From Spirochaetaceae bacterium (GTDB lineage: Bacteria; Spirochaetota; Spirochaetia; DSM-27196; Alkalispirochaetaceae), in NCBI GenBank assembly GCA_007695175.1, contig REEH01000110.1, positions 1 to 64,000 on the forward strand: 64,000 nucleotides of DNA. Direction: 5' to 3'. Shown here piece after piece: positions 1-64,000 of this stretch; the first letter of the stretch is position 1; every line of letters starts with the position of its first letter. Below the pieces are notes generated by a model. It searched no databases. It was not told where the DNA came from and saw nothing but the letters and a program-made list of their open reading frames with translations. The translations under genes and the position numbers were made by a program.

Positions 1-1
1 C

Positions 2-2257
2 TCCCGTATCCGGGAGCGTTACGAGTTTCTCGGGTGGGGGCAGAGAGCTTTCGAGAACTTTTCCGTGGTGGCTCCCGCCTGCGGCTTCTGCCACCAGGTG
101 AATCTGGAATACCTGGGGAAAGTGGTGCAGATAAAGGAAGGTGAGGAAGGGAACAGCCTGGCCTACTTCGATTCGCTGGTCGGTACCGACAGTCACACAC
201 CCATGATAAACGGTCTGGGTATCGTGGGCTGGGGGGTAGGAGGTATTGAGGCGGAAGCCGCCATGCTCGGCCAGCCTCTGTACGTACTCGCTCCGGCCGT
301 GGTGGGCTTCAAGGTTACCGGAGCGCTGCGACCGGGCATCACCGCGACTGACCTGGTACTGCGGATAACACAGATGCTGCGGGAACACGGAGTGGTGGGC
401 AAGTTCGTGGAGTTCTTTGGAGCAGGCCTGGAAGCGATGACCGTTCCCGATCGGGCGACGATCTCCAACATGGCACCGGAGTACGGGGCCACCATGGGTT
501 TCTTTCCCGTGGACCAGCAGACGCTGGACTACATGTGGTCCACCGGGCGTGAGGAAGCGCTGATACGGACGGTAGAGGAATACTGTCGCGCGCAGGGTGT
601 GTTCCGCACCGCCGATACGCCGGACCCGGAGTTTGAGGCCGTCCTCCACCTGGACCTGGGTGAAGTTGAGGCGAGCGTGGCCGGTCCGAAGCGGCCGCAG
701 GACCGTATCGCGGTGAGTGCGGTGAAAGAGGAGTGGGAACGATTACTGCGCGCTCCGGTGGAGGAGCGCGGTTACGGGCTGGACGAGAAAGGAGTCGCCC
801 GCACCGGTACCGTTACGCTGGAAGAGGGCGCTACCCGGGATCTCAAACATGGTGATGTGGTGATAGCAGCGATCACGAGCTGTACCAACACGAGCAATCC
901 CAGTGTTCTGCTGGGGGCGGCGCTCCTGGCCAGGAAAGCGTGGGAGCTCGGCCTGCGCCGCCACCCCTGGGTAAAGACGAGCTTTGCCCCGGGGTCTATG
1001 GTTGTGACGGAGTACCTGCAGCGGACCGGACTGATGGAGTACCTGGAGAAGGTGGGATACCACCTGGTGGGCTACGGGTGCACAACGTGCATCGGTAACA
1101 GCGGCCCTGTTCCCGAGAACATCGCCCGGGGCATCCAGGAGGGTGATCTGGTCGTAGCGGGTGTCCTCTCGGGAAACAGGAATTTCGAGGGCCGGATCAA
1201 TCCGCATACACGGGCCAACTTCCTCATGTCACCGCCCCTGGTGGTGGCCTATTCCCTGGCGGGGACGGTGAACATCGATCTCAGTCGGGACCCGATCGGA
1301 AAGGACCGGGAGGGAAAAGCGGTATACCTGGCTGATATCTGGCCGACCCAGGAAGAGTTGCAGTCCTACATCGAGAAGGCCCTGGATCGGGATGCCTTCA
1401 TCAGGAGCTACACGGGACTGGAAGAATCAAACCAGCAATGGAACGAGATACCGGTGGCGGATGATCCCATCTACCAGTGGAACGATGACTCCACCTATAT
1501 CCAGGAGCCCCCCTTCTTTCAGGGCTTGGAGCTCAAGGCGGCGGAGATCAAGCCGATTACAAACGCCCGGGTCCTCGTGATTGCCGGGGACAGCATCACC
1601 ACCGATCACATCAGTCCCGCCGGCGCGATCGATCCGGCCAGCCCCGCGGGAGAGTATCTCCAGGAGATAGGCGTGAAGAAATCGGACTTCAACTCCTACG
1701 GCAGTCGTCGCGGGAACGACCGGATCATGACCAGGGGAACCTTTGCGAATATTCGCTTCCGCAACAGGCTTGCCCCGGGGACGGAAGGCTCTTTTACGAC
1801 CTTCGTACCCACCCGGGAGGTAACGAGCATCTTTGATGCGGCCCGCCGTTACCAGGCAGCGGGTGTCGCCACGATCGTGCTGGCCGGCAAGGACTATGGC
1901 ATGGGCAGTTCCCGTGACTGGGCTGCCAAGGGCACGCAGCTTCTGGGCGTCAAGGCTGTGATCGCCGAGAGCTTCGAGCGAATTCACCGGAGCAACCTGG
2001 TGGGTATGGGAATCCTGCCTCTGCAGTTTCAAGAGGGTGAGAGCGCGGAGTCTCTGGGCCTGACAGGTTTTGAGTCCTTCTCGATCGCCATCGATGAGGG
2101 GGTGAAAGCGGGTCAGCCCCTGGTCGTCACCGCCGTCACGGATGAGGGGGAGAAACGGGAGTTCGTTACGCTGTGTCGGATCGATACCCCCGTGGAAGTG
2201 GAGTACTACCGGAACGGGGGCATACTCCACACGGTGCTGCGCAAGTTCGTGGCGTAG
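2..2257 (+). CDS. acnA: Aconitate hydratase A (5' end outside window)
   Basis: Interconverts citrate and isocitrate in the cytosolic TCA cycle. The reading frame is open from base 2, and the residues before the first in-window GTG ([17 protein letters not shown]) match the aconitase family, so the gene starts upstream of the window; about 150 N-terminal residues are missing against the usual ~890. The three [4Fe-4S] ligands are visible as SCTNTSN (about 880) and the [10 protein letters not shown] CxxC (about 1078). The swivel domain carries the substrate-binding [10 protein letters not shown] segment near 1911. One oddity is [10 protein letters not shown] where most AcnA proteins have PGTGICHQVN, which places an extra cysteine near the domain. 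It converges on neuB with a 33-base gap. AcnA rather than AcnB is clear from domain order. Confidence 0.96.
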
Positions 2258-2263
2258 GAGGTT

Positions 2264-2284
2264 CCGGACCAGGGGATCGTCCGG
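2264..2284. other. Small hairpin between convergent acnA and neuB
   Basis: CCGGAC and GTCCGG form a perfect 6-bp stem around a 9-base loop in the 33-base gap between the two converging genes. Neither strand has a T-tract after it, so it is at best a weak or factor-assisted terminator. Confidence 0.3.
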
Positions 2285-2290
2285 GGGGAT

Positions 2291-3418
2291 CTACCGGGAC
2301 AGGATGTCGGGCCAGGATATGCCTTCCCCGGCCCGGACCGGCCGGAGAATACGCTTCCCCAGGATTACCTCCCAGTAGCGTGGATGCAGACCGGGGGAGA
2401 GGTTCTTCTCGGAACGGAGGATCGCCGCGTTTTCTCCGGTGATGGTATCGCCGGGGCTTAAATCCGTAACCGCGAGAATGCTCCGGTTGGTCCGGCCATA
2501 GTTTCGCTGTTCGCTCGGTGCAAGGTGCTTCACGCCCGTTCCGAGAACCCTCCGGACGCGTTCGTCCCCGTATCGGCGGGAGAGTTCCTCCCGGATGACA
2601 ACCTGCCTCCGGCGCAGTTCCACCGGATCACCCTCGCCCTGCTTGAGCTGTCCCGCAATGGCGCGAACTTCTCTCACCATCCGGGCGAAATCACCCGGCT
2701 CCAGGGCGATTGCGTCATCAAGGCCGTGATCGCTTTTTCGCAGAGTAATATGCTTCTCGATCATGGTGGCTCCCATGAGAGTTGCCAGGGCGGGGACGAT
2801 AACGGGATCGAGGGAGTGATCCGACACACCGACGGGTACACCGAAGAGGTTGCTCATCGAGGGGATCGCCTTGAGATTATACTCCTCTTCCGGCGCGGGG
2901 TAGGCGGTTATGCAGTGCAGGATCGTTATCTTTCTTGCTCCTCCCAGGCGGACAAGGTCCAGGCTCTCCGCCAGATCCGCTACGGTGGAGACGCCGGAGG
3001 AGAGAATGATCGCCACTCCCATGGAGGCGACGGTGCGGAGGAGGGGCAGGTGATTCAGTTCCGGTGAGGCGATCTTGAACTCCTGGACTCCCAGGCGTCG
3101 CAGGATACGTGCGCTTTCAAGTCCGAAAGGCGTGCAGAGAAACTGAATGCCTGCCTCCTGACAGAGATCCATCAGGCGCACGTAGAACTCCGCGGGCCGT
3201 TCCAGTTCCTGAAAACGTTCGTAGAGTGGTACCGCCCCGAGGGGGATATCCACGTTGCCCGCCCGGGGGTGGAGGATCTCGTCGGCCAGGACAAACTGGA
3301 ACTTCGCCATGTCCGCCCCGGCATCGCGGGCGGCGTGCACGAGATCCCGGGCGTGATCGATATTCCCCTCGTGGGACGTGCCGATTTCCGCCACGATGCG
3401 GAGGGCTGGTGCGCTCAA
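2291..3418 (-). CDS. neuB: N-acetylneuraminate synthase family protein (NeuB/SpsE)
   Basis: Predicted to condense phosphoenolpyruvate with an N-acylated hexosamine to give a nonulosonic (sialic-acid-like) acid. The N-terminal TIM barrel begins with the family signature IVAEIGTSHEGN and has KFQF, IKFLCTPF-like (IQFLCTPFG), the SDHS loop (GVSDHSLDP) and EKHITL. The last 60 residues form a SAF (antifreeze-like) lid, from TNRSILAVTDL on. At 375 residues it is slightly longer than usual. The start is TTG, whose TTGA overlaps the serS stop by four bases, so translation is probably coupled to serS. No other nonulosonate gene is adjacent; SpsF- and PseG-like genes lie 45 kb away. The exact sugar (sialic, legionaminic, pseudaminic) cannot be told from sequence. 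Confidence 0.9.
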   Translation of the reverse strand: MSAPALRIVAEIGTSHEGNIDHARDLVHAARDAGADMAKFQFVLADEILHPRAGNVDIPLGAVPLYERFQELERPAEFYVRLMDLCQEAGIQFLCTPFGLESARILRRLGVQEFKIASPELNHLPLLRTVASMGVAIILSSGVSTVADLAESLDLVRLGGARKITILHCITAYPAPEEEYNLKAIPSMSNLFGVPVGVSDHSLDPVIVPALATLMGATMIEKHITLRKSDHGLDDAIALEPGDFARMVREVRAIAGQLKQGEGDPVELRRRQVVIREELSRRYGDERVRRVLGTGVKHLAPSEQRNYGRTNRSILAVTDLSPGDTITGENAAILRSEKNLSPGLHPRYWEVILGKRILRPVRAGEGISWPDILSR

Positions 3419-4719
3419 GAGGGATCGCCTTCCCGTTTCCGTTCGATGCGGTCAAAGCCGGTGTAGGGTTGCAGGGCGGCGGGTATCCGCACTGAACCAT
3501 CGGCCTCCTGAAAGTTCTCCAGGATCGCTATGATCGCCCGGGAAACGGCCACGGCGGTGCCGTTGAGCAGGTGGGCATACCCACGCTGCTTTTTTCCCTC
3601 CCGGTTGTCCACGTAGCGAACGTTCAGTCGCCGACTCTGAAAATCGGTACAGTTGGAGGTGCTGGTCACCTCGCCCCACTCTCCGGACTCGCCGCGGCCG
3701 GGCATCCACGCTTCCAGATCGTACTTCCGGTAGGCCGGACCGCCCAGGTCACCGGTGCAGATATCGAGGACGCGAAAGGGGATTTCCAGGCGTGAAAAGA
3801 TATCTTTCTCGATTTCCAGCAGCTCCTGGTGCATCGCCTCCGAATCCTCCGGCATGCAGACGATGAACATCTCCACCTTGGTAAACTGGTGGACCCGGTA
3901 GAGACCGCGGGAGAACTGACCCGCCGAGCCCGCTTCCCGTCGGAAACAGTGGGAGATTCCGGCCATGCGGAGAGGCATCTCCTCCGCCGGTATGGTCCGG
4001 CCCGAGTAGTAGCCGCCCAGGGTGATCTCCGCTGTTCCCACGAGACTCGTATCCTCGTTTTCCAGGTTGTAGATATTGGACTCCGGACCGCGGGGGTTGA
4101 AACCGATCCCCGCCACCACCTCGGTCCGGGCAATATCGGGGGTGATCATGGGGGTGTAGCCCCGGTCCCGGAGAATATCGAGAGCAAACCGGGAAAGGGC
4201 CAGTTCAAGGTACACCGCTTCGTTCTTGAGGTAGTAGAACTTCGTACCCGAGACACGGGCGGCAGCCTCAAAATCAACGAGATCCAGCGCCTCCGCCAGG
4301 ACAACGTGGTCCACCGGTGTGAAATCAAAGGAGGGTATGGTCCCCACCACCTGGAGCTCCCGGTTGTCCGCTTCTTCCGCCCCCCGGGGGGAATCGGGGT
4401 GCGTCATGTTGGGAAGTTTTTCCGCCAGCTCCTCCAGCTCCCTCTCCGCGGCGGCAAGGTCCTCCTCGGCGGCGGCGATCCTGAGCTTGAGCTGTTTTCC
4501 TTCCTCGATCAGGCGCGGGCGCTCCTCCGGCGAGACCTTTCCCTTCATCGCCTGGGTGTTGGTGTTCCGGTCCGCCCGCAGCGCTTCCGTTGCGCGGATC
4601 AGCTCGTTCCTGCGATCGTAGGCCCGGACGATCGCGTCCACGTCAATGGTTACGTGACGATCCCGGGCATTCCTTTTTACGGCCTCCGGGTTCTCCCGAA
4701 GATACTTGAGATCCAGCAT
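3415..4719 (-). CDS. serS: Seryl-tRNA synthetase
   Basis: Charges tRNA-Ser with serine. At 434 residues it is full length. Residues 1-110 form the charged two-helix coiled-coil arm that grips the long variable arm of tRNA-Ser. The class II core follows: motif 2 is FRREAGSAGQFSRGLYRVHQ and motif 3 is NGTAVAVSRAIIAILEN. The ATG start follows proC by 48 bases on the same strand, and the stop overlaps the neuB start. The start agrees with the family N-terminus (MLDLKYLRENPE), so it is firm. Confidence 0.97.
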   Translation of the reverse strand: MLDLKYLRENPEAVKRNARDRHVTIDVDAIVRAYDRRNELIRATEALRADRNTNTQAMKGKVSPEERPRLIEEGKQLKLRIAAAEEDLAAAERELEELAEKLPNMTHPDSPRGAEEADNRELQVVGTIPSFDFTPVDHVVLAEALDLVDFEAAARVSGTKFYYLKNEAVYLELALSRFALDILRDRGYTPMITPDIARTEVVAGIGFNPRGPESNIYNLENEDTSLVGTAEITLGGYYSGRTIPAEEMPLRMAGISHCFRREAGSAGQFSRGLYRVHQFTKVEMFIVCMPEDSEAMHQELLEIEKDIFSRLEIPFRVLDICTGDLGGPAYRKYDLEAWMPGRGESGEWGEVTSTSNCTDFQSRRLNVRYVDNREGKKQRGYAHLLNGTAVAVSRAIIAILENFQEADGSVRIPAALQPYTGFDRIERKREGDPS

Positions 4720-4767
4720 ATGGAGCGATTGTATCCGGAAGCAAGGCGGAGAAACAACGGGGTTTCC

Positions 4768-5571
4768 TCAGCCCTCCAGTTCCCTAGATCGCATGGCGGC
4801 GGCGTTCACCGCCCTCATTACAGTGGCTTTCAACCGTCCTTCCGCGAGTTCCCTCACGCCGGCGATGGTCGTGCCCGCGGGAGAGCAGACTCGGCTCACC
4901 ATCTCCTCGGGATGGACGCCCGATTCCCGGAGGAGAAGTGCCGCCGACTCCACCACGTCGAGAGCAGCCGGGAGAGCCTGGGAATAGGGCAGCCCCTGTT
5001 CCACGCCACCCAGAGCGAGAGCGTTGATGAACTCGAAGACAAAGGCTATACCGCTCCCGCACAGACCGGTGATCGCCGCCATGGAACGCTCCGGGATCTC
5101 CAGCAGCGTGCCCAGGCCCGCGAATGTCCCCAGAACGGCTCGCCGGGCCGCTTCGTCCATGGGGGGAGCAAAGGAAACACCGACAACGGATTTGCCCAGG
5201 TCCGCCGCGAGATTGGGCATCATCCGCGTCACCTGGCCGGTACCGAAAAGGTCGCTGATGGTCCGTATTGGTGTGCCCGCCAGAATGGAGACGACCGGTC
5301 GGGAGTGTTTCTTTACTCCCTTCGGGAACAGGGATTCCCGAGCGGCCTCGATGTCCTGCGGCTTGAAGGCCAGCACGACCAGCTCCGCCCACTCCCAGAT
5401 ATCCTCCGGCGTGGATGAATAGTCCAGGACTCCCAGATCACGGGAAGCGGAGTCCCGGGCAGCCGGGTCCTTCTCCACCATGGCGAGCTTGATTTCCGGT
5501 CGGGAACGTCGCAGAGCGCGGGCCACAGCGGACCCCATGAAGCCCATACCTACGATAGCGATTTTTTCCAT
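4768..5571 (-). CDS. proC: Pyrroline-5-carboxylate reductase
   Basis: Last step of proline synthesis: NAD(P)H-dependent reduction of 1-pyrroline-5-carboxylate. A Rossmann fold opens with IAIVGMGFMGSA (residues 4-15), and the C-terminal dimerisation domain shows the P5CR signature region CSPAGTTIAGVRELAEG. Where most relatives have GxSGSGPA(Y/F), this protein reads GLCGSGIAF, so the usual proline is isoleucine; the loop is otherwise intact. Length (267) is normal. It sits 31 bases after trmL and 48 before serS on the same strand. No proA or proB is in the window. Confidence 0.93.
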   Translation of the reverse strand: MEKIAIVGMGFMGSAVARALRRSRPEIKLAMVEKDPAARDSASRDLGVLDYSSTPEDIWEWAELVVLAFKPQDIEAARESLFPKGVKKHSRPVVSILAGTPIRTISDLFGTGQVTRMMPNLAADLGKSVVGVSFAPPMDEAARRAVLGTFAGLGTLLEIPERSMAAITGLCGSGIAFVFEFINALALGGVEQGLPYSQALPAALDVVESAALLLRESGVHPEEMVSRVCSPAGTTIAGVRELAEGRLKATVMRAVNAAAMRSRELEG

Positions 5572-5602
5572 TGCCGCCTCCTGCGGGGAGAGTCTGCACC
5601 AT

Positions 5603-6097
5603 TCACACCAGTCCCGGGAAGCCCCGGGATTCCAGAAGATTGTACAAAACCAGTGCCACGGTGTTCGAGAGGTTGAGCGAGCGGAATTCGGTGCTCATGG
5701 GAACGCGATACACTCTGTCCCCGCAGAGGCCGAGAATTGTCGCGGGAAGTCCCCGCGTTTCGGGTCCGAAGAGCAGGTACAGGGGGTCCCGGTTATCCGG
5801 TTGCATCAGGTCGGTGGATATCGCGGTGTAAAGGCGCGATCCCCTGGTCGAAAGGGGAGCGATCACGGGCGTTTCCCTCCCCACGGTGCTGTAGCGGAGG
5901 AATGCATCCCAGTCGCTGTGAACGTGCAAATCGAGCTTGTCCCAGTAGTCGAGACCCGCCCGGCGCACCTGGCGATCGCTTATGGAGAAGCCCAGCGGCT
6001 CGATGAGGTGGAGTGGAGTGTCCGTGGCCGCGCACGTTCTTGCCACGTTTCCCGTATTCGGGGGTATTTCCGGTTCGTAGAGTACGACGTGAATCAA
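5603..6097 (-). CDS. trmL: tRNA (cytidine/uridine-34-2'-O)-methyltransferase, SPOUT family
   Basis: Methylates the ribose of the wobble base in tRNA-Leu species, using SAM. All three SPOUT trefoil-knot motifs are visible: NTGNVARTC near the N-terminus, LLFGPETRGLP in the middle and RSLNLSNTVALVLYNL near the end. The 164-residue length fits TrmL, which is a bare SPOUT domain. I chose the TTG at 6097, because family members start with a short (M)I-H-V-V-L-Y strand and this TTG forms a TTGA overlap with the upstream transporter stop; the frame continues upstream but resembles nothing. It is co-directional and coupled with the biotin transporter genes. Confidence 0.9.
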   Translation of the reverse strand: MIHVVLYEPEIPPNTGNVARTCAATDTPLHLIEPLGFSISDRQVRRAGLDYWDKLDLHVHSDWDAFLRYSTVGRETPVIAPLSTRGSRLYTAISTDLMQPDNRDPLYLLFGPETRGLPATILGLCGDRVYRVPMSTEFRSLNLSNTVALVLYNLLESRGFPGLV

Positions 6098-6684
6098 ATG
6101 AGTCCCCGTACGACCATAGCCTCGGCGCGCCGGGGCGGGAGCGAGGCCAGGGAGATTACGCTTGCCCGGGCGACGGCGATGATCCGTTTCAGAGGGTGTG
6201 TGGAATCCCCGCTGAGCCTGATCCTTGCGGCAGCGGAGCTTCCCGCCATCACCCGCTGCGCCGCGGGGATCAGGTAGATAGCCGCAGTGAGGATGTCCAC
6301 TATCGGTCGCCGCACGGAGAGGGGCAGTGGCCTGACCAGAAGGGCAATCCCCCTGAGCAGGCCGGTGGGGCCTATGCGACGCAGAAGCGACAGGGCCACG
6401 GTCACCGCCGCGATCAGTCGGGAAGTGTAGGCGAGCCACCGGAAGAGCGTTTCCCCCGAGGGGTCCGCCACCAGACGTGAGAGGAGCACCGCCAGGAGGA
6501 TCAGCAGAAGGGGCCGGAGCGTTCGCAGCAGTTTGAGGGCTCCGTATTTTCCCGTCGTAAGGGCAAGTATCACCCCCAGGGAAGCCGCGAGAGGAGCGAG
6601 CGTATCGGGAAGGCGCAGCACAACAACCTGGAGCATTATCGCTCCGGCCGTCAGGATTGCCGCGGCGGGGTTCCGGTTGATCAC
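6094..6684 (-). CDS. bioN: ECF transporter transmembrane subunit (BioN/EcfT)
   Basis: Membrane coupling subunit of an energy-coupling-factor vitamin transporter. The 196-residue protein has four to five hydrophobic segments, followed by the two Ala-Arg-containing coupling helices typical of EcfT (SSAAARIRLSGD and PRRAEAMVVRG), which dock on the ATPases. The start is GTG in a GTGA overlap with the ATPase stop, giving tight translational coupling; the longer open frame upstream runs inside the ATPase gene and is not used. Neighbours BioM and BioY make biotin the likely substrate. Confidence 0.88.
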   Translation of the reverse strand: MINRNPAAAILTAGAIMLQVVVLRLPDTLAPLAASLGVILALTTGKYGALKLLRTLRPLLLILLAVLLSRLVADPSGETLFRWLAYTSRLIAAVTVALSLLRRIGPTGLLRGIALLVRPLPLSVRRPIVDILTAAIYLIPAAQRVMAGSSAAARIRLSGDSTHPLKRIIAVARASVISLASLPPRRAEAMVVRGLI

Positions 6685-7424
6685 GACGTCGCTCCCCCGG
6701 GGGCGGGCGGGGCGTTGGAGAGAGGATCGTTGGAAAGAGGGCGCAGACCGTTCTCCGGGCCTACCAGGCGCCGCCCCGCTTCGGGCACGCCCTGGTAGAT
6801 TATCGTCCCGTTCCGCAGAATGACCAGGTGATCCACCAGGGGCCAGATATCCTGGCTCTCGTGGGAGGCCAGAATAATGGTGCACCCGCCCTTCCGCATT
6901 GTGTCCAGACGCATCAGAAGGCGCTGGATGGAGGGGTAATCGAGCTCGATGAAGGGCTCGTCCAGAAAGAGCAGCTTCGGATCGGGGGCGAGGGCGCCTG
7001 CTATCGCCAGCCGGCGACGCTGGCCGCCACTCAATTCGGCGGGCGAGCGGTCCAGCAGGTCCGTCAGGCCCAGCACCTGGATCAACTCACCATCCGGTTC
7101 CTCCATGCGGGGTGTGCCGATGAGCAGATCTTCCCTGACAGTGTTCCCGAAGAGCTGCTGATCGGGATTCTGAAAGACGACACCGGAGAGGCGATGCAGG
7201 TCACGGAAGGAACGGCGCAGCGATTGTCCCTGAAGGGTGATTTCCCCCGAAGCGCGGGGTACAAGACCGAGGATCGTGCGCAGAAGCAAGGACTTGCCGC
7301 AGCCGTTCGGGCCGAGGAGCAGCGTGATCGATCCGCTCCGGAGAGTGAGATCAATCCCGGAAAGCAATTCCCGGGGCGGATCACCCAGGGCCAGAGAGAG
7401 CGCCTTTACGACCAGGATCGCCAT
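6681..7424 (-). CDS. bioM: ECF/biotin transporter ATP-binding subunit (BioM)
   Basis: ABC ATPase that powers biotin uptake with BioN and BioY. It has Walker A GPNGCGKS (about residues 38-45), a Q-loop in VVFQNPDQQLFG, signature LSGGQRRRLAIAG, Walker B LLFLDEPFIELD and an H-loop in ILASHESQDI. The FGNTVREDLLIG segment after the Q-loop is typical of CbiO/EcfA-type ATPases. Its first 19 bases overlap the end of bioY and its stop overlaps the bioN start. Only one ATPase gene is present, as in BioMNY systems, where it works as a homodimer. Confidence 0.92.
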   Translation of the reverse strand: MAILVVKALSLALGDPPRELLSGIDLTLRSGSITLLLGPNGCGKSLLLRTILGLVPRASGEITLQGQSLRRSFRDLHRLSGVVFQNPDQQLFGNTVREDLLIGTPRMEEPDGELIQVLGLTDLLDRSPAELSGGQRRRLAIAGALAPDPKLLFLDEPFIELDYPSIQRLLMRLDTMRKGGCTIILASHESQDIWPLVDHLVILRNGTIIYQGVPEAGRRLVGPENGLRPLSNDPLSNAPPAPGGATS

Positions 7425-7978
7425 AATGATGCCGGCAGGGTCCTGAGGAGTACCACGAGAGCGACCGCTTTCAGAATATCCCCGGGGAGAAAGGGGACCA
7501 TGCCGATCCAGAGCGCCCGGTTGAGGGGGAGCGCAGCCACCGCCGCAAGACGAGGAATTCCTGCAGCGTAGACCAGCAGGAATCCCGCCACAATCGCCGT
7601 TACCTGCCGGAGCGTCGATGCATCATGGGCACGAGCCGTCGGGCCCCGGCCGAATCGGACGAGGAACGATGTGAGCCACGCCGCCGCGGGATAGGCCAGG
7701 AGGAATCCTCCCGTAGGTCCCGCAAAATGGGCAAGTCCACCGGCGCCGCCGGCCAGAACGGGCATGCCGGCCGCTCCCAGCAGCAGATACACCAGGAGCG
7801 TCATGATCGCCCATGGCGGCGGCAGTACGAGCCCCGTAAATATGACGAACATATTCTGGAGGACGATCGGCACGGGAGAAAAGGGGATTGGTACAGCCAC
7901 GAAGGCTCCCGCCGTGATGAGGGCGACACACAGGGCCCCTACCTGGATCTTCAGCGCATAGGAGTAGCTCTCTTCCAC
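7406..7978 (-). CDS. bioY: Biotin transporter substrate-binding subunit BioY
   Basis: S-component that binds biotin in the membrane. This 190-residue protein has six hydrophobic segments and the BioY hallmarks VPIPFSPVPIVLQNM after the first helix, LLGAAGMPVLAGGAGG, and the GPTGGFLLAYP motif. It is the first gene of a seven-gene minus-strand run (bioY, bioM, bioN, trmL, proC, serS, neuB). I see no BirA-type operator upstream; the region instead holds a 17-bp minisatellite. Confidence 0.94.
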   Translation of the reverse strand: MEESYSYALKIQVGALCVALITAGAFVAVPIPFSPVPIVLQNMFVIFTGLVLPPPWAIMTLLVYLLLGAAGMPVLAGGAGGLAHFAGPTGGFLLAYPAAAWLTSFLVRFGRGPTARAHDASTLRQVTAIVAGFLLVYAAGIPRLAAVAALPLNRALWIGMVPFLPGDILKAVALVVLLRTLPASLWRSWS

Positions 7979-8008
7979 GGGGGTGGATGGTAGTCCGCCC
8001 CGGGGCCG

Positions 8009-8093
8009 GTGTCAATGCGCCGCTCGTGTCACCGCGCCGCCCGTGTCGCCGCGCCGCCCGTGTCACCGCGTCGCCCGCGTCAACCCGCCGCTT
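8009..8093. repeat. 17-bp minisatellite, five tandem copies
   Basis: Five contiguous 17-base units begin at 8009, 8026, 8043, 8060 and 8077; the core units read GTGTCACCGCGCCGCCC, with one to several changes in the outer copies. The array fills most of the gap between bioY and tpx, and its last unit runs over the tpx stop codon (8080-8082). The middle three copies are nearly identical, which suggests recent slippage or expansion. Confidence 0.9.
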
Positions 8094-8580
8094 TCAGGGC
8101 CCCGTCGTAATCGGGCTCCTGGGTTATCTCCGGAACCTGCTCCGTATGAAGCACCTTGTTGTTCTCGTCCAGTACGACCACGGCACGGCTGAGCAGACCC
8201 GCCAGGGGACCATCGGTCATGCGGCATCCGTAGTCCGCACCGAAGGATCGGTCCCTGAGCTCGCTCAGGGTAACTACGTTGGTTACTCCCTCGCTCTTGC
8301 AGAAACGGCTGGACGCGAAGGGCAGGTCCGCGCTGATGGTGAGACAGACTGTGTCCGCCAGGCGCGCCACTTCCCGGTCAAACCTGCGCGCGCTCGTTGC
8401 GCAAACACCGGTATCAAGACTGGGTACGATATTCAGAATTTTCTTCTTTCCCGCATAATCGGAGAGAGAAACGTCGTTCAGTTCCGCCGTGGTGAGACGG
8501 AAATCGGGTGCGGTGGATCCTGTAGCCGGGAGGGATCCCGAGGTGTTCACCGGCTGATTTTTGAATGTAATTCTTGCCAT
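8080..8580 (-). CDS. tpx: Thiol peroxidase (atypical 2-Cys peroxiredoxin)
   Basis: Reduces hydrogen and alkyl hydroperoxides using thioredoxin. The peroxidatic cysteine lies in PSLDTGVCATSARRF and the resolving cysteine in SSRFCKSEGV, the Tpx spacing. The 166-residue length is typical when the ATG at 8580 is used; the frame stays open 36 codons upstream, but those residues are unlike Tpx and the family starts (M)A-x-I-T-F-K. It follows rel by 50 bases. Its last residues (ALKAAG) are encoded inside the minisatellite. Confidence 0.95.
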   Translation of the reverse strand: MARITFKNQPVNTSGSLPATGSTAPDFRLTTAELNDVSLSDYAGKKKILNIVPSLDTGVCATSARRFDREVARLADTVCLTISADLPFASSRFCKSEGVTNVVTLSELRDRSFGADYGCRMTDGPLAGLLSRAVVVLDENNKVLHTEQVPEITQEPDYDGALKAAG

Positions 8581-8630
8581 GGTGGTAAGGTAAACAGGGG
8601 CGCTTCTGGAGGCAACTGTTTCGGGGACGA

Positions 8631-10661
8631 TCAATGTCCCTGAGTGAGATCCTTGAGGTTGAGAACGGCCGGTACCGCGCGGATGCACTTGGCGATTTTC
8701 CGCAGGTCCTGGGTGCGTTCCACTTCCAGGGTGAAACTGGCCTCCAGGTTGCCCGTGGGCGCTTCGTCAATACGTCCCTCGATCAGGTGTCCCTTGATCT
8801 TGCGTACCGCTCCCTCGATTTCGCTGAAAAGGTCGTTTGTCTTGCGGGCTATCACGTGGAACCGATGCGTCACCTTGGGTGAGACGGTCTCCCACTCCAC
8901 CTCGATCAGGCGCTCATCCACGTCGGGTATGCTCTGGAGGCTGCGGCATTCACGCTTGTGGATGATGATTCCCCGGCCCCGGGAGACGTACCCCACGATA
9001 TCATCCCCCGTGCGGGGTGAGCAGCACTGCGCGAAGTGGATGAGCAGGTTCTTCTCTTTTCCTACCCGGATTTCGACTTTGTGCTGATCCAGGATCTGGG
9101 ACGTCTCCGGCGACATTTCCCGACGCTGACCCTTGCGGCGCTGCGCCGCGGCGCGGCCCGTACCATCTTCCGCCTCGCCGGATGTCGCCTGCTTGCGGGC
9201 GATGATGCTCTGGTTGATGATCAGGTGCTCATCGTTTTTGTTGAGCCACGCCCGGATCTTGCTGCGTGCCCGGGATGTGCGGGCGTACCTCAGCCAGTTC
9301 AGGTGAGGCCGTGCGTTGGGACTGGTCATGATTTCGATCACCTGCGTATTCCGCAGAGGTTCCCGGAGTGGTATGATGGCGCCGTCCGCCTTGGCCCCCG
9401 TGGTGCGGTGTCCTACTTCCGTATGGATGTGGTAGGCGAAATCGATGGCGGTAGACCCTTTGGGCAGCTGGATCGCGTCGCCCTTGGGTGTGAAGACATA
9501 GATCGAGTCGCGCAGAATTTCCCGCTTTATCTCCTCAAGAAACTCGTTGGACGTAATGCGTACGTCCCGCAGATCCTTGACGCGGTTCATGATAGCAAGA
9601 TCGGAGGCCCGTACCTGGTCGCGATGGACGCCCCGTTTGTAGAGCCAGTGTGCGGCTATGCCGTACTCCGCCGTGCGGTGCATCCCGTGGGTTCTTATCT
9701 GGAACTCGATTACCCGGCCCTGGAAACCCACCACCGCCGTATGGAGGCTCTGGTACTGGTTGGCCTTGGGCATGGCGATGTAGTCCTTGAAGCGCCCCTC
9801 GATTGGCGGCCAGAGACGGTGAATCATGCCGAGAATCTGATAACACTGGTTTGTGTTGTCGCAAAGGATCCGCACGCCCAGGAGATCGTAGATCTCGCCC
9901 GGTTCCTTGCTGTATCGCTTCATCTTGCGATATACGCTGTAGAAATGCTTGGCCCGGCTCTCAACGGTGACGGGAACCTTCTCGTCCCGTGCGGCCCGTG
10001 TTATGGCGTTCTTTACCCGCTCCAGGTAGGCCGCCCGCTCGTTGCGCTTCTCCGCGACGAGTTCCTTTATAGTCAGATACGCGTCGGGATTGAGATGCTT
10101 GAGCGAGAGATCCTCCAGTTCGTCCTTCATCCAGCTTATGCCGAGACGGCCCGAAAGGGGAGCGTAGATATCCAGCGTCTCCTGGGCGATCTCACGCTGC
10201 CGCGGTCCCTGCTTGTATTCCAGAGTGCGCATGTTATGGAGCTTGTCCGCCAGTTTGATCAGGATTACCCGGACGTCCTTGACCATCGCCAGGAGCATTT
10301 TCCGGATAGTCTCCGTCTCCTGTACGTTGCGGTTCTGAGCTTTCACCACGGCGATCTTGGTCACCCCCTGTACGAGCGCTTCCACTTCGCGGCCGAACTG
10401 ACGCCGCAGTTCGCTCTTGTTCATGATCGTGTCCTCCAGCACATCGTGAAGGAGGGCGGCGATTATCGTGGCGGCGTCCATCTTGAGGTTTATCAGGATC
10501 TCCGCCACCTGCAAAGGATGGGTGAAGTAGGGGTCCCCGGAATCGCGCACCTGTCCCTCGTGCAGTTTTTCCGATACCCGGGCCGCTGCGAGGATGCGTT
10601 CCTGTTCCGGTGGACGATAGGAGGAGATAACCTGTTCCAGTTCCGCGATTGTCTTAACCAT
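8631..10661 (-). CDS. rel: Bifunctional (p)ppGpp synthetase/hydrolase
   Basis: Makes and degrades the stringent-response alarmone. Domain order is HD hydrolase (about 40-180, with an intact HD-ED pair in ALLHDVLEDT), synthetase (about 230-370, with YQSLHTAV, EFQIRT and EYGIAAHW), TGS (about 390-450, VFTPKGDAIQLPKGSTA), a Cys/His region (CCSPRTGDD, HKREC) and C-terminal ACT. The synthetase carries RFKD (GRFKDYIAMPK), the bifunctional Rel/SpoT signature rather than the ExDD of monofunctional RelA. I start at the ATG 10661, which overlaps the prmC stop by 8 bases and follows GGGGGCCAGG; an in-frame TTG lies 7 codons earlier. It is the only long Rel homologue here. Confidence 0.95.
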   Translation of the reverse strand: MVKTIAELEQVISSYRPPEQERILAAARVSEKLHEGQVRDSGDPYFTHPLQVAEILINLKMDAATIIAALLHDVLEDTIMNKSELRRQFGREVEALVQGVTKIAVVKAQNRNVQETETIRKMLLAMVKDVRVILIKLADKLHNMRTLEYKQGPRQREIAQETLDIYAPLSGRLGISWMKDELEDLSLKHLNPDAYLTIKELVAEKRNERAAYLERVKNAITRAARDEKVPVTVESRAKHFYSVYRKMKRYSKEPGEIYDLLGVRILCDNTNQCYQILGMIHRLWPPIEGRFKDYIAMPKANQYQSLHTAVVGFQGRVIEFQIRTHGMHRTAEYGIAAHWLYKRGVHRDQVRASDLAIMNRVKDLRDVRITSNEFLEEIKREILRDSIYVFTPKGDAIQLPKGSTAIDFAYHIHTEVGHRTTGAKADGAIIPLREPLRNTQVIEIMTSPNARPHLNWLRYARTSRARSKIRAWLNKNDEHLIINQSIIARKQATSGEAEDGTGRAAAQRRKGQRREMSPETSQILDQHKVEIRVGKEKNLLIHFAQCCSPRTGDDIVGYVSRGRGIIIHKRECRSLQSIPDVDERLIEVEWETVSPKVTHRFHVIARKTNDLFSEIEGAVRKIKGHLIEGRIDEAPTGNLEASFTLEVERTQDLRKIAKCIRAVPAVLNLKDLTQGH

Positions 10662-11541
10662 CCGTAACCTGGCCCCCGGCAACTACTAGGCGGTCATATC
10701 CCGCAAAATCCCGTCGTTTCGTCACGCGGGTAAAACCTGTCTCCCGGCACAGAGCCGATACCTGCTCGGCCTGCCCGGCCCCGCACTCCAGGAGCAGATA
10801 ACCTCCCGGGTTGAGTCGCCGCCACGCCTGCGGGATCAGTGCACGGTAGGCCGCGAGGCCGTCCACGCCGCCGGCGAGAGCGCCTATCGGCTCCCCCCAT
10901 CCGCGAGCAAGGGCCGCCTCCGCTTCCCCCTCCGTAAGATAGGGGGGGTTGGCGGAAATCACGTCCACCCTGCGGCCCAGCGGTTCCAGCCAGCACCCGG
11001 ACAGTATCTCCCAGGAGAGATTTTCCGGCACCAGGCGTTCCAGATTTCGTCGCGCCCAGCCGAGAGTCCCCTCATCATTATCGGAAAAACCGGGCTTTAT
11101 CATTATCCCCCGGGCAATGCATTCCCGCACCACCGCGATCGCGACACAGCCGCTTCCGGTACAGCAATCATGGTACCGCACCTCTTTACCCGCCCGGTGA
11201 ATCGCCTGTATCCGATCTACCGTTTCCTCCACGAGCAACTCCGTCTCGGGACGGGGAACGAGAGTCCCGGGTCCCACCATGAAGGAGAGTCCCCGGAACT
11301 CCCGGTACCCCGTGATGTACGCCACCGGCAGGCCCCGTGCACGATCGGCGACGGAGGAGCGGTATCTCGCCTCCATGCGGGGAGGCAGCACCGTTTCCAC
11401 CGGGTCGGGCAGACGTGCCAGAAGATCGCCCCGGTCCCGTTGTACGATGCTCTCCAGTATCACCAGGGCATCAAGCCAGGGCGTCTCGCTGACCGGTCGG
11501 AGGCTGTCGGTTGTCTGGACAAGCAGATCCCGTATCGTCAG
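10654..11541 (-). CDS. prmC: Peptide chain release factor N5-glutamine methyltransferase
   Basis: Methylates the glutamine of the GGQ loop of RF1 and RF2; its substrate RF1 is the gene just upstream. The NPPY catalytic motif is in [12 protein letters not shown], and the SAM-binding glycine loop in [15 protein letters not shown]. The family's N-terminal helical domain ([16 protein letters not shown]...) is encoded before the first GTG (11463), with no ATG, GTG or TTG in frame, so translation probably starts at CTG 11541, in a CTGA overlap with the prfA stop. If GTG 11463 is used instead, 26 conserved-looking residues are lost. The function is certain; the start is not. Confidence 0.9.
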
Positions 11542-12611
11542 TTGGTAAGCTCCGTCTCCATGGCGGACAGGCGCAGTGCTTCCACCACTTCATGCAAGTC
11601 ACCCTGGATTATATGGTCAAGTCTATAGAGCGTCAGGTTTATGCGGTGATCCGTAAGACGGTTCTGAGGAAAGTTGTACGTACGGATCCGCTCGCTTCTA
11701 TCACCGCTGCCCACCTGGCTTCTTCGCGTCTCGGCCATCTCCTCCCGCCGGCGCGATTCCTCCATCTCAAAAAGTCGTGCCTTGAGCACCCGCAGCGCTT
11801 TGGTCTTGTTCTTCAACTGGCTCTTCTCGTCCTGGCAGATCACCACCAGCCCGCTGGGTACGTGCGTAACGCGCACCGCCGAGTCGGTAGTGTTTACGCT
11901 CTGCCCGCCTGGTCCGGAAGAGCGGAATACGTCGATACGCAGGTCCTCCTGGCGCACGTGGACGTCCGTATCTTCCGCCTCCGGCATGACCGCCACCGTC
12001 ACGGCGGAGGTGTGGATCCGTCCACCGGACTCCGTGGAGGGAATGCGCTGCACCCGGTGCACACCACTCTCATACTTGAGATGACTGAAAACCTGTTTCC
12101 CCGCGACGGAGAAGATGATCTCCTTGAATCCTCCGATCTCAGTTGCATTGGTTTCCAGAACCTCGGTCTTCCAGTTTTTCTGCTCCGCGTAACGGATGTA
12201 CATGCGGAAGAGATCAGCTGCGAAGAGAGCCGCCTCGTCGCCTCCCGTTCCGGCGCGTATCTCCAGGATCGTATTCTTCTCGTCCAGTGGATCCGGAGGA
12301 ACCAGGAGAAGCTTCAGATCCATCTCCGCCCGGTCACGTCGCGGGAGAAGCTCCGCCTCTTCCTCCTCCGCCATGGCGCGGATCTCCCGGTCCGTTTCCG
12401 CGCTCAGCAGTTCTCCGGCATCGGCGATTTGCTGATCCAGTTCCTGAAGGAGCGTCCAGGCGGACATGATCTCGCTCAGCCGGGTGTGTTCCCGCATCAC
12501 CTCCACGGCATTCTTCTGATCCCGGTGAAGATCCGGGTCGGCCACGAGCAGCTCCACTTCCCGAAGACGCGCCTGCAGTTGCAACAGGCGATCCTTAACT
12601 GGTTTCTCCAC
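11538..12611 (-). CDS. prfA: Peptide chain release factor 1
   Basis: Ends translation at UAA and UAG. The 357-residue protein has the GGQ peptidyl-hydrolysis motif in [20 protein letters not shown] and the RF1-specific C-terminal [19 protein letters not shown]. The N-terminal half is the charged helical PCRF domain. The GTG start at 12611 is supported by an AGGAGG sequence six bases upstream. The gene lies 11 bases after the rhomboid gene, and its stop overlaps the prmC start. Confidence 0.96.
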
Positions 12612-12622
12612 GAGCGACCTCC

Positions 12623-13189
12623 TCAGCGCGCGCCGCGTCGGTGCGATTGCATGAAGCCGAAGAGGCTGCCGATGACCCCCCCGGAGATATGGGCAAACTG
12701 GGAAACGGAATCCTGCTGCAGCGAGTTGGCCACCTCCCGGGTTAGAAAGAGAATCACCACCAGAATGAAGGTGAGTGGAATCTCTCCCTGTCGGATGTTG
12801 GTAAAGGAGACGAGAAGAATCATCATGAATACGATCCCGCTCGCACCGAGCAGCCCCGTAGGCAGAAAGAGCACGTTGAGAAGACCGGTCACGAGGGCCG
12901 TAATCCCCATCATGATCAGAATACCGGTGGATCCGTACTTCTCCTCCAGAATCGGACCAAGCAGGAGGATAAAGGCAAAATTCCCCATCAGGTGAGACCA
13001 GTTGTCATGTCCGATGACGTGAGTGACGAGTCGGAGGTAATCGATTACGTTGCGGGGGTCCATCGTCGGGCCGACGGCAAAGAACCGGAACGTCAGTCCG
13101 CGCAGAGGCGGTGTCTGGTTGAGAATCATTACCAGCGTAGCCAGAAGTGCAAAGGTGAGCGTTATGGGTGCGTTGTAACGAATCTTCAT
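12623..13189 (-). CDS. Rhomboid-family intramembrane serine protease
   Basis: Cleaves membrane proteins within the bilayer. The 188-residue protein has six hydrophobic segments. The catalytic serine is in [11 protein letters not shown] (GxSG) and the catalytic histidine in [14 protein letters not shown]. The HxxxxHLxxN-type segment ([14 protein letters not shown]) of transmembrane helix 2 is also present, so all active-site elements are intact. I start at ATG 13189; an in-frame start 12 codons earlier adds residues unlike the family. Substrates are unknown, and its position ahead of prfA gives no hint. Confidence 0.88.
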
Positions 13190-13218
13190 GTGCTCACAGT
13201 AGATGCGGCTTCCCGGGG

Positions 13219-13247
13219 CTGTCAATACGCCTCATTTTCGCTATCTT
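13219..13247 (+). promoter_or_regulatory. Possible lipA promoter
   Basis: CTGTCA and TATCTT are 17 bases apart and each match the sigma70 consensus at four of six positions. The -10 ends only six bases before the lipA ATG, and no Shine-Dalgarno is visible, so transcripts would have almost no leader. Confidence 0.3.
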
Positions 13248-13253
13248 TGAACG

Positions 13254-14156
13254 ATGAGTACTGAGACGATCCGCAAGCCTGACTGGCTGAAAATACAGTT
13301 GAATACGACGGACAACTTTCGCTACCTCAAGCGGCTCATGAGGGAAGAGCGACTCAATACGGTTTGCGAGGAGGCGCGCTGTCCCAATATTCACGAATGC
13401 TGGGGTGAACACAAGACGGCCACGTTCATGATCCTGGGCGATACGTGCACACGGCGCTGCCGGTTCTGTGCGGTGAAAACGGGCCTGCCCGGAGCGGTGG
13501 ACGTGCGGGAACCGGAGCGGGTAGCGGAATCGGTGAGAAAAATGGACCTGCGTCACGTGGTGATCACGATGGTGAACCGGGATGATCTGAAGGACGGTGG
13601 GGCCTCCCTGGTGGCGGCTACGGTGCTGGCGATACGGGAAGAGGCTCCGACATGCACTGTAGAGGTCCTTACCAGCGATTTTCTCGGTAACGATGCCTCC
13701 ATCCGGACCGTAATGGATTCAAAACCGGCGATCATGAGCCACAACCTTGAGACGGTCCGGCGGCTCACGCGACAGGTGCGTTCCAGGAGCGATTATGACC
13801 GCTCCCTGCGGGTGCTCGCCGTGGCCCGGCAGATCGATCCCGGCAGCGTCACCAAGTCGAGCCTTATGCTGGGCCTCGGAGAGAGTCTCCGGGAGGTGGA
13901 GGAATCGATGGACGATCTTCTTCATCATGGCGTTTCGATCCTCAACCTGGGGCAGTATCTCCAGCCCACCAGGACGCATCTGCCGGTACAGCGGTACTGG
14001 AGCCCGGAGGAGTTTGACCGCCTGGGGGAGACGGCCTTGCGAAAAGGCTTTGCTCATTGTGATTCCGGGCCGCTGGTGCGTTCCTCCTATCACGCGGGAG
14101 CGGGATACGAGGAGTACCGCCGGAAGATGCATCCCCTGTACCGCGATCAGGAGTGA
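13254..14156 (+). CDS. lipA: Lipoyl synthase
   Basis: Radical SAM enzyme that inserts two sulfurs into protein-bound octanoyl groups to make lipoyl cofactor for 2-oxoacid dehydrogenases and the glycine cleavage system. The auxiliary cluster motif CEEARCPNIHEC (CX4CX5C) is followed by the SAM-cluster motif CTRRCRFC (CX3CX2C); the C-terminal VRSSYHAG carries the RSSY auxiliary-cluster serine. At 300 residues it is full length. It is divergent from the rhomboid gene with a 64-base gap. No lipB or lipoate ligase lies nearby. Confidence 0.96.
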   Translation: MSTETIRKPDWLKIQLNTTDNFRYLKRLMREERLNTVCEEARCPNIHECWGEHKTATFMILGDTCTRRCRFCAVKTGLPGAVDVREPERVAESVRKMDLRHVVITMVNRDDLKDGGASLVAATVLAIREEAPTCTVEVLTSDFLGNDASIRTVMDSKPAIMSHNLETVRRLTRQVRSRSDYDRSLRVLAVARQIDPGSVTKSSLMLGLGESLREVEESMDDLLHHGVSILNLGQYLQPTRTHLPVQRYWSPEEFDRLGETALRKGFAHCDSGPLVRSSYHAGAGYEEYRRKMHPLYRDQE

Positions 14157-14238
14157 AAGCATTTTCGTGTATCATTTTTTTATCCCGGTGTTACCTTGGC
14201 GCATCCCCGTTGTTATAGAGGGTGAGTCAGCACGTCAT

Positions 14239-14279
14239 GGCCTGCGGGGTTCACCTCCTTTCCTCGCAGGCCTTTTTTT
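14239..14279 (+). terminator. Intrinsic terminator downstream of lipA
   Basis: GGCCTGCG (14239-14246) and CGCAGGCC (14265-14272) form a perfect 8-bp GC-rich stem with an 18-base loop, followed by seven T residues (14273-14279). It lies 83 bases after the lipA stop and separates lipA from ligA. Confidence 0.85.
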
Positions 14280-14347
14280 GTCCTGCCCGTTTCTACGGCC
14301 CCGCCCGTTTCTTCCACGACGATCTTTATCAGGAGTGGAAAATCCGG

Positions 14348-14353
14348 TATACA
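14348..14353 (+). promoter_or_regulatory. Possible -10 element of ligA
   Basis: TATACA lies nine bases before the ligA ATG. No convincing -35 and no Shine-Dalgarno are visible. The spacing suggests a leaderless or near-leaderless transcript. Confidence 0.3.
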
Positions 14354-14362
14354 CTTTTCCCC

Positions 14363-16315
14363 ATGAGTGAGCAGGAGGACCGGAAGGAGCGGATCGAGAG
14401 CCTGGTGCGCCAGGTGGAACGCCATCAGCACCTCTACTACAATGATGAACCGGAAATAAGCGACCAGGAGTTTGATCGGCTCTGGGACGAACTGCGCGCC
14501 CTCGCCCCGGATCATCCTCTTTTCTCCCGCCTGGGTGCCGACGGGAGTGAGGCCTTCCCGAAACGGGCGCACCGCATGCCCATGAACAGCCAGGACAAGG
14601 CGTCCAGTCCGGAGCAGTTTCTCCGCTGGGTTCGGCGCGTAGATCATCCACGCTATATCGTACAGTACAAGCTGGACGGGGCGAGTATCGAGCTCCAGTA
14701 CGATCAGGGGGAATTCCTCTGTGGCGTGACACGGGGTGACGGGCAGATCGGCGATGATATTTCCCCCAACGTTCGTCGTATGCAGGGCGTGCCGATACGC
14801 CTGAAAACGCCCTTTACCGGTGCGGTCCGGGGAGAGGTGATCATGGAGCACCATGTTCACCGGACGCTGTACCGGGACAAGGCAAACTGTCGCAACGCGG
14901 CAAACGGTATCATGCGGCGCAAGGACGGAATCGGCAGCGAGCATCTCAAGATCCTCTGCTACGACGCATTCACCCTTTCCGGCGATGTTGAGTTCCGGCA
15001 GGAAGAGGACAAACTGGAGTGGATCGGAGCGAACGGATTCGTGCCTGTTCCATACCAGGTATTTCCCACGGCCCAGGAAGTGATCCACTTTCGGGACCTT
15101 GTTATCGAAGAGCGGGCGGATCTCGGGTACGATATCGACGGGCTCGTGGTCAAGGGGCCGGAGATCGACCCGGCCGATATGCAACGGACCCGACCGCAAA
15201 AGCAGATCGCTTTCAAGTTCTCCTCCGAGGAGGGGATCACCGTTCTCAGGGATGTTGTATGGAGTGAGTCGGGTCACCTCTATACACCGGTCGCGATGGT
15301 TGATCCGGTGCAGCTTGCGGGCACCACCGTGCGGCGGGCAAGCCTGGTCCACCCGGAACTTATCGAGACGATGGGTCTGCGGATCGGCAGCGAGGTGGTC
15401 ATCACCAAGCGGGGAGATATCATTCCGAAAATCGAACGCCTGGTGCGACAGCGTGAGGAAAGGGAAGGGGATGAGGGGAAAATCGTCCCGCCCTCCCGCT
15501 GCGGGACGTGCGGAGCGGAGGTGGTCAACGAGGGGAAGCGGGTTTACTGTTCCAATCCTTCCTGCCCTCGCCGGGATTTCCACCGTCTGCGCAAGTGGAT
15601 CTCCGTTCTGGACGTACGGGATTTCGGCGATGTGCTTCTGGGCAAGCTCTTTGAGGCCGGGCTGGTGCGGGAGATCGCGGATCTCTACCTGCTGGAGGAA
15701 GATACACTTGCGGCTCTCGAGGGTATGGGCCGCGTAAGCGCGCGGAAAGCGCTGGAAAACCTCCGGTCCGCCGGGCCGATACCGCTGGAACGGTTCATCG
15801 CCGGCTTTGATATCGGGGGAATCGCGGAACTGAAGCTGCGCAAGGTGGTGGAGGCGGGATTCGACACGCTTGATCGTATCGCCGAGGCCTCGGTGGAAGA
15901 GCTTTCCCGGGCGGAAGGAATCGCGGAAACTACGGCGGAGGCTCTCCTGCGGGGTATCCATGCTGTCCTGCCGCAGATGCGGCGTGTTCTGGCGTCGGGA
16001 TGCCTGGAAGTACATCAGGGTCCGCACGCTTCCCGGGAGGCGAAGCGTCTGGAGGGCCTTTCCTTTTGCTTCACCGGAGCCATGGAACGAATGAAACGGT
16101 CCGACGCGGAGAAACTGGTGCGTGCCGCCGGCGGCGAGGTGCGATCATCCGTCACGGGGGAACTGGGGCGCCTGGTGACCAATGACCCCGGCTCGAACTC
16201 CTCAAAAGCGCGTCGAGCCCGGGAACTGGGGGTGCCCATTATCTCGGAAGATGAGTTTCTCTCCCTCCTGGAAGAGAAGGACGCCGGCTCCGTTGCACCG
16301 GGACGTGAGCCGTAG
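14363..16315 (+). CDS. ligA: NAD-dependent DNA ligase
   Basis: Seals nicks during replication and repair. Domain order is Ia (YYNDEPEISDQEFDRLWDEL), the adenylation domain with the AMP-accepting lysine in QYKLDGAS and the RGDGQIGDD loop, an OB fold, a four-cysteine zinc finger (CGTCGA ... YCSNPSC), HhH repeats and a C-terminal BRCT domain from about residue 570 (FCFTGAMERMKR). At 650 residues it is slightly shorter than the usual 670. I use the ATG at 14363, because the open frame upstream runs through the terminator hairpin. KLDGAS departs from the more common K(L/I)DG(V/L)A but keeps the lysine. Confidence 0.94.
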   Translation: MSEQEDRKERIESLVRQVERHQHLYYNDEPEISDQEFDRLWDELRALAPDHPLFSRLGADGSEAFPKRAHRMPMNSQDKASSPEQFLRWVRRVDHPRYIVQYKLDGASIELQYDQGEFLCGVTRGDGQIGDDISPNVRRMQGVPIRLKTPFTGAVRGEVIMEHHVHRTLYRDKANCRNAANGIMRRKDGIGSEHLKILCYDAFTLSGDVEFRQEEDKLEWIGANGFVPVPYQVFPTAQEVIHFRDLVIEERADLGYDIDGLVVKGPEIDPADMQRTRPQKQIAFKFSSEEGITVLRDVVWSESGHLYTPVAMVDPVQLAGTTVRRASLVHPELIETMGLRIGSEVVITKRGDIIPKIERLVRQREEREGDEGKIVPPSRCGTCGAEVVNEGKRVYCSNPSCPRRDFHRLRKWISVLDVRDFGDVLLGKLFEAGLVREIADLYLLEEDTLAALEGMGRVSARKALENLRSAGPIPLERFIAGFDIGGIAELKLRKVVEAGFDTLDRIAEASVEELSRAEGIAETTAEALLRGIHAVLPQMRRVLASGCLEVHQGPHASREAKRLEGLSFCFTGAMERMKRSDAEKLVRAAGGEVRSSVTGELGRLVTNDPGSNSSKARRARELGVPIISEDEFLSLLEEKDAGSVAPGREP

Positions 16316-16326
16316 TAGCATTGCCT

Positions 16327-17739
16327 ATGGACAGGAACCTGCGCGACCAGATTGAAGACTTCTACCTGCCCCGGCAGCTTATCGAGGCTATACTCGAGGT
16401 GGGGGGCATCCCCATGGACAGCGAGGAGGTGGATGTCGGGGTGGGCTTCATCGATATCGCCGACTACACCTTTCTGTCAAAGTTCCTTACCCCAAAGGAA
16501 AACCAGGAAGTGCTTAACGGTCTCTATACTGCCTTCAACGGAGTGCTGCAGCGCCACGGGGGATACCTGAACAAGATCGAGGGCGACTCCCTCATGTTCC
16601 ACTACGGGGGGCTTATTGATCCGGTGGCGCGTCGTACGGCGGATCCTGATGCGGTACGGGTCTACATAGCTCGGGAGCTTTTCTTCACCTGTATCGAGAT
16701 GCAGCGGGTAAGCGTACGTTTCAACAACGCGGACGAGCGCTTTCTCGACCAGTACACGAGCGATGCGGACCGAACGGCCCTGGAGCGGGCCTTTGCGATA
16801 ATCCAGCGTCTGCGCAGCGACACCAATGTGGCTAATCCCCTGAGCGCCATGTTCCAGATCCGCATCCGTGTGGGAGCCAACCTGGGAGAAGTTACGATCG
16901 GAAACTTCGGGCCCGAGGGAGCGCGCCAGTGGGACGTGATCGGAATGCCCGTGATCGACGCAAAGCGCATGGAGACGACCGCCCCCGTGGGAGGGTTGCG
17001 CATTTCCCGCGCCTATTACGATATTCTCTCCCGCCAGGGATTTCTGGACGAGTATATGGAACGGTTTCGCCGGGAGGCGGGCGCCCTGGGTAGCCGCTAT
17101 GCCCGGATCACCTGGGACGAGCTTTTTGCGTTACGGCAGGTGCGGCTTCGGGAGAAGGGGGATGCCGTATTCGAGACGTGCAGTATCCAGGTGAATCCCG
17201 GTCTGCCCGAGCAGATCGCGGACCAGGTCAGGGCGCTGCTTGAACACAGTTCCGTCGGAGCGGAACGGATCGTGGACATTATCAAGTACTACCGCGGAAA
17301 CCGCCACGTGGTCGAGGCAATCGAGGAATCCCTTCTGGACCAGGGTGTCGTACTGCGGCGCAGCGACGCCTGGGAGATGATGTATCCCAGACGGTTTCAG
17401 ACGCTTATGGAGGAGAATGGCCGTGATCGCGCGGCCGTGGAACGTCAGCTCGCGGGGGAGTTGTCCCTCTTCGAGATGATGGTAAAGCTGGGTCGGTATC
17501 AGGACATCATCAACAAGCGCCATGCCCGGAGGGGCGAGCCCGAGCCCTTTTCCAACTACGATCGCTATGTAACGGCGCGGCGGGAACTCCTGCTCCGGGA
17601 ATACGAGGAGCGGAAGGCTGAAATCGCCCAGCGCGCCTACTTTCACGAGGTGGTCTTTCCCATGTTCTTCGCCAGTATCGTCGCGTCGATAATGGAGTAC
17701 CAGTCGGAGCGGGAGAACCTGGAGTTGCTCAGCGGATGA
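16327..17739 (+). CDS. Class III adenylate/guanylate cyclase-like protein
   Basis: Soluble 470-residue protein whose first 240 residues form a class III cyclase domain: GFIDIADYTFLSKFL holds the first metal-binding Asp, LNKIEGDSLMFHYG holds Lys and the second Asp, and WDVIGMPVIDAKRME aligns with the D-(I/V)-x-G-x-x-V-N-x-A-x-R transition-state segment. In that segment the usual Asn is Ile, although the Arg is kept. The C-terminal 230 residues are charged and helical, match nothing I recognise, and include no membrane segment. Product and activity are uncertain. ATG 16327 is used; a TTG lies two codons earlier. The 3' end overlaps the convergent next gene by 11 bases. Confidence 0.75.
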   Translation: MDRNLRDQIEDFYLPRQLIEAILEVGGIPMDSEEVDVGVGFIDIADYTFLSKFLTPKENQEVLNGLYTAFNGVLQRHGGYLNKIEGDSLMFHYGGLIDPVARRTADPDAVRVYIARELFFTCIEMQRVSVRFNNADERFLDQYTSDADRTALERAFAIIQRLRSDTNVANPLSAMFQIRIRVGANLGEVTIGNFGPEGARQWDVIGMPVIDAKRMETTAPVGGLRISRAYYDILSRQGFLDEYMERFRREAGALGSRYARITWDELFALRQVRLREKGDAVFETCSIQVNPGLPEQIADQVRALLEHSSVGAERIVDIIKYYRGNRHVVEAIEESLLDQGVVLRRSDAWEMMYPRRFQTLMEENGRDRAAVERQLAGELSLFEMMVKLGRYQDIINKRHARRGEPEPFSNYDRYVTARRELLLREYEERKAEIAQRAYFHEVVFPMFFASIVASIMEYQSERENLELLSG

Positions 17740-18952
17740 TCCGCCTCAGCGCCGGCAGGATGCGTCGTCGTGCCAGGTGAGCGCCGATGATGTTCTTCGC
17801 GGGTGGCCCGATCACGAGGTCCGCCAGTCCGCCGGTAACGTACAGTCCCGGTATCCAGGCGAGATCCTCTCCCGCGCGAGGGTACCCCCCCTCGGCCAGG
17901 GGGGCGGAACAGCGCTCCGCGATAGTCTTTACGAGGCCGCGGGCCGGCGGCTCGTCAGCAAAGCCCGTACAGAGAATGACTCTGTCGAAGGTCCCCACGG
18001 CGGCCGTCCCCCGCACACATACCCGCGCTCCGATTACTTCAGCCTCGGTCACCTGGAGCTCCCGTTCGCTGTAGCGTCCCCGATCCAGGTCCTCTCGATA
18101 GCGCCGGTACAGGTCCGGCGGCACGCTGCCGGGGCGCCGGTTCCGGCGGAGCAGACGGATCCGCTCCTCATCGGTCCCGGCGCGTCGCATCTCCCCGCTA
18201 CAGCGAGGCCCGATAAAGCAGGGATCGCTATCAAACTGGTGCACCGTAATCGGGTCACGACGCCAGAGCGTGACCGAACACTGTCGTTCCGCCAGGGCCG
18301 GCAGCAGATGAAGGGCGGCTATTCCCCCTCCCACCACCAGTATTTCCTCGCCTGCCTGGATGCGGTGGGGATCGAAGCGCACCTCATGTACGTGTAAAAC
18401 GCGTTCCACCCCATCGGACGGTACCGGGAGCCCCTGAAACGGGCCGGGAATGCACGGCGGGGCCATTCCGGGGGCAAGGATAACCGCAGCGGCGCGGTAC
18501 GAGCGGTATTGCCGGTCGGGACCCTCCGGGCGCAGGGCCACGCGAAATGGTCTTCCCGGAGAGGAATCATCCCGGTCTATCGCGGTGACTTCTCCGGTGA
18601 TGCGGTGCGCGCCACCCAGGAAACGGCGGATCCGGTCCTCCCCGTGCCGGCGGAAAAGGGGGACGCTGGGACGATGGTAGGGATCTGTCCAGTCCCCGGG
18701 ATCCCGCATCAGACGCCGCAAAGCGGGGAAACGGGGGTCGAGACCATGACTCGCGGGGGATCGCAGGTAATCCATGCAGCAGTTGCGAACGCGCCGATCC
18801 CATAGAAACAGATTCTCCGGGTAGCGGTCCAGGAGCAGAAGATTTTCCGGTGATACGATGCCGGTCTCCACCGCCGATGTGGCCAGGTGGAGACCGTGAA
18901 TGCCCGTGCCGACAACCGCCAGGGCGAAAACTTTTTCCCTACCCTTTGTCAC
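17729..18952 (-). CDS. FAD/NAD(P)-dependent oxidoreductase (SidA/FMO-like)
   Basis: A flavoprotein of 407 residues. An N-terminal FAD-binding Rossmann motif (VVGTGIHGLHLA, about residue 13), a second dinucleotide motif for NAD(P)H (ILVVGGGIAALHLLPAL, about 205) and the late VILCTGFAD motif resemble flavin-containing and ornithine/lysine N-hydroxylating monooxygenases. A cysteine pair (RNCCMDYLRSP) follows the first strand-helix region. There is no CxxxxC disulfide-reductase motif, so it is not a thioredoxin-reductase-type enzyme. The start is GTG; the next gene is divergent only 29 bases away. The substrate is unknown. Confidence 0.75.
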   Translation of the reverse strand: MTKGREKVFALAVVGTGIHGLHLATSAVETGIVSPENLLLLDRYPENLFLWDRRVRNCCMDYLRSPASHGLDPRFPALRRLMRDPGDWTDPYHRPSVPLFRRHGEDRIRRFLGGAHRITGEVTAIDRDDSSPGRPFRVALRPEGPDRQYRSYRAAAVILAPGMAPPCIPGPFQGLPVPSDGVERVLHVHEVRFDPHRIQAGEEILVVGGGIAALHLLPALAERQCSVTLWRRDPITVHQFDSDPCFIGPRCSGEMRRAGTDEERIRLLRRNRRPGSVPPDLYRRYREDLDRGRYSERELQVTEAEVIGARVCVRGTAAVGTFDRVILCTGFADEPPARGLVKTIAERCSAPLAEGGYPRAGEDLAWIPGLYVTGGLADLVIGPPAKNIIGAHLARRRILPALRRIIR

Positions 18953-18981
18953 GAGGGGGTTCCCCGACGTATCTTGTTAAC

Positions 18982-19521
18982 ATGATAAAACCGGTAATAA
19001 ATAGCCGGGTTGCGATCCGGTTTCTCCTGACAGGGCTCGTTGTGTCGATCGGGGCGTGCAGTACGATCTCCCCGACCGACGGGGACGCATCCACTGATGT
19101 GTACCCGGACCCTTCCTATTCCCCGGAAGAGGTGGTGGCCATACAGCTTGAGGCGCTTGGCCGTGCCCGGACGGGCACGGAGGGCATCGAAATCGCCTTT
19201 CGCTTTGCAAGCCCTGCCAACAGAGCCGCCACGGGACCGGTGCACCGCTTCGCCGGCATGCTCGAGGGGCCGGTGTACGGGATCATGCTTGATTACGAGA
19301 GAGTTGAGTACGGCAGGGTAATCGTTCGTGATCGTGTGGCGGTACAGCCGGTGACGCTTTACCGCGGAGAGGACCGGGTCGACTTTCTGTTTCAGCTTCG
19401 CAAACAGGTGGTAGAGCCGTACCGGGACTGCTGGATGACCGACGGTGTTCTCCGGATTGATTCTCCCCGCGGCGCTCCCTCGCCGGAACTGCCGCAGTTG
19501 CCGGAACTGATATCGGCCTGA
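18982..19521 (+). CDS. Putative lipoprotein with DUF4864-like domain
   Basis: A 179-residue exported protein. A positively charged start and hydrophobic stretch end in a lipobox-like SIGAC (Cys about residue 24), so lipid attachment is likely. The rest resembles the DUF4864 fold: AFRFASPANRAATGPVHRF followed by a small beta-rich domain. The ATG 18982 is preferred because it begins the signal peptide; the frame continues upstream into the oppositely oriented neighbour. Function unknown. Confidence 0.7.
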   Translation: MIKPVINSRVAIRFLLTGLVVSIGACSTISPTDGDASTDVYPDPSYSPEEVVAIQLEALGRARTGTEGIEIAFRFASPANRAATGPVHRFAGMLEGPVYGIMLDYERVEYGRVIVRDRVAVQPVTLYRGEDRVDFLFQLRKQVVEPYRDCWMTDGVLRIDSPRGAPSPELPQLPELISA

Positions 19522-19532
19522 AGGAAAAGGCG

Positions 19533-21359
19533 TCAATTCTTCTTGATTGATGACCCGAACTGCTCCCAGGCGCTGTCCACCTGCTTGCTGTTGTAGGCCC
19601 TTTTTGCTGCTCCCGTCGCCGATGCTTGCGCTGATTTGGGTTGCGCGCCGCCCGACGCGGGGCCTTTCCGGCGATACGGGGCGCCTTCGGCCGCGTTCTT
19701 CCGGCGTTTTGCACCGCTCTGTTCCCGGGAGGAGTCCTGCCCGCTTTTCCTTCCGCCGGCGCGTTTATCCGCGGAAGCGCGCCCCTTCCCGGTCAGGCCG
19801 GACTCTCCGGGTGTCGTGGCTTTCATAACGTCCCGGCTGATGAAACGACCGCGGAATGATTCGTACTTGCCGGTGATCCGTATCCATATCCGTTGCCAGA
19901 CGGGGAGCCGCTCGAAAGCGCGTTCAAATATGTCCACCAGGCGCAGGTTGAACCACTGGTGCAGCGGCAGCGGTTTCATTGTCTCCGGGTCGAAATAGAG
20001 CGCCAGGCGCTGCCGGAGTTCCTCCACGTCCTTAACCAGCTTGTTCTGCTTCAGGTGATGGATCATCCCCTCCGCCAGAATTCCCGGTTTGCCGATTATT
20101 TCCGCCAGAAAGGTGCTTCGCTGGCGCACCTGCTCGAGAATCGCGTCCTCAAAACTCCCGGTAGAGAAAAAGGTCTGATCCTGTCTCCGGTTCCCCGTTC
20201 GCAGATGTTGCTCCATGAGATGCACGAAATAGGGTTTGAGGTCCGCCTCGGCAACCCGGAACTTCTCCATGAAGAGGGGAAAGATGTTGTCCCGGTGGAT
20301 GTACCGCTGCCCGAGCATGACGATTTTCGGCAGCTTGGCTCCCCCCTTCTCCCGAACAAACCGCTGGTAGAACTTCTCCCGAAACTCTTCCATCCGGTCG
20401 TCGTACTTCTCCGACTGGCTCTCGATGATCCGGGTCAAGCCGACCTGATCGATCAGGCCCTCGGGAGCGTCCTTTACCGCCAGGGCGATCGCTTCCAGAT
20501 CGAGATTCTCCTCCTCCTGCCGCTTCTTCTTTTCCTCCGCCCCGGTGAGCTGGGACTCGATCATGTTCTTCAGGAGCCACGCCACGTGGTAGAAATTTGC
20601 ATCCACGCTTACGTTGCGGAGGGATTCTATTTCCTTGGTGTGGGAGACGACGGACCTGGTCAAACCGAGCCAGAAAGGTATGTCCTTGCCGGCGCATCCC
20701 TTTTTCAGGGCCAGCAGGCTTGTATTCTGCAGTTTAGCCAGCAGTCCGAGAAGAGTGGTATTGCTCAGGTAATAGCGCATCTTCAGGATAGCCACGTTCA
20801 TGAACGTGCGCAGGTTTCCTCGTGTTATGAGAAGAGCATCACTGTTCAGGCTCTGGATGCTGAGAGGTTTACCTTCCGGTTGCTCCTCCCCGGGCTCGTC
20901 CGCAGTCATTATGGCAGGCAGCTCCGCCGGCTCTACCGGTTGCAGAACATCCCGGGGAACGGGTCCGTGGACCTTCTCGATCATTGAAGCCAGGGGCAGG
21001 GGATTTACTATGGACTCAAGCATGTCCAGGAAAAATTCGTCCAGCAGGGCGGAAAAAAACTCCGTGCTGTTCTGCTCCGTCAGGATTATCCCCCGTTTTT
21101 CCCGGCTCCCTTCGGCGGTTCTCGTCCGGAGGATGCCCCAACCGTCCTTACGGAGTTTGGTCATGAGGGATGTCAGATCCGCCGCAGTCCCTCCCTCGCC
21201 GCCGGAGAGAAGGCGAGTAAAGCGTTCATAGGGGATCTCTTCCTGCCAGTTCTGGCAAAGCTTGTGAAAGACATCTCTCTCGCCGGGAGAAAAATTCCCG
21301 ATCTGGGAGAGAAGCTCCTCCCGTTCTTTGCTCTCAAAGGAAACGTACTTTGGCTGCAT
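19533..21359 (-). CDS. Unknown 608-residue spirochaetal-type protein
   Basis: I do not recognise this protein. It is soluble, rich in Leu, Glu, Lys and Arg, and looks mostly helical for residues 1-500, with a short charged coiled coil (GAEEKKKRQEEENLDLEAI). From about residue 505 it turns into a low-complexity basic tail rich in Gly, Lys, Arg, Ser and Ala, ending KQVDSAWEQFGSSIKKN. There is no signal peptide, membrane segment or catalytic motif. The basic tail suggests contact with nucleic acid or acidic partners (inference). It is divergent from the phosphoesterase gene (90-base gap) and converges on the lipoprotein gene. Confidence 0.75.
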   Translation of the reverse strand: MQPKYVSFESKEREELLSQIGNFSPGERDVFHKLCQNWQEEIPYERFTRLLSGGEGGTAADLTSLMTKLRKDGWGILRTRTAEGSREKRGIILTEQNSTEFFSALLDEFFLDMLESIVNPLPLASMIEKVHGPVPRDVLQPVEPAELPAIMTADEPGEEQPEGKPLSIQSLNSDALLITRGNLRTFMNVAILKMRYYLSNTTLLGLLAKLQNTSLLALKKGCAGKDIPFWLGLTRSVVSHTKEIESLRNVSVDANFYHVAWLLKNMIESQLTGAEEKKKRQEEENLDLEAIALAVKDAPEGLIDQVGLTRIIESQSEKYDDRMEEFREKFYQRFVREKGGAKLPKIVMLGQRYIHRDNIFPLFMEKFRVAEADLKPYFVHLMEQHLRTGNRRQDQTFFSTGSFEDAILEQVRQRSTFLAEIIGKPGILAEGMIHHLKQNKLVKDVEELRQRLALYFDPETMKPLPLHQWFNLRLVDIFERAFERLPVWQRIWIRITGKYESFRGRFISRDVMKATTPGESGLTGKGRASADKRAGGRKSGQDSSREQSGAKRRKNAAEGAPYRRKGPASGGAQPKSAQASATGAAKRAYNSKQVDSAWEQFGSSIKKN

Positions 21360-21448
21360 AGTATCTCTACCTTGAGTATATCAGTCGGGATGATTCGTGT
21401 CATGAAGTTTTTCGGGGAAGATGGCGAATGGGGAGGAGTACTGCTATA

Positions 21449-22564
21449 ATGAGACCCGTATCTATGGTTAAAGAGAATATGCGCCTGGAAGCGCTGGATC
21501 ACCTCTACGAGACGTGCCCGCGGAGAGAGGTGTCCTGTGACGAACCGATCGTCGTTTTCAGCGACCTGCACATGGGTAACGGTTCACGCAATGACGATTT
21601 TCGCCATAACGGCTCACTCTTCCGTACCGTCCTGGAGACGTATTATGCATCGAGGGATTACCACCTCGTCCTGAATGGGGACGTAGAGGACCTGCAGCGC
21701 TTCAGCCTGCGCAGTATCGTTCATCGCTGGAGAGAGGTCTATCAAGCTCTGGCGGCCGTGGCGGAGCGGGGTGGTCTCACGCGCATTGTGGGCAATCACG
21801 ATCTGGAGTGGCTCGAAGGGGGGCCCGCCGTGAGCGCTCTGGCGACGATAGGGCGGGGACACTGGCCTGATCTCTTCACCGATCCCGTTCACGAAGCACT
21901 TCGACTGGGGTGTCCCGTGGGGGACATCCTGATTTTTCACGGCCATCAGACTTCCTGGTGGTACCAGAATCATAACAACATCGGCCGCGTTCTTCTGAGA
22001 TACCTGGCAAATCCGCTTCACATCAGCAGTCCCAACGTATCCGCCGATAGCCGAAAACGCTTCAAGGTGGAGCGCCGCGCCTACCAGTTTGCCTCGAACC
22101 GGAAGCTGCTTGCCATGATCGGTCACACCCACCGGCCGCTCTTTGAGTCCATGGCAAAGGTGGATTCCGTTCTTTTCGAGATAGAGCTGCTGTGCCGGCA
22201 ATACCCCGAAAGTGAACGCCCCCAGGAGCTGGAGAGCCGCGTGGCGGAACTGAAAGCGGAACTTGCCTTGATCCGGGAGACCGAAGAGCAGGACCGTTCC
22301 CACGCGAGCCTGTACAGGGAAAACCTTCTCGTACCGTGTCTGTTCAATTCCGGCACCGTTCTGGGGAAATGGGGTATCACCTGTCTGGAAGTTTCCGGAG
22401 GCAGGCTGCGTCTCGTGTACTGGTTCGACAGTACACGCAAGCACCGCTACCGGCGATTTCGCGAGCTTGCCCCGGAACCGCTGCGGGGTACACCCTACCG
22501 GCGCATCGTGATCAAGGAGGAGGAACTGACCTACATATTCAGCCGGATACGGCTTCTGGCATAG
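21449..22564 (+). CDS. Calcineurin-like metallophosphoesterase
   Basis: Dimetal phosphoesterase of 371 residues. All five motif blocks are present: FSDLHMGN, NGDVEDLQ, GNHDLEW, FHGHQTSWW and IGHTHRP, so catalysis is likely intact. A charged helix (ESRVAELKAELALIRETEEQ) is inserted before the last beta strands, and the C-terminus is basic. The ATG at 21449 is chosen because GGGGAGGAG lies about ten bases upstream; another ATG seven codons earlier overlaps this Shine-Dalgarno. Distant resemblance to UDP-diacylglucosamine pyrophosphatases cannot be confirmed; the substrate is unknown. Confidence 0.82.
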   Translation: MRPVSMVKENMRLEALDHLYETCPRREVSCDEPIVVFSDLHMGNGSRNDDFRHNGSLFRTVLETYYASRDYHLVLNGDVEDLQRFSLRSIVHRWREVYQALAAVAERGGLTRIVGNHDLEWLEGGPAVSALATIGRGHWPDLFTDPVHEALRLGCPVGDILIFHGHQTSWWYQNHNNIGRVLLRYLANPLHISSPNVSADSRKRFKVERRAYQFASNRKLLAMIGHTHRPLFESMAKVDSVLFEIELLCRQYPESERPQELESRVAELKAELALIRETEEQDRSHASLYRENLLVPCLFNSGTVLGKWGITCLEVSGGRLRLVYWFDSTRKHRYRRFRELAPEPLRGTPYRRIVIKEEELTYIFSRIRLLA

Positions 22565-22621
22565 ATCCGGGAATACGAAAAAGTGCATTCTGGCGATCGT
22601 CAAACTTTTCCATGTATTTAC

Positions 22622-22650
22622 TTGACGAAATTGTGAAACCCCTCGAAAAT
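22622..22650 (+). promoter_or_regulatory. Promoter of the TAXI/TRAP operon
   Basis: TTGACG (22622-22627) is followed by a 17-base spacer and GAAAAT (22645-22650), four of six matches to the -10 consensus. The leader to the first gene is about 75 bases. The same GAAAATTGA arrangement with a 17-base spacer precedes cheA. Confidence 0.55.
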
Positions 22651-22657
22651 TGACCTG

Positions 22658-22711
22658 CCAGCGTTGCTGGACCAGCGTTTCTTCCGGCGGTCATTTACCG
22701 GCGGTAGTTTA
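22658..22711. promoter_or_regulatory. Inverted repeat and direct repeats in TRAP operon leader
   Basis: CCAGCGTTGCTGG (22658-22670) is a perfect 5-bp inverted repeat with a 3-base loop. It is followed by two 14-base direct repeats, CCGGCGGTCATTTA and CCGGCGGTAGTTTA (22684-22711). Their place between promoter and start codon fits an operator or mRNA structure (inference). Confidence 0.4.
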
Positions 22712-22733
22712 CGCCAGATACAAGGAGGACGAG

Positions 22734-23705
22734 ATGAGATCCAAGATTTCGATGCTGATGGTTTTACTGCTGATTTTTTCAGTTGCTACGGTTTTTGCCG
22801 CCGGTCAGGCGGAGGCTCCGGGAGAACCGGCCAGACTGGCTGTTGCCACCGGAGGTACGGCGGGTGTCTACTATCCGTTGGGCGGTGCTTTTGCCAACAT
22901 AATCAGTGAGAAGGTAGCGGGCGTGACGGCCAATGCGGAGTCGACGGGAGCTTCCGTGGTCAACGTGAACCTGCTCAACACCGGCGAGGTTGACTTCGCC
23001 ATGATCCAGAATGATATCGCCTATTACGCGTTCAACGGGGAGGAGATGTTCTCCGACAATCCGGCTCTGGCCAATCTCCGGGGCGTAGCCTCGATCTATC
23101 CCGAGGTGATCCAGATCGTCGTCAACGCCAATGCCGGTATCGATTCGATGAACGACCTGCGGGGCAAGCGCGTTGCAGTGGGTGCTCCCGGCAGCGGCAC
23201 CGAGGCCAATGCCCGGCAGATTCTTACCGCTCACGGCATTTCCTACGATGATATCCGGGCGGACTTTCTCTCCTTTGCGGAGGCTGCCGATGCTCTGCGG
23301 GACGGCAACGTGGACGCCGCTTTCGTGACCGCCGGTCTTCCCACCGCGGCAGTTACGGATGTTTCCACCACGCACAACGTCAAGATCCTCTCGATCGACG
23401 ACAGCGTCGCCCGTGCCATCATCGCGGACTATCCCTTCTACGATCAGGTAACGATTCCGGCCGGCACCTACTCCCGGCAGGACAGTGATGTCAGTACGGT
23501 CGCCGTAATGGCAATGCTCAGCGTCCGGGCGGGACTGAGCGAGGACCTGGTATACCGCGTAACGAAGGCACTTTTCGAGAATCTCGACATGTTTGCCGCC
23601 GCCCATGCCCGGGGCGGAAACCTTTCGCTTGAAACGGCTACCGGTGGTATGCCGCTTGATCTGCATCCCGGCGCAGCACGCTACTTCCGGGAAGTGGGCC
23701 GATAA
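22734..23705 (+). CDS. TAXI-family TRAP transporter solute-binding protein
   Basis: Periplasmic binding protein of 323 residues for a tripartite ATP-independent transporter. A cleavable signal peptide ends near FAAGQAEA; the mature protein starts with the TAXI hallmark ATGGTAGVYYPLGGAFA and has GKRVAVGAPGSGTEANA. AAGGAGG lies eight bases before the ATG. It is the first gene of a three-gene operon with a DUF1850 protein and a fused permease, the standard TAXI-TRAP set. Family members transport dicarboxylates or glutamate, but substrate cannot be read from sequence. Confidence 0.93.
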   Translation: MRSKISMLMVLLLIFSVATVFAAGQAEAPGEPARLAVATGGTAGVYYPLGGAFANIISEKVAGVTANAESTGASVVNVNLLNTGEVDFAMIQNDIAYYAFNGEEMFSDNPALANLRGVASIYPEVIQIVVNANAGIDSMNDLRGKRVAVGAPGSGTEANARQILTAHGISYDDIRADFLSFAEAADALRDGNVDAAFVTAGLPTAAVTDVSTTHNVKILSIDDSVARAIIADYPFYDQVTIPAGTYSRQDSDVSTVAVMAMLSVRAGLSEDLVYRVTKALFENLDMFAAAHARGGNLSLETATGGMPLDLHPGAARYFREVGR

Positions 23706-24263
23706 TTGCCCGCCGGCGGGACCAAAGCTCCGGTGGGGCGTCGCGCGCGACGCTCCACCGGGGCCCTGCCGGTATTCTGGCGGTTCCTCGCCCTTGCTTT
23801 GGTTTCCGGCGCGGTCTACCTGTTGTGGCCCCTGGAGGCGATACAGCTTGTGACGGAGGGAGCGGTGACCAGAACGGTTCCCGTCCCGAGGGGCGCGGAG
23901 GTGCACCTGGATTTCCGCCATTCCGTGACGCGTTCAATGGTGCGGGAGGTTTTTATCCTGCCTGGAACGGGCGGATTCACCCTGATCCGGACGGAACAGA
24001 GTGATTTTGGCGCCGGGCTTCCCGCCGAGAGTTTTGGTCTCTTCCGTCAGGAGGAGGGAAAGTACATAAACAGTGGCATCGATCTGGCTCTGCCGGAGAT
24101 TCCGCTGCGAGTGAGTGCCGGTTCCGAACAGAGTCTGGCGGTTCAAAACAGTTCAGAAATCGTCTTTCTGGATTACTTTGAGCCGAACAGCCCCGTTATT
24201 GTACGCTCACGTAAACTGCCTCGGGCAGGCTTGTATTTATTAGGCAGAAGAGGTGTTAAGTAA
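23706..24263 (+). CDS. DUF1850 protein of TAXI-TRAP operon
   Basis: A 185-residue protein with one N-terminal membrane segment (FLALALVSGAVYLLW) and an external beta-rich domain carrying the DUF1850 features FRHSVTRSMVREVF and SDFGAGLPA. Family members usually sit between TAXI binding-protein and permease genes, as here, but their role is not established. The frame opens with TTG immediately after the previous TAA, without an obvious Shine-Dalgarno; a start slightly downstream is possible. The permease gene begins three bases after the stop. Confidence 0.85.
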   Translation: MPAGGTKAPVGRRARRSTGALPVFWRFLALALVSGAVYLLWPLEAIQLVTEGAVTRTVPVPRGAEVHLDFRHSVTRSMVREVFILPGTGGFTLIRTEQSDFGAGLPAESFGLFRQEEGKYINSGIDLALPEIPLRVSAGSEQSLAVQNSSEIVFLDYFEPNSPVIVRSRKLPRAGLYLLGRRGVK

Positions 24264-24265
24264 CC

Positions 24266-26224
24266 ATGGACAAACCGTCATCTATTCAGGACACCGTAGG
24301 CAGCGTCGTCAACATCGATGAGAAGCTCGCCCAGTTTGATAAATCCTCAAACACGAGGAATCTCAAGGGTATACTTGCCGGGATGATATCGGTCATTGCG
24401 GTGGCCATGTCGCTTTTTCACCTCTATACGGCCGGATTCGGTCTGCTGCTCACGATGAAACAGCGCGCCTTGCACCTGCTCTTTGTCCTTGTGCTGGGAT
24501 TCCTGCTCTATCCGGCGCGACGGAAATCCCGGCGTGACCGCATAGCTTTTCTTGACTGGGTGCTGGCGGCGCTGGGCATAGTGGTCACAAGCTACATCCT
24601 CTTCAACTACGAGGTTCTGGTGCGGCGCGGGGGTCTGCCCACTTCCATGGATCTCTTCCTCGGTGTTATCACGGTCCTCCTGGTTCTGGAAATTACGAGA
24701 CGGAGTATCGGTCCGGAGTTGCCGACGATCGCGCTGATCTTTATCGCCTACGCCTTCTTCGGGCCCTATGTCCCGGGGGTGCTCGGCCACCGCGGGTACA
24801 GCTACGTACGGGTCGTGGACCATCTCTACACCACCACCGAGGGTATTTTCGGTACGCCCCTGGGGGTCTCGGCAACGTTCGTATTCATGTTCATCCTCTT
24901 TGGTTCCTTTCTGGATATCACCGGGGTGGGGCAGTTTTTCATTGACGTCGCCTTTTCCGCGGCGGGACACCGCAAGGGAGGCCCCGCAAAGGCGGCGGTA
25001 CTGGCGAGCGGTTTTATGGGTTCCATATCGGGCAGTTCAATCGCCAACACCGTTACCACCGGAGCGTTCACGATCCCGCTCATGAAAAAGATCGGATACA
25101 GTCCCAATTTCGCGGGAGCGGTGGAGGCGGCGGCATCCACGGGAGGCCAGATTCTGCCTCCGGTCATGGGTGCTGCAGCCTTTATCATGTCGGAGTTCAC
25201 CAATATTCCCTACATCCAGATCGTGGTAAGCGCGGTCGTGCCGGCGCTCCTTTACTATCTGGGCGTCTTGGTCATGGTCCATCTGCAGGCTTCAAAACGG
25301 GGACTCAAGGGGATCCCGAAGGCGGAACTGCCCGATTTCCGGCAGACCTTCTCCCGGGGGTTTCACCTGCTGGTGCCCCTGATCGCAATCGTGCTTTTTC
25401 TGGTCCGGTACTCTCCCCTGCGGGCGGCCTTTCTCAGCATCCTCACTGCCCTGGCGGTTTGCATGATCCGGAAACACACCCGGATAAAGCCGGGAGCGCT
25501 GCTGATTGCCCTGGAGGACGGGGCCCGGAAGGCGGTCAGCGTGGCCGCCGCGTGTGCCTGCGCAGGCATAATCGTGGGTATCGTCACCCTGACCGGTCTG
25601 GGCCTTACCTTTGCGAATGTTATCGTGGGTCTCGCGGGGGGGATGCTCCTGCCGACGCTTCTGCTGACGATGGTAGCGTCCATAATCCTGGGCATGGGCC
25701 TGCCGACGACGGCGAAATACATCGTTCTTGCCACGATGGCCGCCCCGGCGCTGGTACAACTGGGTGTTCCCCTCATCGCGGCGCACCTTTTTATCCTGTA
25801 CTTTGGAGTCATAGCCGATGTCACGCCGCCGGTCGCCCTGGCGGCGTACGCCGGTGCCGGAATCGCCGGCGGGGAGTCCTTCAAGACGGGAGTACAGGCC
25901 CTGAAGCTCGCCTCGGCGGGATTTCTCATTCCCTTCATCTTTGCCATAAGCCCGGAGCTCCTGCTGGTGGACGTAACGGCAGTCCAGGCAATCGGAGCGA
26001 TCGTCACGGCCTGCGTGGGTGTTATTGCCTTTGCTTCCGCCGTGCAGGACTGGTTCCTGTCGAAAACGAAGATCTGGGAGCGTCTGCTCTTCCTCGTGGG
26101 TGCTCTGTTGTTGATAAACCCCAACCCCGTGATGGACCTGATCGGTATGGGACTTGTAATCATACCGGTGATCACGCAGTACCTGGCCTGGCGGGCGATG
26201 AAACCGGTGCACGCCGGGAGTTGA
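24266..26224 (+). CDS. TRAP transporter fused 4TM/12TM permease
   Basis: Integral membrane protein of 652 residues that combines the small (DctQ-like) and large (DctM-like) TRAP subunits, as is normal for TAXI systems. About 16-18 hydrophobic segments are visible. The large-subunit signature regions ASGFMGSISGSSIANTVTTG, ASTGGQILPPVMGAAAF and MVASIILGMGLPTTAKY line the transport path. It uses an ion gradient to take up an organic acid bound by the TAXI protein. It ends 21 bases before the convergent phosphatase gene. Confidence 0.94.
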   Translation: MDKPSSIQDTVGSVVNIDEKLAQFDKSSNTRNLKGILAGMISVIAVAMSLFHLYTAGFGLLLTMKQRALHLLFVLVLGFLLYPARRKSRRDRIAFLDWVLAALGIVVTSYILFNYEVLVRRGGLPTSMDLFLGVITVLLVLEITRRSIGPELPTIALIFIAYAFFGPYVPGVLGHRGYSYVRVVDHLYTTTEGIFGTPLGVSATFVFMFILFGSFLDITGVGQFFIDVAFSAAGHRKGGPAKAAVLASGFMGSISGSSIANTVTTGAFTIPLMKKIGYSPNFAGAVEAAASTGGQILPPVMGAAAFIMSEFTNIPYIQIVVSAVVPALLYYLGVLVMVHLQASKRGLKGIPKAELPDFRQTFSRGFHLLVPLIAIVLFLVRYSPLRAAFLSILTALAVCMIRKHTRIKPGALLIALEDGARKAVSVAAACACAGIIVGIVTLTGLGLTFANVIVGLAGGMLLPTLLLTMVASIILGMGLPTTAKYIVLATMAAPALVQLGVPLIAAHLFILYFGVIADVTPPVALAAYAGAGIAGGESFKTGVQALKLASAGFLIPFIFAISPELLLVDVTAVQAIGAIVTACVGVIAFASAVQDWFLSKTKIWERLLFLVGALLLINPNPVMDLIGMGLVIIPVITQYLAWRAMKPVHAGS

Positions 26225-26245
26225 GGGGATCCGGGGCCGGTACAG

Positions 26246-27022
26246 TCAGAACTCTGGACAGGAGACCTGGAGAAAGAGGTTCTCCTCAGGGTTGTATGCG
26301 GTCAGCCGGTTCCCGAAGCAGCAACCCGTATCGATACCGATTGCCCCCCCGGTAACGAGAGGTTCCCTCCGGGCGGTATGGCCGCTCACGTGAAGGCCGG
26401 CGGGAGCTCGTGCGGGGCGATCCCTGTTCCACAGGAGGCTCATGCGCGATTCCGCGGAAATATTCCAGGGATCCGCATGGTGGGCCAGGGCCCGTTCCAC
26501 CGCTTCCGCCTCCGCCCAGGCGTGGGTGACGACCACCTCACCATCGCGGATCGCCAGGGGAAGTGTTGCGATAAAGCGGATATGGTCCGCGGGAATGAAC
26601 CACGTTTCCGGCTGCTTCGGCTTTCCACCGTAGCTGAGAATCGTCTCGCTGCCGCCCTGGCTGAGCCACAGCTTGAATACCCGTTCCGGAATTGCCCGGT
26701 ATGAGCGAACCAGGGATTCCTGCTCCGTGGGATCGATGCCGGCCGCCTCTACGAGGTCCGGCCGGTAAAGCAGCAGATTCTGGAGCAGCATCTCATCGTG
26801 GTTTCCGAGGATGCAGCGGAACGTTCCCTTCCGGACTCCTTCCATGACCAGCTGGACCGAACCGGCCGAGTCGGGCCCCCGGTCCACCAGGTCTCCCACG
26901 AAGAGAAAATGGTTTCCATCCTCTCCGTAACGCTCCTCCAGCAGCTCAAGAAGAGACAGAAGCTCCTCCGTGCAGCCATGGACGTCGCCGATTATGAATC
27001 TCCGGGTGGTCTCTGCTTCCAC
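26246..27022 (-). CDS. Serine/threonine phosphatase-type metallophosphoesterase
   Basis: Cytosolic 258-residue enzyme of the PPP/ApaH/PrpE class. The PPP signature blocks are intact: GDVHGCTEEL, GDLVDRGPDS, GNHDEML, VVTHAWAE and SGHTARRE. GDLVDRGPDS is specific to PP1/ApaH-type proteins rather than the broader calcineurin group. It could act on phosphoproteins or diadenosine polyphosphates; nothing here decides. It is divergent from the aminopeptidase gene with a 47-base gap. Confidence 0.85.
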   Translation of the reverse strand: MEAETTRRFIIGDVHGCTEELLSLLELLEERYGEDGNHFLFVGDLVDRGPDSAGSVQLVMEGVRKGTFRCILGNHDEMLLQNLLLYRPDLVEAAGIDPTEQESLVRSYRAIPERVFKLWLSQGGSETILSYGGKPKQPETWFIPADHIRFIATLPLAIRDGEVVVTHAWAEAEAVERALAHHADPWNISAESRMSLLWNRDRPARAPAGLHVSGHTARREPLVTGGAIGIDTGCCFGNRLTAYNPEENLFLQVSCPEF

Positions 27023-27069
27023 GGCACGGAGTATACACGCCTTTTCCCTCCCGTGCTAAGATGCACCCC

Positions 27070-28299
27070 ATGAATCAGCCGGCCTTTTTGCACAAGTTTT
27101 CCAACCTCGCCCTGGGGGGACTCAATCTGCGCCCCGGTCAGTGTCTCGCCGTCAAGGCCGAGCCGGAAAACATAGACGTTGCGGTGATGGTGTCGACGCT
27201 GGCCTATCGGCGGGGAGCGCGCTACGTGGATATCTGGACCGAGTCATCGCGCATGCTCCGTTCCAGAGTGGACAACAGCGAGGGTGAGCACCTGGAGTAC
27301 CTGCCGGAGTACCGGCAGCACAGGAACCGTGAGTTTATCCGGGATAAATGGGCGCTTCTCTCGATCAAGTCCCCCGTTGATCCGACGGTTATGGACGGTG
27401 CTAACGCGGCTCGCAGCGGTGCGATTGCGCGGGTGGAGAGCGTCGCCGACGCGGAGCTGCGTCGTGCCCTCAGCAACGATCTTACCCAGTGGTCCGTCAT
27501 GGCCGTACCCTCCGAGAAATGGGCCGCGGCGGTGCTGGAAATGCCCGCCGATGGGGAAGCGTTGCGCAGGATGTGGGAAGCGATGGTGCCGATTCTGCGA
27601 CTGGATCGGGAGAATCCGGTGCAGTTCTGGAACGAATACGGCCTTGAGCTGGAGAAACGCGCCCGGGTGCTCACGGATCTCCGCATCCGGAAGCTGCGTT
27701 TTGCCGATGGTGAAACGGACCTGACCGTCGGGGTCGGACCCGGCGCGCTATGGAAGGGAGGGGGCGCCTACACAAAGGAGGGCGTCCGATTTGCGCCCAA
27801 TCTACCGACGGAAGAGGTTTTCACCACTCCCGATTACCGACTCACCGAGGGACGGGCGGTGATGTCCCGGCCGGTGCGCGTCTATGGCCAGTTACTGCGG
27901 GGGGCCTGGATGGAGTTTCGCGGAGGAAAGGTTGTCGGTCATGGAGCGGAGTCGGGTGGCGACGCCCTTGAGGCCTTTCTCGACGTCGATTCCGGAAGCA
28001 GATCCATGGGTGAGATAGCGCTCGTAGATTCCGGTTCTCCCCTCTTTCAGTCGGGATTGCTTTTCCACAACATCCTCCTGGACGAGAACGCGGCGTGTCA
28101 TTTTGCCCTGGGTTTCGCCTATCCCACGTGCATTTCCGGCGGGGCGGCTATGTCGGACGCACAGCTGGATGAACAGGGAGCGAACAGGAGCAGACAGCAT
28201 CTGGACTTCATGATCGGCAGTGACCGTACACGGGTAACGGCGACGCTCTCGGATGGTACGGAGAAAGTCATCATGGAAGAGGGAAGGTTTACGCTTTGA
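27070..28299 (+). CDS. M29-family aminopeptidase
   Basis: Metal-dependent aminopeptidase of the thermophilic AmpS/AmpT family, about 409 residues. Family features seen: NLPTEEVFTTP (metal-ligand Glu), the MGEIALVDSGSPL strand, ENAACHFALGFAYP, and RSRQHLDFMIGSD with ligand His and Asp. The N-terminal half is the alpha/beta cap domain of M29. Two in-frame ATGs (27061, 27070) compete and neither has a clear Shine-Dalgarno; I use the second. The last base triplet overlaps the TTG start of the HAD gene (TTGA), so the two are probably co-translated. Confidence 0.9.
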   Translation: MNQPAFLHKFSNLALGGLNLRPGQCLAVKAEPENIDVAVMVSTLAYRRGARYVDIWTESSRMLRSRVDNSEGEHLEYLPEYRQHRNREFIRDKWALLSIKSPVDPTVMDGANAARSGAIARVESVADAELRRALSNDLTQWSVMAVPSEKWAAAVLEMPADGEALRRMWEAMVPILRLDRENPVQFWNEYGLELEKRARVLTDLRIRKLRFADGETDLTVGVGPGALWKGGGAYTKEGVRFAPNLPTEEVFTTPDYRLTEGRAVMSRPVRVYGQLLRGAWMEFRGGKVVGHGAESGGDALEAFLDVDSGSRSMGEIALVDSGSPLFQSGLLFHNILLDENAACHFALGFAYPTCISGGAAMSDAQLDEQGANRSRQHLDFMIGSDRTRVTATLSDGTEKVIMEEGRFTL

Positions 28300-28901
28300 A
28301 TGCTGCAGATATCCTCAAGGTGGACCCCAGGGCGGAAGCGCTGATCTTTGACGTGGATGGCACCCTGGTGGACTCACTGCCCCTTCACCGAAGGGCCTGG
28401 CAGGAGACGATTCACCAATTCGGGCTGAAACTCACGGAGGAACTCTTCCGGGAATGCTTCGGGCGGACCTCGGTGGATCTGGTGGACTTCCTCAATCACC
28501 GGCTGTCGGACCAGCTGTCGCAGCCCCTGGACGCCGAGCAGGTAGGTATCGCGAAGGACAAAGCGTATCTCCAGTACATTCCGCTCCTCCAGCCGATCGG
28601 TCCGGTGGTGGATGTGGTTTATCGCCATATGGATCGCATGCCGATCGGAGTGGCTACCAACGAGTCCTTCGGAATCGCCAACATGGTGCTCCGCTCCACC
28701 GGACTGGGTACCTGCTTCCGCGCTCTCGTGACGGTGGACGAAGTAGAGAACCCCAAGCCGGCACCGGATATTTTTCTGGAGTGTGCGCATCGCCTTGGAG
28801 TCAAGCCGGAGTCCTGCCAGGTCTTTGAGGATAGTGATTACGGACTTGAGGCGGCCCGCGCCGCGGGGATGATCGTCACCGATGTCCGACCGGCGCTTTG
28901 A
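28296..28901 (+). CDS. HAD-superfamily phosphatase/phosphoglucomutase-like
   Basis: A 201-residue HAD hydrolase of the beta-phosphoglucomutase/Gph subfamily. The nucleophile loop is FDVDGTLVDSLPLH, motif II Thr/Asn lies in GVATNES, the lysine in ENPKPAPDIF and the acidic motif IV in VFEDSDYGLEAA. An alpha-helical cap sits between motifs I and II. TTG start overlapping the previous stop as TTGA; the end overlaps the next gene by 20 bases. It is likely a sugar-phosphate phosphatase or mutase. Confidence 0.87.
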   Translation: MNAADILKVDPRAEALIFDVDGTLVDSLPLHRRAWQETIHQFGLKLTEELFRECFGRTSVDLVDFLNHRLSDQLSQPLDAEQVGIAKDKAYLQYIPLLQPIGPVVDVVYRHMDRMPIGVATNESFGIANMVLRSTGLGTCFRALVTVDEVENPKPAPDIFLECAHRLGVKPESCQVFEDSDYGLEAARAAGMIVTDVRPAL

Positions 28902-29907
28902 GAGGCCCCTGCGGGCCGCGGTGATCGGCCTCGGCAGGATTGCATCCCTTCTGGAGGATGACCCGCGCCGGGAGAAACCCTGCACCCATGCGGGAGCGCT
29001 GGCGAGTATGCGGGAATGCACGATCGCCGGGGGAATGGACAACGACGCGGAGCGGCGCCGCCTTTTCTCGGAACGATGGGAGGCCCCCGTTTTTCCGGAA
29101 GCCCGGGAGATGATCCGTGCCACGAGGCCACACATGGTGGTTGTGGCGACGCACCCCGATTCACATGAGGAATATGTCCGCCTCGCCGTTGAGGAAGGGG
29201 TCGCGGTGGCCGTATGCGAAAAACCTCTGGCCCATACCGTCGCATCGGCACGGCGGATACTGGGTATCGAGGATTCCGGGCGCATTCGGATCGTGGTTAA
29301 TCACGAACGGCGTTTTTCCCGGGATTATCAGCTGGTACGTGAGGCGGTCATGGGCGACCGTTTCGGCTCCCTGCTGGGAGTCGGGGCGACGCTTTTCTTC
29401 GGTCGTACCACGCGGCACGATCGGATGCTTCTTCATGACGGTACGCATCTTGTGGACGCGATCCACTTTCTTACGGGAGATTTTCTTACGATCACCGGCA
29501 GGAGCGGGCCTCTGCGGGCAAACCGTTCCTCCCTTTTTCTGCGGGGGACGCTGCAGCGCCGGGCCGTACCGGTACAGATCGAGGTGGGGTCCGGGAGGGA
29601 TTACCTGCACCTGGAAATAGAACTCACCTTCGTCTCCGGGAGGATCAGGATCGGGAACGGTATCTTTGATTGGGAGAAAAGCGGTGAGAGTCCCTGGTAC
29701 AGCGGGTATCGGTCGCTCCTGTCCATGAACCGCACCGTGCCGCACCCTACGGACTATTTTACGGGGATGATGAGGGAGGCGATTCGCCTTCTGGACGAGG
29801 AAGAGGCGGTATCACTCTCCTCCGCGCGAGACGCCTTTGCTGTTATGCGGGTCATCGCCGAGGCGCGATTTCCCAATCCTGTTTTGCGGTTCTTTCGGCG
29901 GGGCTAG
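28882..29907 (+). CDS. Gfo/Idh/MocA-family oxidoreductase
   Basis: NAD(P)-dependent sugar or inositol dehydrogenase-like protein, 341 residues. Rossmann motif AAVIGLGRIASLLED is at the N-terminus and the family EKP motif in VAVCEKPLAHTV (catalytic Lys). The second-domain His region GTHLVDAIHFLTGD fits the active-site helix GxH(x)3D. Overlap with the HAD gene suggests a shared sugar-related task. The stop overlaps the end of the convergent FadL-like gene by four bases. Substrate unknown. Confidence 0.87.
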   Translation: MSDRRFERPLRAAVIGLGRIASLLEDDPRREKPCTHAGALASMRECTIAGGMDNDAERRRLFSERWEAPVFPEAREMIRATRPHMVVVATHPDSHEEYVRLAVEEGVAVAVCEKPLAHTVASARRILGIEDSGRIRIVVNHERRFSRDYQLVREAVMGDRFGSLLGVGATLFFGRTTRHDRMLLHDGTHLVDAIHFLTGDFLTITGRSGPLRANRSSLFLRGTLQRRAVPVQIEVGSGRDYLHLEIELTFVSGRIRIGNGIFDWEKSGESPWYSGYRSLLSMNRTVPHPTDYFTGMMREAIRLLDEEEAVSLSSARDAFAVMRVIAEARFPNPVLRFFRRG

Positions 29908-31265
29908 GGCGCTTCCCCGGGAGCAGGATCCTCCGGTTCCTCGTCTTCAGGGAAATCAAAATCAAAATCGAAATCAAAGTCATCGAGGCTCTCAACCTCA
30001 TCGTCTCCGAGCCGGATGGATTCCATGCGCTGCTGCAGTTCATTCATGCGGGTAGCCATGGTTAGCGTTTCCGCCGCCGGCTGAAAGGTGGGGTCGATCG
30101 CCAGGGCGCGTCGCGTCAGGGCGATGGTCGTCTCCAGATCACCCCCGGCAAAGGCCTGCAGAGCATCCAGATACAGCCGGCGTACCATCTCATGCCGCTC
30201 GCTGCGGCCCCGGTCGCTGAAGGAGAATCCCGCGTGTACGCTTATGCGGTCAAAGGCAGTCAACTGCGTGGTCAGATCAAGGGTATAGTTCACCGTGATA
30301 GTCATCGCCCGGAGACCGACGCTTCCACCCATCGTAAAACGGGGATTACCACCCTGCATCAGGAAACCCGTCCGCATCGTAAAGAAGTCCGTCACCGTCA
30401 CGGCCGCGCCGACGGCGTAGCCCGGATCGGGAGGGGGGAGGTCGGAAAAGAGGAGCAGAGGTACGTTGTAGTCCGCGGCAAGCGTGATGGGCCGAAAGGG
30501 CGACCAGGCAACGCCGGTTGACCAGGTGGTGGGCAGTGGTTCATCCAGTACCGGCGGCCCCACGTTCCGGAGAACCGTTCCGAGGGAGAAGTTGGGATTC
30601 CGGGAAGAGTAAAACTTGAGAAAATGAAGGCGCGTCAGGAGACCCAGGTCCGTCATGACTCCCGCGGCGGACTGGTCGGCGACGATTCTCTCCGGGATGT
30701 TGCGGTATGCCGCCTTGAGGTTGGCTCCGGCGGATAGGCCGTGGAAGTAGAAGCTGCTGAAAAAGTTGTAGGAAACGTTGGCTGCCACCACCGTTTCAGT
30801 GTACCGGGCCGTACCGAGCTGAGCGCCAAAGTCATCGTAACTGGTGAAGGGCACATGCAGGTGCTTTCCTCCCACGCCTATGCCCAGATTCTCAAAGCGG
30901 GTCGTGTAGGTGATCCCCTCCATATTGGTATCCGCAATGAGGTTGTTGTGGTAAAGCGCCAGCTCCGTGTACTCCAGGTGAGAACTGGCCGCGGGGTTTG
31001 CCTCGAGAAAGGAGGCGTCCCGGCTCACCGCCGTGTAGGCCGTGCCCATCCCCTCGTGTTCGCCGCCCATCGGGATGAGCAGTGTAGGAAAGACGGAGGT
31101 GCCCGTGTTCTTCACGTTTTCCGTCTCGAAGCGCTCGCTCATATCCCCGTACCAGTCGCTGAAGGAATCCTCGGAGACGCCCGCGGCCCAGGAAAAGGAT
31201 GATATCGTGAGAAAGTTGATCAGTACTGCCGTTACGAGTCGCTTTACAGGCATCCTGACATTCAT
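29904..31265 (-). CDS. UPF0164 family FadL-like outer-membrane protein
   Basis: Exported 453-residue beta-rich protein. A signal peptide ends around FSWAAG; the body has alternating strands ending in aromatic residues (VSYNFFSSFYFHG, VGLRAMTITVNYTLDL) and the UPF0164-like N-terminal pattern GMGTAYTAVSRDASFLEANPAAS, also typical of FadL-type porins. The family is expanded in treponemes. A helical TPR-like stretch near 385-430 leads to an acidic tail with a run of five Asp-Phe pairs encoded by a hexanucleotide repeat. It is divergent from the helical-repeat gene. Transport of hydrophobic compounds is plausible, not shown. Confidence 0.8.
   Translation of the reverse strand: MNVRMPVKRLVTAVLINFLTISSFSWAAGVSEDSFSDWYGDMSERFETENVKNTGTSVFPTLLIPMGGEHEGMGTAYTAVSRDASFLEANPAASSHLEYTELALYHNNLIADTNMEGITYTTRFENLGIGVGGKHLHVPFTSYDDFGAQLGTARYTETVVAANVSYNFFSSFYFHGLSAGANLKAAYRNIPERIVADQSAAGVMTDLGLLTRLHFLKFYSSRNPNFSLGTVLRNVGPPVLDEPLPTTWSTGVAWSPFRPITLAADYNVPLLLFSDLPPPDPGYAVGAAVTVTDFFTMRTGFLMQGGNPRFTMGGSVGLRAMTITVNYTLDLTTQLTAFDRISVHAGFSFSDRGRSERHEMVRRLYLDALQAFAGGDLETTIALTRRALAIDPTFQPAAETLTMATRMNELQQRMESIRLGDDEVESLDDFDFDFDFDFPEDEEPEDPAPGEAP
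29953..29982. repeat. In-frame hexanucleotide repeat in FadL-like gene
   Basis: Five consecutive units of AAATCA or one-base variants (AAATCG, AAGTCA) encode an alternating Asp-Phe tract near the C-terminus of the minus-strand gene. Because the unit is six bases, copy-number change would alter tract length without shifting frame. Confidence 0.8.
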
Positions 31266-31361
31266 TGTACACCGCTCATGCCGATTATTCTATATAAGGT
31301 ATCGGTTTGGACACGTGGAAGAAGAGAGCGTTCTAGTGTTACTATATTTTCAGGGAAGGGG

Positions 31362-34352
31362 ATGAAAAAGTCCGTAATCCGGTTCATCGTGCCGGCCATC
31401 ACATTTCTGCTCGTCGCGATCGCCACACCCGCCTCCGGAAGGGGGGAGGACCCGGTTCGGCAGGCGCGGGAGCTCGTCTCGGCCAATCGCATCAACGATG
31501 CTATTCTGCTTCTGGAGCAGACGGTCCGGGACGATCCCGAGCGTATCGTGGAAGCCGAGGCTCTCATGCGGACGATCAGGGAAATCCGGGGGGAATACAA
31601 CGTTCTCTTCGAGCTCCTTATTGATAATCTCGTCAATAATCCCGAGGACATTACCAGAACGCTCCAGATCATAGATCAGATGGAGCAGCTGGACCAGTTT
31701 CCCAACGAGAGGGTTCTGCGCCAGGTGGAGGACGCCCGCGTCATCGCACAGCTTGCGTATGACCGGAACATCGTCAACGAGACGATGGATCGCGCCCGCA
31801 TCGCTCTGGAAGCGAACAACTACCGGGAGGCGGTGGAGGAATACCTCTCGCTGGAGGGTCTTCAGCGCTCCCAGTTTGATGCCCGCGGGTACGGCGACAT
31901 CTTTGTAAACCGTGTAAATCAGGCTGTAGATTCCCTGGGGAACATCACCGGAGAGTTTGCCGCCCAGGTGGAGCCCTACCGGGGGGCCGGCCGCGATCTC
32001 GTCTCGGCGGCCGGCGATGACGCGGCGGTACTCAGTGATGATGCGTTTCAGCCCTTCGCGGAGGAGGCGGAGGAGTTGCTCCAAATCCTGCGTCGGTTGG
32101 AGACACTCTCGCAGGACCTGATAGTGCTTAGGTCCCAGGTGGCGCTGCAGTTCCCCGATCAACCGGTGGACTGGTATCTCAATTTCCGTGAGATGGTAAC
32201 CCGAGGTCGCGGAGAATTCAGAGAGAGGGAAGGGCTGGTCTACGCCGTTCGCAAGCTCTACGGAGACTATCCGGGACAGATCGCATCGATTACGGGCGAA
32301 CAGGCTGCGACGGATCTGGAAAGCGGTCTGAATGCGCTCGCGGAGAACCGGCCGGAAGAAGCAGCTCAGCGTTTTGCCGGAGCCGAACGGGCATTTCGCT
32401 ACCAGGAGTGGGCGGAGGCGATCCTCCTGGGTGTGCCCCTGCAGGAATTGCCCCCGGAAAGCATGGTCGAGCAGTACGATCGGGGGGAACCGGAGCGTTT
32501 CATCCGGGCCCACGCCTCGCGGCTCGCTGCGGGAAGCCTGGGGGCCCTCTCGCGCAGTCTGGTGCCTCTGGCGGCTCTCGGACCGGATCAGCAGCAGCCG
32601 CTGGATACACTGGAGCAACGGAAGGAAACGGTACGGACCGTGGTGGCCGGGACAGTGGAGGAAGGGGAGCAGTGGATCTCCACGAGCAACCTCTTCGGGG
32701 AGATTCCGGAGGAATACCTTTCCGAGGAGGTCGGGGCAATCCTGGCGACGGTGGAAAACCGCATCGGTGCGGGCTATTCCCTGGCGGTGGAGCGGGAACG
32801 TGACCTGGCGGTGCGGATCGCCGGGCTGAGAACGGAAACCGCTCCCGCCTCCCTGGCGGCCGCGTCCAACGAGCTGAGTCTGGTTGAGCCCCTGCTGGAG
32901 GGTGTGGAGGAAGCGATCGAGGATGACGCCATCAGGATCGTCCGGTATCCCGACGAAGCGCTGCAGCGTCTTGCAGTCCTGGACGGGCAGATAAGCGAAA
33001 CGCTCTCCCTCGTGCTGGAGGCGCAGGAGGCGCTCCGGGAGGACGAGGAGTACGTTGCAACGGGGGAAAACGTGCAGACGGAAATCCAGCGTCTGGGGAC
33101 TCTCGCCACACAGCTTCAGCAGGTGCGGAATCGCGCCACCGAGGCCAACGGCAGGGCCGGCACCCTCATCGCGGAAGCGGAGCAGGATCGCAATCGGGGG
33201 CTGCAGCGGATCGCCGACGCGCGGGCAGCCATAAGTGCGCAACAGCTTGAAGCGGCACGCAACAACTGGAACCAGGCTCGAGACGCTTTTTTTGACTCCC
33301 TGGAGCAGCGGGAGGACCCGGAGTTCCGTGTGGAAGCGGACAGTCTCATCGCGGATGTGGGAAGAGAGCTGCTGGAACTGGAGAACATAATCGTGGTGCA
33401 GCGCGTACGGGAGCTCATAACGCGCGCGGAGGCACAGTACAACCAGGACGAATACGTGGCAGCCCGGGATACCCTGCTCCAGGCGCAGCAGACATGGGAA
33501 CAGACCAACGTGGATCCCAACAGCGAGATAGACCGCCTGCTTCTGCTCGCCACGGCGGCCCTCAACCTGGAGGAGGGGCGCGAACTCTCTCCGACCGATC
33601 CGCTGTACCCCGTTCTGGGAAACTACCTCAGCCTCGCCCGGGAGGACTTCAACCGCGGAGTCCGGTTCTTTGAAGCGGGTGACAGGAATGAGGCGGACCG
33701 ATTCTTTGACCGATCCATAGAGAATCTGCGCAACGTTCGGGATGTGCGCCCTCTCAACTGGGATTCGCGCATTCTGGAACTGCGCATCGTCCAGTTGCGT
33801 GATGCCGATGAGTTCGAGGAAATATTCGCGACGCGTTTCAATCAGGCTGTCGCCCGCCTTGATCAGGCGGGACCTCTGGAAGTGTACAGCGAGATTGAGG
33901 TTCTTGCGGAGATCAATCCCGATTACCCCGGCATACAGCAGCAGCTTCGGCGGCTCGAAATCATGCTCAACCTCAGGCCGGACCCGATCGATCAGCAGCG
34001 AATAACCCGGGCAAATCAGCTCTACCAGCAGGCCTCGAATCTGGCCGGCGGGTCCCGGGACCAGATGACTGTTGCCGTATCGCTCCTGGAGGATGCGGTG
34101 GACCTCAACCCGGGCAATAACAATGCCCGTTTTCTCCTGGACCAGCTGCGCATCCGCCTGGGAGGGCAGGCGACGGCGGCTCTCTCCACCACCGACGAGC
34201 AGCAGTATCGGCGGGCGGAAACACTCTTTCAGCAGGGTCAGGTTCTGCAGGCGCTGGCAATCACGGAACGACTCCTTTCAAATGCGGCGAATCAGGGGTA
34301 TCCTCCGCTGGTTGAACTTCGCAGGAGGATCGGTTTACGGCTCGGCATCTGA
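31362..34352 (+). CDS. Exported helical-repeat (TPR-like) protein, 996 residues
   Basis: A large secreted or periplasmic protein. The signal peptide runs through IVPAITFLLVAIATPASG. The rest is almost wholly helical and rich in Gln, Glu, Arg and Leu, with TPR-like pairs such as NRINDAILLLEQTVRDDPE, NNYREAVEEYLSLE, YNQDEYVAARDTLLQAQ and, at the end, RAETLFQQGQVLQALAITE. No enzyme motif is visible. GGGAAGGGG immediately precedes the ATG at 31362. The receptor-phosphatase gene follows 32 bases later, so the pair is probably co-transcribed; a scaffold or sensing partner role is an inference. Confidence 0.8.
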   Translation: MKKSVIRFIVPAITFLLVAIATPASGRGEDPVRQARELVSANRINDAILLLEQTVRDDPERIVEAEALMRTIREIRGEYNVLFELLIDNLVNNPEDITRTLQIIDQMEQLDQFPNERVLRQVEDARVIAQLAYDRNIVNETMDRARIALEANNYREAVEEYLSLEGLQRSQFDARGYGDIFVNRVNQAVDSLGNITGEFAAQVEPYRGAGRDLVSAAGDDAAVLSDDAFQPFAEEAEELLQILRRLETLSQDLIVLRSQVALQFPDQPVDWYLNFREMVTRGRGEFREREGLVYAVRKLYGDYPGQIASITGEQAATDLESGLNALAENRPEEAAQRFAGAERAFRYQEWAEAILLGVPLQELPPESMVEQYDRGEPERFIRAHASRLAAGSLGALSRSLVPLAALGPDQQQPLDTLEQRKETVRTVVAGTVEEGEQWISTSNLFGEIPEEYLSEEVGAILATVENRIGAGYSLAVERERDLAVRIAGLRTETAPASLAAASNELSLVEPLLEGVEEAIEDDAIRIVRYPDEALQRLAVLDGQISETLSLVLEAQEALREDEEYVATGENVQTEIQRLGTLATQLQQVRNRATEANGRAGTLIAEAEQDRNRGLQRIADARAAISAQQLEAARNNWNQARDAFFDSLEQREDPEFRVEADSLIADVGRELLELENIIVVQRVRELITRAEAQYNQDEYVAARDTLLQAQQTWEQTNVDPNSEIDRLLLLATAALNLEEGRELSPTDPLYPVLGNYLSLAREDFNRGVRFFEAGDRNEADRFFDRSIENLRNVRDVRPLNWDSRILELRIVQLRDADEFEEIFATRFNQAVARLDQAGPLEVYSEIEVLAEINPDYPGIQQQLRRLEIMLNLRPDPIDQQRITRANQLYQQASNLAGGSRDQMTVAVSLLEDAVDLNPGNNNARFLLDQLRIRLGGQATAALSTTDEQQYRRAETLFQQGQVLQALAITERLLSNAANQGYPPLVELRRRIGLRLGI

Positions 34353-34384
34353 CGACACCACTACAGACCTCGTTCCTCTCTCGC

Positions 34385-37300
34385 TTGGTCCGCGCCCTCA
34401 CCCCGGCGATATGGCTGGTGGTTCTGGCTTCTGGATCGGTCTTCCTCTCAACGCCCCTTTCGGCCCAGCAGGCGGGTGGGGCACCGACCGGAGGTCGGCA
34501 AACCGGAGAAGGGCGGACCGAGTACTTTGAGGACCCTCTTGCCCTGACCGGTGACACCGGGCGATATCCGAGATTTCTCACCCTCCGGGAGGAGCTGATT
34601 ATCGTTTACCAGGACGAGGTACGCCGTGACGATGATAGCGGCGAGATCACGATTGCGGTCCTGCGGACGGAGCGGGGTCGCGAGTGGGAACGGCGAACGG
34701 GGTTGATCGGTCCCTTTTCCTTCAGCGGTGAGACAGCGCCCCTGATCTACTCGGTTGTTTCGACCCGGGACGATACAATCTATCTTGCCATCACCGCATC
34801 GGCGGAAGAGACGCTTATCTACCGTTCTACCGACCAGGCCCGGTCCTTTCAGGAGGTACACCGGGTGAGCACGGACCGCACCAATGTGGCTCCCTATCTC
34901 ACGGAAATGAGCGACGGCTCCGTCACCCTCTTTGTGAACAGGAATCTTGAGGGCCGGCAGCAGATCGTCTATCTCAACTCCCGTGACGGCGAAAGGTGGT
35001 CCACGAGCCGACCCCTGGACCCGGACCCCCAGACAGGGCTCTCCTTCCTACCTCGCCACGCCCACGTGGAGGGGCGCGATTTTGTGGTCTACCAGGGGTT
35101 GAATATTGCCGCTCGCAGTACCTACCAGCTCTATCTCAAGGAAAGCACCGACGGGGGAGTCACCTGGTCACCGGCGAGGCGGATCACAACATTTACCGAT
35201 ACTGCCCAGACGGATAATCCCGACTTGTACGATAACCAGCGGCCGAGTCTCATAGCACACCCGGAAGACCCGGAAATCTATCTCACCTGGGAGCGACGCT
35301 TCCAGGCGGGCAGTCCCCAGGTCTATCTTCAGACCTTTGATGCCCGGGGTGAACCGACGGGATTCCTCGAGGAAGTTACGGGGCGTTTTGACGCAGCCCG
35401 ATCCCCCCGCATTGCCTTTGATGGCGTGGAGCCGATTATCGTCTGGTTTACGAGTCCCACCGGGAACAGTCGCATCGTGCTCGGTCGGCCCGGACGCTTC
35501 CGGTGGGAAACGGAGACGCTGAGTCCCGCCGTGGGAGAAGCCTCCTTTGCGGAGGCAGTCTATTATCGCGACCGGCTGCACATCCTCTGGCAACGACGAG
35601 AGGGACCCCGTGGCGCCGCCGTGGTGTACAAGGAACCGGACCAGAGTGTGATGCCTCCGACACTCCTGGCGGACAACTTTACCGCCGGCGGGCGCAGCGC
35701 CGTCAGTCTTCCCCGGGTCGTAATCAGAGATCCTCCGGACCCTTCCGGGATAAGGGGATACGCCTGGACGTGGTCCCGCGATCCCGACGCGGATGTCCCC
35801 CGGGAGCTGATGCAGCGTGTTCCGGACCGGACCATCCAGACCCGGGCTGAGGAGGACGGCACCTGGTATCTTCGCGTCCGGGCCAACGATTTTGCCGGGA
35901 ACTGGTCAGAACCCGCTACGATCAGCTACTACCTCGACACCGTGCCGCCCGGTCCCGTCGTCTTCCCCCCGCCGCCGGTTGATGAAAGCGGGTATCTCGC
36001 TTCCAACACCTTCTCCGTGGGCTGGCTGCCCCCGCCGGAGGAGGAGCACCTGGGCGGGTACAGCGTCCGGCTTGACTACCTCGGACCGGAGGAGAGCGTG
36101 GCGATACCGGTGGGACTGGCGGCGCCGGAAGCGGAAGAACTGCCCCGATTCCCGGTGCCGCAGCGTGTAACCACCACGATCCCCCTCGTTTCCCGGACAA
36201 ACGCGGCCGACGGAGTGTGGTTGTTGACGGTGTCCGCCGTGGACAGCGTGGGAAACGTGGGGCCGCCACGATCGATTCCGCTGCGCCTGAACAAGTTTAT
36301 CCCCTTTACGCGCGTAGCCGGGACAACGGTCGAGCGGGACCTGCTCGGACGACACCGTCTGTCGATCCTGGGTCAGGGCTTTACGACGAACGGTGAAGTG
36401 CGGCAGGTGATACTCGATCGGGACGGCACACCACCGTGGGACTACGAGTTCAACCTCTGGCAGGGAGAATTCCGGCTCGCGGGCGATCGCGAAATACGGG
36501 ACCTCCTGGTCGGAGAGATCGGGAGCGGAGTGTACCGACTCGGCTTGCAGCACACCGAGCGAGGCCTCTACTTCGCGTCGCAGCCGGTACGGTTTGATCC
36601 GCGGGGAGTGATCAAGTACGGCGATTTCCGGCCCCTGTACCGTCCGGGATTTCAGACCGTTTCCTCCCCTTCAACGACGCGGAATACGCAGGACGTGCTG
36701 TTTCTGCTCGTAACGGCGGTGGCGGTAATACTGATACTGGCATCTTCTTTCCGCCTGGTGGCGATTGGCGGAGAAATCCGCCGGCTGAACATGGAAGCGC
36801 GATCCCTGATTACGGGGAAGACGGTGCAGGAACTGGCAGGCATCGGTGAAAGGACCAAGCGTATGAGAGTGAAGGGATTCGGGCTCCGGATCAAGTTTGC
36901 CTTCTTTGTCGTTCTCCTGGTGGTGAGCGTCGTCGTGGTGGTGGCGGTCTCCCTGGGACGGACCGTTCTTCAACGACAGGAGGCGATTCTTGTATCGGGA
37001 TTGCAGGAACGGATTGAACTCCTTCTGGAGGGACAGGTGACGGGAGCGCGACCCGCTCTGGAGAATCCCCAGCTCAACCTGGACCAGTTCCAGAACCTGA
37101 TCGAACAGGGTGAGGCCATGCGGGAGTCACTCTACGTAACGATCACCGGTTTAGACGCGCAGGGTCGGGTCGAAACGATCTATGCCACGAGTGATCCCGA
37201 GGTCCTGGCCGGAGAGGAGGGCCGGAAGACCGATACCGAGATATACACCCTGGGAGTGTCCCAGCTTACGGATGGCATAACCGACACCGTCCAGGAGCTG

Positions 37301-39070
37301 ATGGCCGAGCTCAATCGAAGGGCTCAGGAGGAAATCGGTGAGATACCGGGTGAACTGGAGGAGCTTTCCCGGCAGGCCCAACAGCTGATCCTTGAGGGCG
37401 GGGGCGACGATGAAATAGCCCGTATAGATCAGGTGCGGATCGATCTGCTGCAACGGGGACGGTCGCGCCTTGCGGAGATAGCGGGACCGATCAGAAGCGA
37501 TCCTCCCTTCGATCCGGAGGACCTGAGTCCGGACCTCACAACCTTTGTCTTCTACCGTCCCGTAATGGATATCGTGGCCGGGGCCGGGGCGGATTTCCGT
37601 GACTACTACCGGGGAACGATCCGGGTTGCCGTTACCACCCAGCCCATCCTCGACGAAATCGCGGCGACGCAGCGAGACCTCATTATCACCACTACGATGG
37701 TGGCCGTCGCGGCCGTTCTGCTGGGAATTCTCGGAGCATACCTGCTCGCTACCGTGATCGTCATACCGATCACCCGCCTGGTGAGCCTGGTGGAGACGAT
37801 CACGGCCACGGAGGATAAAGCGACCCTCAAGGGGACGACACTCAAACTCCGGGCGCGGGACGAGCTGCACCTGCTGGCGGAGTCGATCAATACCATGACC
37901 GACGGTCTCGTGAAAGCGGCGGAAGCAAACAAGGACCTCCTCTTCGGAAAGGAAACGCAGAAGGCCTTTATACCGCTGGAGCGCATATCGGACGACACGA
38001 AGAAGTCCTCCGGGGAAATGGACGAGAAGGGTGTGTACTTCTTTGGTTACTACGAGGGTGCCAAGGGCGTCTCCGGGGACTACTTCACGTATCAGAAGCT
38101 GAATGAACGGTTCTACGCGATGATAAAATGCGACGTGGCGGGCAAGGGAATTCCGGCGGCCCTGATTATGGTTCAGGTGGCCACCGTCTTCCAGGATTAT
38201 TTCCGCGGCTGGACGCTCAAGTCTCCCGGCCTTGATCTATCCTCCATGGTACTGCGCGTCAACGACGTCGTGGCGGAGCAGCAGTTCAAGGGACGCTTTG
38301 CCGCGCTGACGGCGGGAATTCTGGACGTACAGACCGGAGCGTTCTATACCGTAAACGCCGGTGACAACCAGCTCCACATGTATCGGAATGCCGAGCGAAA
38401 GGTTGATGTCCTCTCAATTCCCGGTGGCCCTGCGTCGGGGATGTTCAGCAGTGCCGACATGCCCATAACCTTTCCCCAGGAGATGCAGAAGATCGAGTCC
38501 GGGGACGTGCTGCTTCTCTTTACGGATGGTCTGGAGGAGGCGAAACGCCTTCTGCGCGACGGGAAGTACGATCCGATGCTGGTGACGCAGGAAATGATTG
38601 ATGCGAAACAGGTTCCTGAACACCTGGGCCTCGGCCACGACGGGGAGGAGTTCACCAACGAACGCATTCACGACATCGTTCACGCGGTACAGACGCAGGG
38701 TTCCTACAGACTGGAAAAAGTGCTCAACCCCGATCCGGAGGAGGTGCTGGAATTTGATTTCAGCACGTGCGAGCCCGGTGGTCGGGACCTGGCCCTGGCC
38801 ATCATCGCGGCGGAGAAAATCTTCCGTATCTCACGCGATCCGGATGCCGGGTCCAGGGACAGGATAAAGATTGACAGCATGGTGGATGATTTCCTGAAAA
38901 AGCACTTCAGCCGGTACCGGGAGTATTTTGGCCATCCCGTGACGGAAACGGACTCGCCGGACGGGCATGAGGCGCAGCCGGCTCTGGCCGACCAGTACCG
39001 TACCTACTCCCACCTGAAGGAGGACGAGCAGTACGACGACCTTACCTTCCTGCTGGTGCGTCGCAAATAG
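34385..39070 (+). CDS. Receptor serine phosphatase: propeller, Ig-like, HAMP, SpoIIE/PP2C
   Basis: A 1561-residue membrane phosphatase of the RsbU/SpoIIE type. Order: signal peptide (1-28); propeller-like region about 40-440 with sialidase Asp-box sequences (STDGGVTW near 253); Ig/Fn3-like domains about 460-650 (DGTWYLRVRANDFAGNWS); a further beta domain; membrane segments near 772, 837 and 1098; an external sensor segment about 860-1095; HAMP about 1120-1175; PP2C about 1215-1561. The phosphatase keeps GVSGDYFTY, CDVAGKGIPAA, LFTDGLEEA and the final DDLTFLLV, so metal-binding Asp residues are intact. The likely substrate class is a STAS-type anti-sigma antagonist, but none is encoded nearby. 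TTG start, weakly supported. Confidence 0.88.
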   Translation: MVRALTPAIWLVVLASGSVFLSTPLSAQQAGGAPTGGRQTGEGRTEYFEDPLALTGDTGRYPRFLTLREELIIVYQDEVRRDDDSGEITIAVLRTERGREWERRTGLIGPFSFSGETAPLIYSVVSTRDDTIYLAITASAEETLIYRSTDQARSFQEVHRVSTDRTNVAPYLTEMSDGSVTLFVNRNLEGRQQIVYLNSRDGERWSTSRPLDPDPQTGLSFLPRHAHVEGRDFVVYQGLNIAARSTYQLYLKESTDGGVTWSPARRITTFTDTAQTDNPDLYDNQRPSLIAHPEDPEIYLTWERRFQAGSPQVYLQTFDARGEPTGFLEEVTGRFDAARSPRIAFDGVEPIIVWFTSPTGNSRIVLGRPGRFRWETETLSPAVGEASFAEAVYYRDRLHILWQRREGPRGAAVVYKEPDQSVMPPTLLADNFTAGGRSAVSLPRVVIRDPPDPSGIRGYAWTWSRDPDADVPRELMQRVPDRTIQTRAEEDGTWYLRVRANDFAGNWSEPATISYYLDTVPPGPVVFPPPPVDESGYLASNTFSVGWLPPPEEEHLGGYSVRLDYLGPEESVAIPVGLAAPEAEELPRFPVPQRVTTTIPLVSRTNAADGVWLLTVSAVDSVGNVGPPRSIPLRLNKFIPFTRVAGTTVERDLLGRHRLSILGQGFTTNGEVRQVILDRDGTPPWDYEFNLWQGEFRLAGDREIRDLLVGEIGSGVYRLGLQHTERGLYFASQPVRFDPRGVIKYGDFRPLYRPGFQTVSSPSTTRNTQDVLFLLVTAVAVILILASSFRLVAIGGEIRRLNMEARSLITGKTVQELAGIGERTKRMRVKGFGLRIKFAFFVVLLVVSVVVVVAVSLGRTVLQRQEAILVSGLQERIELLLEGQVTGARPALENPQLNLDQFQNLIEQGEAMRESLYVTITGLDAQGRVETIYATSDPEVLAGEEGRKTDTEIYTLGVSQLTDGITDTVQELMAELNRRAQEEIGEIPGELEELSRQAQQLILEGGGDDEIARIDQVRIDLLQRGRSRLAEIAGPIRSDPPFDPEDLSPDLTTFVFYRPVMDIVAGAGADFRDYYRGTIRVAVTTQPILDEIAATQRDLIITTTMVAVAAVLLGILGAYLLATVIVIPITRLVSLVETITATEDKATLKGTTLKLRARDELHLLAESINTMTDGLVKAAEANKDLLFGKETQKAFIPLERISDDTKKSSGEMDEKGVYFFGYYEGAKGVSGDYFTYQKLNERFYAMIKCDVAGKGIPAALIMVQVATVFQDYFRGWTLKSPGLDLSSMVLRVNDVVAEQQFKGRFAALTAGILDVQTGAFYTVNAGDNQLHMYRNAERKVDVLSIPGGPASGMFSSADMPITFPQEMQKIESGDVLLLFTDGLEEAKRLLRDGKYDPMLVTQEMIDAKQVPEHLGLGHDGEEFTNERIHDIVHAVQTQGSYRLEKVLNPDPEEVLEFDFSTCEPGGRDLALAIIAAEKIFRISRDPDAGSRDRIKIDSMVDDFLKKHFSRYREYFGHPVTETDSPDGHEAQPALADQYRTYSHLKEDEQYDDLTFLLVRRK

Positions 39071-39095
39071 GGTCGGGCCGCCCTCGATCCCGGCC

Positions 39096-39860
39096 TCAGT
39101 CCTGCCGGGCGCTCCGGGACAGTTCGTGGTAGAGGAGAATCACCGCCGGCTCCGTCCGGCGCTCCACGAATGACTCCCGGGTCTTGCCGGACAGCTTGCC
39201 CCGGCTCAGTTCCCGGGCGGCGCGCTTCCATGGTTTCATGGTGAGCAGCTGACGCAGGAGGTCCAGAACGCGGCCCGTGTTTTCCCCGCTGCGCATCCAC
39301 AGATCCTGAATATCCCGGTCCCCCGTGACGGAGTCGAGCGTCGGTGCCAGCCGCTCCAGACGCTGGAGCACCTGCTCCAGTTCCCGGACGAAGTCGGACT
39401 CCGTAAAGACCACGTCATCCACCTGTTTTCTCAGGGCCACCCGCCGTTGCGCCGCGCCACGGGAGTGTTCAAAGCGCCTGCCCACCAGAACAAAGACGAG
39501 AACAGCCGCCACGGTGCTGGCGATCAGTTCGTCCGCCAGGGGAATCGGCGTATGTACCACCAGGGACATGAAGAGGAATACGATGAGAAATACGGCGGAG
39601 CTGATAAGGAATCGGGGTATGAAACGGCGCTCGTTGATCCAGTCCCGAACATCCTCGTCAATGCGTCGATAGAGATCGTTCCTGAGCATCGTGAGCGATT
39701 CCACTCGCGGTTCGGCCCCGTAAAAACCGAAGAGCTTTGCTCCCGGTGGCAGCGTGAGAAAGCTTCCCCGCTGGACGAAGGGGTGAAGAAAAAGCGCCGT
39801 CCCGTCCCGGCGAGTCAGGTGGAAAATATTATAGTGGCCTTGTTCGGACTGCGAATGCAT
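39096..39860 (-). CDS. Predicted membrane protein with two transmembrane helices
   Basis: Unrecognised 254-residue protein. The N-terminal 95 residues are soluble and contain FHLTRRDGTALFLHPF and a short glycine-rich turn; two membrane segments follow (FLISSAVFLIVFLFMSLVV and LIASTVAAVLVFVLVG), then a charged helical C-terminal half likely in the cytoplasm. No signal peptide or catalytic motif. The ATG at 39860 is preferred over one seven codons earlier because the residues before it are atypical. It lies 31 bases after the cupin gene on the same strand and may be co-transcribed with it. Confidence 0.65.
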   Translation of the reverse strand: MHSQSEQGHYNIFHLTRRDGTALFLHPFVQRGSFLTLPPGAKLFGFYGAEPRVESLTMLRNDLYRRIDEDVRDWINERRFIPRFLISSAVFLIVFLFMSLVVHTPIPLADELIASTVAAVLVFVLVGRRFEHSRGAAQRRVALRKQVDDVVFTESDFVRELEQVLQRLERLAPTLDSVTGDRDIQDLWMRSGENTGRVLDLLRQLLTMKPWKRAARELSRGKLSGKTRESFVERRTEPAVILLYHELSRSARQD

Positions 39861-39891
39861 GGGGAGAAAGTACGTGCACACCGGGGGTGCG

Positions 39892-40278
39892 TCAAGACTC
39901 TTCCCTGTGAACCAGGTCCGGTGAGAAGGCGGGCACGCATACGGACCAGTATTCCGTCTCCTCCCCGAAAGGATTGGAGTACTGCACGCGCACGCCCGGC
40001 GGCACGTACAGGGACTGACCCGCCTCGAGAATGACCGGCCCGTCGGGCAGTATCACTCGCTTGCGTCCCCGGGAAACGAGAGTGAACTCGCCAAACTCGG
40101 GCGTCTGGGCCGGTTCGCTCCATCCGGGGGGCGCAACCATGTGAGCGATGCTGAGGGCATTGCCGCCCCCGACAGCGCGGCCGAAGTGCTCTTCGATAAC
40201 CTTGTCATCCGCCGTCGGCACCCGGAAGGGGGCCGTCCGGTGAACGACGGAATCGGGTAACCCATCGCTCTTATTCAT
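39892..40278 (-). CDS. Cupin-domain protein
   Basis: A small 128-residue single cupin. The barrel is seen in VSRGRKRVILPDGPVILEAGQSLYVPPGVRVQYSN-type spacing: the second cupin motif keeps GQSLYVPPGVRVQYSNP, but the first motif lacks the usual His-x-His and has FGEFTLVSRG, so a classical 2-His metal site is doubtful. It is divergent from the alpha/beta hydrolase gene. It may sense or bind a small molecule; function unknown. Confidence 0.78.
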   Translation of the reverse strand: MNKSDGLPDSVVHRTAPFRVPTADDKVIEEHFGRAVGGGNALSIAHMVAPPGWSEPAQTPEFGEFTLVSRGRKRVILPDGPVILEAGQSLYVPPGVRVQYSNPFGEETEYWSVCVPAFSPDLVHREES

Positions 40279-40341
40279 GCGGGGAGTGTATCGCTTCCTT
40301 CCCGCTTGTGCCATCGCAACACGACACGTATCATGGAGAGT

Positions 40342-41151
40342 ATGAAGCGATGCTATCGTGTACCGGCGGAAACTCTCGTTACCCCCTCCGCGCGGACGAT
40401 CCGTCTGCCGCGCAGTGACAGCGACCGGGCCGTGCTGGTTCTGCATGGGTATACCGGATACACCGGGGATATGCGCTTCCTTTCGGAGCACCTTTATGAT
40501 GCAGGTTTCTCCGTTCTCGCCCCGCGGCTGCCCGGTCACGGCACGAACAGCGTCGACTTCCGGACGACCGGTGCCCGGGAGTGGTGGCGCGGTGCCGTCG
40601 AGGGGTATCTGGAGCTGGCCGACGGACACCGGGAGGTGATGGTGGCGGGCCTGTCCATGGGAGCGGTGCTGACCGTTCTGGTAGCGGCCCGTTTTCCCGT
40701 AAAACGCGTTGCCCTGCTCGCCCCGGCTCTCGACTTCGTGAATCGACTCGTCCCCCTGACACCGTGGCTGGGTTTCCTTATCCGACCGTATCGGAAGAAT
40801 GAAGGGGGGACGGACTCCACGGACCTTCCGGATGATCCGGAGAGGGCGTACCTTACTCGAGAGTACTGGGACTGGAACTGGCCCCGTCAGGCGGGGCAGC
40901 TCTACCGGCTGGCCCGGAGGGCCCGGCAGGACCTTTCCCGTGTCACCGCGCCTGCCCTGACCATAACGGCGCGGAATGATGGTGCGGTGCCCCTTGCAGT
41001 GGCGGACCGCATCCGACGGTGCATCGGAGCCGGGGAGCAGGAGTATATCGTGCTGGAGGAGTCGGACCACGTTATTACCAGCGGAGCGGAAAAGGAAAGG
41101 GTGGCGGAGGCGGTGCGAGAGTGGTTTCTGCGCCGGGATGCTTTTCGCTGA
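40342..41151 (+). CDS. Alpha/beta hydrolase (carboxylesterase/lipase-like)
   Basis: A 269-residue serine hydrolase like bacterial monoacylglycerol lipases and Est30-type carboxylesterases. The oxyanion region is VLHGYTGYTGD, the nucleophile elbow GLSMGAVLTVL (Ser), the acid in TARNDGAVPL (Asp) and the catalytic His in EESDHVIT, so the triad is complete. The ATG at 40342 has GGAG four bases upstream; an in-frame ATG lies three codons before. No signal peptide, so it is cytosolic. Confidence 0.87.
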   Translation: MKRCYRVPAETLVTPSARTIRLPRSDSDRAVLVLHGYTGYTGDMRFLSEHLYDAGFSVLAPRLPGHGTNSVDFRTTGAREWWRGAVEGYLELADGHREVMVAGLSMGAVLTVLVAARFPVKRVALLAPALDFVNRLVPLTPWLGFLIRPYRKNEGGTDSTDLPDDPERAYLTREYWDWNWPRQAGQLYRLARRARQDLSRVTAPALTITARNDGAVPLAVADRIRRCIGAGEQEYIVLEESDHVITSGAEKERVAEAVREWFLRRDAFR

Positions 41152-41183
41152 ACCGCGGGCGCCGCAGTACCGATACTAATACA

Positions 41184-42188
41184 ATGAAAGCTACAAGAAT
41201 CGGGATCCTGGTGACGGTCCTCCTTTTCGTTGCGTTTTCCGCGACTGCCGGGAGCGGGGTGCGAACGCTCATTAATGGAGAGCGGGCGCCCTTCCTGTTT
41301 GCGGTCATTCCGCCGGACCGGCTGGTTGTTCCCCAGTCCGAGAGCAGTGTCGCCCGAGCTCTCCAGCACGCCCGGAACGATCTGCGCCTGGTCGCGCCGG
41401 AAGGAATGGTACCGATAGGGATCGATGAGGGAATTCTGGTGGGCTATTTTGACGGACCCGCCTCGGGGCTCTCCCTCCGGGCCGTAGTGATTCCCCTGGG
41501 GGCTGATGAATCACCGGTGACGGTGGATCGATCCCGGATCATCCGGGTAGGCGGGACGGCGATGCAGTTGCCGCCCTGGGAGATCCCCTCCTGGTCGGAA
41601 CCGGTCATGGTAGACGGCCTTGCCTCCGACTGGGAGGAGGAGCGTCCTGTCGCAGCGTACGGGGCGACGGACCTTCCGGTACGGCTGGAACAGGCATCGC
41701 AGGGAGAACGACTCGATCCGGAGGAATCCTTTTTCTGGAGAATGGGAGGCACGGCGGTGCGCCGCGTATACCTTCTGGACGGACGGGACCGCTGGTTTGT
41801 CGCGCTCAGGACTGATGGTCCGATCCTCAACAATACGGGATACCACCTCAGGGTTGTTACGGAAGAAGAGCCGCGAAAGACCATTCTGGAGTTCTCTCTT
41901 CTCGTGGACGGTCGGAGCGGACCGGTGGTATATCGCGTGATACGGGGGACGGAGGTGCCCGGACTTGAGCCCGCACCCATGCGCTGGGCCGGACAGTACG
42001 CGCTGCACGACAATTTCCTGGAAATGGAGATAGATCGCGCTCTCCTTCGCCGGTATCTGCGCGATGCCGACGCGCTGGGAGAGAACACGGTAACTCTTGA
42101 CTTCGCCGGTTCTCATCGCACCACATCCCGGGCGGAGCATTTTGTCCTGGGTTCCTTTCCCTTGCCGGAGTCGCTCATCGCACCATGA
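41184..42188 (+). CDS. Exported protein with possible CBM9-like domain
   Basis: Unrecognised 334-residue protein with a clear signal peptide (ILVTVLLFVAFSATAGSG). The first 130 residues are beta-rich. From about residue 135, EPVMVDGLASDWEEERP resembles the opening of CBM9/DOMON-type sugar- or haem-binding beta sandwiches, and alternating strands continue to the end. No catalytic motif is evident. Its stop overlaps the ATG of the zinc-ribbon gene (ATGA), so the two are co-translated. Confidence 0.7.
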   Translation: MKATRIGILVTVLLFVAFSATAGSGVRTLINGERAPFLFAVIPPDRLVVPQSESSVARALQHARNDLRLVAPEGMVPIGIDEGILVGYFDGPASGLSLRAVVIPLGADESPVTVDRSRIIRVGGTAMQLPPWEIPSWSEPVMVDGLASDWEEERPVAAYGATDLPVRLEQASQGERLDPEESFFWRMGGTAVRRVYLLDGRDRWFVALRTDGPILNNTGYHLRVVTEEEPRKTILEFSLLVDGRSGPVVYRVIRGTEVPGLEPAPMRWAGQYALHDNFLEMEIDRALLRRYLRDADALGENTVTLDFAGSHRTTSRAEHFVLGSFPLPESLIAP

Positions 42189-42535
42189 GCGTGGGGGCCG
42201 GACGGCGCAAACGCTTCTTCTGCGAAAACTGCGGGAAGGAAGTGGAGGAATCGGAAGAGCTGTGCCCTCATTGCGGTGCGGTCTTCGTCGCTATCAAGTG
42301 TCCCCGGTGCGGGTATCGCGGGAAGCAGCATCACTTCTTCCGGGGGTGTCCCGCCTGTGGATTCCTGGGTGAGGAGAACCCCCTGCGCTTCGCTACGACC
42401 TCTACCGATGCCGCCGTGACGCAGGAAAGCACTCCGAAACGGCGCAAACCGGCACCGGAGTGGCTCTTCTGGGTGGTCCTGGCCGCATTGATTCTCGCAT
42501 TCCTGGTGCTCTCGCAGATTTACCTGCGCATATAG
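42185..42535 (+). CDS. Double zinc-ribbon protein with C-terminal membrane anchor
   Basis: A 116-residue protein. Four CxxC pairs (CENC, CPHC, CPRC, CPAC) in the first 58 residues form two zinc ribbons; a Thr/Pro/Lys linker leads to one C-terminal membrane helix (WLFWVVLAALILAFLVLSQIYL). It is likely tail-anchored with the ribbons in the cytoplasm. It is translationally coupled to the exported protein upstream; no specific function can be assigned. Confidence 0.8.
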   Translation: MSVGAGRRKRFFCENCGKEVEESEELCPHCGAVFVAIKCPRCGYRGKQHHFFRGCPACGFLGEENPLRFATTSTDAAVTQESTPKRRKPAPEWLFWVVLAALILAFLVLSQIYLRI

Positions 42536-42552
42536 CGCCGGTCAGTCCAGTG

Positions 42553-42609
42553 CGTTTACGGACCCATTCGCTTATGGACCCATTCGCTCGCGGACCCGTT
42601 CGCTTATGG
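42553..42609. repeat. 16-bp minisatellite, three and a half copies
   Basis: Units at 42553, 42569 and 42585 (CGTTTACGGACCCATT, CGCTTATGGACCCATT, CGCTCGCGGACCCGTT) and a nine-base partial unit at 42601. The array fills the gap between two convergent genes, and the partial copy covers the stop codon of the minus-strand PEGA gene (42604-42606). Confidence 0.88.
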
Positions 42610-44082
42610 AAGGAAGCTGAGGCCCAGAAGCAGCGTCGTCTCTCCAGTTCCCGCGGGGATGATCGCCGTGAGACGCAGATAGACCGGAGCACGGGCGGGC
42701 CGGAGCAGGAGGTCCGCCGCGGTCAGTACCTTGTCCCCGGAGTACAGGCGCGCCGACGCGCCCAGCATGTACCGTGCCCGCTCCCGGTAAAGTCCCAGCG
42801 CACCGTAGGGAGCGGGGGTCTCGGGAAAGGCTTCCTCCCCGTACACGCCGAAACCCGCTTCAGCCAGGAGGCCCAGGGCGCCCCCGGAGCGTCCGAACCG
42901 GACCGGCACACCCGCTTCAAGCGAGCTTTCCGGGCCTCCCCCTCCGCCCAGGCGCAGGGCACCCTGCAGGATGTCCCCCCGGGCCAGCACGGGAGGGGTG
43001 AAGAGAACCGTGCCGGCGGCGGCGTAGAGGGGTCTGTCCTGTTCCGGGTCTCCCGTAACGGAAGCGGTACCGGTGAGAATGAGTCGCTCCAGGGCATACC
43101 AGCTCAGACCAAGCTCTACAGGTACGGAGGGAGAATCTCCTGCGATCAGGCCCGCGGAAAAACCCAGCAGGAGTGTCTGTTGCTTTCGTTTCTCAGGGAC
43201 CGGGAGAAGCGTTGTCCCCGGGCCGTAGGAGCCGGAGATTCGGGGATGGATGAGGACACTCCGGTCCAGCGAAACGGATCGGGTCACCTGGTACCGCTCC
43301 CCTTCATGCTTCCCGGTGAGGGTCAGGCTCATCTCGTAGGTGCCTTCCGGTGAGGGTGCGCCGCTTTCCCGCCCGTCCCAGAGGATAACTGTCTCCCGCG
43401 CGACCAGGTCCATCTCGATCCGCTCGATCACCCGGGAATCGGAGGCTCTCCGGATCTCCCGGACCAGGGAAGCGGGTCCGTTGATCTCCAGGAGAAGGGC
43501 AATCTCTCCGTACGGTCCGGGGTTGTCCGGATGAAAGGATGGACGGGAGAGATGCACCCGGGGTTCTTCCAGGGGAGCCTCCCGGAAGGAAAGCTCCAGG
43601 AGGGTCGCTTCTTCCGGGTGGATTTCCACGGGCAGAAGCAGTTCCTGGTACCCGAAAGCGCGAAAGCGCAGCGTTCGGCGGCCGGGAGCGAGGCCTGTTT
43701 CCCCGGCCGGGACCCACCGGTCACGGATGAAGACTTCCGGATCGGGAGCGTTGCTGAGCACTGTAAGCGAGCCACCCCGGGGAGGGAGTTCAACATTCAG
43801 GGTGAGCGTCCGTCCCGCTTCCACCAGCACCCACTCCTCCCACGGTTCATGACCGCGATACTCCAGGCGCAGTTTGCTCCGACCCGGCACGAGATCCTCC
43901 AGGAGCAGCGGGGTGCGGCCCCGGGAGACGCCGTCCAGCAGGACCTCCGCTCCGGAAGGAGCGCTTCGTACGTGCAGGCCACCCCAGATCTGCGCTACAG
44001 CGGCAGGAGGCGCCGTGAGGAGAAGGGCAGCAAGGATGAGGGAATTGAGAAGCACCGGGAGGGGAGGAAGGGGGCGTTTCAT
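42604..44082 (-). CDS. PEGA-domain envelope protein with beta-rich C-terminus
   Basis: Exported 492-residue protein. After a signal peptide (LILAALLLTAPPAAVAQ) come two PEGA-type domains: GGLHVRSAPSGAEVLLDG (about 33-100) and GSLTVLSNAPDPEVFIRD (about 104-175). A FlgD/Ig-like segment follows (VILWDGRESGAPSPEGTYEM, about 225-260), then a Gly- and Leu-rich region with alternating strands up to the terminal LLLGLSFLP, which looks like an outer-membrane barrel ending in a hydrophobic residue. It is probably a surface or outer-membrane protein binding carbohydrate or peptidoglycan (inference). Divergent from the next gene. Confidence 0.78.
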   Translation of the reverse strand: MKRPLPPLPVLLNSLILAALLLTAPPAAVAQIWGGLHVRSAPSGAEVLLDGVSRGRTPLLLEDLVPGRSKLRLEYRGHEPWEEWVLVEAGRTLTLNVELPPRGGSLTVLSNAPDPEVFIRDRWVPAGETGLAPGRRTLRFRAFGYQELLLPVEIHPEEATLLELSFREAPLEEPRVHLSRPSFHPDNPGPYGEIALLLEINGPASLVREIRRASDSRVIERIEMDLVARETVILWDGRESGAPSPEGTYEMSLTLTGKHEGERYQVTRSVSLDRSVLIHPRISGSYGPGTTLLPVPEKRKQQTLLLGFSAGLIAGDSPSVPVELGLSWYALERLILTGTASVTGDPEQDRPLYAAAGTVLFTPPVLARGDILQGALRLGGGGGPESSLEAGVPVRFGRSGGALGLLAEAGFGVYGEEAFPETPAPYGALGLYRERARYMLGASARLYSGDKVLTAADLLLRPARAPVYLRLTAIIPAGTGETTLLLGLSFLP

Positions 44083-44129
44083 TCCCTTTCAAGTATAGCA
44101 GGATTGCGCCATTGCCGATACCTTTACGT

Positions 44130-44702
44130 ATGATGGTGCGGCGACTCTTCTACGGCCTTTTCCCCTGCCTCCTGGTGGTCTTTCTTGGTACCGCCACACT
44201 TCCTGCCCAGGAGGAGCCGGATATCGCCCCTATCGACCCGGCCCTGCAGCGGGGATACCGCGAACTTCAGCTGGGTGACTCCTACGCCGCGGTGGAGGAA
44301 ACGCTGCAGCGGGACCCGAATTTCGATTATCGGGGAGCACCCGATGTCTCCCTTGCCCCTGGTACAAACGACAGGGTGATCGATACCAGGGGACGCGGAT
44401 ACGTGGAACGGGGTTTGTTCCAGTTTCAGGAGGGAAATCTCTACATTATGGCCCTGTACCTCAACCGCGGACGACTGGACTACTTCCAGCTCTTCAATCA
44501 GCTGCGGCAGCGCTACGGGGATCCTCGCGATCTGGATCCCCACCGGGCGATCTGGGAAGACCAGATGACGCGCATCGAACTGGAACGTCCGCTTACGGTG
44601 CGGTACCTTGATCTGGCGACGTTTGAAGCGCGTCGCCGGGAGCGCCGTGAACTGCAGGCACTTGAGGATCTTACGCGGGAGCAGTTTCTTGAAGATTTTT
44701 GA
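44130..44702 (+). CDS. Exported protein of unknown function
   Basis: A 190-residue protein with a signal peptide (LFYGLFPCLLVVFLGTATLPAQ). The mature part has a short pattern typical of periplasmic proteins that judge coefficient-like repeats, GYRELQLGDSYAAVEETLQRD, then QFQEGNLYIMALYLNRGRLDYFQLF and a charged C-terminal helix. A start one codon later (44133) is equally possible. The gene overlaps the DUF192 gene by 14 bases, so both are in one operon. Confidence 0.7.
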   Translation: MMVRRLFYGLFPCLLVVFLGTATLPAQEEPDIAPIDPALQRGYRELQLGDSYAAVEETLQRDPNFDYRGAPDVSLAPGTNDRVIDTRGRGYVERGLFQFQEGNLYIMALYLNRGRLDYFQLFNQLRQRYGDPRDLDPHRAIWEDQMTRIELERPLTVRYLDLATFEARRRERRELQALEDLTREQFLEDF

Positions 44703-45138
44703 TAAGCGGAACATCCTGCTCTGGTTGTTCCTGATAACGGCCGGCGCGTGTGGCCAGGCGGAAGAGTTCGTGACGATGCGCGTCGGGGATCATCCCTTTC
44801 GGGTGGAACTGGCCGTTACGGTGGAGGATCGCGCCAGGGGCCTCATGTTCCGGGAAGACCTGGCTCCGGATCAGGCGATGCTCTTCGTCTTTCCCGACTC
44901 GGCGCCGCGCTCATTCTGGATGAAGGACACCCCCCTGCCACTCTCGATAGCCTTCATTTCCGCTGCCGGGGTAATTCTGGAAATGTACGATATGGAACCT
45001 CTGTCGCTCGATCCGGTGCGATCCCGTTTTCCCGCCCGGTTTGCGCTGGAGGTTAACCAGGGGCGCTTCACGGAACTGGGAATCGCTCCGGGAGACAGGA
45101 TCGAACTGGAGAAGCTGCCTCCGGCACTGCGCCCCTAA
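44689..45138 (+). CDS. DUF192 family exported protein
   Basis: A 149-residue protein with a short N-terminal hydrophobic signal (ILLWLFLITAGACG) that may be a relaxed spirochaetal lipobox with Cys about residue 20. The DUF192 core is clear: RARGLMFREDLAPDQAMLFVF, SFWMKDTPLPLSIAFI and ALEVNQGRFTELGIAPGD. I start at TTG 44689, preceded by GGGAGCAG and lying inside the previous gene. The family's function is not established; in spirochaetes it is probably envelope-associated. Confidence 0.85.
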   Translation: MKIFDKRNILLWLFLITAGACGQAEEFVTMRVGDHPFRVELAVTVEDRARGLMFREDLAPDQAMLFVFPDSAPRSFWMKDTPLPLSIAFISAAGVILEMYDMEPLSLDPVRSRFPARFALEVNQGRFTELGIAPGDRIELEKLPPALRP

Positions 45139-45150
45139 AGGCGGCCGGTG

Positions 45151-45170
45151 CCCCCGGGCGCCCCCGGGCG
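45151..45170. repeat. 10-bp perfect GC duplication
   Basis: CCCCCGGGCG occurs twice in tandem between the convergent DUF192 and xseB genes and runs on into CGCGCC just before the xseB stop. Its self-complementary GGGCGCCC core could also form a hairpin. Confidence 0.7.
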
Positions 45171-45175
45171 CGCGC

Positions 45176-45406
45176 CTATCCATCTTCATCGGCGGGATCG
45201 AAAAGATCGAGCACCGGATCCTCGGGGGGCTGGTTTACCAGTATCTCAATCCGACGTTCCAGGTGGCGCAGTTCCTTTTCAAGACTCCGGGCAAGCTTGA
45301 CCCCCTCCTCAAAGAGCGAGGAGGCCTGGTCGATCGGTGTCGTACCGTCCCGAAGCTCCTCGGCAATCGTTTCAAGCCTTTCAAGCCGCTCTTCAAAGTT
45401 CTTCAT
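45176..45406 (-). CDS. xseB: Exodeoxyribonuclease VII small subunit
   Basis: A 76-residue acidic helical protein that assembles with XseA to degrade single-stranded DNA from both ends. It starts MKNFEERLERLETIAEEL and has the family pattern EEGVKLARSLEKELRHLERRIEIL. The ATG at 45406 lies 14 bases inside the end of xseA on the same strand, the usual arrangement; the open frame extends upstream but without family similarity. Confidence 0.9.
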   Translation of the reverse strand: MKNFEERLERLETIAEELRDGTTPIDQASSLFEEGVKLARSLEKELRHLERRIEILVNQPPEDPVLDLFDPADEDG

Positions 45407-46610
45407 GCATCGTCCTTTCCACGCGCAGAAGGGGGATCGTGCCATCCGCCATCCGCGCCTCCAGGTCCTGACCTGCAACAGTCTGGGCCGCCCGCGTTAC
45501 AATTTTTCCCGTTTGCCGGTCCCGCAGTATCGCGTAGCCCCGCTGGAGCGCGGCCAGAGGGGACGAACTCTCCACGCGTTCCGTCGCCACCTCCAGGCGC
45601 CGGGCCGTGGCGGTGAGGCGGTCGCGCAAAGCGCTCCGAACCTCTTCGACAGCCGCATCCACGCGCTGATACCAGGGTTGGGCAAAATTCCGGAACCGGT
45701 ACTGCAGTTCCTCCCTGGAGACTCGTTCCAGGCGCCGTCCGATCAGTTCGAGACGCTGCCGGAATTCCCGGTGAATATTTCCCGCGGCGTGGGAGAGGCG
45801 CCGGTGGACCTCTTCCTCCGCCGCGGAGAGGACTTCCGCGGCCGCCGAGGGGGTGGGGGCCCGGTAATCCGCGGCATAGTCGGAGAGGGCGGTATCGGTC
45901 TCGTGTCCCACCGCGGATATGACGGGAATCGTCGTAGCCCCTATCGCCCGGAGCACCTCTTCCTCGCTGAAGGGCAGCAGGTCTTCCAGTGATCCGCCGC
46001 CGCGGGTAACCACGATAACCTCTCCCAGGCGATGCCGGTCCGCATGCGCGATCATCCGGGCGAGCGCGGGGGCCGACTCGGGTCCCTGCACGGGAACGGG
46101 GAGAATGCGTACGTCCACGCCCGCGCCGCGGCGCCGCAGGACGTGAAGAATATCCCGCACGGCAGCTCCCGTGGGGGACGTGATGATGGCGACTGTTGCG
46201 GGAAACCAGGGCAGGGGAAGCGCCCGGTCGAAGAGACCCTCCCGGTGAAGACGGGCTTTTCTCTCCTCCAGCATGGCCAGTATGTCCCCCTTTCCGACGG
46301 GGTGCATAGAACGAAGTATGAGCTGGTACGCCCCCCGCGGGGGGTAGACGCTGAGGGATGCACGCACACGCACACGGTTTCCGTCCCGGGGCTGGAAGGA
46401 AAGACTCCCGGCGGCTCCCCGAAAGAAGACGCACTGGATCATGGCCGTCCGGTCCTTCAAGGTAAAATAGAGGTGCCCCGAGGAAGCCGGGCGGAAGTTT
46501 GATATCTCCCCCTCTACGGTAAGATCGGGGAATCCTTCCTCCAGAATCGTCTTGATGGCACCGGTGATTTCCGATACCTGGAGTACTCGTCGCGCCGGGG
46601 AGTCGCTCAT
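45393..46610 (-). CDS. xseA: Exodeoxyribonuclease VII large subunit
   Basis: Catalytic subunit of a single-strand exonuclease that acts in repair, 405 residues. The N-terminal OB domain (LTVEGEISNFRPASSGHLYFTLKD) is followed by the catalytic core with ITSPTGAAVRDILHVLRRR, VTRGGGSLEDLLPFSEE, SAVGHETD and DYRAPTPSAAAE, all diagnostic, then a coiled-coil region and a C-terminal RGYAIL segment. It is divergent from the spiro-SPASM gene with only a 24-59-base gap. Confidence 0.95.
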   Translation of the reverse strand: MSDSPARRVLQVSEITGAIKTILEEGFPDLTVEGEISNFRPASSGHLYFTLKDRTAMIQCVFFRGAAGSLSFQPRDGNRVRVRASLSVYPPRGAYQLILRSMHPVGKGDILAMLEERKARLHREGLFDRALPLPWFPATVAIITSPTGAAVRDILHVLRRRGAGVDVRILPVPVQGPESAPALARMIAHADRHRLGEVIVVTRGGGSLEDLLPFSEEEVLRAIGATTIPVISAVGHETDTALSDYAADYRAPTPSAAAEVLSAAEEEVHRRLSHAAGNIHREFRQRLELIGRRLERVSREELQYRFRNFAQPWYQRVDAAVEEVRSALRDRLTATARRLEVATERVESSSPLAALQRGYAILRDRQTGKIVTRAAQTVAGQDLEARMADGTIPLLRVERTMHEEL

Positions 46611-46669
46611 TTCCCGAAGCTTAGCTTACCCTCATGACACGCTCAAGCCCTGTCGATACATTAGAAGGG

Positions 46670-48244
46670 ATGGACCACTGCATAGTAGCGTTTCCGCGAC
46701 TCTCTCCCTGGCTTCACCTCGCCTTCTCCGACGGACAAAGCCCTCTGGATCACCTGTGGAAACGAATCGCCCTGCTGGGAGATATTCCCGTGACCGTCCT
46801 GGCGCCCGCCGCGACCGACGGGGAACTCACACCACCGAAACCACCGGAAAAGGGGGGGCGGGTAAACGTCCTCGTCCTGGAGAACAGCAGCGGATCGGAA
46901 GCGCTGCAGCGTCTTCACGCGGCGATTCCCGACACGGTGGAGCAACTTCTCTGGTTTGACGGGGACGCCCCGTTTCCCTCCCTTTCGCTTACCTCCTATC
47001 TGCGGGAGCTGCACCTTCGCTCCTGGTGTGACTACACCTTCGGGGACGGCTTCCCCACCGGGTACGCGCCGCAGGTACTCCGGCGGGAGATTCTGCCCGT
47101 CCTGGCGACGCTGGCGGAGAGCCGGGATCTGCCCTGGAACAGAACGATCCTCTTCGACGCTCTCAGCGTCGATATAAACGCTTTTGACCTGGAGACGGAA
47201 GCGGCCTCGGAGGATTACTCGCTCCTCAGGGCAAGCCTGACCGTGGATAACCGTGCCGACTACCTCCTGTGCCGTCGGCTGGTGGAGAGAGGCGCAGCCG
47301 AACCGGATCTCCCCCCGGAAGGTACGGGCGAACACAAACCCGATCCTTTTCGGGAGCGGTTTCGCGACGACCGGGATACCCTCCTGCAGACACTGCTGAA
47401 GGAACCCGCCTTGCGACGTACCCTGCCGCGTTATTACCACGTGCAGGTGACGAACCGGTTCACGCAGAAGCCCGCTTACAGGCCGGATGAAGGGGCGACG
47501 CCCATCGGAGACATGTCGCATGGGACGATGGAACTGGTGCTGGCGGCGATTCACCGGGAAACACCGGAGGCGATAGTTGCCTTCGGGTACCGGGGAGAGC
47601 CCGGGGTGTACCCGGAACTGCCCCGGCTTCTGCGGCTTCTTTCCGTGTACCCCGGCCTTACGTGTTACCTGGAGACGAGCGGTGTGGGCTGGACCGAGGA
47701 GAATCTGCGTGCTCTCCAGGAGTCGGGACAAACGGTGGGTGCTCTCATCGTGGAAGTGGACGCGTACAAGGCGGAAACCTACGCTACCCTTCGCGGGACG
47801 GGCCGTGAGGAGGCGCTGCGCTTTATCGAACGCATGCGCACGGTCCTTCCGGGACGCCTGTACGTGCAGGCGACGCGGATGAAGGAAAACGAGTGGGAGC
47901 TGCAGGATTTCTTCAAGCACTGGAGTTCCCTGGAGGGCGTGAAACCGCTCATTCAGAAGTACAACAACTACGCCGGCCGTCTGCCCGATCGTCGTGTCGC
48001 CGACCTGCAGCCGCTCCGGCGCGTACCCTGTCGACACCTGGAGCGTGAACTCGTCATCCTCCTGGACGGACGGGTGGTTCGCTGTCACCAGGATATCGAT
48101 GAGGCGAGCGTCCGGGGTTCACTCCAGGACCAGTCGCTCATGAAGCTCTGGGAAGCGGGATCAGGTGATTATCTCGCTCACCTGGAGGAGCGGTATCCCG
48201 CCCTATGTGAGAGCTGTGATGAGTACTATACGATCAACGCATGA
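46670..48244 (+). CDS. Spiro-SPASM-type protein: degenerate radical SAM with intact SPASM
   Basis: A 524-residue protein in two parts. Residues 1-215 resemble a nucleotidyltransferase fold (ending DYSLLRASLTVDNRADYLL, like the RVTLDTPEDY strand of SpsF enzymes). The rest looks like a radical SAM barrel plus SPASM domain. Where TNRCxxxCxxC would bind the SAM cluster, it reads TNRFTQKPAYR (261-271): all three cysteines are replaced. The SPASM cysteines survive (VPCRHLE, VVRCHQDIDEA, ALCESCDEYY). So it probably does not cleave SAM. I recall a spirochaete-only family with these traits; confirm by profile search. First gene of a seven-gene overlapping run; a start at 46634 is possible. Confidence 0.8.
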   Translation: MDHCIVAFPRLSPWLHLAFSDGQSPLDHLWKRIALLGDIPVTVLAPAATDGELTPPKPPEKGGRVNVLVLENSSGSEALQRLHAAIPDTVEQLLWFDGDAPFPSLSLTSYLRELHLRSWCDYTFGDGFPTGYAPQVLRREILPVLATLAESRDLPWNRTILFDALSVDINAFDLETEAASEDYSLLRASLTVDNRADYLLCRRLVERGAAEPDLPPEGTGEHKPDPFRERFRDDRDTLLQTLLKEPALRRTLPRYYHVQVTNRFTQKPAYRPDEGATPIGDMSHGTMELVLAAIHRETPEAIVAFGYRGEPGVYPELPRLLRLLSVYPGLTCYLETSGVGWTEENLRALQESGQTVGALIVEVDAYKAETYATLRGTGREEALRFIERMRTVLPGRLYVQATRMKENEWELQDFFKHWSSLEGVKPLIQKYNNYAGRLPDRRVADLQPLRRVPCRHLERELVILLDGRVVRCHQDIDEASVRGSLQDQSLMKLWEAGSGDYLAHLEERYPALCESCDEYYTINA

Positions 48245-49169
48245 GGAGGGCCGGCCCTTCACCCTGGTTGGCCCCCGTGAGGCTGTTCCCGATTCGGCGC
48301 GTCCGGGACTCGTCCTTCTCAACCGGAGTTCCCGCCTTCTGAGAAGAGATTACATGGCGGCAATCGTGGAGGAGAGCTTTTCCGATATCGTTTCGGTGGA
48401 ACTGAGGGAGAACTCCTTTACCGTGGAATCCCTGAGCCGGGAGTTTCCCCGGGTGCGTTTCCTCCTGCTGGATGATTCCGTCTCGATCGGAGCTCGCATC
48501 AACATGGCCATGCGCATCATGAACGCCGAGGCCATCCTGGTCATGTGGTCCACCATGGACCCCCCCGGATCAATAACCCGCGCTCTGGAAACGTTGAAGC
48601 GGACAGGGACTGTCTGCCTCTCCCCGGCCCTGCGAAACGAGCGGGGCGAGGCTCTTCCCGTCGTGCAGGTACCGGCACTTCAGCGGCGGCAATTGCGGGT
48701 GATGACTCTTCCAATCCGGGGCCGTGCGGTGGATACGCTCTTTCCCTTCGATTACGTGGGACTCTATGACCGCCGCCGCTTTGAGGGTCTGGGTATGTTT
48801 GACGAGCAGATAGGGCACCCCTTCTGGCAGAAACTCGACTTCGGCTTTCGCGCGGCACTCTGGGGAGAGCAGATTCGGGTGGAGCCAACTTTTCGCATGA
48901 CCTACCGAAGCATGCCGGAACCGGAGGACCAGACCGCTTCCGAGGGGTACGAGCGCTTTTACGCGCGCAACCTGGCGGTACGTATCAGGGAAAGCGGCGC
49001 GGGAGTGCCGCTCCTCCAGGCGTTGCCCTTCGCGATACGGTCCCGGAAGAGCATTGCCGAGGCGCTGCGGGTCTTCCGGGATGCCTCAGGCTGGGTAGAA
49101 CGGAACCGAGAGCGGTTTCTGCACGATGCACGGACGGTCGTGAAAGAGTGGAGTATCGATAATGCCTGA
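48219..49169 (+). CDS. Putative GT-A-like (glycosyltransferase-type) protein
   Basis: A 316-residue cytosolic protein I can place only loosely. The middle reads FLLLDDSVSIGARINMAMRI followed by ILVMWSTMDPPGS, which resembles the glycosyltransferase-2 region (A-x-N-x-(A/G) helix then DxD), but DxD is replaced by WSTMD. Later, QKLDFGFRAALWGEQIR resembles the (E/D)DxDxxxR acceptor-side helix of GT2 enzymes. Activity is therefore uncertain. The ATG 48219 starts 26 bases inside the SPASM gene and the gene overlaps the next by 8 bases. Context points to glycan assembly. Confidence 0.6.
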   Translation: MSTIRSTHEEGRPFTLVGPREAVPDSARPGLVLLNRSSRLLRRDYMAAIVEESFSDIVSVELRENSFTVESLSREFPRVRFLLLDDSVSIGARINMAMRIMNAEAILVMWSTMDPPGSITRALETLKRTGTVCLSPALRNERGEALPVVQVPALQRRQLRVMTLPIRGRAVDTLFPFDYVGLYDRRRFEGLGMFDEQIGHPFWQKLDFGFRAALWGEQIRVEPTFRMTYRSMPEPEDQTASEGYERFYARNLAVRIRESGAGVPLLQALPFAIRSRKSIAEALRVFRDASGWVERNRERFLHDARTVVKEWSIDNA

Positions 49170-49848
49170 AAAGGGCGTCTTTCTGCAGGTCAGGATAGCT
49201 TCATCGAGGCTGGCAGCCAAAGCGCTTCTGCCCCTGGGAGACAAGCCCGTGATCGTTCATGCCATGGAGGCACTCAGGTCCGTACCGGCGGACCAGTTCT
49301 GGCTCGTCACGGACCGTGAAAGCGTTTCTCGCCTGGAGAAGCCGGCCCGCAGCTGCGGCTTTCGAGTCTTCGCCGGGGACGAACATGACGTACTGAAGCG
49401 ATTCTGTGAGGCCGCGGATCATACCGGGGTGGATATCATCGTACGCGCAACGGGGGATAATCCCCTCGTTTCGGGAGCGGTAGCCGGAGAGGCCCTGGAC
49501 CTCCAGAGTGAGAGCGGAGCGGACTACGCCGGTATTACCGGCACCCCTCTGGGAACGGGAGTGGAGATCCTCCGCAGCGCCGCTCTCAGGAATCTGCAGG
49601 CCCGCACGACCGATCCCTACGAGCGGGAGCATGTAAGCCCGGGATTATATCGCGATCCCGCTCGATACCGGATCGTGACACGCCCCGTCGCGGAAGACCT
49701 GGCATGCCCGGACTTCAGGGTCACCCTGGACACGCCGGAGGACTACGCAAGACTCCAGAGGCTGTACCGGGATCTGTATCGCGGAAGTCCGCCGGACTTG
49801 AGGGAGCTCGTGGCCTATGCCCGACGGCAGCTGCAGCGCATCGCCTGA
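49162..49848 (+). CDS. spsF: SpsF-like cytidylyltransferase
   Basis: A 228-residue NTP-transfer protein related to SpsF, KdsB and NeuA, which activate acidic sugars as CMP conjugates. The nucleotide-binding loop is QVRIASSRLAAKALLPLG (typical family form QARxxSxRLPxKxLxPL), followed by VIVHAMEAL, IIVRATGDNPL (metal and substrate Asp) and FRVTLDTPEDYARLQ. LAAK in place of LPGK is unusual. It overlaps both neighbours. With the PseG-like gene it supports CMP-sugar metabolism. Confidence 0.87.
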   Translation: MPEKGVFLQVRIASSRLAAKALLPLGDKPVIVHAMEALRSVPADQFWLVTDRESVSRLEKPARSCGFRVFAGDEHDVLKRFCEAADHTGVDIIVRATGDNPLVSGAVAGEALDLQSESGADYAGITGTPLGTGVEILRSAALRNLQARTTDPYEREHVSPGLYRDPARYRIVTRPVAEDLACPDFRVTLDTPEDYARLQRLYRDLYRGSPPDLRELVAYARRQLQRIA

Positions 49849-51622
49849 TTCCATCCTCATCGTGGCGGAGCATCGTCGTGGCCACGGCACGGGGCATCTG
49901 CGGCGTTGTGCCGGCCTGGCACGGGATATTCCCTGCGCCCTGGACTGGCTTCTGCCCGCCCACGCCGGTGAGGACTGGTACAGTCGTGAGGAGGTATGGT
50001 CCCTTCTCGGCCCCGGTGCGGTGCCGGAGAGGGTGTGCTGGCGGGATACTCCCGCCGGACCCTATGATCTGATAATAGTTGACCGGAGGGAGATGACCCT
50101 GCGGGAGCTGGAAACGCTTCCCTCCCGGGGAATCGTGGTGGGCATAGACGCGGGGGGCGATCTGCGCACCTACGCGTCCTATCTGGTGGACGCCTTGCCG
50201 ACGCCTCCCGGTTCCGGCCTTCCCAACATCGCGGATACCGCTTTTCTGCCTTTCCCGGACGAGAGTGCGGGGCGGGTACGCCCGGAGTGGCCGGATCGGT
50301 GCGGGAAGGTTCTTGTGGCTTTCGGCGGGGAGGATCAGGACGAGCTCACCCGGGCTGCGGGGCGGGAGCTCAAGGGAGAGACTGAGGGACCTCATCCCCT
50401 TTCCATAGAGCTACTGCTGCACCGGGATGGGATCGATGGCGGGACCGGTCCCGACACCCCGGGAGTCATACGGCCTGAGCCCCGCCTGGCGGACCGGCTC
50501 TCCCGGTATGACCTGGTAGTGACCCACTACGGGCTTCTCGCGTGGGAGGCGCTTTGGGCGCGCGTACCCGTTCTGCTCTGTAATCCCACCGACTATCATC
50601 AGATGCTGGCGGAGGCCGCGGGGTTCGTCGCGTGCCGTTCCCCGGGGGAACTGAGAGGTGCTCTCGGGCGTTTTGCGGAGATTCGGGAATCCTCCAGAAA
50701 CCTGCGGCCCCGGGAACGACGCAATCTGGCGGAGTTCCTGCGGACTCTGCAATCTCCCCCCCGGCTGGAGAGTCCCTCCGGCGGGAGCCGATACCAGCCG
50801 GCGGTGGAGCGCTTCGTGGATTGCACTTATTTTCTGAATCGCCCCGACGGACTGCTCTATCTGCAGAACTATCTTCCCCGCCCGGTGCTGTACGATCAGG
50901 ATTACTTCAACCGGGAGTACCTGAAGCAGTACGGCAGGACGTACCTGGAGGATTTTCCGGTGATCGCCGAACGGGGAAGGGATCGCGTGGCCCGCATCCT
51001 TCGACTCCTGCGGAGAAACGCCTCTCACCGTGCGGACCGACCCCGGCTCCTTGATATCGGGTGTGCCTACGGTCCCTTTCTGCACGCCGCCTCCGGCGCC
51101 GGGTGCACCGTGAAGGGTTTCGAGATCCACGGCGACGCGGTGCGCTACGTCCGGGAGGAACTGCACCTTGAGGCAGTGCAGGGAGATCTTGCGCACCTGG
51201 GGACGTTGCTGTTTCAGGAGCGGTTCGATATCGTTACACTCTGGTACGTGATAGAGCACGTAGTGTTTCTGGACGCGCTGCTGCGGGATATCGCGGCGCT
51301 TCTCAAGCCAGGCGGGATTCTCGCCTTCTCCACGCCCCACGGACGGGGCATATCCGCGCGCCGGTGGAGGCGTACTTTTCTGCGTGACAGTCCGCCGGAC
51401 CATTTTACCCTGTGGGACGCTCCTTCCGCAAAGCGGGTGCTCTCGGCGCAGGGCTTCCGGGTACGGCGCGTGCACTGCACCGGTCATCACCCGGAACGGT
51501 TCTTCGCGGGAGGTGCCGTCCCCTCCTTCCCGGGGGCGGGTTTGCTTCTGCGGGCGATCGGGCTCTGGTCCCGCGTGTTCCGGCGGGGGGACACCTTCGA
51601 GATATATGCGGAGCGCCTGTGA
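49817..51622 (+). CDS. Fusion of PseG-like glycan enzyme and SAM methyltransferase
   Basis: A 601-residue two-domain protein. Residues 1-300 resemble PseG, the UDP-sugar hydrolase of pseudaminic-acid synthesis: RGHGTGHLRRCAGLA holds the catalytic His (about 27), and VTHYGLLAWEALWARVPVLL the GT-B nucleotide-binding helix. From about 330 a linker (YDQDYFNREYLKQYGRTYLED) leads to a class I methyltransferase with motif I RLLDIGCAYGPFLHAA (about 416), WYVIEHVVFLDALL, LLKPGGILAFSTP and a C-terminal beta extension. It likely couples sugar activation with methylation of a surface glycan (inference). It overlaps spsF by 32 bases and the ATP-grasp gene by 4. Confidence 0.8.
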   Translation: MPDGSCSASPDSILIVAEHRRGHGTGHLRRCAGLARDIPCALDWLLPAHAGEDWYSREEVWSLLGPGAVPERVCWRDTPAGPYDLIIVDRREMTLRELETLPSRGIVVGIDAGGDLRTYASYLVDALPTPPGSGLPNIADTAFLPFPDESAGRVRPEWPDRCGKVLVAFGGEDQDELTRAAGRELKGETEGPHPLSIELLLHRDGIDGGTGPDTPGVIRPEPRLADRLSRYDLVVTHYGLLAWEALWARVPVLLCNPTDYHQMLAEAAGFVACRSPGELRGALGRFAEIRESSRNLRPRERRNLAEFLRTLQSPPRLESPSGGSRYQPAVERFVDCTYFLNRPDGLLYLQNYLPRPVLYDQDYFNREYLKQYGRTYLEDFPVIAERGRDRVARILRLLRRNASHRADRPRLLDIGCAYGPFLHAASGAGCTVKGFEIHGDAVRYVREELHLEAVQGDLAHLGTLLFQERFDIVTLWYVIEHVVFLDALLRDIAALLKPGGILAFSTPHGRGISARRWRRTFLRDSPPDHFTLWDAPSAKRVLSAQGFRVRRVHCTGHHPERFFAGGAVPSFPGAGLLLRAIGLWSRVFRRGDTFEIYAERL

Positions 51623-53238
51623 GTACGAGCGGACGGTCTCTTCTGATTCTTGGTGGCGGCGTGATGCAGCTGCCGGCGATTTCCGCCGCGCGCCGCCTGG
51701 GGTGTACGGTGCACGTGGCGGATGCGGATCCGCAATGTCCCGGCGCATCCCGGGCCGATCGTTTCCACCCGGTGGATCTCCAGGATCGGGAGGGCCTTCT
51801 CCTGGCGGCGGAAGGCATAACCGACCTGGCGGGAGTGTTTACGGCAGGCACCGACTTTTCCGCTTCCGTGGCGTACGTGGCGGAGAGGATGGGACTGCCG
51901 GGCATACCCTTCGAGGCGGCCCTGGACGCTACGGACAAGAGCCGGATGCGGGCCGTTCTCCGCGCCGCCGGAGTCGCCGTACCCCGTTTCGTCGCTCTCT
52001 CGGGTCCGGAAGGGCTGGAGCAGTGCCGCCGGGTACTGCGCTGTCCGCTCGTGGTCAAACCGGTGGACAATATGGGAGCCCGGGGCGTGGTGAGTGTATC
52101 GGACTGGTCACAACTGCCGGAAGCGGTGCAGGCGGCACTGCCCCTGTCGCGGACGCGCAAGGCGATCGTGGAGGAGTTTATCCCCGGTAAGGAGTACAGC
52201 CTTGATGCCATCGTCCTTGATGGGCAGGTCCATGTAACGGGTGTGGCGGAGCGCCACATCTTCTTCCCGCCCTGTTTTGTCGAGATGGGTCACACCATAC
52301 CGGCGACGCTGAGGGAAGAGGATCGGTTGCTCCTGGAACGTGGTTTTGCCCAGGCAATCGATGCTCTCGGTATCGTGAGCGGTGCGGCCAAGGGAGATCT
52401 GTTTCTGGACCATTCCCGGGGGGAACCGCTTGTGGTCGTGGGAGAGGTGGCGGCGCGTCTTTCCGGCGGGTACATGTCGGGATGGACGTACCCGCTCGCG
52501 ACGGGTGTGCCCCTGACGGAGATCGGGGTGCGAGTCGCCCTGGGTGAAAAGCCTCCGCCCGCTCTTTTCAGAGCGATCGATGACTTCGTCGTGGCGGAGC
52601 GTGCCCTGATTTCATGCCCCGGAACGGTGACAGGCGTGGAGATTCCCGAGGGAACGGAGGAGAGCGTGGATGCTCTCTTCATACGGTGCAAACCGGGGGA
52701 CCGAGTGCGTTCGCCCCTCAACAACGTGGAGAAGGTGGCCAACGCGATCGCCCGGGGGGGCTCAATGGAGGAGGCGGAGCGGCGTGCTCTGGCCGCACTG
52801 GACCGCATCCTGATACGGCTTGCCCCCGGTGACGCGGAAACGGATCGTTTTCTTTTCTCGGAATCGGGGGCTCATCGCTTTGCCCGGTATCGCGTCAGAA
52901 GCGAGTCCGCGGGTCGATCCCTTTCGGCATTGCCTCCATACCGCGGTGATCCGGCATATATGCGGGCGGCCGCGACGCGGGGAGAAGCGCTTGTTGTGCT
53001 TCCGCCGGAGGGTTGGGGCGGAGGCGCGTTCCTGGAAAAGGCGTATCCGACTCTTCCCGCCCGGGAGGTCCTGGGAGCAATGGTGGAGGACGGCCTGATA
53101 GGGTTCGCGGAAAACGACCGGGCGGCGCCCGCTCTGGGCAGCCTGTTCTGGAACGCTTTCATCGCCGCCGGAAAGCAGGGGGTAGTGTACCTCCTGGATA
53201 CGCTGAGCGCCGGTCTGGAACTGGGAGAGGATCGATGA
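51619..53238 (+). CDS. ATP-grasp ligase with extra C-terminal domain
   Basis: A 539-residue ligase-type protein. Residues 1-100 form a preATP-grasp Rossmann-like domain (SLLILGGGVMQLPAI). The ATP-grasp core, about 105-310, has CPLVVKPVDNMGARGVV, AIVEEFIPGKEYSLDA and GEVAARLSGGYMSGW, the ATP- and metal-binding strands. The C-terminal 140 residues (from ALPPYRGDPAYMRAA) match nothing I recognise. It probably joins a carboxylate to an amine or sugar. GTG start in a GTGA overlap with the previous stop; stop overlaps the amidase ATG. Confidence 0.82.
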   Translation: MSTSGRSLLILGGGVMQLPAISAARRLGCTVHVADADPQCPGASRADRFHPVDLQDREGLLLAAEGITDLAGVFTAGTDFSASVAYVAERMGLPGIPFEAALDATDKSRMRAVLRAAGVAVPRFVALSGPEGLEQCRRVLRCPLVVKPVDNMGARGVVSVSDWSQLPEAVQAALPLSRTRKAIVEEFIPGKEYSLDAIVLDGQVHVTGVAERHIFFPPCFVEMGHTIPATLREEDRLLLERGFAQAIDALGIVSGAAKGDLFLDHSRGEPLVVVGEVAARLSGGYMSGWTYPLATGVPLTEIGVRVALGEKPPPALFRAIDDFVVAERALISCPGTVTGVEIPEGTEESVDALFIRCKPGDRVRSPLNNVEKVANAIARGGSMEEAERRALAALDRILIRLAPGDAETDRFLFSESGAHRFARYRVRSESAGRSLSALPPYRGDPAYMRAAATRGEALVVLPPEGWGGGAFLEKAYPTLPAREVLGAMVEDGLIGFAENDRAAPALGSLFWNAFIAAGKQGVVYLLDTLSAGLELGEDR

Positions 53239-54254
53239 TGAGGAAGGGAGTACTGGCTGTTGTCCTCGTGATGGTACTGAGCGCGACCGCCGCGGCGGAG
53301 TCCACGTATCTCGAACAGATTCTGGTCAGGACCGGAGCGTCCCTTCAATGGGACCCCTACCGGCAGCATGGAACCATCAGCAGAGGAAGCGAGATGGTTT
53401 CATTCGGGATCGGTCGGGAGACGGCGGTGGTTAATCTGGAAGAACTGTACCGGATTGAACCGCCCCGCCGCGCCGAGGGCTCGATCCTCTTCGGACCCCG
53501 TTTTGTATCCCTTGCCCTGCGCCTCTTTCCCCCGCGGGAGACGCTGCGCCGCGTAGGAGCGATTTTCATCGACGCCGGCCACGGGGGACGCGATCCCGGG
53601 GCGATCGGCCGCCACGAAATCGAGGGCGAATTGAAGGAACTCCGGGAGAAGGATCTTGTTCTGGACGTTTCGCTCGCTCTTGCCCGTATGCTGGAAGAGC
53701 GGTTCCCCGACAAAACCATAGTATTGTCCCGGAACGATGATACCTATCTCACCCTGGAGGAGCGGACGGATCTGGCGAACGCGATCCCCATGGCGCCCAA
53801 CGAGTCGGTTCTCTTTGTATCGGTCCATGCGAACGCATCGCTCAACACGCGGGCCCGGGGCTTCGAGGTGTGGGTGCTTCCTCCGGAGTTTCGTCGCCGC
53901 AATCTGGTAAGTGCGGAGAGAACCGGGGTGGATGACCCGGACGTGCTCTCGATACTCAACACCATGCGAGAGGAGGAGCTGACGCTGGAAAGTGTCCTCC
54001 TGGCACGGAATGTACTCTCCGGACTTGACGCGGCGGTGGGCGACCGGTCACCAAACCGCGGTATCCGCGAAGAGAGCTGGTACGTCGTCAGAAACGCCCG
54101 CATGCCCTCGGTGCTCGTGGAGATCGGCTTCGTCACGAATCGGGAAGAGTTCCAGCTCCTGCAACGGAGGGATTACTTGCAGGAAATCACCCGGGGAATC
54201 TATAATGGGGTCGTCAATTTCGTCGACAATTTCGAAGAGGTGGGGCTTGAATAG
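53235..54254 (+). CDS. N-acetylmuramoyl-L-alanine amidase
   Basis: Zinc amidase that cuts the bond between muramic acid and the stem peptide. The 339-residue protein has a signal peptide (VLAVVLVMVLSATAAAES), a copper-amine-oxidase-like N-terminal segment, and an amidase_3 domain from about 110: IFIDAGHGGRDPGA (His ligand), FVSVHANA (His) and VEIGFVTNREE (catalytic Glu). ATG 53235 overlaps the previous stop by four bases and follows GGGAGAGG. Its coupling to the glycan genes suggests cell-wall remodelling near the site where the glycan or the periplasmic flagellum is placed. Confidence 0.93.
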   Translation: MMRKGVLAVVLVMVLSATAAAESTYLEQILVRTGASLQWDPYRQHGTISRGSEMVSFGIGRETAVVNLEELYRIEPPRRAEGSILFGPRFVSLALRLFPPRETLRRVGAIFIDAGHGGRDPGAIGRHEIEGELKELREKDLVLDVSLALARMLEERFPDKTIVLSRNDDTYLTLEERTDLANAIPMAPNESVLFVSVHANASLNTRARGFEVWVLPPEFRRRNLVSAERTGVDDPDVLSILNTMREEELTLESVLLARNVLSGLDAAVGDRSPNRGIREESWYVVRNARMPSVLVEIGFVTNREEFQLLQRRDYLQEITRGIYNGVVNFVDNFEEVGLE

Positions 54255-54780
54255 AAAAGGAATAGGTCAACTGATCAGGAATCGTGCTTTCCCGGGGGTC
54301 GTGGCGGCCGCGTGCTTTACGGCCCTGCTCGCGGGGACGCTGCTCGTTCTCGAAATATGCCCGCCCGAGCGGGAACGCCGCCTCTTCTGGTTTCCCGACA
54401 GCACCCGTTCCGCCATGCAGGCGGAGTTTCGCTTCGTGCCGCGCCGGGATACGCGAACCGGGCAGATACGGCTGTACCTGGAGGAACTCGCCCTGGGACC
54501 GGCCAGGATGGGATCCGTACCTTTTTTTCCTCGGGGTGTACGGATCAGCGGCGTCGTTCTCGACGATCGGCAGAGGCTGTATATAGACTTTTCTTCTTCA
54601 CTTGTAGTAAGAATGGAGGAAGGAGACACATCGTTTGAGGACATTGTAGAGGCTGTCTCCCGGGGTTTGATGCATAATTTCCCTTTCCTGGAAGAAATTG
54701 TCTTTACGATCGGAGGACAGGTCCCAAATGTACCGCGGTTTGGAATCCTGCCGTTGACAAAGGACCGTAGGGCGTTATAA
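54247..54780 (+). CDS. GerMN-domain membrane-anchored protein
   Basis: A 177-residue protein with an N-terminal membrane anchor (VVAAACFTALLAGTLLVLEI) and a GerMN-like domain: AEFRFVPRRDTRTG, LYLEELALGP, VVLDDRQRLYIDFSSSL and VEAVSRGLMHNFPFLEEIVFTIGGQ. GerMN domains are common in envelope proteins that work with amidases. The TTG start lies eight bases inside the amidase gene, and the stop TAA is itself part of the flaA -10 element. Confidence 0.85.
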   Translation: MNRKGIGQLIRNRAFPGVVAAACFTALLAGTLLVLEICPPERERRLFWFPDSTRSAMQAEFRFVPRRDTRTGQIRLYLEELALGPARMGSVPFFPRGVRISGVVLDDRQRLYIDFSSSLVVRMEEGDTSFEDIVEAVSRGLMHNFPFLEEIVFTIGGQVPNVPRFGILPLTKDRRAL

Positions 54781-54781
54781 T
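54754..54781 (+). promoter_or_regulatory. Consensus sigma70-type promoter of flaA
   Basis: TTGACA (54754-54759) and TATAAT (54776-54781) are perfect consensus hexamers 16 bases apart. Both overlap the last codons and stop of the GerMN gene, so flaA has its own strong promoter despite the tight gene packing. The leader is about 40 bases and carries AAAGGAG five bases before the ATG. Confidence 0.92.
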
Positions 54782-54827
54782 TTGGTTTGTCACCAATCAA
54801 CCGGAGTTAGAAGTAAAGGAGACATGG

Positions 54828-55826
54828 ATGAGACGTTCCGTCCTATTCGTAATGGTTTTTCTGCTGGTACTCGGATTTGTAGTTGCCGATGAAGCTGTTC
54901 TCATTGATTTTGCGAATCTGACCGCGGATTTTCCGCCGGACAATCCGCGGCACAATGAGCGGACCCTGACCGACTACAGTATTGCTGCGGGTGCCAGCTT
55001 CACGGAGGAAGAGAAGGCGGAGATGAGAATTTCTCTCGCGATTGATTCCTGGGAAATAGAGCTGGCCTCCTCATCCCGGAACGTCGGCACCATCTCCGAC
55101 AGTATGGTACGTTCCGCGCCGGTCCGCGCCGGAGCAAGCCGCTTTGAGGAACAGACGGTGATGGGTGTGCGGGTGCGATTCCCCACGGAGCCCTTCAATT
55201 CCTGGGCCCTCATACGCCCCCCCTTCGAGATACCCGCTTTCTCGGATCTTGATGAAGTTGATGGCGAGGGCAACCTTACCGTCGCTCAGGAGGAGCAGGG
55301 ACGAGGCCGCAAGTTCGACAACTATGGCGTCGTGAAAAACGTGGGAGTTCTGAGGTCCGTATCCATTAACGTGCACGGCCTTAACTTTCCTCACGGCCTC
55401 AGCATCGTCCTGCAGGATGAGAACAACCGGCAGCACGAGATCTTCATGGGCAACCTTCAGTTTGACGGATGGCGGACGCTCGAGTGGCGCAATCCCAATT
55501 ACATCACGGAAGTGCGCAACCGCGAGGTACGCACGATGCCTCTTTATCCCAACCTCTCGCCCATGCGCAAGCTCCTGGGCATCCGTATCTACCGGGACGC
55601 CGCACAGGTCGGGGGCGATTTCGTAACCTACATAAAGGACATTTCGCTCACCTTCGACCGGGCGGTGCTTCAGCTTGAGCGTGACATTGATGACGAGGCG
55701 GTATGGGGTATCCTCCAGGACCGTGAGCAGGCACGGCGTGATGCCGAGCTGCTGCGTCTGGGCAACATCCAGGTTCTTCGGTATCTGGAGCAGCGCAAGA
55801 TGCACGATCCCGATGCGGTTGATTAA
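54828..55826 (+). CDS. flaA: Flagellar filament sheath protein FlaA
   Basis: Sheath protein of the spirochaete periplasmic flagellum, exported by the Sec route. The 332-residue precursor has a signal peptide ending at VVADEAV and the treponemal FlaA features AVLIDFANLTAD, RTLTDYSIAAGASFTEEEKA, VMGVRVRFPTEPFNSWA and PPFEIPAF. It contains repeated beta strands and ends with a charged helical tail. A strong Shine-Dalgarno (AAAGGAG) lies five bases before the start. It is a monocistronic unit closed by a terminator and followed directly by cheA. Confidence 0.94.
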   Translation: MRRSVLFVMVFLLVLGFVVADEAVLIDFANLTADFPPDNPRHNERTLTDYSIAAGASFTEEEKAEMRISLAIDSWEIELASSSRNVGTISDSMVRSAPVRAGASRFEEQTVMGVRVRFPTEPFNSWALIRPPFEIPAFSDLDEVDGEGNLTVAQEEQGRGRKFDNYGVVKNVGVLRSVSINVHGLNFPHGLSIVLQDENNRQHEIFMGNLQFDGWRTLEWRNPNYITEVRNREVRTMPLYPNLSPMRKLLGIRIYRDAAQVGGDFVTYIKDISLTFDRAVLQLERDIDDEAVWGILQDREQARRDAELLRLGNIQVLRYLEQRKMHDPDAVD

Positions 55827-55851
55827 GCGGTAATCCCGTAATCATCCGTCC

Positions 55852-55887
55852 AAAACCCTTCGGCGTTACCGTCGGAGGGTTTTTTTG
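55852..55887 (+). terminator. Intrinsic terminator of flaA
   Basis: AAACCCTTCGGCG and CGTCGGAGGGTTT form a near-perfect stem with a TTAC loop and end in seven T residues. The A-run on the 5' side makes it potentially active in both directions. Confidence 0.85.
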
Positions 55888-55888
55888 C

Positions 55889-55917
55889 TTGACTGAATTT
55901 TACAAAAGCACGAAAAT
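55889..55917 (+). promoter_or_regulatory. Promoter of the chemotaxis operon
   Basis: TTGACT (55889-55894), a 17-base spacer and GAAAAT (55912-55917). The -10 ends nine bases before the cheA ATG and no Shine-Dalgarno is seen, so the transcript may be leaderless. The arrangement matches the TAXI promoter at 22622. Confidence 0.55.
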
Positions 55918-55926
55918 TGAGCAGCT

Positions 55927-58320
55927 ATGAGCGACTATCTTGATCCCGCCAATGAAGAACTGTTGAAGGATTTCTTTCTTGAAGCAGAGTCCCAGGTAGA
56001 GATGCTGGAGAGCAATATACTCGTCCTGGAAAACGACCCGGGCAATTCCGACGCGGTGGATGAGCTTTTTCGAGCCGCCCATACGCTCAAGGGCGGTGCC
56101 GCCACGGTGCAGATGGACGAGCTTGCTGAGTTCACGCATCTCGTGGAGGATGCGCTTGACGCCATCCGGGAGGGAAAGGTCTCGGTCAGCGCGCCCGTTG
56201 TGGACACACTCCTCACCGCAACGGATATCACCAAGGCGATGCTCACGGACCGGCAGGCCGGAAAGATATACGGCGGGGATGTTTCCTCCATAAAGGCGGC
56301 GCTCCTGGGCATACTGCAGGGTGAGACCGTCACGGTCGATACGGCCGTCGATGCCGGCAGCGAACCGGCCCAGGTGGCAACGGTTGAAGCGCCGAAGGAT
56401 GTGACAAAAGCGCCATCCCGAGCGAGCCTCTCGGAGTACGAGATCCTGGAACTGCGGGAAGCTGCGAAAGAGGAACAGCTGATCTACGCGGTAAAGGTAA
56501 GTTTCCGCGAGGACAACCCCATGAACACAATCGGGGGGATTCACCTCTTTACCACTCTCAAAGGCCTCTGCTCCGTCCTGAAGACGGATCCCGATTTTGA
56601 GGCACTCTACGAAGATAAATACCATCCCGAGGTCACGTATTACGTCGCCGCCGATGATGACCTGGAGCAGCACCGCTCCAGACTCGAGATCTCCGATGTG
56701 GTTGATAAAGTGGAGATCGCTCTCGTCGCCGCGGAGGAAACCCCGGCGGTAGAAGCCCCCGTGGTAGAGACTCCCGTGGTAGAGACCCCGGCTGAAAAAC
56801 CGCCTGCGGCAGAGACCGCGAAAAAAGCGCCGCCGGCAAAGAAACCGGTTGAGGCTCCTGCTCCGGAACAATCAACCGCTTCGGACCAGGGGGAGCCGGA
56901 TGCGGCCCCGGGGGACCGGAAGCGTGGCCAGCCTGCGGGCTCTCTTCTCAGAGTGGACAGTCGTCGCATTGATAACCTTCTCAACCTGGTGAGCGAGACT
57001 GTGATCAACAAGGCCGCATTCAACCAGGTCAGCAATGACTTCGGTGAAAACCTCGCGCTCTTTCAGTCAGTGGAAGGGCGTTATCGGGAAATGCTGAAAG
57101 AACTCTTTGACTCGCTGCCCGATTACCTGGAGCAGATACAGCAGGGCAAGTCCGTCAAGGAAATACGGGCTGAAATCGGAGAGCGTTTCAACGATATGCC
57201 CGGCCTCTTTGATGATTTTGAGGGCGGATACAAGAAGACAGTTGCCCGGTTTCGCGGCACGGCCCAGAATCTCGGACGCATTGCGGGAGAATTGCAGGAG
57301 GGGGTCATGCGGATCCGCATGGTTCCCGTCTCTCAGATATTCTCCCGGTTCCCGCGGCTGGTGAGAGATCTCTCCCGCTCCCTGAAGAAGCAGATTGATC
57401 TGGTAATTCAGGGCGAGGATACGGAGCTCGACAAATCCGTTATTGAGGATCTGCTGGATCCCCTTATTCATTGCGTCCGGAACAGCATCGATCATGGTAT
57501 CGAGCATCCGGAAGGCCGGCGTGAGGCGGGAAAGGCGGACGTGGGGACCGTGACTCTCAGAGCCAGCAATGAAGGCAATATGATCCTTATCGAGGTCGTG
57601 GACGACGGCCGCGGTATTGACGTAGACGCGGTGAGGAAGAAGGCAATTGATCGGGGTATCATCCACCCGAATAAACAGATATCCGACATTGAGGCGTACA
57701 ACCTCATCTTTCATCCCGGCTTTTCCACCGCCCGTACCGTGACCAACGTTTCCGGTCGTGGCGTGGGCCTTGACGTGGTGAAAAGGCAGATAGAGAAACT
57801 GAACGGAACGGTAACGGTCACCTCTGCCCAGGGATCGGGATCACGCTTTACCATCAAGATTCCTCTGACGCTGGCCATTATCCAGGGCCTGCTGGTGAAG
57901 GTGGGCGGCGAGATGTACGCGATACCCATTACGTCGGTAATCGACAGTCACCGTATCAAGCCCTCCCAGATCAAGCTGATCGATAACTACGAGGTCTTCA
58001 ACGTGCGGGAAGACGTGGTATCGCTCATACGCCTGAGCAGGCTCTTCCGGATCCCCACGGAGGAAAACCCGGAGTACCATTACGTCGTGATAGTCGGCAG
58101 CGACGAGAGAAAAATGGGGCTTGTCGTGGATTCCCTCATCGGTGAAGAGGACGTGGTAATCAAACCCCTGCGGGATCATTTTACCAGTTCCCCCGGCATA
58201 GCGGGGGCCAACATCACCGGGGAAGGCAAGGTCTCGCTCATAATTGATGTGAGCCAGCTACTGGAACTGGGTCTGAAACGGGAAAAGGAAGAGCGCGCCC
58301 GGCGGGAGCTGAGCATATGA
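55927..58320 (+). CDS. cheA: Chemotaxis histidine kinase CheA
   Basis: Receptor-coupled kinase of the chemotaxis core, 797 residues. Hpt domain with phospho-acceptor His52 in AAHTLKGG; a P2-like region about 165-270; a Pro/Ala/Glu linker with repeated VVETP units (about 275-330); dimerisation helices (LRVDSRRIDNLLNLVSETV); ATPase with N box HCVRNSIDHGIEHP, G1 VVDDGRGID and G2 GRGVGLDVVK; and a C-terminal CheW-like domain. All catalytic boxes are intact. It opens the cheA-cheW-cheX-cheY operon, the gene order known from treponemes. Confidence 0.97.
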   Translation: MSDYLDPANEELLKDFFLEAESQVEMLESNILVLENDPGNSDAVDELFRAAHTLKGGAATVQMDELAEFTHLVEDALDAIREGKVSVSAPVVDTLLTATDITKAMLTDRQAGKIYGGDVSSIKAALLGILQGETVTVDTAVDAGSEPAQVATVEAPKDVTKAPSRASLSEYEILELREAAKEEQLIYAVKVSFREDNPMNTIGGIHLFTTLKGLCSVLKTDPDFEALYEDKYHPEVTYYVAADDDLEQHRSRLEISDVVDKVEIALVAAEETPAVEAPVVETPVVETPAEKPPAAETAKKAPPAKKPVEAPAPEQSTASDQGEPDAAPGDRKRGQPAGSLLRVDSRRIDNLLNLVSETVINKAAFNQVSNDFGENLALFQSVEGRYREMLKELFDSLPDYLEQIQQGKSVKEIRAEIGERFNDMPGLFDDFEGGYKKTVARFRGTAQNLGRIAGELQEGVMRIRMVPVSQIFSRFPRLVRDLSRSLKKQIDLVIQGEDTELDKSVIEDLLDPLIHCVRNSIDHGIEHPEGRREAGKADVGTVTLRASNEGNMILIEVVDDGRGIDVDAVRKKAIDRGIIHPNKQISDIEAYNLIFHPGFSTARTVTNVSGRGVGLDVVKRQIEKLNGTVTVTSAQGSGSRFTIKIPLTLAIIQGLLVKVGGEMYAIPITSVIDSHRIKPSQIKLIDNYEVFNVREDVVSLIRLSRLFRIPTEENPEYHYVVIVGSDERKMGLVVDSLIGEEDVVIKPLRDHFTSSPGIAGANITGEGKVSLIIDVSQLLELGLKREKEERARRELSI

Positions 58321-58348
58321 GCAACATGGCGATGAGGGACGTGGCAGT

Positions 58349-59683
58349 ATGACGAGCCAGATCGAACGGAAGACGGAGCAACACAAGGAAGAGGTAGCCG
58401 CTCAGGATGTAGTCGACTTCAAAATGGTCACCTTCACCCTCGGCGGCAAGGACTACGGCATCGATATCATGCGCGTCAAGGAGATAGCCAAGTTTCAGCA
58501 GTTCACCTACGTTCCCAACACGGCACCCTACGTGCGGGGAGTGTATAATCTCCGGGGTGATATCATATCGATCATCGACTTCAGACTCATGTTCAACGTT
58601 CCGGTCGAGGAGAAACCGGAAGGCAAAGCGGAGAACGGTCTGATACTGCGCCTTGAACAGAATCAGCTCGGCGTTGTGGTGGACTCGATCGACAAAGTTG
58701 TGGGCTTCTCCTCCCGCCAGATCCAGCCACCCCATCCCATCTTCGGGGACATCAATATAAAGTTTATCAGCGGTGTAGTGGAGCACCAGGGAAGACTCTA
58801 CATAATCCTTGACGTGGATCGCATTTTTCAGAAGGAAGAGAAGAAACCCGCTGAACGCCCAACTGCGGCGGAAACTGTCGAGGAGGAGCCTGAAGAGAAG
58901 GAAGGAACGGCGGAGGCAACTTCGGCGGAGGAACCCCCACCGGAGGCCATAAACCGCGAGTTCCTCCAGGAGGCACTATCCTCCTTCCGGGGGTTCTACG
59001 TAAGCGGGGTAAACGATCAGTGGTTCATCAGTCGCATGGGAGAATGGGAGCTGTCGCGGCGCGAGAAGGGGCTGGACGTTCAGATTACCGATCGGGATGA
59101 AGCGGAAGCATTTCTCGCACCCTTCTGGTCGCGCTGTAACGGCTCCTTCTGGGAGGAGGCGCTGCTTCGTTCGGTCTCCGCTTCCCTCCCGGACCTGGAG
59201 AACTCCCTCGTTCACGTGTGGAACCCCGGCTGCGGCGGAGGACACGAGAGCTACAGCCTTGCGGTGCTGCTGCGTGAACGGTATCCCGATGTGCAGCTGA
59301 AGATATGGGCCGGAGACACGGATCTTATGAAAATTTCCACGGCGCCCAACCTGGTTTTTCAGGAAGGGGAGGTGCCGGCAAGCTGGAGCGATTACCTTGT
59401 CAGCGGCCGTAACGGATACTCCTTTTCCGCCGCCATCACGGACCTGATTCTTTTCGAGTTCAGTGACGTCCTCAACGGTACCGCTCTGCCGCGAATGGAC
59501 ATGATCGTTTCCCGTGATGTGGTATCGACGCTTGAGCCGGCAAAACAGGTAAAGTTCTTCGCCACTCTTGAGGAAGTTCTGAAACCGTCGGGTCTGCTGA
59601 TGCTGGGAGAAAACGAACAGCCCCTCGACATGAGCTCCTGGGAACTGATCGACGACACAATTTCCATGTACCGGTTCAGATAG
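58349..59683 (+). CDS. cheW: CheW fused to a degenerate CheR-like domain
   Basis: Coupling protein that links receptors and CheA, 444 residues rather than the usual ~160. Residues 25-165 are a CheW domain (MVTFTLGGKDYGIDIMRVKE, RGVYNLRGDIISIIDFR). After a Glu/Pro-rich linker, residues 210-444 resemble the CheR methyltransferase: VWNPGCGGGHESYSLAVLL in place of W(S/N)(A)GCSTGEE(P)YS, and MIVSRDVVSTLEP in place of the usual CRN motif. Several SAM- and catalysis-related residues differ, so the domain may bind without methylating. The same kind of fusion is, as I recall, typical of treponemal CheW. Confidence 0.9.
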   Translation: MTSQIERKTEQHKEEVAAQDVVDFKMVTFTLGGKDYGIDIMRVKEIAKFQQFTYVPNTAPYVRGVYNLRGDIISIIDFRLMFNVPVEEKPEGKAENGLILRLEQNQLGVVVDSIDKVVGFSSRQIQPPHPIFGDINIKFISGVVEHQGRLYIILDVDRIFQKEEKKPAERPTAAETVEEEPEEKEGTAEATSAEEPPPEAINREFLQEALSSFRGFYVSGVNDQWFISRMGEWELSRREKGLDVQITDRDEAEAFLAPFWSRCNGSFWEEALLRSVSASLPDLENSLVHVWNPGCGGGHESYSLAVLLRERYPDVQLKIWAGDTDLMKISTAPNLVFQEGEVPASWSDYLVSGRNGYSFSAAITDLILFEFSDVLNGTALPRMDMIVSRDVVSTLEPAKQVKFFATLEEVLKPSGLLMLGENEQPLDMSSWELIDDTISMYRFR

Positions 59684-59694
59684 GAGAAGGTTAA

Positions 59695-60171
59695 ATGCGA
59701 GTTGAATACATCAACCCTTTTGTTGAGTCGGCCTACAATATCCTCACGGAAGTACTGAAAGTGGAAGTACAGCGCGGCGAGTTGTACCTGAAGAACGCCG
59801 CTATGCCGATGCTCGGTGTGGCAGCGATAATCGGTCTCGCCGGGGACGTGGAGGGACGCGTCCTCTTCGATATGACGCGCGAAACCGGTATCAAGGTGGC
59901 CTCGGGCATGCTTACCAGCATGGACATGGACCCCGTGGAGGATCTCAATGAGATGGCCAGGGCAACACTGACGGAACTGGCGAATATGATAACAGGCCAG
60001 GCTGTAACGAAGCTTCACAACCTGGGTTTCAAGTTTGATCTTACACCCCCGGCAATCTTCACCGGCGAGAACATGTCCGTATCGGACTCCAACTTTGAAG
60101 CGCTGATCGTTCCGATGGATCTCCCCATGGGTAAGATTGAGATAAACGTGGCCATACGAGAGAGAGCGTAA
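59695..60171 (+). CDS. cheX: CheY-P phosphatase CheX
   Basis: Dephosphorylates CheY-P to end the chemotactic signal, 158 residues. The CheX/CheC family ExxN active-site motif is in TELANMITGQA; the domain shows the GDVEGRVLFDM strand-turn and ends with KIEINVAI. A strong AGGAGAAGG precedes the start. It lies 11 bases after cheW and 5 before cheY. CheX rather than CheZ is the phosphatase used by spirochaetes. Confidence 0.95.
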   Translation: MRVEYINPFVESAYNILTEVLKVEVQRGELYLKNAAMPMLGVAAIIGLAGDVEGRVLFDMTRETGIKVASGMLTSMDMDPVEDLNEMARATLTELANMITGQAVTKLHNLGFKFDLTPPAIFTGENMSVSDSNFEALIVPMDLPMGKIEINVAIRERA

Positions 60172-60176
60172 GATCG

Positions 60177-60611
60177 ATGAAGACAAAGCAGGATTTTCCC
60201 AGTATCAACCAGAAAGAGGCCCTGGGAAAGGGACCGGATGGTCGGGCGATACGTGTCCTGATAGTCGACGATTCGATGTTTGTCACGAAGCAGATCGGGC
60301 AGATTCTGACGTCCGAGGGATTCGAGGTGGTCGCATCGGCGGCGGACGGTCAGGAAGGCCTGGAAAAGTACAAGGAACTCTACCCCAACGTCGATCTGGT
60401 AACGATGGACATCACCATGCCCCGCATGGACGGCGTCTCGGCGCTGGAAAAAATCATGGAGTTTGACAACAAGGCCTGCGTCGTGATGATAAGCGCCCTG
60501 GGCAAGCAGGACCTGGTGAAGAAATCCCTGCTCCTGGGGGCCAGGAATTATATCGTCAAGCCTCTCGACAGGACCAAGGTTCTGGAGCGCATCACAGCTT
60601 CGATCCGTTGA
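60177..60611 (+). CDS. cheY: Chemotaxis response regulator CheY
   Basis: Receiver-domain protein of 144 residues that carries the phosphoryl signal to the flagellar switch. It has the acidic pair in VLIVDDSMF, phospho-acceptor Asp in LVTMDITMPRMDG, switch Ser/Thr in VVMISALG and Lys in YIVKPLDR. It has a 20-residue N-terminal extension relative to enteric CheY (MKTKQDFPSINQKEALGKGP), as often in spirochaetes. It is the last gene of the che operon; a minisatellite follows. Confidence 0.96.
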   Translation: MKTKQDFPSINQKEALGKGPDGRAIRVLIVDDSMFVTKQIGQILTSEGFEVVASAADGQEGLEKYKELYPNVDLVTMDITMPRMDGVSALEKIMEFDNKACVVMISALGKQDLVKKSLLLGARNYIVKPLDRTKVLERITASIR

Positions 60612-60677
60612 CAAAAAGGGTGCCGGAAGCGGCCGCGTGCCGCGGAGCAGAGTCTTTCGAGCCCTGCCCGGCGGCGG

Positions 60678-60719
60678 CCTTCAGCGCGGCCCCTTCAGCG
60701 CGGCCCCTTCAGCGCGGCC
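60678..60719. repeat. 14-bp perfect triplicate minisatellite
   Basis: CCTTCAGCGCGGCC is present three times without a mismatch at 60678, 60692 and 60706, in the 135-base gap between convergent cheY and ygeW. No terminator hairpin with a T-tract is evident in the rest of this gap. Confidence 0.92.
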
Positions 60720-60746
60720 GGGAGCGTATCCGGGGTCGCACAGGCG

Positions 60747-61937
60747 TCACAGAGAACGCGGTTTTCCCTCGGCGGCGATTCTCTTCAGCAATCCAACCGG
60801 GTCCTTGACCTTGGACAGCAGAATCATCGCGGCGATCACGTAGGGTTTGTACCCCGCTTCCCGGTACGTCGCATCTCGCTGGGCATCAAAGACGGAGGCC
60901 GCAACTTCACCACGCTCGCAACTGACTCCGGAGATGTCCGCCGGCAGGCAGTGCATGTACAGGGCCTCTCGGGTGAGCTTCATCTTTTCTTCCGTGCACT
61001 CCCAGTCGATGAACTTCCGGTTTTCCGCAAGGCACTGCTGTTCAAGCGTTTTCAGCCCCTCATGGTCCTTTTTGCGCAGCAGTTCCGTCCGTTGCTGCAT
61101 GACGTGGAAGGGGGCCCAGCTCTTGGGATACACGATATCCGCATCCTTGAACGCTTCATCCATGGAGTTGCTCAGGGTGAACGTTCCGCCCGACTGGCGG
61201 GCAAATCCGGCTGCTTTCGTTTCTATGTCCGGTATAAGGTTGTATCCTTCGGGGTACGCCAGACGTACATCCATGCCGAAGCGCGTCATCAGGCCGATTA
61301 TTCCCTGTGGTACGGAGAGCGGTTTTCCGTAGGAGGGCGAGTAGGCCCAGGTCATGGCGATCTTCTTGCCTTTCAGGTTGTCCACACCGCCGAACTCGTT
61401 GGCCAGGTGCTGGAGATCCGCCATGGATTGCGTGGGATGATCACGATCGCACTGGAGGTTCACTATGGAGGGACGACGCTCCAGCAGTCCCGCCTCGTGG
61501 GCGAGTGAAAGCGATTCACCGACTTCCACCATGTATTCATGGCCGGCTCCGAGAAACATGTCGTCCCGTATTCCTATGACCTCGCTGAGAAAGGATATCA
61601 TGACGGCCGTCTCCCGGACCGTCTCGCCGTGAGCAATCTGGCTTTTCCCCTCGTCCAGGTCCTGCACGGCCAGACCGAGCAGATTTGCGGCGCTGGCGAA
61701 GCTGAATCGGGTGCGGGTTGAATTGTCCCGGAAAAGGGACACGGCGAGACCGCTGTCAAAAATCCGCGGTGAAATGTTGGCGCTGCGCATCTCCTTCAGG
61801 GCCTGCGAGACGGCCAGGACCGCACGAAGCTCCTCCGGCGACCGGTCCCAGGTGAGCAGGAAATCGGAATTGTAAAGCTCTCCGAAGGAGAGCGCGGAAA
61901 GGGATGCGATGGACGCATCGATTGCTTTGTTGCTCAT
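60747..61937 (-). CDS. ygeW: YgeW-type knotted carbamoyltransferase
   Basis: A 396-residue aspartate/ornithine carbamoyltransferase-superfamily protein. The carbamoyl-phosphate loop is FRDNSTRTRFSF (STRTR), followed by HGETVRE, DRDHPTQSMADL and MHCLPADISG. Its long middle segment and the sequence around GKKIAMTWAYSPSYGKPLSVPQG fit the YgeW subgroup rather than ArgF or PyrB. YgeW genes typically sit in anaerobic purine-catabolism clusters beside molybdenum hydroxylases, exactly as here. The physiological reaction of YgeW is not firmly established. Confidence 0.88.
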   Translation of the reverse strand: MSNKAIDASIASLSALSFGELYNSDFLLTWDRSPEELRAVLAVSQALKEMRSANISPRIFDSGLAVSLFRDNSTRTRFSFASAANLLGLAVQDLDEGKSQIAHGETVRETAVMISFLSEVIGIRDDMFLGAGHEYMVEVGESLSLAHEAGLLERRPSIVNLQCDRDHPTQSMADLQHLANEFGGVDNLKGKKIAMTWAYSPSYGKPLSVPQGIIGLMTRFGMDVRLAYPEGYNLIPDIETKAAGFARQSGGTFTLSNSMDEAFKDADIVYPKSWAPFHVMQQRTELLRKKDHEGLKTLEQQCLAENRKFIDWECTEEKMKLTREALYMHCLPADISGVSCERGEVAASVFDAQRDATYREAGYKPYVIAAMILLSKVKDPVGLLKRIAAEGKPRSL

Positions 61938-61995
61938 AATTTACTCCGTAATCATTTGATATTATCCGGTATTACAACCGGTGCGGTTCCATACA

Positions 61996-64000
61996 TCACG
62001 GCATTACCACTCGGCCCTCCGGTGCGAGGGGCAGGTTGTGCAGGTACACTCCCAGCGCGTCGTGGATCGCCGCCGCAATCGCCGGAGCGGCGGGGTTCAG
62101 GGGTATTTCTCCGATACCTTTGGCACCAAAGGGTCCGGCGGGATCGATCTCTTCCACGATGTACGTTTCCAGCTCAGGGGAATCGCTGAAGCGGGGGATG
62201 CGAAGTGAATCGAGGGTCGTGGTGGCCCGACCTTTCCGGCCGCTGCGATACTCCTCGCGCACGGCAAATCCGTAGCCCATGACGGCGGCTCCCTCCACCT
62301 GTCCGAGCACGTTCAGGGGGTGCAGAGCGCGCCCCACGTCCTGTCCCGTGATGAGCTTGCGCACGGTGAGATCGGTTCCGTCCGGGTTTATCTCCACTAT
62401 GGCGGCCATGCTGGTATAGCAGTAGGCGAAGTGAATCGGGTACCCCGCCGGATTCTCCGCGGCCTCGTCGGAGCAGAGCTCCGGCAGCTTGACGGTGGCG
62501 GGGGGGCGGTACCGGTACTCCACCTTGAGGGGCGCCTTCTCCCCCGCGGCGAGGCGGTCCCTGAGCATCCCGGCGGCACCGGCGACGGCATTGCCGCTGA
62601 CGAAGGTTTGCCGGGAGGCGGTGGTCATGCCGGCGTCGGGACAGAGAGCGGTATCACTCGATACGACCCGAAGTCGTTCAAAGGGGACACCCAGCGTCTC
62701 CGCCGCGATCTGGGCCATCACCGTATCGGAACCCTGTCCGATGTCCGTGGCACCCACGTAGACCGTAACCGCTCCGTCCGCGTCAATGCTGATCGCGGCG
62801 GACGCTTCGTCGGGCATGCCTTTACCGATACCCACGTTCTTGTATGCGCCGGCAAAGCCGAAACCGAGTTTTTTTCCGGGAGCGGGTTTTATTTCCCGAC
62901 GGGCTTGCTCCAGCGCCTTCGCGACGGCTTCAATCGTACCGGGATATCCCACGCCCGCCCCCAGACGATGACCGGTTACCGTTACGCGGCCTTCCGCGAG
63001 AGCGTTCTTCCGGCGCAGATCCACCGGGTCGATGCCCAGGGCACGGGCGATCCGGTCCATCTGCATCTCCACGGCAAAGCAGATCTGCGTGCTTCCGAAT
63101 CCGCGAAACGCACCGGAAGGGTTGGTGTTGGTATAGACTCCGATCGATTCCACATCGGCATTGGGTACCTCGTAGGGGCCTCCCGCCATGACGGCGGTCC
63201 GAAATACGACCGGCCGGGTGAGGGAGAGATACGCGCCGGCATCGCAGACGGTGCGGGTCTGAACTGCCAGCAGCGTACCGTCGCCGCGGACGGCGTGGCG
63301 GATCTTCACCCGGGCGGCGTGGCGCTTGGTACTGATCCTGAGGGAGTCGGCCCGGTCCAGAGTGATTTTAACCGGCCGGTCAAGAGCGAGGGCCGCAAGG
63401 CACGCGTGAATCTGTACCGTAGGCTCTTCCTTGCCTCCAAAGCCGCCTCCGGCGGGAGTAAAGATCACCCGCACGGCCTCGTCAGGTATGGCCAGAGAGG
63501 CGGCGATCATGCGCTGAAACGCCCCGGAACCCTGCGTAGTGGTGTATATCGTCACCCTGGGGGGTGTGGCGCCGTCGGGCGCGGCCGGTGCATCTGGTGC
63601 GTCCGGCGCGTCCGGCGCGGCGCTTCCATCGAGGGCTCCCGGTATCGCAAGGCAGCTCTCAGGCTCCAGGTAGGCGTGCTCGTTAGCCTGCGTCGTATAC
63701 TCTCCCTCGATAACGAGATCTGCCGTGGCGAAAACCTCTTCCGGATTGCCCCGGCGAAAACGCACTTCCTCGGCGATGTTGTCCCCAAAGGAGTTGTCCT
63801 GATCCACGTGGAGGCGGGGTGCGCCGGGAGCGAGGGCCTCCGCCGGATCATGCAAAACGGGGAGCGGATCGTAGTTGCCCTTGACGAGCGCCGCCGCGCG
63901 CCGGGCCTGTTTTCGCGTTTCCGCTATCACCAGGGCGATTGGCTCGCCCCGATAACGGACCGTATCCGAGGCGAGCACGGGCTGGTGGGGAAACTGCAAT
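61996..64000 (-). CDS. Xanthine dehydrogenase-type molybdenum hydroxylase large subunit (5' end outside window)
   Basis: Molybdopterin-binding subunit that hydroxylates purines or related heterocycles. The frame is open to the window edge and starts inside the first alpha/beta domain (QPVLASDTVRYRGEPIALVIAE), so about 90 or more residues lie outside. Cofactor-binding signatures: GGGFGGKEEPT, GAFRGFGSTQ, ATDIGQGSDTVMAQ and the catalytic Glu in FGAKGIGEIPLNP. A low-complexity Ala-Pro-Asp insertion (about residues 126-145 of this fragment) comes from a 9-bp repeat. FAD and Fe-S partners are not in the window. It lies 58 bases upstream of ygeW, on the same strand. Confidence 0.93.
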   Translation of the reverse strand, partial: LQFPHQPVLASDTVRYRGEPIALVIAETRKQARRAAALVKGNYDPLPVLHDPAEALAPGAPRLHVDQDNSFGDNIAEEVRFRRGNPEEVFATADLVIEGEYTTQANEHAYLEPESCLAIPGALDGSAAPDAPDAPDAPAAPDGATPPRVTIYTTTQGSGAFQRMIAASLAIPDEAVRVIFTPAGGGFGGKEEPTVQIHACLAALALDRPVKITLDRADSLRISTKRHAARVKIRHAVRGDGTLLAVQTRTVCDAGAYLSLTRPVVFRTAVMAGGPYEVPNADVESIGVYTNTNPSGAFRGFGSTQICFAVEMQMDRIARALGIDPVDLRRKNALAEGRVTVTGHRLGAGVGYPGTIEAVAKALEQARREIKPAPGKKLGFGFAGAYKNVGIGKGMPDEASAAISIDADGAVTVYVGATDIGQGSDTVMAQIAAETLGVPFERLRVVSSDTALCPDAGMTTASRQTFVSGNAVAGAAGMLRDRLAAGEKAPLKVEYRYRPPATVKLPELCSDEAAENPAGYPIHFAYCYTSMAAIVEINPDGTDLTVRKLITGQDVGRALHPLNVLGQVEGAAVMGYGFAVREEYRSGRKGRATTTLDSLRIPRFSDSPELETYIVEEIDPAGPFGAKGIGEIPLNPAAPAIAAAIHDALGVYLHNLPLAPEGRVVMP
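63577..63621. repeat. 9-bp tandem repeat coding an Ala-Pro-Asp linker
   Basis: Five 9-base units related to CGGCGCGTC begin at 63577, 63586, 63595, 63604 and 63613. They encode repeated APD tripeptides inside the molybdenum hydroxylase, in frame, between otherwise conserved segments. Confidence 0.85.

Follow-up and report, generated by a model that had tools for sequence, protein, structure and literature searches.

In the known systems, flagellin glycans are added in the cytoplasm. The flagellin glycan of Treponema denticola is reportedly described, in a 2017 abstract by Kurniyati, as a mono-acetylated, pseudaminic-configured acid carrying a 2-methoxy-4,5,6-trihydroxyhexanoyl arm on N7, and the masses of the mono-acetyl residue (274.116) and the acyl group (176.068) add up to 450.185, in agreement with that structure. 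The three FlaB proteins of T. denticola bear an essential glycan of 450.2 Da (PMC9481697), and PseI (TDE0960) is required for flagellin biosynthesis in this organism (PMC9862357). To judge from the title of a 1998 paper cited in PMC13144727, Treponema flagellins are glycosylated and sheath proteins are not. An experimental parallel comes from the sfm genes of Shewanella, in which a methyltransferase and an ATP-grasp ligase serve to decorate a mono-acetylated nonulosonic acid of 274 Da on flagellin with a nitrogen-free moiety that bears methyl groups (PMC3765264). The Treponema glycan is unusual and its attachment is essential for motility of T. denticola, and as far as our literature search reached, PseI is the only gene that has been assigned to it, with none assigned to the acyl arm.

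Here we describe a run of seven genes, A to G, in a 64,000-nucleotide stretch of DNA from a Spirochaetaceae bacterium (contig REEH01000110.1); the whole of this stretch is referred to as the window. Our analysis suggests that the run probably holds two interleaved units in one operon, with A, C, D, and E supplying the later, cytoplasmic steps of a nonulosonic-acid pathway dedicated to the periplasmic flagellum, and B, F, and G forming a murein module. The features concerned are as follows.

46670..48244, + strand, start ATG: gene A, spiro-SPASM protein with a cytidylyltransferase-like N-domain, a radical-SAM-like barrel, and a C-terminal SPASM domain
48219..49169, + strand, start ATG: gene B, predicted cytoplasmic GT-A-fold protein of an unnamed family
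49162..49848, + strand, start ATG: gene C, SpsF/CMP-sugar-synthetase-like cytidylyltransferase
49817..51622, + strand, start ATG: gene D, with D1 (residues 1-320) a putative PseG-like UDP-sugar hydrolase and D2 (residues ~340-601) a SAM-dependent methyltransferase
51619..53238, + strand, start GTG: gene E, ATP-grasp carboxylate-amine ligase of the L-amino-acid-ligase type
53235..54254, + strand, start ATG: gene F, exported N-acetylmuramoyl-L-alanine amidase (Amidase_3)
54247..54780, + strand, start TTG: gene G, membrane-anchored GerMN (Germane) protein
54754..54781, + strand: sigma-70 promoter of flaA, TTGACA-N16-TATAAT, a 12/12 match that overlaps the 3' end of gene G
54828..55826, + strand: flaA, flagellar filament outer layer protein (PF04620, 237 bits), a separate transcription unit
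2291..3418, - strand: NeuB/PseI-type nonulosonic acid synthase (PF03102, 226 bits, plus a SAF domain), 43 kb from the run

The original prediction, made from this DNA alone, had given the overlaps between the seven plus-strand genes (46670-54780) as 26, 8, 32, 4, 4, and 8 bases, and all six were reproduced exactly, with an alternative start for gene A possible at 46634. Both F and G have an N-terminal hydrophobic segment, and no export signal was found in A to E. The prediction had also placed the end of the run exactly at the flaA promoter. This promoter is the sole 12/12 sigma-70 match within 9.6 kb, and in relatives a promoter with the same 16-base spacer is a 12/12 match in 11 of 19 loci and an 11/12 match in three more. 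As flaA has its own promoter, the run does end where it was first put, and flaA can be transcribed separately. No promoter was found for the run itself, the best candidate being a 9/12 match at 46634-46662 that lies within chance expectation. Downstream, a strong intrinsic-terminator-like hairpin followed by a T run lies between flaA and cheA (window 55852-55883, + strand), and two more FlaA-family genes stand in tandem elsewhere in the genome (G000 contig 256, 76183-77514).

Almost every family sampled in the class conserves the order A-B-C-D-E-F-G-flaA. Among the loci examined it was found in families f1-f5, f7, f9, f10, f12, f16, and f18-f21, as well as in Treponema vincentii, Brucepastera, and Breznakiella, and in f14 it agrees as far as the contig extends. 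Because both the order and the tight junctions recur across families, the arrangement is more than chance, and the conserved operon that had been predicted is confirmed; co-occurrence in related genomes, the absence of which was to count against it, is what we found. In f15 (L090, 3997-13000) only gene B has been lost, and A, C, D, E, F, G, and flaA are kept. In Treponema, a single fusion protein of ~860-916 residues combines C, D1, and D2 (as in T. putidum and T. vincentii), and in genomes of T. pallidum and T. denticola size, A-B-CD, E, and F-G-flaA are found at three separate places. The other classes of the phylum have a cluster of just A, C, and D1, with no adjacent B, D2, or E, and gene E is located elsewhere in those genomes. 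In three outgroup loci (L076, L077, and L091) the A-C-D1 trio is preceded by genes for exported proteins, at least one of which appears SurA/parvulin-like by eye. A genome that we take to be Brachyspira-like (G072) encodes A and E, with no C, D, or B adjoining A.

To follow these genes across the phylum, we profiled 392 genomes for gene A (E <= 1e-20), gene E (E <= 1e-60), and NeuB (E <= 1e-30), reading the counts by hand from the search tables. Family names here are our own assumption, drawn partly from gene content and general knowledge; thus we take f8 to be Borreliaceae-like and f13 Sphaerochaetaceae-like. Gene A was found in 298 genomes, gene E in 298, NeuB in 301, and flagellin in 342. 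Gene A occurs in 298 of the 342 flagellates and in none of the 50 non-flagellates. Of the 392 genomes, 290 have both A and E, 8 have A only, 8 have E only, and 86 have neither, and 286 of the 298 A-bearing genomes also encode NeuB. There are 44 flagellates without gene A, of which 36 are Borreliaceae-like, all also without NeuB; PseC was likewise absent from both Borreliaceae-like genomes tested. Eight f13 non-flagellates have kept NeuB and lack both A and E. Losses of A, C, D, and E in f8, f13, f11/g17, and part of f14 follow the loss of NeuB or flagellin. The Fisher p values for these associations are tiny, in a calculation that ignores relatedness and in which independent losses number only about three or four.

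Gene B had been expected to follow gene A, but every one of the 12 Borreliaceae-like genomes tested has it, as do 35 of 36 f13 and all four f11/g17 non-flagellates. It has no Pfam or NCBIfam match, and its AlphaFold model (pLDDT 91) gives as best Foldseek matches the GT27 polypeptide GalNAc-transferases (E 1e-12, TM ~0.57), which points to a GT-A fold. D112 and D207 are nearly invariant, and the canonical DxD is absent. Its neighbors F and G match PF01520 (153 bits) and PF10646 (31 bits), respectively. Two Borreliaceae-like loci have the order B-F-G-flaA-cheA, and three f11/g17 loci have B-F-G. Of nine f13 loci, seven hold the pair B-F (with the B genes of L223 and L225 placed from search coordinates), and in the other two, L230 and L231, B stands without F. 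No member of the A/C/D/E set was found in these B-F or B-F-G loci. As B-F(-G) stays where A, C, D, and E go with the loss of flagella or of the nonulosonic pathway, we believe that the operon is a union of two units, one for the flagellin sugar and one for murein. The best explanation for B, F, and G is a murein module, composed of an exported amidase, a membrane-anchored GerMN protein, and a cytoplasmic GT-A protein, that is not specific to the flagellum. Our searches of the literature found nothing useful on the Borrelia homologs of B, F, and G, and no report of an amidase-GerMN-flaA operon.

Gene A matches the spiro-SPASM family TIGR04321 over its full length (388 bits, curated cut-off 250), with a SPASM match (PF13186) at its C-terminus. 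In profile comparisons its barrel matches BtrN (2.5e-20) and its N-domain matches the cytidylyltransferase 6oew (4e-8), a structure also matched by gene C. The window's gene A lacks all three cysteines of the CxxxCxxC 4Fe-4S motif, reading YHVQVTNRFTQKPAYRP at that site, and we therefore rejected it as a working radical-SAM enzyme. Of 134 distinct homologs, 99 keep the motif and 35, including that of the window, have lost it; the losers include all T. denticola-, T. pallidum-, and Brachyspira-size genomes examined. The four C-terminal SPASM cysteines, associated with an auxiliary cluster, are invariant in all 134. A quick tree gave nine state changes for the motif, at least five of them forced by well supported branches, with long branches blurring the exact number. 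Because gene A is kept across the profiled lineages despite these losses, radical chemistry cannot be the essential part of its role, and the best explanation is that gene A is an obligate partner of the A/C/D/E unit in which radical chemistry is dispensable. We found no literature on spiro-SPASM. At one locus of the same genus (L093; G312 contig 1, 173857-183033), spiro-SPASM appears as two partial overlapping matches ~8 kb apart, as if duplicated or interrupted.

The remaining genes of this unit are C, D, and E. Gene C matches PF02348 (CTP_transf_3, 94 bits) and 6oew (8e-48), as well as KdsB structures, and its motifs QxRxxSxR and TxDNP are invariant in the alignment. A role as a plain KdsB for LPS was rejected, as gene C is retained in a T. 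pallidum-size genome and absent with flagella. D1 matches PseG (3hbm, 4e-5) with an invariant GxGHxxR; the putative hydrolase assignment comes from this sequence profile, since the Foldseek matches displayed for gene D (AlphaFold pLDDT 87) concern the methyltransferase half, the top ones being the sugar C-methyltransferases KijD1/TcaB9. D2 has a Methyltransf_23 domain (Pfam) and profile matches to methyltransferases at 1.6e-16, and it resembles C-methyltransferases as much as O-methyltransferases. Relatives carry a zinc-ribbon-like CPxCG...CxxCG ahead of the methyltransferase domain (gene D ~315-350), which is lost in the window's protein and in a same-genus relative. Gene E has ATP-grasp_4 and LAL_C2 domains (Pfam), its closest solved relatives are L-amino acid ligases (3vot, 1.3e-40), and its catalytic-core residues are invariant in 21 aligned rows. 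Other parts of the pathway are encoded elsewhere. Maf-type proteins (PF01973) are present in all 13 genomes tested, with four matches in the window's genome, where matches to PseC (TIGR03588) reach 293 bits, all below the 423.5-bit cut-off. A 1.14-Mb T. pallidum-size genome encodes A, B, the C-D fusion, E, NeuB, a PseC-like aminotransferase, and four Maf-like proteins.

Taken as a pathway, D1 would release an amino sugar from UDP in the PseG step, NeuB would condense the freed amino sugar, and gene C would activate the nonulosonic product with CTP. Gene E would join a sugar-derived carboxylic acid to a free amine through an amide bond, D2 would methylate the acyl arm or the sugar, at oxygen or at carbon, and Maf-type transferases would attach the finished sugar to flagellin, presumably FlaB. 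An amide-linked methylated arm needs an amide-forming ligase and a methyltransferase, so gene E and D2 fit such a product, and the most likely one is a glycan of the T. denticola type, of 450.2 Da. What our analysis shows is the content, order, and co-occurrence of the genes, the separation of the modules, and the classes of fold; the substrates, the sequence of reactions, and flagellin as the acceptor are inferred. The methylated acidic sugar of the original prediction is thus best accounted for as a methylated nonulosonic sugar. Glycoproteomics of FlaA and FlaB had been proposed there, and of these two FlaA is the less likely target, given the 1998 report that sets Treponema flagellins apart from sheath proteins.

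Other readings of these genes have to be weighed against this one. Gene E may instead be a peptide or amino-acid ligase, so that the acyl arm would be an amino acid or a peptide; its solved relatives are of that kind, but throughout the phylum the gene goes with A and NeuB, and the arm in T. denticola is reportedly a hexonic acid, and we regard this as unlikely. That A, C, D, and E make an LPS-like or capsule-like surface glycan, with no part in the flagellum, is very improbable. SpsF- and PseG-type genes do build spore and surface sugars, such as legionaminic acid in the Bacillus subtilis crust (PMC7439481), and gene C resembles KdsB. Such a glycan is hard to reconcile with the confinement of gene A to 298 flagellates and its absence from all 50 non-flagellates, with the eight f13 non-flagellates that keep NeuB without A or E, or with the retention of the genes in the 1.14-Mb genome. 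To our knowledge, T. pallidum has no LPS. Where the prediction had offered the periplasmic flagellum or the outer surface as the destination, the flagellum is therefore likely and the outer surface disfavored.

The prediction had also taken all seven genes to serve one process, in which a glycan made in the cytoplasm is inserted or exposed at wall sites opened by the amidase, on the flagellum or the surface. The conserved order and tight coupling of the seven genes across families speak for this, as does the position of B between A and C, which suggests that co-expression of the two units is itself conserved and counts against a division into two. A single process is nevertheless distinctly improbable, as B-F-G persists in lineages without A, C, D, and E, and the genes are dispersed over three places in the T. 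pallidum- and T. denticola-size genomes. We rejected overlap as proof that the genes share one process, because NeuB and seryl-tRNA synthetase, also in this window, overlap by 4 bases, making overlap weak evidence of shared function. (The NeuB/PseI and seryl-tRNA synthetase genes occupy window 2291-4719 on the - strand, and a serS-neuB neighborhood occurs again in genome G122, L203.) Delivery of the glycan at cell-wall sites is also unnecessary, since A to E lack export signals and the known systems glycosylate flagellin in the cytoplasm.

If the run does combine a flagellin-sugar unit with a murein unit, A, C, D, and E are four candidate genes for the modifying steps, and a parallel set exists in a T. 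pallidum-size genome. Two separable functions can then share one conserved operon in which all genes overlap, which is a caution against inferring a shared process from overlap. The repeated loss of radical-SAM cysteines from an otherwise retained protein is a rare and testable case of conversion from enzyme to partner. As a tentative extension, spiro-SPASM might serve flagellar glycans throughout the phylum, having started out as a radical-SAM enzyme with a fused cytidylyltransferase-like domain and having repeatedly become non-radical yet obligatory. Its conserved job would then be a different one, such as that of a scaffold, a sensor, or a noncatalytic partner to the activating C-D enzyme. 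Together with E and D2, spiro-SPASM might define a spirochaete-specific route to N-acylated, methylated pseudaminic acids, that of T. pallidum included.

Each of the known systems resembles part of this locus. Gene A recalls BtrN and other SPASM/twitch radical-SAM sugar oxidoreductases in its barrel match (2.5e-20) and its retained SPASM cysteines, and differs from them in the absence of CxxxCxxC from 35 of 134 homologs and in the extra cytidylyltransferase-like N-domain. The pseudaminic flagellin glycosylation system of Campylobacter and Helicobacter (pseB-C-H-G-I-F plus Maf) is likewise linked to flagellin, and PseG-like, cytidylyltransferase, NeuB/PseI, PseC-like, and Maf-like proteins are all encoded in the genomes examined. 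In contrast to that system, the spirochaete genes are scattered, with C, D1, and D2 fused in Treponema, and an ATP-grasp ligase, a methyltransferase, and spiro-SPASM are added amid murein genes. The sfmABCDE genes of Shewanella oneidensis (PMC3765264) similarly pair a methyltransferase with an ATP-grasp_4 protein to provide a flagellin nonulosonic acid of 274 Da with a methylated moiety, a likeness at the level of protein type. In contrast, genes of the TPP and reductase types belong to sfm, and PseG, SpsF, and SPASM genes are missing from it. The 450.2-Da FlaB glycan of T. denticola comes from the same class of organism, requires PseI, and has the mass of a mono-acetyl nonulosonic acid with a methoxy-trihydroxyhexanoyl group.
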